Source of the DNA: a virus
Length of the DNA: 22,058 nt
Virus record (IMG/VR): IMGVR_UViG_3300013094_000309
Coordinates: 1-22,058 of that record
Reading direction: 5' to 3' (one strand)
Shown: positions 1 to 22,058 of the stretch, piece after piece
Layout of the letters: each line of letters begins with the position of its first letter
How positions within the stretch are numbered: position 1 is the stretch's first letter
Translations under genes and position numbers: made by a program
The notes under the pieces: generated by a model
Told to the model about the DNA's origin: nothing
The model's input: only the letters and a program-made list of their open reading frames with translations
Databases searched by the model: none

Positions 1-3000
1 AGATGCGCTATATGATGGCGTAGCTCTTAGGGTTGTTGGATAAGCCACATTAAAATAAATAGATTGTGTTGTCTGACAAGTTCCCGAACCTAATGGCTGG
101 CTAGCACCTGTGTATGCAACCATATAACGCTGACATAAAGCTAGTTCTTCCCCATACTGCCTATAATCATAAGAAGTAGCAACAGAGCCTTTTTCCAGTT
201 GAACTCCACTTACAACTAAAGTGTTTCCGTTTGATGGAGATATTGCAAACACAATCATTAAACCATTACCAACATTTGAACCAGCATTAAAGCTAAAACT
301 ATAAATAGTTGGAGTTGTTGTAGTAGAAAGTGTTCCTGTAGAAATCTGTGTAGCACTACCAAAAATACCGCTAGCACCAGAACTCCAAGTATCTTTTGTA
401 TTTGGGTAATATGCATACCATGTAACAGTTGAAGATGCACTAGAAGAAAGTTGCGCTTGAACTGTTACAGTTTGATTGATTAAATCATAAGAATTAAAAG
501 ATTCAATTCTTTGAGCAAGCCCCATACTAGCGGTGCTTGAAGCAGTTGATGTTAATTGTGCAGCATATTGATATGGCGCTGTACCTGCAACTCTTTGAAA
601 AGTTGCAGATACACTTGAACCAGTACCGTATCCAATCCATCTATCAAGACCATAGTTAGTACCGTTTCCAGTTCCAGTTATGCTGTAAGAACCACCATTA
701 TATTTTTGGTCAATTTGCATCAAACCATTAATTAATTTATTTTTAAAGCTAGATGATGTTCCACTATATCCTGAATAACCTGAGTATCCGCTAGTACCAG
801 TAATAGATTGACCAGAGTAGCCTGAATAGCCGGATGTTCCAGTAGCTCCAGTAGAACCATTTTGACCGCTATATCCGCTGTAACCAGAAGTTCCTGTTGC
901 ACCATTGCTACCATTTATACCTGAATAGCCTGAATATCCAGATGTACCTGTTGCACCTGTACTACCGTTTATACCTGAATAACCGCTAAATCCTGAATAG
1001 CCAGATGTACCTGTAGCGCCATTAGTGCCATTTATTCCAGAATATCCTGAATAGCCTGATGTGCCTGTTGCGCCTGTAGAACCATTCTGTCCACTATAGC
1101 CAGAGTAACCTGATGTACCTGTAGCGCCAGTTGATCCATTGATACCTGAGTAGCCAGAGTAACCGCTTGTTCCTGTAGCGCCATTTATACCTGAGTAGCC
1201 AGAATAACCAGAAGTTCCTGTAGCTCCAGTAGAACCATTCGTACCAGAATAGCCAGAATATCCGCTAGTTCCATTTGTACCATTTGTACCAGAGTATCCT
1301 GATTTTCCAGAATAACCTGATATGCCTGATCCACTATAACCAGAAATACCACTAAAACCTGAAATACCGCTAAAACCTGAATATCCTGAAGTTCCAGTAG
1401 CTCCAACTTGCCCTGAATAGCCTGATGTTCCAGAGTAGCCAGAATAACCTGATGTGCCAACATTTCCTGTAAGGCTAATTGTCCATGTATAGCTTGCAGC
1501 AGTACCGCTAAGATAGTCAACATTGACTACTAAAGTTGTTCCACTAAAAGAAGTGATTGCTCCTTCAGCATACAAACTTGGAGAAAGATTATTAATTACT
1601 CTTACACGATCACCTACAGTAAACGCAGTTTGTGATGCAGAAAGGTTGGTAGTCCAAGTATTAGAACCAAGAACAGGGGTAAGAGATGAACCAGAAGTTA
1701 AATTTGAATAACCAAGCCCACTAAACCCTGAAATGCCAGAATATCCAGATATGCCTGAATACCCAGAAATACCCGAGAATCCACTAAATCCTGAGATCCC
1801 TGAAAAACCACTATAGCCTGAAATTCCTGAAAAGCCACTATAGCCACTTGTGCCAGTAGAACCATTAATTCCTGAATAACCGCTATATCCAGATGTTCCT
1901 GAATAGCCACTAATACCCGAATAACCACTAAATCCAGAAATGCCAGAAAAACCGCTGTAACCAGAAGTTCCGTTAATTCCGCTGTAACCAGAAAAACCAG
2001 ATATACCAGAAAATCCTGAATAGCCGCTAATACCTGATCCACTATAGCCACTAAAGCCAGAGATTCCACTATAACCAGAAATACCACTAAATCCAGAATA
2101 GCCACTTATTCCTGAACCACTATAGCCTGAAATTCCTGAAAATCCTGAGTAGCCAGAAATACCAGAGAATCCGCTATAGCCACTAAAGCCAGAGATTCCA
2201 CTATATCCGCTAATACCAGAGAACCCACTATAGCCAGATGTGCCTATATTTCCTGTAAGACTAAATGCCCAAGAATTGGTTGACCATGTGCCACCAGAAA
2301 TGTAATCAACATTGACTACTAAAGTTGTTCCAGAAAATGATGTAATAGTACCTTCTACATATAAATCATAAGAATAAGTATTAATTGCCCTTACTCTCGC
2401 TCCAACAATGTATGCAGTTTGACTAGAAGATTGATTTGTTGTCCAAGTGTTAGACCCAATAGCTGGTGTAAATGAAGTGATTGAAGTTAAAGGATAGTAT
2501 CCTAATCCGCTAAATCCACTATAGCCTGAAATTCCTGAAAAGCCAGAAATTCCAGAAAAACCAGAGTAACCACTTATGCCAGAAAATCCGCTGTATCCAC
2601 TAATTCCTGAGTAGCCTGATATTCCTGAATATCCCGATATACCTGAAAAACCAGAATAACCAGAAATGCCACTAAAGCCAGAGTAACCAGAAATGCCAGA
2701 TCCAGAATAACCAGATTTACCACTATAACCAGATATTCCTGATCCTGAATATCCAGAATAGCCAGAAATGCCACTATAGCCACTAATACCACTATATCCA
2801 GAATAGCCTGATATTCCGCTATAGCCTGATTGGGTATACATTACTTGAGTTGCAGTAACAATAACACCGGGGGTTACTGGAACAGTTGGACTAGATTGCG
2901 CTCCAGTTGTTGAAATAGAAATAGTAGTTGAAGAAACTGCCCATGCAAGTTGCAAATAATCACCAGCATTAACAGTCAATACATAATTAACTGCTGCAAT

Positions 3001-5892
3001 TAACGCACCAGCACCGCCATGCGCTGTTCCCGGCACATTGTAAATAGAGTTGCTATCTGCAACATCTGAGCCATTTTTGCGTAACCAGACATCAACATTA
3101 TCGCCATTGGAATCTGAATTAGCAAATTGCAATGAATACTCAAGGTTATATGTACCAGCATTAGCAAAAGTTATTTGATTGCCAGAAACAATGCTTACAC
3201 CATTAGCTTCAAATTGACTGCCAATATTTACAACATAAGCAGTTGTAGTGTTAGAAGCAGTTTGATTAGTTATGTCATAGAAAGATCCATAAAAACCTTG
3301 AACACCGCCACCGCCATTTTGACCGCTAAAACCTGAATAGCCTGAATAGCCAGAAAAACCAGAAATGCCTGAATAACCAGAATAGCCACTATAACCAGAT
3401 GTTCCTACATTTCCTGCTAAAGTAATAGTCCATGTATAACTTGCTCCAGTACCACTTAAATAGTCAACATTGACTATTAAAGTAGTGCCAGTAAAAGAAG
3501 TTATATTTCCTTCAGCATATAAGCCTGTAGAAATGTTATTAATTACTCGAACTCTATCGCCTACTGCAAATGCGGTTTGAGAAGCAGAAAGATTAGTAGT
3601 CCAAGTATTAGACCCTAATACTGGTGTTAATGCAGTTCCAGAAGTTAATCCTGAATATCCAAGTCCACTAAATCCAGAAATTCCTGAAAAGCCGCTATAC
3701 CCTGAGATTCCTGAAAAACCAGAATATCCGCTTATGCCAGAATAACCGCTAATGCCTGAGAAGCCACTATAACCAGAAATGCCTGAACCAGAGTAGCCTG
3801 ATTTACCGCTATAGCCAGAAATTCCAGAACCAGAATATCCCGATATACCTGAGTAACCAGAGTAGCCAGAAATTCCAGAGAATCCACTAATGCCGCTATA
3901 ACCGCTATAACCACTATAACCACTAATGCCAGAGAATCCACTAATGCCAGAGAATCCACTAATGCCAGAAAAACCGCTATAACCTGAGTAGCCTGATATT
4001 CCTGAAAAACCACTAATTCCATTAGCAATTGCAAAAATAATTGCTTGATTGTTAGAGAAGTTTGTAGATCCAGTTCCAGAGGAAGATACTAAAGAAACAG
4101 GGATAGTGTAATAACCACCAGCATTGCTTGGTGTTCCAGTAATAATCCAAGTTTGTTGATTTGCACTATTAGTTTGGTCTTGAATAACAATTTCTTCAGT
4201 TTTAGCCAGTAGAGCTAAAAATACAGTTATGTCTACGCCATTGGCAGCAGTTGTGCTGACATTTAATTGGGTTGCATTAACTTGAGTTGCATTATTCCAA
4301 AGCAAATAATCTGCACCGGGATTTCCTGTAGTAGCTGTTGTATTTGCTTTATAAAAATAATAGCTACTAGATACTCCACTTGCGCCTGAATAACCAGAAA
4401 TACCAGAGAATCCGCTGTAACCAGAAATACCAGAAAAGCCACTAATTCCTGAGTAACCTGATATTCCGCTATAGCCGCTGATTCCACTAAAGCCAGAATA
4501 CCCGCTAATTCCTGAGAATCCGCTATAACCTGATATGCCTGATCCTGAATAACCGCTTATTCCAGAGAATCCACTAATTCCGCTAAATCCAGAATAGCCA
4601 CTTATTCCTGAAAAGCCGCTATAACCGCTAATACCAGAAAATCCACTATAGCCACTAACACCAGAAAATCCAGAATAACCAGAAATGCCTGAGCCAGAAT
4701 AGCCAGATTTACCGCTGTAGCCAGATATACCTGAATATCCTGATACGCCAGATCCTGAATAGCCAGAAATTCCGCTATAGCCACTTATGCCAGAATAACC
4801 AGAAATTCCAGAGTAACCTGAAATCCCACTAAATCCAGAGTAACCACTAATTCCTGAGTAACCTGATATTCCTGAAAATCCTGAAAAACCAGATATACCT
4901 GAAAAACCGCTGTATCCGCTTATGCCAGAAAAACCTGAGTAACCAGAAACACCAGATCCGCTATAGCCGCTATACCCGCTAATACCAGAGTAACCGCTAA
5001 GACCTACTGCTCCTGAAAAACCACTATACCCGCTAATCCCTGAGTAACCGCTAATACCAGAATAACCAGAAATACCACTATAGCCTGAATAGCCTGAAGT
5101 TCCAGCAGCAGAGAACTGAGTAAAGTTAATAGGGCTTACATTGATTGTTCCAGTTTCAGGAACTAAAGCTACCCAACCAGTTCCAATGTTATCTATTCCA
5201 TAAAGAATAAAAGTAAAAGCACCGGGAACTTCTGCCCAAGTGTTCATATCTGGTGATCTAGTCCAATCTCCAGCAGAAGCAATATAGATACCATTTTGGG
5301 CGGCATTAGTTTGATTCTTAACTAGAACACGATCACCAGCTAAAGTAGTGTATCCATCAATAGTTTGAAGCCCTGAAAGGGTAATGTTTCCACCACCTTG
5401 TTCAATAGTAGTGGTAGCACATTGACATTCAGCTTTTGGTGTAAGACCTACTACTAAATTATCAACATATTCTTTATTTACTATATCTGTTGGATTTACA
5501 GGAACAGAATCTACCTGCCCTGTAGTAGCTTCCATATTAATAAATTTTGCAGAATATAGACCTTCTTCTAAGCCTTCTATCTGAACAAAAGCATCTGTAG
5601 AGCCAGCAGTATCTAAGTTGACTGCAAAATCACCACGATTCCATGCCTGAGCAATTGTTCCCTCTTGTCCCCTAACAACAGTAAAAGCATCGCCAGAAAC
5701 AGAAGTTACATAAACAATTTCATTTATTAAACTGTTAGTAGCATTAACTAAAGTTAAAGCAAACTGTTGATTGCTTGCTGGTTGCGGAAAATATTGCCCT
5801 GTTCCACTAGCTACATAAATAGTAGTGTCAGTAGAAGATACTGGCAATGACAGAGTAGATTGCGCTTGATTAGCAAATAAGAATATTGTCAT
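1..5892 (-). CDS. Giant collagen-like tail fibre, C-terminus beyond left edge
   Basis: One uninterrupted frame runs from an ATG at 5892 to base 1 with no stop, giving at least 1,964 residues. It is preceded by an AGGG ribosome site. Residues 1-100 match the start of the neighbouring 396-residue fibre and probably attach to the baseplate. Residues 137-263 hold a common phage fibre module (NKEYVDNLV, then DRVLVKNQT..NGIY). From 264 to 1716, Gly-every-third-residue tracts of Ser-Gly-Tyr/Ile/Phe alternate with globular inserts: one at 506-625, three copies of an 80-residue beta domain, and a C1q/TNF-like jelly-roll at 862-1019. From about 1729 the end resembles a widespread virion domain: NKLINGLMQID, then DRW, then VQLEKGSVATSYDYRQYGEE and LALCQRY. 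It probably binds the host surface. The frame is certain; the trimeric-fibre role is inferred from these modules and its place after the baseplate genes. Confidence 0.9.
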   Translation of the reverse strand, partial: MTIFLFANQAQSTLSLPVSSTDTTIYVASGTGQYFPQPASNQQFALTLVNATNSLINEIVYVTSVSGDAFTVVRGQEGTIAQAWNRGDFAVNLDTAGSTDAFVQIEGLEEGLYSAKFINMEATTGQVDSVPVNPTDIVNKEYVDNLVVGLTPKAECQCATTTIEQGGGNITLSGLQTIDGYTTLAGDRVLVKNQTNAAQNGIYIASAGDWTRSPDMNTWAEVPGAFTFILYGIDNIGTGWVALVPETGTINVSPINFTQFSAAGTSGYSGYSGISGYSGISGYSGISGYSGFSGAVGLSGYSGISGYSGYSGSGVSGYSGFSGISGYSGFSGISGFSGFSGISGYSGISGYSGFSGISGYSGISGYSGISGYSGISGYSGSGVSGYSGISGYSGKSGYSGSGISGYSGFSGVSGYSGFSGISGYSGFSGISGYSGFSGISGFSGISGYSGSGISGYSGFSGISGYSGFSGISGYSGISGYSGISGFSGISGYSGFSGISGYSGASGVSSSYYFYKANTTATTGNPGADYLLWNNATQVNATQLNVSTTAANGVDITVFLALLAKTEEIVIQDQTNSANQQTWIITGTPSNAGGYYTIPVSLVSSSGTGSTNFSNNQAIIFAIANGISGFSGISGYSGYSGFSGISGFSGISGFSGISGYSGYSGYSGISGFSGISGYSGYSGISGYSGSGISGYSGKSGYSGSGISGYSGFSGISGYSGISGYSGFSGISGYSGFSGISGFSGLGYSGLTSGTALTPVLGSNTWTTNLSASQTAFAVGDRVRVINNISTGLYAEGNITSFTGTTLIVNVDYLSGTGASYTWTITLAGNVGTSGYSGYSGYSGISGFSGYSGYSGFSGQNGGGGVQGFYGSFYDITNQTASNTTTAYVVNIGSQFEANGVSIVSGNQITFANAGTYNLEYSLQFANSDSNGDNVDVWLRKNGSDVADSNSIYNVPGTAHGGAGALIAAVNYVLTVNAGDYLQLAWAVSSTTISISTTGAQSSPTVPVTPGVIVTATQVMYTQSGYSGISGYSGYSGISGYSGISGYSGYSGSGISGYSGKSGYSGSGISGYSGFSGISGYSGFSGISGYSGISGYSGISGYSGFSGISGYSGFSGISGFSGISGYSGFSGLGYYPLTSITSFTPAIGSNTWTTNQSSSQTAYIVGARVRAINTYSYDLYVEGTITSFSGTTLVVNVDYISGGTWSTNSWAFSLTGNIGTSGYSGFSGISGYSGISGFSGYSGFSGISGYSGFSGISGYSGSGISGYSGFSGISGYSGISGFSGYSGSGISGYSGFSGISGFSGYSGINGTSGYSGFSGISGFSGYSGISGYSGTSGYSGYSGINGSTGTSGYSGFSGISGYSGFSGISGFSGFSGISGYSGISGYSGISGFSGLGYSNLTSGSSLTPVLGSNTWTTNLSASQTAFTVGDRVRVINNLSPSLYAEGAITSFSGTTLVVNVDYLSGTAASYTWTISLTGNVGTSGYSGYSGTSGYSGQVGATGTSGYSGFSGISGFSGISGYSGSGISGYSGKSGYSGTNGTNGTSGYSGYSGTNGSTGATGTSGYSGYSGINGATGTSGYSGYSGINGSTGATGTSGYSGYSGQNGSTGATGTSGYSGYSGINGTNGATGTSGYSGFSGYSGINGSTGATGTSGYSGYSGINGSNGATGTSGYSGYSGQNGSTGATGTSGYSGYSGQSITGTSGYSGYSGYSGTSSSFKNKLINGLMQIDQKYNGGSYSITGTGNGTNYGLDRWIGYGTGSSVSATFQRVAGTAPYQYAAQLTSTASSTASMGLAQRIESFNSYDLINQTVTVQAQLSSSASSTVTWYAYYPNTKDTWSSGASGIFGSATQISTGTLSTTTTPTIYSFSFNAGSNVGNGLMIVFAISPSNGNTLVVSGVQLEKGSVATSYDYRQYGEELALCQRYMVAYTGASQPLGSGTCQTTQSIYFNVAYPTTLRATPSYSAS
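748..1464 (-). repeat. Collagen-like tract 6 with Thr/Asn-rich triplets
   Basis: About 237 residues (1478-1716 of the giant fibre). It differs from the other tracts: units of GTSGYSGYSG alternate with GSTGATG, GINGSTG and GTNG triplets, a composition closer to classical bacterial and phage collagen-like sequences. It leads directly into the C-terminal domain. Confidence 0.88.
1465..1703 (-). repeat. Fibre insert domain, copy C of three
   Basis: The third copy of the 80-residue domain, closest to copy A. Signatures are GSNTWTTNLSASQTAFTVGD, RVRVINN, LYAEGAITSFSGTTLVVNVD, YLSGT and WTISLTGNVGTSGYSG. Confidence 0.85.
1704..2244 (-). repeat. Ser-Gly-(Tyr/Ile/Phe) triplet tract 5
   Basis: About 180 residues (1217-1396 of the giant fibre) of nearly pure SGY/SGI/SGF triplets with a few Gly-Ser-Gly breaks and one GTSG/GINGSTG-type variation. 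Codons are scrambled synonymously. Confidence 0.9.
2237..2495 (-). repeat. Fibre insert domain, copy B of three
   Basis: The most diverged copy of the 80-residue domain. Signatures are IGSNTWTTN, SQTAYIVGARVRAIN, LYVEGTITSFSGTTLVVNVD, YISGGTWS and FSLTGNIGTSGYSG. Spacing between the conserved blocks matches copies A and C apart from a few extra residues near the end, so this is domain duplication rather than chance. Confidence 0.85.
2502..2835 (-). repeat. Ser-Gly-(Tyr/Ile/Phe) triplet tract 4
   Basis: About 110 residues (1020-1130 of the giant fibre) of the triplet repeat. It carries another lysine-containing block with flanking Gly-Ser-Gly breaks at roughly 2694-2760 and ends in SGFSGLGYY. 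Confidence 0.9.
2836..3303 (-). other. C1q/TNF-like jelly-roll domain inside the giant fibre
   Basis: Residues about 862-1019 read as a beta sandwich. Signatures in order are GVSIVSGNQITFANAGTYNL, EYSLQFAN, GDNVDVWLRKNGSDV, VLTVNAGDYLQLAW and a closing ATQVM strand. The (I)xFxxAGxYxxxxSxQ and WLxxNG elements are typical of the C1q/TNF-like domains that follow collagen-like stalks in phage and spore-surface proteins. Such domains form trimers. It is unusual here in being internal rather than C-terminal. Confidence 0.65.
3304..3405 (-). repeat. Ser-Gly-(Tyr/Ile/Phe) triplet tract 3 (short)
   Basis: A short tract of about 33 residues (830-862 of the giant fibre), GTSGYSGYSGYSG onward, ending in FSGQNGGGGV. 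It links copy A of the 80-residue domain to the C1q/TNF-like domain. Confidence 0.85.
3418..3654 (-). repeat. Fibre insert domain, copy A of three
   Basis: A beta-rich domain of about 80 residues within the giant fibre (around 748-828). It has the signature GSNTWTTN, then SQTAFAVGDRVRVINN, then LYAEGNITSF, GTTLIVNVDYLSG and WTITLAGNVGTSGYSG. Copies B and C lie at about 2237-2495 and 1465-1703. Function is unknown; it may be a spacer or trimerisation knob between triplet tracts. Confidence 0.85.
3655..4019 (-). repeat. Ser-Gly-(Tyr/Ile/Phe) triplet tract 2
   Basis: About 120 residues (626-747 of the giant fibre) of the same triplets. It includes a higher-order block at roughly 3779-3835 with a lysine triplet (SGKSGYSG) between two Gly-Ser-Gly phase breaks. 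The tract ends with GLGYSGL before the next globular domain. Confidence 0.9.
4375..5103 (-). repeat. Ser-Gly-(Tyr/Ile/Phe) triplet tract 1
   Basis: About 240 residues (264-505 of the giant fibre) of SGY, SGI and SGF triplets, with rare variants such as SGAVGLSG. There is no proline. Some Gly-Ser-Gly steps break the three-residue phase. Synonymous codons are mixed freely (AGT, AGC, TCA, TCT; GGA, GGT, GGC), so the DNA is a degenerate 9-base-period repeat rather than an exact one. Confidence 0.92.
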
Positions 5893-5913
5893 GGTAAACC
5901 CTAAGCAATATTC

Positions 5914-6186
5914 TTAAAGAATACTATATGTGTCGTTTGCAGCGCCAGTAAATTTAACAGTTGTAGCTGGATAAGTTAAAGCATACACAATTTGACCAGT
6001 TTCATTCAAAGTTGGAGTTACTGCTGTGTAAAAAGTCGCTCCACTATCAAAAGATAACTGGATAGCTCTACTTCCATTTGAAGAATTTAATACTAAAGTA
6101 GCTGGATAAGCTAAATTAGGTAAAGCTACAGTTGCAGTAGCTCCAGTAAGAGTGCCTGTGATAGGGCTTCCATAGTTATAAGTCAT
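5914..6186 (-). CDS. Small protein between the two fibre genes, unknown role
   Basis: A 90-residue protein starting at an ATG with a good AAGGAAA ribosome site. It sits 9 bases after the 396-residue fibre gene and 21 bases before the giant fibre gene. It is rich in Thr, Ala, Tyr and Asn, with short alternating hydrophobic segments (ATLVLNSS, AIQLSF, QIVYALTY) that suggest an all-beta fold. I see no signal peptide, membrane segment or known motif. I do not recognise the family. Position suggests a virion component such as a fibre collar, adaptor or chaperone, but nothing in the sequence proves this. Confidence 0.75.
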   Translation of the reverse strand: MTYNYGSPITGTLTGATATVALPNLAYPATLVLNSSNGSRAIQLSFDSGATFYTAVTPTLNETGQIVYALTYPATTVKFTGAANDTYSIL

Positions 6187-6195
6187 AAATTTTCC

Positions 6196-7386
6196 TTAGT
6201 AAAGTTCTGCCCAAATAGCAAGAGAAGCTGTTCCGCCACCACCAATAATGCCAAAACCATAAGTTTTGCCGGGAGGAACTATTGCTGAAATACTGCTTCC
6301 AACAGTAGCGTTTGTGTAGCTATTAAAGTTAGCTTCATAACATTCGCCTACAGGTTGTCCATCAACAAAAAAAGCCACAAAAGCTCCATTTGTATATACA
6401 CAAGTATTTACCATTATTGGGTAAGTGTTGGTGTTTGTATAAGTGGTGTCTAATGCTCTAGAAGTCAAAACATTGTGCCAAGATTCACCACCAAGACCTA
6501 AACCTTTTGCAACACTATTTACAAACTCAGTAGTAGCAATTTGAGTGTTATTTGTGCCTGCTGATGGAGTAGGCGCTGTTGGTGTCCCTGTAAATTCTGG
6601 GCTATTAATTAACGCATAATTTAATAAACTGTTATATACATAATCAAGTGTTGCTAGTTGACTAGGAACAGCAGGAAAAGATGGCGCTGGGATTCCATAA
6701 GTTGGTGCTGTAGGAACTCCAGTAAAAGCTGGGCTATTTAACAAAGCATAAGCCGCTAAAGAAATAATAGGGTTATCCAAAACCCAAGCATTGTAAGCAA
6801 CGCTATAAGTTAGGCTTAAAGGATACCCAGCACCGGGAATATAGCCAGCAGTTAAAGCAGTATTGTTTCCAACAACAATAGGTAATGCGCCCGTAACTGT
6901 AGAACCAAGAGTTAAGTTAAAAGTGGCTGCACCTGTATTGGCATAAGCAGAAACAATAGTAACTGACATGCCATCTGTTAATGCTGTTAATGTAGATGGA
7001 AGGGTTGCGGTTAGTGCATTGGCTGTTCCAGCGGCATCAGCATAAGTGTAATAAGCACTTTGTAATTGAGCAGATTGAACTAGGTTTGCCATTACCGCAG
7101 CAGTATCATAGTTTCCTACAATATCGCTTAGTAAAAAAGGAGTGCCAGTTGTGCCTTCTTGCGCCCTAACAACAGTTAGCGTATCGCCTGATCTAGCTGT
7201 GCAATTACAAATTTCATAGGTAGAAGAAGAAGCAGCGCTAACTAAAGTAACTTTAAACTGTTGCCCAGTTGTAGGACTTGGAAACAAAGAACCAGTACCG
7301 GGAGCTACCGTAATGGTTGTTTGAGTAGCAGTAATAGGGGCTGCTAGGGTAGTTTTAGCATTGTTTGCATAAAGCTGAATAGTCAT
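6196..7386 (-). CDS. Tail fibre protein
   Basis: A 396-residue protein with an AGGGA ribosome site before its ATG. Residues 1-105 (MTIQLYANN through DTAAVMANLVQ) are homologous, nearly without gaps, to the start of the giant fibre and probably form the attachment domain. The middle carries two copies of a classic fibre repeat, YALLNSPAFTGVPTAPT and YALINSPEFTGTPTAPT, the second followed by QIATTEFV as in lambda, P2 and Mu-type side fibres. The C-terminal 100 residues (WHNVLTSRALDTTYTNTNTY, then PIMVN and GGGGTASLAIWAEL) resemble the terminal domain of many phage fibres and probably form the tip. It likely makes a second, short receptor-binding fibre alongside the giant one. Confidence 0.85.
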   Translation of the reverse strand: MTIQLYANNAKTTLAAPITATQTTITVAPGTGSLFPSPTTGQQFKVTLVSAASSSTYEICNCTARSGDTLTVVRAQEGTTGTPFLLSDIVGNYDTAAVMANLVQSAQLQSAYYTYADAAGTANALTATLPSTLTALTDGMSVTIVSAYANTGAATFNLTLGSTVTGALPIVVGNNTALTAGYIPGAGYPLSLTYSVAYNAWVLDNPIISLAAYALLNSPAFTGVPTAPTYGIPAPSFPAVPSQLATLDYVYNSLLNYALINSPEFTGTPTAPTPSAGTNNTQIATTEFVNSVAKGLGLGGESWHNVLTSRALDTTYTNTNTYPIMVNTCVYTNGAFVAFFVDGQPVGECYEANFNSYTNATVGSSISAIVPPGKTYGFGIIGGGGTASLAIWAELY

Positions 7387-7422
7387 AAAAATCCCTATTA
7401 AAGATAATGTAATTGTAGCTAA

Positions 7423-8034
7423 TCAATAAGTAATTGTGTAGTTATATTGAAAAGGCAAATTTAATGTTCTAGACTGAATTGCGGCTTGGAAAAAAGGCGA
7501 AATTGTCAAATTGGGTATATCAATTGTTACTGAATTTGCACTTTCATAAGTAACGCTAATATTGTAAATATCAGCTATATCAGGAATATCCGTACCATTT
7601 ACACCATAAATAAAACGAGCAACTCGTCTTTTTAGCCATTGTGTGGTGTATTGAAACCCATCACCCTTATAGAAATTCCAAGTCAAAATTCTTTTAAAAA
7701 CATCGTCTGTTACTACATACGATCCTGATGGAGCATTTTCTATATCTTGGCTATAGGCAGTTGTATCATAAGGAACTGTATCGTATACGCCTGCTGTAGT
7801 AAAGCTGGTGGGAGAACCTAAACTTGGGCGTAAAACTCCATAGATTCCATAAACTGACCAATCTAATAGTGGATATGACTGAATAGTATAGATTGGTAAA
7901 TTTAAGTTATTTGTAGCATTTAGCCTATTTTGTGATTCAGTATTGTATGCAGTAAAAAAAGCCTGTAAATCATCGCTATACGGATCTTGCGTATATTGCT
8001 GATAAAGATAAGCTGGTAGAACTTGGGTCTGCAT
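7423..8034 (-). CDS. Baseplate wedge protein in the gpI position
   Basis: A 203-residue protein whose ATG lies one base after the stop of the gpJ-like gene, with an AGGG site inside the end of that gene. It is aromatic-rich with Tyr-rich loops in the first half. Near residues 112-145 it has a helical, basic segment (FKRILTWNFYKGDGFQYTTQ, then WLKRRVARFIYG) followed by beta strands (IYNISVTY, SVTIDIP). Its place between gpJ and the fibres is that of P2 gpI, which links the baseplate wedge to the fibres. The family assignment rests mostly on position; the length suits this role. Confidence 0.6.
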   Translation of the reverse strand: MQTQVLPAYLYQQYTQDPYSDDLQAFFTAYNTESQNRLNATNNLNLPIYTIQSYPLLDWSVYGIYGVLRPSLGSPTSFTTAGVYDTVPYDTTAYSQDIENAPSGSYVVTDDVFKRILTWNFYKGDGFQYTTQWLKRRVARFIYGVNGTDIPDIADIYNISVTYESANSVTIDIPNLTISPFFQAAIQSRTLNLPFQYNYTITY

Positions 8035-8035
8035 A

Positions 8036-9433
8036 TTAGCCCTGAGTAATAGTAATCAAGCTAGAGTTAGTAGAAAAATAGCTTTCAGGATCACCATAAA
8101 TAAGCAAAGTTCCTGTAACTGGTGAGGTTGCTATCCCATTAATATCCACAACATAATTAATTTTGGATATTTGAGATACAGGCAGAATTGGAGCTACTGC
8201 TAGCTGAAATGCTTCTTGTAGCTCAAAAGTGTTAATTGGCTGTCCTACTGCAATGCTATTGATATAAGTAGCAATAGCTGGCGTGGCTAATTGCGCTATG
8301 GCAGTTGGAGATACTAAATTGGTAGAAATAGTATTCCAAGTAATAGCAATTTGAACAGTTTGAGCAGGGGGATTTACAAAAACAATGCTATAGGTATCTG
8401 GGTAATCATTAACAGATACTGTGATATTTCGTAAATTTGGCGTTACTACACCGCCACTTACATAAGTCAAACTGGTTGCATTTAAAGGAATACTAAAAGT
8501 TTTTTCACTTAATACTGTAGCTGTAAAAGTGCCATTAAATCCAGATGGGCTTGCTCCAGCAATAGTTACTGTTTGACCTGAAGAATAGCCATGATTAAGG
8601 TTGGTAGATACTACTGCTGGGTTAGTAGAAGTTATTCCTGTTACTTGTAAGGTAGAGCCTACTAAATTAGAAATATCTGGTACAGAGTTAAAAATAGCAT
8701 TAGCTACTTGGTATGGATCTCCACCACCACAAATAATTTCCCATTGATTGGTAGCCACATTTCTGACAGAAATAAGCCTTGGTTGCACTCCTGACACTTG
8801 AGAAAGCTGTGCTTTAATAAAAGTTGGTACACCTTGAGCAGTCACCATTCCAGCTTGCATTACTTGAGCTTGATATGAAGCAATAGTTTGATCTGTTAAC
8901 CCCGGCAATCCAGCAGAAGGATTTGTACAAGTAAGGGTATACCCTGAAGGTACAGAAGTAATAATTTGTGTAACTGTTCCTGCTGGAATAGCCCAAGATC
9001 CTGAAACTGTAGCTAAACAATACAGTGCAGGACTTTGCCCAGAAGTGCTAATAATTCCGCCATCTTGAACTGTGTACTGATAAGTTCCATCAGATACAGT
9101 AAATCCAATAGGAATAACAAACCCAGCAAGACCGCTAAAAATAACATAAACAGAAGTGTTAGAACCTTGACCTTGCTCAACGCCATAAACTTGCCCCAAT
9201 TGATAAAGTATTGAAGGATTGGCTGTTGCAGGGCTTATAGAATTAACTAAATCTACAAAAGCTTGATCTTGAACTACAACAGCACCAGCGGCTGTTGAAG
9301 CCATATCTTCCACTAAAGATCCCGGTAAGTCTGCTGTTAAACCGGGTGATAAAGCTGTAGCCGCTGCAATTTCAGCATTTAACAGATCTGTTGGAGATGC
9401 TGGTATTGCTCCAGCCGTTGTAATTGTCGCCAT
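8036..9433 (-). CDS. Baseplate protein J-like (wedge), with inserted beta module
   Basis: A 465-residue protein starting in a TAATG overlap with the gp25-like gene. The N-terminus (PGSLVEDMASTAAGAVVVQD, then LYQLGQVYGV) is the helical part typical of the P2 gpJ / T4 gp6-like baseplate family. Strands follow (GFVIPIGFTVSDGTYQYTVQ, and IPAGTVTQI). The section ending in PINTFELQEAF and VSQISKINYVV matches the family's C-terminal part. Residues about 262-331 are an inserted beta module with HGYSSGQTVTIAGASPSGFN and GTFTATV, also found in the sheath of this phage. The protein forms the ring of wedges that opens when the tail contracts. Confident on order plus sequence pattern. Confidence 0.85.
   Translation of the reverse strand: MATITTAGAIPASPTDLLNAEIAAATALSPGLTADLPGSLVEDMASTAAGAVVVQDQAFVDLVNSISPATANPSILYQLGQVYGVEQGQGSNTSVYVIFSGLAGFVIPIGFTVSDGTYQYTVQDGGIISTSGQSPALYCLATVSGSWAIPAGTVTQIITSVPSGYTLTCTNPSAGLPGLTDQTIASYQAQVMQAGMVTAQGVPTFIKAQLSQVSGVQPRLISVRNVATNQWEIICGGGDPYQVANAIFNSVPDISNLVGSTLQVTGITSTNPAVVSTNLNHGYSSGQTVTIAGASPSGFNGTFTATVLSEKTFSIPLNATSLTYVSGGVVTPNLRNITVSVNDYPDTYSIVFVNPPAQTVQIAITWNTISTNLVSPTAIAQLATPAIATYINSIAVGQPINTFELQEAFQLAVAPILPVSQISKINYVVDINGIATSPVTGTLLIYGDPESYFSTNSSLITITQG
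8441..8650 (-). other. Inserted HG..SGQ..NGTF beta module in the J-like protein
   Basis: About 70 residues, with signature NHGYSSGQTVTIAGASPSGF followed by NGTFTATV and a closing YVSGGVV strand. It interrupts the normal J domain order. Modules of this pattern (related to the FCCH domain named from ubiquitin-activating enzymes) occur scattered in phage structural proteins. The sheath carries a related one at 16187-16417. Confidence 0.7.
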
Positions 9434-9756
9434 TAGCTTGCCACCACTGTAGAAATAGTTGTTCCGTTCTGGAATACTGCGCTTATATTATAAGTTGGGT
9501 CAGGCGTATTTTGCTGTTTAATAATGGTCAAACTAGCAAAATGTGGAGCATATTGTGTTTGAGTTCTATTGATTGCAATATCAGGCGGAATTTGTGTTGC
9601 CACAGAGTTTTGTGCTGGAATGCCATAATTTGCATAAAAAGGGCTTTCTCCTTGATTTAGCCTTAAAGTTTGTGCAAGGGTAGCCAGCCAAACATAGCTG
9701 GTTTCTGTTACTTCTGTCCATTGCCCCGTTTGAGGGTCTACGCCATAAGTTCTCAT
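9433..9756 (-). CDS. Baseplate wedge protein, gp25/gpW-like
   Basis: A 107-residue protein, the usual length for the T4 gp25 / P2 gpW family. Its key segment WLATLAQTLRLNQGESPFYA matches the conserved pattern of a hydrophobic helix followed by L-x-L-x-x-GES-x-F-x-x-x-Y-GI, here completed by NYGIP. It sits directly between the spike and J-like genes, as in many contractile injection systems, and shares a TAATG overlap with the J-like gene, implying translational coupling. It joins the hub to the wedges. Confidence 0.85.
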   Translation of the reverse strand: MRTYGVDPQTGQWTEVTETSYVWLATLAQTLRLNQGESPFYANYGIPAQNSVATQIPPDIAINRTQTQYAPHFASLTIIKQQNTPDPTYNISAVFQNGTTISTVVAS

Positions 9757-9758
9757 AA

Positions 9759-10508
9759 TTAGTCTGGTGAAGTAGTTGTAATAGTTGAACTTCCGCCTTG
9801 TACATTATTAACATTATGTACATGATTTGCCAAGCTTTTTCCTTCAGCAATGACATCGTTTGTAACATTAAGAGGTCCAATAAAGGTTGAGTTAGTGCCG
9901 TGTGTGCTAGTTCCTTGAGTAATTGGACCATTAAGCTGAATTACTCCATTTAAAGCAATTGTGTTGGCAGTAATTGATACTTCTGTACCAGACACGGAAA
10001 TATTGGTACTACCAATTATTACAGTTACACCTTCAGGCGTAAGTGTGATGGTGCAGTTATTATTTGTATCCCTAAGAACTACTCCATTAGGAGCATTAAT
10101 ATTGACAGCATTGGGATCAACTGGATCTGATATATTCCAATTAATATTTCCCAATGGGACATAAAATAAAGCACTTAAATTAAATGGCTTTCCAAGTGGA
10201 GCAAGCGAATCCTGTATGCCCAATCCAGTAACACCGCCAAGCCTTGCATCTGCTGACATACAAACACCATAATCCCCAACTTGTACTGGTAATCTTACAT
10301 ATTTACTTTCTGCTATTGGACATTCAACTTCAGGAAAAGTAATTTTTCCACTTGTGTTTACTTGAAAAGCAACAGTTACTATTGATCCATTAACTTTTTT
10401 TACAACACAAGGTAATTGCCACCCTGTAATTTCTTGATTTTGATCAAGTTTAGTTTGGATAAGATTGGAAAGGGATACCGCAAAGGGCGTTTTTTGTTCT
10501 GCACTCAT
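9759..10508 (-). CDS. Tail spike / puncturing protein, gpV-like with HxH tip
   Basis: A 249-residue protein starting in a 4-base ATGA overlap with the hub gene. Residues 25-115 look like an OB-fold domain (WQLPCVVKKVNGSIVTVAF through VGDYGVCMSADARLGG). Residues 140-225 have alternating beta-helix strands (GVVLRDTNN, CTITLTPEGVTVIIG, VSITANTIALNG). The C-terminus has LANHVHNV with His229 and His231, the HxH motif that in P2 gpV-type spikes from three chains coordinates one iron ion at the membrane-piercing tip. It would sit under the hub and be driven through the outer membrane, which suggests a Gram-negative host. Confidence 0.87.
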   Translation of the reverse strand: MSAEQKTPFAVSLSNLIQTKLDQNQEITGWQLPCVVKKVNGSIVTVAFQVNTSGKITFPEVECPIAESKYVRLPVQVGDYGVCMSADARLGGVTGLGIQDSLAPLGKPFNLSALFYVPLGNINWNISDPVDPNAVNINAPNGVVLRDTNNNCTITLTPEGVTVIIGSTNISVSGTEVSITANTIALNGVIQLNGPITQGTSTHGTNSTFIGPLNVTNDVIAEGKSLANHVHNVNNVQGGSSTITTTSPD

Positions 10509-11524
10509 AGCGTTTGATGTATAGGAGTATTGGGAATTATGGCTTCAATTATGGTTACCCAAGAGTTTCCATCGCCATTTCTACTGTTTCCAACATGATG
10601 TAGTTTTGTAATATAAAAAACACCATTAAAAGATATTTTATTTCTATATTGCGATTGGTTGTTTACTATGTTGGATACAGGAATTCCAGATTCAAAAGAA
10701 ATGTAATCAGCTACATTTAAATCGCCACGCATGACTACTTTTGCTGAAATGGTATTAATTCCTAACCAAGTTAAATTTCCAATAACATCAGTAAAAGCTA
10801 TTTTTTTTGTTATTGAAGGTGTAATTGTTGAATCAGTTAAAACAAATCCTGAATTGGTAGAAACAATCAGTGCACCAGTATAGGTAGGGCTAGAAATAAT
10901 TTGTTTACTAATGCTATTTAAAACTTGTGAAAAACTAAACAAGTTGTAATGCTGTGCTGGAGCATTTTCTGTATAAATTAATTTTGAGCTAAAAGACCCT
11001 GTAATTTTTGCATTTGGATAAGCATTTTGAAGTGCCGTAATGGTTGCGGAAGTTAAATCCTGACCTTTATTGCAGTTAAAAGTAATGTTATTGGTTGCAT
11101 TTTGATCCACCCCAACAGGAGCAAGAACCATATCTAAAGAAACTTGATTTCCTTGCCAATTTGAAAATGCTTGAATAATGCCACCATTAAGAATTACACC
11201 TTTTTGGTTTTGATTAGCATAGGGTAATCCCTTAGACATTCCCACTTCAACTGTTATTTGTGGCAAATTAATTCTTGACCCGTCAGAAGCAATTTCTGGA
11301 TTAATGTTAGCTTTTTGTTGCAATGCTTTCAAATCCACGCCCATCAATCTTAAATATCCATTAGATGAATAGCTTGAAAAAGAAGTTTGATAAATGTCTA
11401 AATCTAGTTGTAATGCTGAATAATTGTCTTTTCCGTTTGTTTGCGAGCTAAAACTAAATGGCACAAAAGTCCCTTGACCTTGTGCGCTTGCTGGCGGAGA
11501 AATGGTGATGTTGTAATATCTCAC
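10505..11524 (-). CDS. Baseplate hub protein
   Basis: A 339-residue protein starting at GTG, with its GTGA overlapping the stop of the plug gene. Features fit hub proteins of the T4 gp27 / P2 gpD type: N-terminal beta strands, a central segment QKGVILNGGIIQAFSNWQGN, a middle domain FSFSQVLNSISKQI, then VVMRGDLNVADYISF, and a final YITKLHHVGNSR with SWVTIIEAI. The GDLNVGD-like and HxGNSR elements are typical of hubs in small myoviruses. It caps the tube and holds the trimeric spike encoded by the next gene. Confidence 0.75.
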   Translation of the reverse strand: MRYYNITISPPASAQGQGTFVPFSFSSQTNGKDNYSALQLDLDIYQTSFSSYSSNGYLRLMGVDLKALQQKANINPEIASDGSRINLPQITVEVGMSKGLPYANQNQKGVILNGGIIQAFSNWQGNQVSLDMVLAPVGVDQNATNNITFNCNKGQDLTSATITALQNAYPNAKITGSFSSKLIYTENAPAQHYNLFSFSQVLNSISKQIISSPTYTGALIVSTNSGFVLTDSTITPSITKKIAFTDVIGNLTWLGINTISAKVVMRGDLNVADYISFESGIPVSNIVNNQSQYRNKISFNGVFYITKLHHVGNSRNGDGNSWVTIIEAIIPNTPIHQTL

Positions 11525-11793
11525 GGAGTTACTTCAAAATTGTTGCTACTAGCTCTATATACCAGTTTTGATGTTTGAAAATACCCAAATACCAAATTAA
11601 TATCAAAATTATCTGGTGATGCTATTAATGGATTTGTAACAACTAAAGTGCCATTATTGTCATAAATGCTAATGTAATATCTTGATGAATATAAATTCCA
11701 AGTACATAAAGCCGTATAGTTAATTCCGTCTAATGTTGGATTAAACTGAAAATTAGCATATGGTGAAGGATTAAATTGAACTAAAGTAGTCAT
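11521..11793 (-). CDS. Baseplate plug protein, Pam3 gp18-like
   Basis: A 90-residue protein that begins two bases after its upstream neighbour stops. The pattern NPSPYANFQFNPTLDG, then YTALCTWNLYSSRYYISIYD, NNGTLVV, then GYFQTSKLVYR and NFEVTP, fits the small baseplate plug family described from cyanophage Pam3 (gp18). The plug sits within the hub and helps seal the tube. Family assignment is from remembered sequence pattern plus the position next to the hub gene. Confidence 0.7.
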   Translation of the reverse strand: MTTLVQFNPSPYANFQFNPTLDGINYTALCTWNLYSSRYYISIYDNNGTLVVTNPLIASPDNFDINLVFGYFQTSKLVYRASSNNFEVTP

Positions 11794-11795
11794 AG

Positions 11796-12434
11796 TTAAT
11801 CCGCAAAATAACTAAGATTGTTTGGAATTGCAGAGGAAGCAGGCTGTGTCCAACTTGCTGTTGTTGGCAATCCATTAGCGACATTATTCATTAAATTACC
11901 CAAAACAGATTGTGATTGAGATGCAGTGATTAATGGCTGGACAAAATCCCATTGAAACATATATTGAACTTGTTTATCACTAGCCACAGTTACATCTCTA
12001 ATTCCTGTCAATAAACAGTTTGCATAAGTAAATGCTGGAGTAATTACTGTAAAAGTACCGCCAGTAGAAATATGCTGTTGAATTGCATATTGCAATGCAG
12101 TCAAAATAGCTTGCTTAATAATAAGCCCACCACCTGTTTGCGCTGGGCAAATCATTAACATACTGATTTCTAATGGATCTTGCACTACAGCGTTTGCCGC
12201 TGTTGCAAAGTTAGCAAAAGGATATTCAGCTATTCTCCATTTTGCCAAAGTGCCACCGGGTAATGGTTTGTAATGAGCAAAAAATTGTTCATTTTCAATT
12301 CCCGGTATGTCAAAAGCTTCCGTAATTAAAGTTACAGGCGCATATCCACCCAAAGCCTGTGCTATTCCATTCTGTAGCCAAATTGGGGCTATTTCATATA
12401 CAGATGAGAATAATGTTTGTCCAAAGGAAGCCAT
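11796..12434 (-). CDS. Baseplate / tube-initiator protein between tape measure and plug
   Basis: A 212-residue protein. I chose the ATG at 12434 (MASFGQTLFSS), four bases after the tape-measure stop. An upstream in-frame ATG at 12485 would overlap the tape measure by 47 bases and add a non-conserved-looking extension. A hydrophobic N-terminal segment PIWLQNGIAQALGGYAPVTL is followed by beta sequence and a C-terminal LLTGIRDVTVASDKQVQYMF with QWDFVQPLIT. Proteins with this ending occupy the same slot in other small myoviruses. They probably form the first ring joining tube and hub (the slot of T4 gp53 or LysM-type adaptors), but exact function is not proven by sequence. Confidence 0.6.
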   Translation of the reverse strand: MASFGQTLFSSVYEIAPIWLQNGIAQALGGYAPVTLITEAFDIPGIENEQFFAHYKPLPGGTLAKWRIAEYPFANFATAANAVVQDPLEISMLMICPAQTGGGLIIKQAILTALQYAIQQHISTGGTFTVITPAFTYANCLLTGIRDVTVASDKQVQYMFQWDFVQPLITASQSQSVLGNLMNNVANGLPTTASWTQPASSAIPNNLSYFAD

Positions 12435-12438
12435 AATT

Positions 12439-14088
12439 TTATTTCTGTTGTCCTGACATAGAAGCGGCTTTAGTAACCACACCATCTACATACATATAGA
12501 TTTGTGGCTGATTTCTAGTGCTCCATCTTTCAAAATGATTTTCTTCGCCTTTTTGGTTTGGATAAGGGCGATAAATATCAAATTGGTCTTTAAGTTGTTG
12601 TTCAGAATATTTAGATAAAAGTGCTTTTACTTGATCTTTAGGTATATCCATTGCATGAGAATAGCCTTGTGCATCGACCAAGGTATGATGTGATCCTTCA
12701 TGCCAAATACCTTGCTCTATAGCCCTTTGTTTGCTTCTATATCCACTAATTGGGGTTATTCCTAATGCCTTCATAGAAGCCATCATTTGAGGATCAGAAT
12801 GTGAGAAATCAGCATTAGATCCACCAAAAAAACTTTTAACTTTATCAGAGGTTAACATTGGCGTAGATAAAAAATTAACTACACCCGTTAAAGTGCTTAA
12901 TGGATAGTCATACCAATTTTTTACCAAACTCTTGGAATTGCCACCAATTGCAGAAATGCCTGATTTAATAACAGTTCCGGGAGTGTTTACTCCACCGGGA
13001 GTAATGGCATTTTTTTGATTTTCTGCGTTTTGCTCTGCTTCTGATTTTGGCAATAAACCAAGTAAAGATGCTAAATTTACTAAACCATCAGCAACATTGC
13101 CAATAGCTGTAATAAATTTATCAAAATCTTGCATTGATTTTGGATCAGCAAGGTAATTTGCAAATTTTTCTATACCTTTTTCAAGCTTTCCTAACCAAGC
13201 TTCAAGTTGTCCACTATCTAAAAAATGTTTAATTGCTTTGTTAATTGCTTCAGTTAAATGAATTAAAGATGGCGTAATTTTTGCCAATCTTTGAACCAAA
13301 GTATCTTCAATAACATTGCCAGCTTTTTTTAACTCAACCCAAAATTCTCTAAACGCTTGATAATTTCTTTCATCTTTACTGAAATTATTTGCCCCAGTTT
13401 GCAAAGAGGAAATCATTTTTGCAAACTCATCTGGTGACATATTCCAAACAGTTTGAACCTGCTCTTTAGAAAAAGCGTCTTTTAAACCGGGAATAGTGTT
13501 CATGGCAACATCCACCATGCCACCAGATGCGGCTTTTGAATTTCTTAATGTTTGTAATATAGGAACAAGATTTTGATAAGCATTTTTATTTAAACTTCCC
13601 CCTAAAATGCCAACTTTATATTGTTCAGTAAGGGTAGTTTGTAAGTCTTGAATATTACCTAAAACACTTTCAATGCCACCTAAATATGGTTCACCATAAG
13701 TTCTAGCGGCTCTTAATTGACCTGTACTAATGCCATAACCAGTTGCTTCTCTACGGATATTGCTTGCAGATGCGGCAAGTCCGCCAAGACCAAATCCACC
13801 GCCAACAGCGGCATAAGCCATCCATTTAGCCGCAGATAAAGCGGCAGAAGCCATATTTGATGCTATGGATTTAGTAGTTAAAGCAACTTCTTTTAAATTG
13901 ATTTGACTATCAGCAATAGCTTTTGCTAAAGCTTTTTGGCGTTTTTCTGCTTCAGCTAATTGTTTATTAGTTTCTTTCCAGTCTTTATTTGAATCTGTTA
14001 CTTGTTTTTTATATTTTTCAAATAAAGCGGCAAAAGCTTTAAACTTTTCGTCTAAAACATCTATTTCAATTACTGATTGAATTGCCAT
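12439..14088 (-). CDS. Tail tape measure protein with peptidase M15-like C-terminus
   Basis: A 549-residue protein with an AGGAA site before its ATG, placed directly after the chaperone genes where tape measures lie. Residues 1-75 form a charged coiled coil (KFKAFAALFEKYKKQV, KQLAEAEKRQKALAK). A hydrophobic Gly/Ala stretch follows (about 80-108), then helical sequence to about 350 and a Pro/Gly/Asn-rich linker. Residues 435-525 resemble peptidase M15 (D-Ala-D-Ala carboxypeptidase / endolysin type): ITPISGYRSKQRAIE, then SHHTL, YSHAMDIP and ENHFERW. Candidate metal ligands are a His at 467/468 or 478, Asp481 and His518, but the usual H-x-x-G-x-A-x-D spacing is not kept. It sets tail length and may locally cut peptidoglycan during entry. 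Confidence 0.75.
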   Translation of the reverse strand: MAIQSVIEIDVLDEKFKAFAALFEKYKKQVTDSNKDWKETNKQLAEAEKRQKALAKAIADSQINLKEVALTTKSIASNMASAALSAAKWMAYAAVGGGFGLGGLAASASNIRREATGYGISTGQLRAARTYGEPYLGGIESVLGNIQDLQTTLTEQYKVGILGGSLNKNAYQNLVPILQTLRNSKAASGGMVDVAMNTIPGLKDAFSKEQVQTVWNMSPDEFAKMISSLQTGANNFSKDERNYQAFREFWVELKKAGNVIEDTLVQRLAKITPSLIHLTEAINKAIKHFLDSGQLEAWLGKLEKGIEKFANYLADPKSMQDFDKFITAIGNVADGLVNLASLLGLLPKSEAEQNAENQKNAITPGGVNTPGTVIKSGISAIGGNSKSLVKNWYDYPLSTLTGVVNFLSTPMLTSDKVKSFFGGSNADFSHSDPQMMASMKALGITPISGYRSKQRAIEQGIWHEGSHHTLVDAQGYSHAMDIPKDQVKALLSKYSEQQLKDQFDIYRPYPNQKGEENHFERWSTRNQPQIYMYVDGVVTKAASMSGQQK

Positions 14089-14104
14089 TTTTTGTTCCTA
14101 GTAA

Positions 14105-14424
14105 TTAAAATAAACTTTTGCTTTTAATAGTCCTAATTAAATATCTTTGACGATATTCTGTAGCATCTTCCCATTTAAAACCAATTTCTTTCATAAATTC
14201 ACCAAAATTTATGTAAGTTAAATCATCTAAGACACTATTGATGATGCCGTTGCCTTCTTCCCAGTATCTTCTGTCTTGGTCAATATCGGCAAACCATTCA
14301 TATATGCCGTACAGTCCAATGATGTAAGATCCCAACTTCTTAATGCCCCTGCCATCTCCAAGAAAGAATTTTTCAGATCCTTCGGAGCAACCTTGGAGAT
14401 TGCTGTAAAAAAAACTAAAGAGCT
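14105..14424 (-). CDS. Tail-assembly chaperone, second frame (T-like), expressed by -1 frameshift
   Basis: This frame is open from just after a TAG at about 14424 down to its TAA at 14105. It lies in the -1 frame relative to the first chaperone gene and has no convincing start codon or ribosome site of its own (the only candidate is a TTG at 14335). Its last 40 residues (DDLTYINFGEFMKEIGFKWE, then DATEYRQRYLIRTIKSKSLF) lie beyond the end of the first gene and look like real helical protein. This is the lambda G/GT arrangement: a minor frameshifted fusion that binds the tape measure. Coordinates give the open frame; the true fusion joint is unknown. Confidence 0.65.
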
Positions 14425-14811
14425 AATTGCTTCGGCTTCTTCATCTTCATTCAAAATGCCTTTTTTTACTGCTGTATCAAAAGTAATGGTTTCCCATCCT
14501 TTTTCGGTACTTACTATTACATTGGTTAATCTAATGATTTCATTGATTAAACCAAATTTAACTCCACCTACCCCTTCCCAGTTACCCTGTTTAATTGCAA
14601 TTGATTTAAGTGCAGGATAAGCTAGTTGAGGGGCAGATAAAGCTAAATGCGCTTGGTTAATGCTATCAAAACACTGACTAAACACTTTTCCTAATTCTAG
14701 GTAAAACTGTTCAAAAACTGCTCGACTGATAGATGTGGAATGAATGTGAACTAAACCATTTTCTTCAGTCTGCACCTGCATCACAAGGGACAGATTCCGA
14801 TCAATTTTCAA
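14227..14811 (-). CDS. Tail-assembly chaperone, first frame (G-like)
   Basis: A 194-residue protein starting at TTG (14811) with an AAGGA site six bases upstream, inside the end of the tube gene. No better ATG is near. It is mostly helical, not repetitive, and ends DTGKKATASSIVS, similar to the short Ser-rich ends I associate with chaperones of this kind. It sits between tube and tape measure, where lambda gpG-type chaperones lie in nearly all long-tailed phages. It keeps the tape measure soluble while the tube polymerises and is not expected in mature virions. A second frame overlaps its end. Confidence 0.75.
   Translation of the reverse strand: MKIDRNLSLVMQVQTEENGLVHIHSTSISRAVFEQFYLELGKVFSQCFDSINQAHLALSAPQLAYPALKSIAIKQGNWEGVGGVKFGLINEIIRLTNVIVSTEKGWETITFDTAVKKGILNEDEEAEAISSLVFFTAISKVAPKDLKNSFLEMAGALRSWDLTSLDCTAYMNGLPILTKTEDTGKKATASSIVS
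14407..14414 (-). promoter_or_regulatory. Candidate -1 slippery site (eight U) in chaperone gene
   Basis: On the minus strand the first chaperone frame reads GTT TTT TTT ACA, so U UUU UUU is a canonical X XXY YYZ heptamer in the right phase. The -1 frame opens just upstream (TAG at about 14424) and stays open to 14105. A shift here would give a fusion of about 235 residues. Weaker alternatives are G AAA AAT at 14368-14374 and T GGG AAG near 14257-14263. Confidence 0.45.
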
Positions 14812-14824
14812 TTTTTTTCCTTAA

Positions 14825-15262
14825 TTAAGCATACATTGTTGAGTTAATGTTGTATACGCCACGCAATCTAATAATCAAACCTGCTTGATTACCATCAAAT
14901 GTGGTTTCTTGCATACTCATCAAAACACAGTTATTCAATTGGAACGGTGGCAATACTTGAGTATCTGGATAAACTGTTACAGATCCTAAAGTAGTGTTTG
15001 TTTCAATTTGATTTTTATAAGCTGCGCCAAGAGCTTGTGTCCTTAGCAGGTGCATAGTAACTGTTCCAAAAATATACGGCTCTGGGCTAGTTACTGCGCC
15101 TGTCAAAGTTGGTATAAGCAAGGAAGTATCACCATCAAAAGCCAAGCTAATTGCTTCTCTAGCAAGATAGCCTGCTGTTACATTTAACTGTGCAAAGTTG
15201 GCATACACTACGCTGGCTAGTAGCCTATTTAATGTACCTTGTTGAATTTGCGGATTGCTCAT
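14825..15262 (-). CDS. Tail tube protein
   Basis: A 145-residue protein with a strong AAGGAGA site before its ATG, directly downstream of the sheath gene. The pattern SVVYANFAQLNVTAGYLARE, FDGD, LTGAVTSPEPY, MHLLRTQALGAAYKNQIETN and LGSVTVYPDTQ, ending YNINSTMYA, fits a family of short tube proteins of small myoviruses that pair with compact sheaths. Subunits stack as hexameric rings to form the inner tube that carries DNA after contraction. Confidence 0.8.
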   Translation of the reverse strand: MSNPQIQQGTLNRLLASVVYANFAQLNVTAGYLAREAISLAFDGDTSLLIPTLTGAVTSPEPYIFGTVTMHLLRTQALGAAYKNQIETNTTLGSVTVYPDTQVLPPFQLNNCVLMSMQETTFDGNQAGLIIRLRGVYNINSTMYA

Positions 15263-15274
15263 TATTTATTCTCC

Positions 15275-16585
15275 TTAAACTGGAATGTTAGATGCAGTTA
15301 AGTAGATAGTAATGGAACTGAATCCACGCAATGGAACAAATGTCAGGCTTAAACCGTTATAAGTTCCAGTTGAGTAATCTCCGGGGTGTTGCGCTACATA
15401 AGTAGTAAACGGAACAGCCGCTACAGTTGCTGGAGATAGAATCAATCCAAACGAAATACCATTATTAACTGTTGCTTGGGCTACTTTTTGCAAAGTATTA
15501 ATACCAGCTTGGTTATAGTACAGGGGATTTGTAGGCAAATTAGAACCATTAATGATTGCTGCTGATAATGCTTGCGCCACATTAATAGATAACCAATCTA
15601 CACAATACCAGTAATTAAATGGATTTAAATCCATAAAAGTACCGCCCATAATTAGCGTATTTGAAATACCACCTTGTGCGCCTGTACCAACCCAGTTAAC
15701 ACCAGCAGCCAACAAAGTTGTTTGTTGAGCATTGGTTAAAACATAAGGAGTTACAGCATAAACATAGGTATATTCAAATGGATGAGCTAAATTACTTACA
15801 CTTGGGTTATAGGCTAAAGATGCCCAGAAAATAGCGGCAGCGCTAAACTCTGTAGTTGGAGCAGAAGGGCTTGGCAATGTTACAAGAGCAGATTTAATTC
15901 CAGCCCAGCCAGAATAAGTTGCTAATGTAGAAGATACATAGAAATATACTTGTGCAGTAGTTCCTGTGTACATTTTTGCCATTGTTTGAGCGCCTGCAAC
16001 ATCCCATGCTTTAGGCAATAGGTAGCTATAAAACTTAATAGTTGGGTTAGCAATATAGGTTTCTAAAGCGGTAATACCGTTAGTAACAGTATCAACACCC
16101 AATTCCAATACATAGACTGGAACAGTAGAACCTTGAGCAAAGAATGTAGTAGCCATTGCTACTAATTCAGAAACATCTTCAACAGTAAAGAAAGCTGAAG
16201 TTGTTACCGCAGTACCGGGATTGCTTACAACAGAATAAGTCAGAGTATTTGTGCCAGTAGAAGTAATGGCAAAAGTACCATTATATCCGTTAGTAGTGCT
16301 TCCGCTAACAGTAACGCCTGCAATAATACCTTGAATAGTATCCCCAGAAGGAACTCCGTGAGCAGTTGAAGTAGTTACAGTTACAGTTCCGCCTGTCCAA
16401 GTTGCCGAAGCAATAGCACTTGAACTTCTAAGGATAGAAGTTAAATCTGAAAGCTGGGTCAACAGTTGAGTTGATCCAGAGCTTAAAGTTGTTCCCCCTT
16501 GAGATACAAATGCGCCAGTTTGTTGTAGCTGACTTGGCGCACTTGCCACCTGTTGGGTGACAACTACATTTACAATATTTGGCAT
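15275..16585 (-). CDS. Contractile tail sheath protein
   Basis: A 436-residue protein with an AGGGGG site before its ATG. It is far shorter than T4 gp18, but typical of compact sheaths of the DUF3383-like kind. Diagnostic stretches are FWASLAYNPSVSNLAHPFEY, LTNAQQTTLLAAGVNWVGTG, NTLIMGGTFMDLNPFNYWYC and VDWLSINVAQALSAAIING. The last of these is the conserved helix-strand region of sheath C-terminal domains. Residues about 57-133 are an inserted beta module (HGVPSGDTIQGI, then GYNGTFAITSTG) that probably decorates the sheath surface. Hexamers surround the tube and contract on infection. Its presence classes the phage as a myovirus. Confidence 0.85.
   Translation of the reverse strand: MPNIVNVVVTQQVASAPSQLQQTGAFVSQGGTTLSSGSTQLLTQLSDLTSILRSSSAIASATWTGGTVTVTTSTAHGVPSGDTIQGIIAGVTVSGSTTNGYNGTFAITSTGTNTLTYSVVSNPGTAVTTSAFFTVEDVSELVAMATTFFAQGSTVPVYVLELGVDTVTNGITALETYIANPTIKFYSYLLPKAWDVAGAQTMAKMYTGTTAQVYFYVSSTLATYSGWAGIKSALVTLPSPSAPTTEFSAAAIFWASLAYNPSVSNLAHPFEYTYVYAVTPYVLTNAQQTTLLAAGVNWVGTGAQGGISNTLIMGGTFMDLNPFNYWYCVDWLSINVAQALSAAIINGSNLPTNPLYYNQAGINTLQKVAQATVNNGISFGLILSPATVAAVPFTTYVAQHPGDYSTGTYNGLSLTFVPLRGFSSITIYLTASNIPV
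16187..16417 (-). other. Inserted HG..SGD..NGTF beta module in the sheath
   Basis: About 77 residues between the N-terminal tube-binding arm and the sheath core. Signatures are WTGGTVTVTTSTAHGVPSGD, then GYNGTFAITSTG, LTYSVVS and SAFFTVED. It is the same type of module as in the J-like baseplate protein (8441-8650). Inserting a whole module into an assembling subunit suggests a surface-exposed loop. Confidence 0.65.
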
Positions 16586-16598
16586 GATTGCCCCCTAA

Positions 16599-16913
16599 TT
16601 ATTGGTAGCTAACTGTTACAACTTGGCTTGTGCCGGGAGCAATAACGATACCGTTAAATGCTGGCATATCAATTAAATAAGTACCCACAGCTTCAGGAAT
16701 AACCGCTAATTGATTAGCAGCAGTATTTCCAGAAGTGGAAGTAGCATCATAAACTGCACCATTAGTAGAACCAGCAACGATAACGCTAACTTTAGCGATA
16801 CGACCAGCAGCGGATTTAATTACAGTTGCAGAAGAAATATCAAAAAATGTTTTTGTACCTTGAGCGGTAATCAAAGCACCATTTTGAACTGAGGGATTTC
16901 CTGTAATAGCCAT
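16599..16913 (-). CDS. Small beta-rich structural protein, unknown role
   Basis: A 104-residue protein with a clear AAGGAG site before its ATG, lying 13 bases before the sheath gene. The sequence alternates strands and glycine turns: FFDISSATVIKSAAGRIAKV, then SVIVAGSTNGAVYDA, AVIPEAVGTYLIDMPAFNGI and PGTSQVVTVSYQ. It has no cysteine, no membrane segment and no known catalytic motif. Similar short all-beta proteins are common in phage structural regions, where they serve as decoration or small virion components. The position immediately upstream of the sheath suggests a tail or neck decoration. I do not recognise a named family with confidence. Confidence 0.7.
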   Translation of the reverse strand: MAITGNPSVQNGALITAQGTKTFFDISSATVIKSAAGRIAKVSVIVAGSTNGAVYDATSTSGNTAANQLAVIPEAVGTYLIDMPAFNGIVIAPGTSQVVTVSYQ

Positions 16914-16966
16914 TTTTAACTCCTTATTTACACTAGGTTGAGATAATTACATCTTACTACTTAATT

Positions 16967-17968
16967 TTAACTTGGAATAGTACCTTCTGTAAGGGTAATA
17001 AACGCACTTTCAATTAATTGTCTTGCAATATTATTTACTGTAGTTTGGTAATAACTTATTTCAAAAGTAATTACTTTTTTCTGAGCAATAATTCCCATTT
17101 CGGGCTGAGTTACTTTGGCATCTTGCATTATGGGCATATTCATTAAACCCATAGTGTCATAATTTCTCATGTAATCTAATACATATTCCACGAAATTTAA
17201 TGCTTCTTGATTACGAATGCCAAAAATTTCTAATTTGACAATATCCTTTGTTAACTGCCAAGGATTGGATTCTGAATCTAAAAGCATGACATCTTGCAAA
17301 GCCGTAGTTTGATTGGGATCTATGTCTACTGTTGCATAAATTGGTGGTAAGTTTTGCTCTACTAAATAAGATGGGTATAAAGGGAAAAACTGGTTCAAGC
17401 CAAGCCAAATTGGAAGGCTATTAGATACAATTACGCTAGTAGTATCAAATCCTGTCATGGAATCAATGATTTGAGTATCCATAATGGAATACAAAGCATC
17501 GCCACGATAATGGTATAAATCAGCCTGTTTGTAGTAGTTTTCCCTACGACTAAAAGCAAATCTATTTTCTTGATAGTTTGCTATATATAAAAACTGAGGA
17601 TTAGTCAGATTTAAATCTTGAATTGGCTGAATAGAGGTAAATATTACATGGTTGTAAGTTGTTGTTCTATCAGCTAATTGATGAATTTCTTGATTAAAAT
17701 GGAATGATCCAGTAGCAGTAATTTGCTTTGGCGGAACTCCATTTGGATAATTGTTATAAAGCAGTCTGTTGTATTGTGATGCGTTATACAGTGCAGAATC
17801 ACTTAAAAGACTAGCATTTACCCAAAAAACATAGCCATCTAAAGGCAAAACCATCTTTACATACAATGTAAAAGTTACTTTTTCATTGCCTGATAAGGTT
17901 TCTACGCCTTGAGCCAATCCTGAAGCTAATTGGGGTTTTGCGCCTATAGTTTCTTCAATACTAGCCAT
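16967..17968 (-). CDS. Structural protein of neck or tail, unknown family
   Basis: A 333-residue protein whose ATG overlaps the preceding stop as TAATG, so the two are translationally coupled. It is rich in Asn, Tyr and Leu and looks mixed alpha/beta (VTFTLYVKMVLPLDGYVFWV, FHFNQEIHQLADRTTTYNHV, YHYRGDALYSIMDTQI). No signal peptide, transmembrane segment or nucleotide-binding motif is visible. It lies between the head-completion genes and the sheath operon, where tail terminator and neck proteins are coded, but is longer than a typical tail terminator. A virion role is likely from position; which one is not shown. Confidence 0.7.
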   Translation of the reverse strand: MASIEETIGAKPQLASGLAQGVETLSGNEKVTFTLYVKMVLPLDGYVFWVNASLLSDSALYNASQYNRLLYNNYPNGVPPKQITATGSFHFNQEIHQLADRTTTYNHVIFTSIQPIQDLNLTNPQFLYIANYQENRFAFSRRENYYKQADLYHYRGDALYSIMDTQIIDSMTGFDTTSVIVSNSLPIWLGLNQFFPLYPSYLVEQNLPPIYATVDIDPNQTTALQDVMLLDSESNPWQLTKDIVKLEIFGIRNQEALNFVEYVLDYMRNYDTMGLMNMPIMQDAKVTQPEMGIIAQKKVITFEISYYQTTVNNIARQLIESAFITLTEGTIPS

Positions 17969-18405
17969 TATTCAATCCAAACCTTGGTTGAAGCTTCAAA
18001 TATTCCAGAATCAATAAAAGATGGTCTACGGATACCTGTTGCAGTCCTTTTAAATTTGGCTTTTTTACCCCTACCGACTTTCCTAGTGGTTACACCATCT
18101 AATGCGGCTTGAGTAGGTACTCCAGCTACTTTTCCAGCTAATTCTTCGTTATAAATAAACTTTTTAAGCCCAAGAGTAAGTTCTTGACCTGCTGCATCAA
18201 AGGGTTGCTTAGGAGCACGACCTGTTGTTTGAAAAGTTTCAAACGCTCCAACAATTGCTTGAGTAAGTTCATGTTCAATATCCTTTTGGTGCATATTTAC
18301 ATAAGATGAAAAAAGGGTATATTTTTCTTCCAAAATCTTACCAACGCCAAAAGAAGTATTGCCGTTGGGTTCTGGAACTTCAATAACACCTAATTTTATT
18401 TTCAA
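17968..18405 (-). CDS. Neck / tail-completion protein (HK97 gp10-like position)
   Basis: I start this at a TTG at 18405, which overlaps the upstream stop as TTGA and has a GGGGA site five bases away. An upstream TTG at 18417 is possible but is itself part of that site region. This gives 145 residues (MKIKLGVIEVPEPNG onward). The basic loop VGRGKKAKFKRT, followed by RRPSFIDSGIFEASTKVWIE, resembles the ending of HK97 gp10-type tail-completion proteins, where an RPPLxDTG-like motif precedes a last strand. Such proteins join the head connector to the tail. Confidence 0.6.
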   Translation of the reverse strand: MKIKLGVIEVPEPNGNTSFGVGKILEEKYTLFSSYVNMHQKDIEHELTQAIVGAFETFQTTGRAPKQPFDAAGQELTLGLKKFIYNEELAGKVAGVPTQAALDGVTTRKVGRGKKAKFKRTATGIRRPSFIDSGIFEASTKVWIE

Positions 18406-18860
18406 TTCAATCCCCAAAGTGTTCCAAGGGTTTGCATAAATGCTACAGCTTGTCTGCCGTATGGATCTTTAATTCTTTGCAAATCAAGCAATCCAAGGTC
18501 TTGTAAACCATGTCCTACAGCTAAAGTTTCGCTTGTGGATACATCTGAAGCAGATGTAACTACTCCAGCAACAAAATTATTGATTCCGTATGCTTGTCTT
18601 GCAGCAGTAAAAAATGTCTGCCCTGCATAGTCTTGTTGAAACTGTAACAGTTGACTACCTGCGTAGTTGTAAACTGTTAAAGTGTAAATATCATCCAAAA
18701 CTCCTACAAAGTCAGTGGGCACTAGGTCTAAAGCTACCGTGTATGCGTAGTTCCAGCCCGGATCATCTGGCGACATGGCTGTAGTTGGAATGCCCATGAC
18801 TGCATAAGCCCAAGCAATAAAACCTGAAAGTGTTGGTGGGGAAACTATGGGGTCTGCCAT
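18402..18860 (-). CDS. Probable head-tail connector / adaptor protein
   Basis: A 152-residue protein starting 41 bases after the second intrinsic terminator. Its ATG is preceded by AGGGATGG. It is alpha-helical in character, with LSGFIAWAYAVMGIP, a Pro/Asp loop, LDDIYTLTVYNYAGSQLLQF and a final LLDLQRIKDPYGRQAVAFMQ. Length and place, between the capsid gene and the tail-completion gene, match head-tail adaptors. The family is not recognised, so the function is from context. It must be transcribed by read-through of the upstream terminator or from a promoter I cannot identify. Confidence 0.6.
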   Translation of the reverse strand: MADPIVSPPTLSGFIAWAYAVMGIPTTAMSPDDPGWNYAYTVALDLVPTDFVGVLDDIYTLTVYNYAGSQLLQFQQDYAGQTFFTAARQAYGINNFVAGVVTSASDVSTSETLAVGHGLQDLGLLDLQRIKDPYGRQAVAFMQTLGTLWGLN

Positions 18861-18897
18861 AAAACCATCCCTGTAAATTGTTTTCTGTATTCTAAAA

Positions 18898-18920
18898 CAA
18901 AAAAGCCCCCGAAGGGGCTA
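18898..18920 (-). terminator. Intrinsic terminator after the AT-hook-tailed gene
   Basis: On the minus strand, AGCCCC and GGGGCT (18914-18919 and 18904-18909) pair around a UUCG loop, giving the very stable C(UUCG)G tetraloop. It is followed by UUUUU, G, UUUU. The opposite strand also has an A-rich/T-rich flank (ATTTTT), so it could act in both directions, though no plus-strand gene is seen. Confidence 0.85.
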
Positions 18921-18923
18921 TTT

Positions 18924-19436
18924 TTACGCTGCTTTTCTAGGGCGACCTCTGCGTGGTGCTTCACCTTCATGAATCACTTCTAGCTTTTGGTCAAACTTCT
19001 CGCTTTGATCTGCTGCGTTTTTCTTATCTTCAGTAATCTCAAATTCAATACCGCCTTTTTGCTTAATACCCATTTCTTGAGCTTTCATAGAAATGATTTG
19101 GTCTTGAGCAGCAGCGGTAATTTCACGAGCTTCTTGTGCTCTACGGATGTTTTCATCATCAGATTGGCTGATACCAGCTTCAATAGCTTCTACTGAAATA
19201 GGTTTTCCAATACGATAACAAAGACCACCAAAGCCTTTTTTGACTTTTCCAACTTCCATCATTCCATACAGTTCATGCTGTTTAATGATATTGTCTGCTT
19301 CAATGTCGCTCTGAGTTAATTTAATTTGTGATCCAGCCCGAATTTTGTGCGAAAACGGTCTTTGATTCTCAGGAAGCATATAAGTGAACAAAAAATCTTG
19401 CTTACTGCAATTTGCTATATAAAGATCTAACATCAT
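18924..19436 (-). CDS. Conserved-type phage protein with AT-hook-like tail
   Basis: A 170-residue protein. I start at the ATG at 19436 (a second ATG follows at 19433), four to seven bases after an AGGGG site. A longer frame back to 19628 would run through a terminator and the capsid gene and is rejected. The first 80 residues (LDLYIANCSKQDFLFTYMLP, then AGSQIKLTQSDIEADNIIKQ, HELYGM and GGLCYRIGKPIS) recall a globular protein commonly found near phage capsid genes. A charged helix follows. The last ten residues, PRRGRPRKAA, contain GRPRK, the core of an AT-hook that binds AT-rich minor grooves. It may contact packaged DNA or act as a regulator. The gene has its own leader and terminator. Confidence 0.8.
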   Translation of the reverse strand: MMLDLYIANCSKQDFLFTYMLPENQRPFSHKIRAGSQIKLTQSDIEADNIIKQHELYGMMEVGKVKKGFGGLCYRIGKPISVEAIEAGISQSDDENIRRAQEAREITAAAQDQIISMKAQEMGIKQKGGIEFEITEDKKNAADQSEKFDQKLEVIHEGEAPRRGRPRKAA

Positions 19437-19500
19437 ATTTCCCCTAATGGGTGGGGAACTGATGATGCGGAAGCTTTTTGAGCTTCCCAGTCCCCCATAA
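19437..19500 (-). promoter_or_regulatory. Folded leader RNA upstream of the AT-hook-tailed gene
   Basis: On the minus strand, GGGGGACTG (19496-19488) can pair with CAGTTCCCC (19461-19453) over nine pairs with one G-U. Inside, GGAAGCT (19487-19481) and AGCTTCC (19475-19469) form a seven-pair hairpin with a five-base loop. A seven-base bulge GCATCAT lies on the 3' side. CCCC just after the outer stem can alternatively pair with the AGGGG ribosome site (19445-19441). This arrangement looks like a translational control element or a processed RNA end. Confidence 0.55.
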
Positions 19501-19537
19501 AGAAAGTTCCCAGCATCACTTGGGTTCTCAAAACTGT

Positions 19538-19566
19538 TAAAAAACCACCCCGAAGGGTGGTTAAAA
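19538..19566 (-). terminator. Intrinsic terminator after the major capsid gene
   Basis: Minus-strand AACCACCC (19562-19555) and GGGTGGTT (19550-19543) pair over eight bases around UUCG, again a C(UUCG)G loop. UUUU follows the stem and A-rich bases precede it. It would limit read-through so that the capsid gene and those before it give more transcript than the tail genes. Confidence 0.85.
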
Positions 19567-19579
19567 TCCTCACGAGATT

Positions 19580-20605
19580 TTAATAAGAAGCTGACAAAAT
19601 TGTTAATGCTTCTGGGCGGATACCCCAACCAGAGGTGCTACGCATTGTGTAGAGGGTAGTAATACCACCATCAGGCAATGGAGTAGGAATCTCTGTAGGA
19701 GCAGCCACATCGCAAAGCATCAACGAAGTTGCAGTTGTATTTGGTGTCAACTCAGCAAAAATGTTGGTGTTGATACGAGAGTTAGCTTTAGGAATCTTCA
19801 GTTCTGGAGCAATCAAAATAATTGCATCAGTACCGTTGTAACCTTGACCAATCAAAGTATCATCAGCCGCAAAGCTTACATCGTCACCACCTGCCCACTG
19901 AGCAACAGTTTCTACAAGTCCAGCGGCTGTTTCAACACCAGCACCAATACGCTGGAACTGTGTCAAGGACACGATACCACCGTAAGAGATTTGTTGAATG
20001 AAACGCTGTGGAGCTAAGAATACTAAACGCAATGGCTGACCAATTTGGAGAGTGGTAGTTTTCAAGTTACCAATCATGTTCAACAAGAACTGAGCCAATT
20101 GACCAGAATCCCATGTGCTATAGCCAGTGTTGCCGTTGCTATCTGAACCCAAGTTAACACGAGTTGCGCCAGAAGTATTGAGCAAGCCTTCACCATTGGC
20201 TGGGTTGTAGCCATAGAGAAGTGCATTACGCAACTGCTGTGCAATACCTTGACGGGCAGCTAAACGAAGTGCTTCTGGGAGCGCATAGCCCCAAGCACCA
20301 GTAGCGGCTTCATCAAAGTTGTCATATTGAGCACGAGTTTGCAAACGATAAGTAGCGGTACTAATCATGCTAGGAATAACCGATGCTGAAGGCAATTGGT
20401 TAGAAGTAGCTTGACTAGCCTGCACTTGAGTTGTTAACTGAACCTTTTTAGCGTAAACATAAAGGTCAGCTTCACCAAGGCGTGGCATTGGGTTCTCTGT
20501 TGCCAGAGTTGTAAACGCACCTGAAGCCAAGCTGTACTGCATAATCAACTCAGGCATCATGAAGTGTGGGTTTACGGTTACATACGAGGGTGCGAAACCA
20601 GACAT
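19580..20605 (-). CDS. Major capsid protein (HK97 fold)
   Basis: A 341-residue protein with a strong AAAGGAA site before its ATG. It is of the DUF2184-like capsid type: an N-terminal arm (PELIMQYSLASGAFTTLA), a region YDNFDEAATGAWGYALPEAL followed by AARQGIAQQLRNALLYGYNP (spine helix), a central GGIVSLTQFQRIGAG, IILIAPELKIPKANSR, and a closing MRSTSGWGIRPEALTILSAS. The final RPEALTILSA strand is typical of capsid proteins. Order after scaffold and decoration genes, and the terminator just downstream, fit a highly expressed capsid gene. I see no sign of a fused protease or scaffold domain. Confidence 0.88.
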   Translation of the reverse strand: MSGFAPSYVTVNPHFMMPELIMQYSLASGAFTTLATENPMPRLGEADLYVYAKKVQLTTQVQASQATSNQLPSASVIPSMISTATYRLQTRAQYDNFDEAATGAWGYALPEALRLAARQGIAQQLRNALLYGYNPANGEGLLNTSGATRVNLGSDSNGNTGYSTWDSGQLAQFLLNMIGNLKTTTLQIGQPLRLVFLAPQRFIQQISYGGIVSLTQFQRIGAGVETAAGLVETVAQWAGGDDVSFAADDTLIGQGYNGTDAIILIAPELKIPKANSRINTNIFAELTPNTTATSLMLCDVAAPTEIPTPLPDGGITTLYTMRSTSGWGIRPEALTILSASY

Positions 20606-20619
20606 GATCTATTCCTTTC

Positions 20620-21279
20620 TTATAGTAGAACTACTGCAACAGGAGCAGCAGTAGAGCCGCCAACGATTGTATTAGACCAGTTAGCATTACCAGTACCAGA
20701 ACTGTAGTTAACAATCTTGTTATTAGCTGTGCTAATACGCAAAATCTTAACAGGAACAGCAAAGTTGCTAGTTGCGGTTGTAGTCAAACGATAGTTAGTG
20801 GTGTCCCAATAAACTGTTTCAACAATTGAAGAACCAGCCAAAGCAACAATGCTTGAATCACAAGGCAATGGAATACGAGCACCTGAACCAAAACGGTAGA
20901 AGTTAGCTGTCATGCCGGGTGAATACAGAGGTGCTGTGCTTTGTGGGGTAGTGATACCGTTGAAAGCTTGGTTAAATACAGAAATACCTGTTGGAGCAGT
21001 AACCGTTGAAGCTTGGATAATTGTTCCGCCAAGGCTATCTGTGCCGGGTTGAGTATCACCAGAGTAATAACCTGATTGACCAACTGGAATAGTTTCAGCA
21101 ATTGGAACTCCGCCCCATAAAGGCAAAGAAGCAGAAGATGAAAGTACGCCACTAGCTAACCAGAATTTAACTGCTGGATCGTCTAAAGCATCACCTTGGG
21201 TATAACCGTTGGAGTTGACATTAAATAAGCCAGCAGCATTGGTTGTTACCATTGGTTGAATTGAAATTTGTGCGGTCAT
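20620..21279 (-). CDS. Probable head decoration protein
   Basis: A 219-residue protein with an AAGGAA site before its ATG, lying between the scaffold-like and capsid genes. Its N-terminus (DALDDPAVKFWLASGVLSSS, then LPLWGGVPIAETIP) has the DDPA-x-x-LA-x-G-x-L and WGG-x-x-I-x-E-x-IP pattern I associate with structural proteins located beside the capsid gene in AT-rich aquatic phages. The rest is beta-rich and Ser/Thr-rich, ending in GGSTAAPVAVVLL. A cementing or decoration role on the capsid surface is inferred from place and composition. A minor head protein is the alternative. Confidence 0.6.
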   Translation of the reverse strand: MTAQISIQPMVTTNAAGLFNVNSNGYTQGDALDDPAVKFWLASGVLSSSASLPLWGGVPIAETIPVGQSGYYSGDTQPGTDSLGGTIIQASTVTAPTGISVFNQAFNGITTPQSTAPLYSPGMTANFYRFGSGARIPLPCDSSIVALAGSSIVETVYWDTTNYRLTTTATSNFAVPVKILRISTANNKIVNYSSGTGNANWSNTIVGGSTAAPVAVVLL

Positions 21280-21289
21280 GGCTTATTCC

Positions 21290-22057
21290 TTATCGCTTAA
21301 AATTTTCAGTATTAAACTTCACTACCCGTGACGATGGGAGTTTGAAGTCGCCCAACCACGCTTCCATATCACCACGATACTCAGTGATGGTACGACCAGC
21401 TTGGTCTTTCTTATAAAGAGGGATCAATTGACCTTTAGCAATTGCTCCAACTCCACGAGAAGCTGCAAGAGCATCGGCATAAACACGCTTTTCAACTACA
21501 GCGAGCATTGCTTCATCAGCAATTTTGTTAATGTCAATGTTTTTCATTTCATCGCTATGTGCTTGTAAGCCACGCAACATACGCTTGCGGTAAGCCATTA
21601 AGCCTTCGCCTTGTAATGGGCGTGATGCAGATTTGCCAAATGCTGAATAAACAGAATCAGCTTTAGCTTGACAATCAGCGTATGCGGCTTCTTCGTCATC
21701 AGCTTTTTTAGCTTCTTCTTCGTCATCATCATCTTTTTTGAAGTCCATGTGACCAGCAGGCATTTCCATTTTGCCTTCATCATCAGGCTTGATTTCACCA
21801 GCAGGACCGTGTTCTTTAGGATCAGATCCTTCAGCATCCTTCTTAGCTTTACGCATCATGAATTTCTTAGCCTTGGCTTCAGACATATCGTCATCATCCT
21901 TTTTGGCTTCTTCTTCTTCATCATCGTCATCACAAGCTTCCATGTCATCATCTTTTTTGGCTTTAGCTTTTTTATCAGCAGCAGTCACCAAAGGTGGCGC
22001 AGGAAGGTTTTTTTCCATTTCATCTAAACGGGTAATTGTTTTACCCAATAAAGACAT
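21290..22057 (-). CDS. Probable capsid scaffold protein, highly charged
   Basis: A 255-residue frame with its first visible ATG at 22057, one base from the window edge. Its ribosome site, and possibly further N-terminal sequence, are therefore out of view. Residues 25-115 are extremely charged low complexity (runs of Asp, Glu and Lys such as KKDDD, CDDDDEEEEAKK, KKDDDDEEEAKK). After that come DSVYSAFGKSASRPLQGEGL, MAYRKRMLRGLQAHS and a helical end (KLPSSRVVKFNTENF). A charged, helical protein immediately before decoration and capsid genes is the normal place and character of an internal scaffold. The recognisable block near residues 140-175 recurs in phage proteins of this slot. Confidence 0.65.
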   Translation of the reverse strand: MSLLGKTITRLDEMEKNLPAPPLVTAADKKAKAKKDDDMEACDDDDEEEEAKKDDDDMSEAKAKKFMMRKAKKDAEGSDPKEHGPAGEIKPDDEGKMEMPAGHMDFKKDDDDEEEAKKADDEEAAYADCQAKADSVYSAFGKSASRPLQGEGLMAYRKRMLRGLQAHSDEMKNIDINKIADEAMLAVVEKRVYADALAASRGVGAIAKGQLIPLYKKDQAGRTITEYRGDMEAWLGDFKLPSSRVVKFNTENFKR

Positions 22058-22058
22058 A

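Follow-up and report, generated by a model that had tools for sequence, protein, structure and literature searches.

Collagen-like fibres and glycosylated stalks

Collagen stability is usually attributed to proline. Jelly rolls of the C1q/TNF type form homotrimers, several of which cap collagen-like stalks, and the serine-rich repeat adhesins of streptococci combine a repetitive Ser-rich stalk with neighbouring glycosyltransferases that modify it.

Collagen-like fibres of phages are already known. For instance, EPclA, from prophages of E. coli O157:H7, has been proven to be a triple helix that melts at 42 °C (PMC3368898). The EPclPs carry Pro at 48% of their X positions and charged residues at both X and Y, and are devoid of Phe, Trp and Tyr (PMC3368898). 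In bacterial collagens Thr is favoured at the Y position and some of these proteins are glycosylated, as is BclA (PMC8968730). In Riftia cuticle collagen, glycosylated Thr, and not hydroxyproline, is reported to dominate the stabilizing positions (Mann 1996, cited in PMC6953826).

The DNA analysed here (the window) is a complete IMG/VR record of 22,058 bases from a freshwater phage and carries the gene of a giant fibre with long Gly-X-Y tracts. Like streptococcal adhesins, this fibre and its relatives possess a Ser-rich repeat stalk adjoining glycosyltransferases; however, those adhesins have no Gly-X-Y phase, are anchored to the cell wall and are associated with different enzymes. Like EPclA, the window fibre is a structural protein of a phage that combines a Gly-X-Y stalk with trimer domains, here predicted ones, but its tracts contain 0% Pro, with Tyr, Ile or Phe at 77% of the X positions and Ser at Y, and while recombinant EPclA is unglycosylated, the SG[YIF] fibres travel with glycosyltransferases. 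As in BclA and other collagen-like glycoproteins of the Bacillus exosporium, a collagen-like stalk adjoins a C1q/TNF-type trimer head, here a predicted one. In the window fibre, however, the head lies within the chain and has a tract on either side, the triplets are of the SG[YIF] type and the protein is a tail fibre of a phage. The resemblance to the Riftia collagen lies in the proposed principle that a residue with a hydroxyl group at Y carries a sugar which stabilizes the helix; the Riftia collagen is an animal protein, whereas here the residue would be Ser, in tracts without proline, and the putative sugar would be added by phage enzymes.

The new elements are the grammar of aliphatic residues at X and the linkage of the tracts to a glycosyltransferase/methyltransferase cassette. 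Neither these two features nor a proline-free aromatic class of collagen was found in the open-licence literature searched, and a text search for SGYSG-type motifs gave no phage paper among the matches listed. A large class of environmental phages appears to make giant fibres of the collagen type with no proline and to have genes for sugar and methyl transfer next to the fibre gene.

The fibre gene and its position in the tail operon

The left quarter of the window had been predicted to hold a single frame without stop, and positions 1-5892 of the minus strand are indeed translated into 1,964 residues without interruption, the frame running off the contig. Its extension to the left was achieved through contig L010, from the same phage, which is 100% identical to the window across 13,035 bases and supplies the missing stop, completing a protein of 2,031 residues. 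In another contig, L009, the fibre frame is the same apart from 3 substitutions and triplet indels that preserve it, so it is no assembly accident. Chance or an assembly artefact are also ruled out by the identity of L010, the near-identity of L009 and the existence of more than 100 relatives. A simple DNA repeat can be discarded as well: Ser codons come from the TCN as well as the AGY block and all four Gly codons are in use, so the tracts are not a recent repeat of the DNA.

The fibre genes of L009 and the window differ in 9 codons, besides the in-frame indels, one of which is a duplication of 25 triplets, while the 10 kb that could be compared between L009 and window positions 1-10920 are just 94% identical. 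Because so few codons differ in spite of this divergence, the fibre gene looks, from the sequences compared, as if it had been swapped between phages as a block.

All the structural genes of the window are located on the minus strand, in the order capsid (PHROG 264), sheath (PHROG 205), baseplate J (PF04865), a first fibre gene and the tract fibre gene. The sheath gene (15275-16585) indicates a contractile tail; the baseplate J-like protein (8036-9433) also belongs to PHROG 6. The first fibre gene (6196-7386) carries the same N-terminal adaptor as the tract fibre and no tract. Capsid proteins with 48-53% identity to that of the window are present in 14 phage records, one of them Pantoea phage PdC23 (Certevirus C23). 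PdC23 harbours two tail-fibre genes in the corresponding position, behind baseplate J and DUF2612, and the second one (gp24) starts with a relative of the N-terminus of the window fibre. This synteny, the shared adaptor and the presence of relatives of the C-terminal tip in other phage tail fibres identify the tract protein, on sequence grounds, as the distal tail fibre of a myovirus resembling Certevirus. The original prediction of a giant fibre is borne out.

Judged by eye, the baseplate J and sheath proteins may each contain a small insert of similar sequence (..HG..SG..V..I.G....YNGTF..T....); the one Pfam match bearing on it is a weak one to E1_FCCH in baseplate J.

Domain organization of the fibre

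The fibre (1-5892, minus strand, as are all coordinates in this section) begins with an adaptor called N1 (residues 1-110; 5563-5892), which is 47% identical over 110 residues to the start of the protein encoded by 6196-7386, matches PHROG tail-fibre families and is presumably responsible for virion attachment. It is followed by domain N2 (residues 128-262; 5107-5511). In relatives N2 precedes either SG[YIF] tracts (13) or other fibre sequence without Gly-X-Y (72); the SG[YIF] tract is thus one interchangeable type of shaft.

Tract 1, a proline-free Gly-X-Y region (residues 263-506; 4375-5106), is separated from tract 2 (residues 625-743; 3664-4020) by a domain called INS (residues 507-624; 4021-4374). 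A repeat domain recognized from its sequence, R1 (residues 744-828; 3409-3663), leads to the short tract 3 (residues 829-863; 3304-3408), and the C1q/TNF/BclA-type domain (residues 864-1021; 2830-3303) separates the latter from tract 4 (residues 1022-1129; 2506-2829). Two further copies of this repeat domain, R2 (residues 1130-1213; 2254-2505) and R3 (residues 1393-1476; 1465-1716), also recognized from their sequences, surround tract 5 (residues 1214-1392; 1717-2253). Tract 6 (residues 1477-1711; 760-1464) combines SGYSGYSG with GAT, GST, GIN and GQN triplets that are interspersed without loss of register. The C-terminal tip starts at residue 1712 (1-759), continues for 67 further residues in L010, matches the tail fibres of PHROG 4492 (E=4.8e-35) and is presumably the receptor-binding part of the molecule.

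The domain formed by residues 864-1021 was assigned by AF2 and Foldseek. From an alignment of 17 sequences, AF2 predicted a jelly-roll fold with a pLDDT of 94.1, whose best PDB matches by Foldseek are ExsFA, BclA, BxpB, F-BclA, ectodysplasin (EDA-A1) and C1ql1 (E 3.5e-7). Pfam BclA_C gives weak matches in 8 of the 19 members of this domain (best E 9e-7), the members listed scoring 16-20 bits, under the curated cut-off of 38 bits. On the basis of the predicted fold, the domain would be expected to form a homotrimer. Sequence searches of solved structures with this insert, with INS and with the tip gave no significant match.

With regard to INS, 52 of its flanks could be tested in relatives, and they consist of an SG[YIF] tract in 48 cases and of a mixed SG tract in 4. 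Wherever its flanks could be tested, INS thus borders on SG-type tracts, and it is a candidate for a tract-specific trimer knot.

Composition of the tracts

It had been predicted that about 900 residues carry Gly at every third position, and the count gives 903 residues, that is, 301 triplets distributed in 15 runs, with unbroken Gly-X-Y stretches of up to 58 triplets. The X position, which follows Gly, is occupied by Tyr (104), Ile (76), Phe (51), Thr (22), Ser (17) and Ala (11), and the Y position, which precedes the next Gly, by Ser in 248 of 286 cases. The description of the tracts as SG(Y/I/F) triplets stands with respect to the Ser before Gly and to the share of Tyr, Ile and Phe at X given above; however, the tracts are not pure, since G[YIF]S accounts for 223 of the 301 triplets. 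Eleven of the 12 short phase breaks of the window fibre are the one-residue break GYSG-S-G[IV]SG, which is the commonest interruption in the relatives too.

The lack of proline, which had also been anticipated, is complete: 0 in the 903 residues of the tracts versus 29 in the 1,061 residues outside them (2.7%). At the rate of the remaining protein, the probability of finding no Pro in 903 residues is 1.4e-11; the absence is therefore beyond what composition would give by chance. Only 2 charged residues are present at X or Y in the 301 triplets, so that, as had been supposed for proline, the usual stabilizers of collagen are missing. Pfam Collagen (PF01391) matches the fibre in 11 stretches with E=3.4e-112.

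Selection and residue order at the X position

The pair formed by L009 and the window has too few changes (6 silent and 3 replacing) for codon counts, and 15 alignable pairs of relatives, more distant (79-95% DNA identity) and with partly overlapping sets of sequences, were used instead. In these pairs the 1,754 Gly codons accumulated 1 replacing versus 528 silent changes, the codons of the Y position 28 versus 441, and those of X 203 versus 247. Replacements at X are mostly between Phe and Tyr (88) and between Ile and Val (15). Exchanges between Phe and Ile number 18, although they require an equally simple one-step T/A change, and the X position can thus be said, at the level of codon comparison, to conserve the class of the residue.

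The search that had been suggested for other proteins with long (SG[YIF])n tracts yielded more than 100 relatives. The order at X was counted in 96 virus groups that share no exact 45-mer and comprise 8,768 triplets. In this set, a triplet with an aliphatic residue adjoins another one 55 times, versus 796 expected; Ile-Ile neighbours at X were observed 28 times versus 621 expected, although the search pattern behind most of the loci permits Ile-Ile. The deficit of aliphatic neighbours is present in all 61 testable groups. It does not reflect a general avoidance of repeats, because Tyr-Tyr neighbours are common. Ile recurs after 2 triplets in 722 and after 3 triplets in 515 of 1,413 spacings. 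One guess is that the order reflects how neighbouring X side chains pack from one chain to the next; this alternation is a sequence code that every structural model must explain.

Among genome contigs, most matches to the search pattern are simple repeats of GFS or GLS whose reading frame is doubtful. Two contigs assigned to genomes of Nitrosotalea and Omnitrophota (L208 and L255) carry long SG[YIF] tracts, L208 together with a C1q-like domain; they may be wrongly binned phage contigs.

A glycosyltransferase/methyltransferase cassette downstream of the fibre

In L010, the second gene past the fibre stop, about 290 nt downstream, is the start of a GT2 glycosyltransferase; in the phage of the window, this gene lies just outside the contig end. 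Full-length relatives of the L010 protein are fusions of GT2 (PF00535, E=1.8e-15) and a SAM-methyltransferase (matches to methyltransferase families). Other variants of the cassette contain a separate methyltransferase (MT), a GT2 and a short GT9-like gene, the latter assigned by weak homology of a short protein. Two loci encode larger proteins, L134:3050-6844 with four GT2 modules and L104:3593-5521 with two, each as one chain together with a methyltransferase; these multi-GT2 proteins possibly build short oligosaccharides.

The cassette was called by homology to four cassette proteins, on the same strand and at most 6 kb downstream, in loci with at least 2.5 kb of downstream sequence. With these limits it follows the tract fibre in 40 of the 52 loci that could be tested, in 24 of the 40 within 150 nt, and no cassette appeared within 6 kb in the other 12 loci with room for it. 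In loci with the N2 adaptor and without tract the cassette is present in 0 of 74; in the search with this adaptor, 6 of 80 loci have a tract. Reverse scans, which started from the enzymes alone, kept the nearest relatives and considered a locus testable if its upstream sequence reached 2.5 kb, gave a similar picture. In both directions related contigs are counted as independent samples, so that p values would be no more than indicative. Relatives of the GT2 of the cultured phage P19250A have an SG-type tract upstream in 72 of 80 loci and in 65 of the 65 testable ones, GT9-like relatives (76 loci) in 56 of 61 testable, and relatives of the GT-MT fusion (80 loci) in 43 of 49 testable, plus one with the tract downstream only. 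The genomic linkage between tract fibre and glycosyltransferase is thus present in both directions.

Tract composition does not differ between loci with and without the cassette. Tyr was ruled out as general acceptor of the sugar by locus L131, where Tyr occupies 1% of the X positions, Ser occupies 87% of the Y positions and a cassette gene abuts the fibre stop.

A structural model and its alternatives

The reading that we consider rather probable is a trimeric collagen-like tail fibre in which the Ser residues at Y are O-glycosylated by the downstream cassette, the sugar acting as stabilizer. Three chains would be attached to the virion by the N-terminal adaptor, and globular trimer domains would keep them in register, namely the C1q/BclA-type insert, to which the fold prediction applies, and the putative trimer domains INS and R1-R3. 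Between them, the Gly-X-Y tracts would form collagen-type triple-helical rods with Ser at Y and with aromatic and aliphatic residues at X in strict order, an aliphatic followed by an aromatic one; the conserved GYSG-S-G[IV]SG breaks would act as hinges and the fibre would end in a receptor-binding tip. A collagen-type helix of three chains is favoured because Gly is nearly immutable, because ordinary phage-collagen triplets occur in the same register and because a C1q/BclA-type domain lies inside the fibre. Host-guest peptides place Tyr and Phe at X and Ser at Y among the poorer formers of triple helices, and we are not aware of a comparable natural tract, devoid of proline, for which a triple helix has been demonstrated. 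Since the cassette travels with the tract fibres, O-glycosylation of Ser would account for the missing proline: the phage cassette located just downstream of the fibre most likely modifies the Ser at Y, with the genomic linkage pointing to the fibre as its substrate, and a sugar, possibly methylated, would take over the stabilizing role of hydroxyproline. A more specific version, a self-contained phage glyco-collagen whose proline-free triple helix is stabilized by sugars on Ser at Y, added by a dedicated GT2/methyltransferase/GT9-like cassette, together with the aromatic-aliphatic order at X, is put forward tentatively, at somewhat less than an even chance.

The cassette could instead modify the host surface, for instance excluding other phages, and travel within a host-range module together with a fibre that is still a collagen-like triple helix. 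Phage glycosyltransferases are often given this role, a view quoted in PMC10202952, and the host-recognition islands of pelagimyophages are rich in such enzymes (PMC7029224). However, the cassette is linked to the SG[YIF] tract and not to the adaptor, as the 0 of 74 adaptor loci without tract and the 65 of 65 testable loci found through GT2 illustrate, and its genes frequently start right at the fibre stop or overlap it, which makes this explanation unlikely.

The other alternatives concern the fold itself. For the original prediction the shape of the fibre was an open question between a polyglycine-II bundle, a beta-solenoid and a FUS-like chain, three possibilities that are less supported than the trimeric collagen-type helix. 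Another polyproline-II assembly, such as a polyglycine-II-type bundle, or a different trimeric fold with Gly at every third residue would suit both the Gly period and the lack of proline, and the gp38 adhesin of Salmonella phage S16 reportedly uses a polyglycine-II bundle. However, with as many as 58 triplets in one unbroken run there are no turns for an intramolecular bundle, and the tracts share their register with ordinary phage-collagen triplets and are flanked by a predicted C1q-type trimer domain; such an assembly is quite improbable. To this can be added, as weak evidence, that the AF2 model of one tract, run as a monomer with a single sequence, shows no bundle; it has no fold at all (pLDDT 27.5) and is uninformative for a trimer. 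The low-complexity motif of FUS is [G/S]Y[G/S], which SGYSG fits by composition, and the tracts are rich in aromatic residues, as flexible, sticky chains that phase-separate or form amyloid and act as adhesives would be. A sticky chain would not need the strict Gly phase that selection maintains (1 versus 528), nor breaks that are nearly always of one residue, nor a strict order at X, and we regard this reading as very improbable. Scarcely any credit is given to a beta-solenoid, such as a left-handed beta-helix, that would bury Ile in its interior: Ile is mostly found every 6 or 9 residues, as such a fold would have it, but the irregular alternation between 2 and 3 triplets breaks a fixed coil, and the AF2 monomer predicts no strand.

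If these fibres are glycosylated triple helices, they would explain how a collagen without proline remains stable, represent a new collagen-type material and indicate that tail fibres can require a dedicated post-translational decoration. Stabilization of the phage collagen would then depend on a chemistry in which proline and hydroxyproline play no part.

The cultured phage P19250A

Among 50,697 phage records, the only one with INS and a strong match to the cassette is the freshwater Methylophilaceae phage P19250A (KX815270), located by means of INS and the cassette enzymes; a tblastn search of cultured phages with the tract sequence gave no match, probably due to low-complexity masking. Its gene 0023 (L410:21390-24995) encodes a fibre of 1,201 residues with 281 triplets, in which X is occupied by Tyr (76), Ile (44) and Phe (40), Y by Ser in 225 triplets, and Pro is found four times. 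Adjoining aliphatics are absent from its tracts, which run in register into ordinary phage-collagen triplets (GPQGES). The fibre gene is followed by genes for a methyltransferase, a GT2 and a GT9-like protein, with gaps of 14, -8 and -4 nt.

P19250A thus shares with the window fibre the kind of triplet, INS, the aliphatic rule and the cassette directly downstream. However, it belongs to another lineage, in which a host specificity protein J is annotated, and has more Ala and Glu at X besides its four Pro residues. As a cultured phage with the complete set, it makes the glyco-collagen idea testable. Gene 0023 is annotated as a tail length tape-measure protein, yet its product is a collagen-like fibre, and another gene of the same phage (0015) is also annotated as tape measure.
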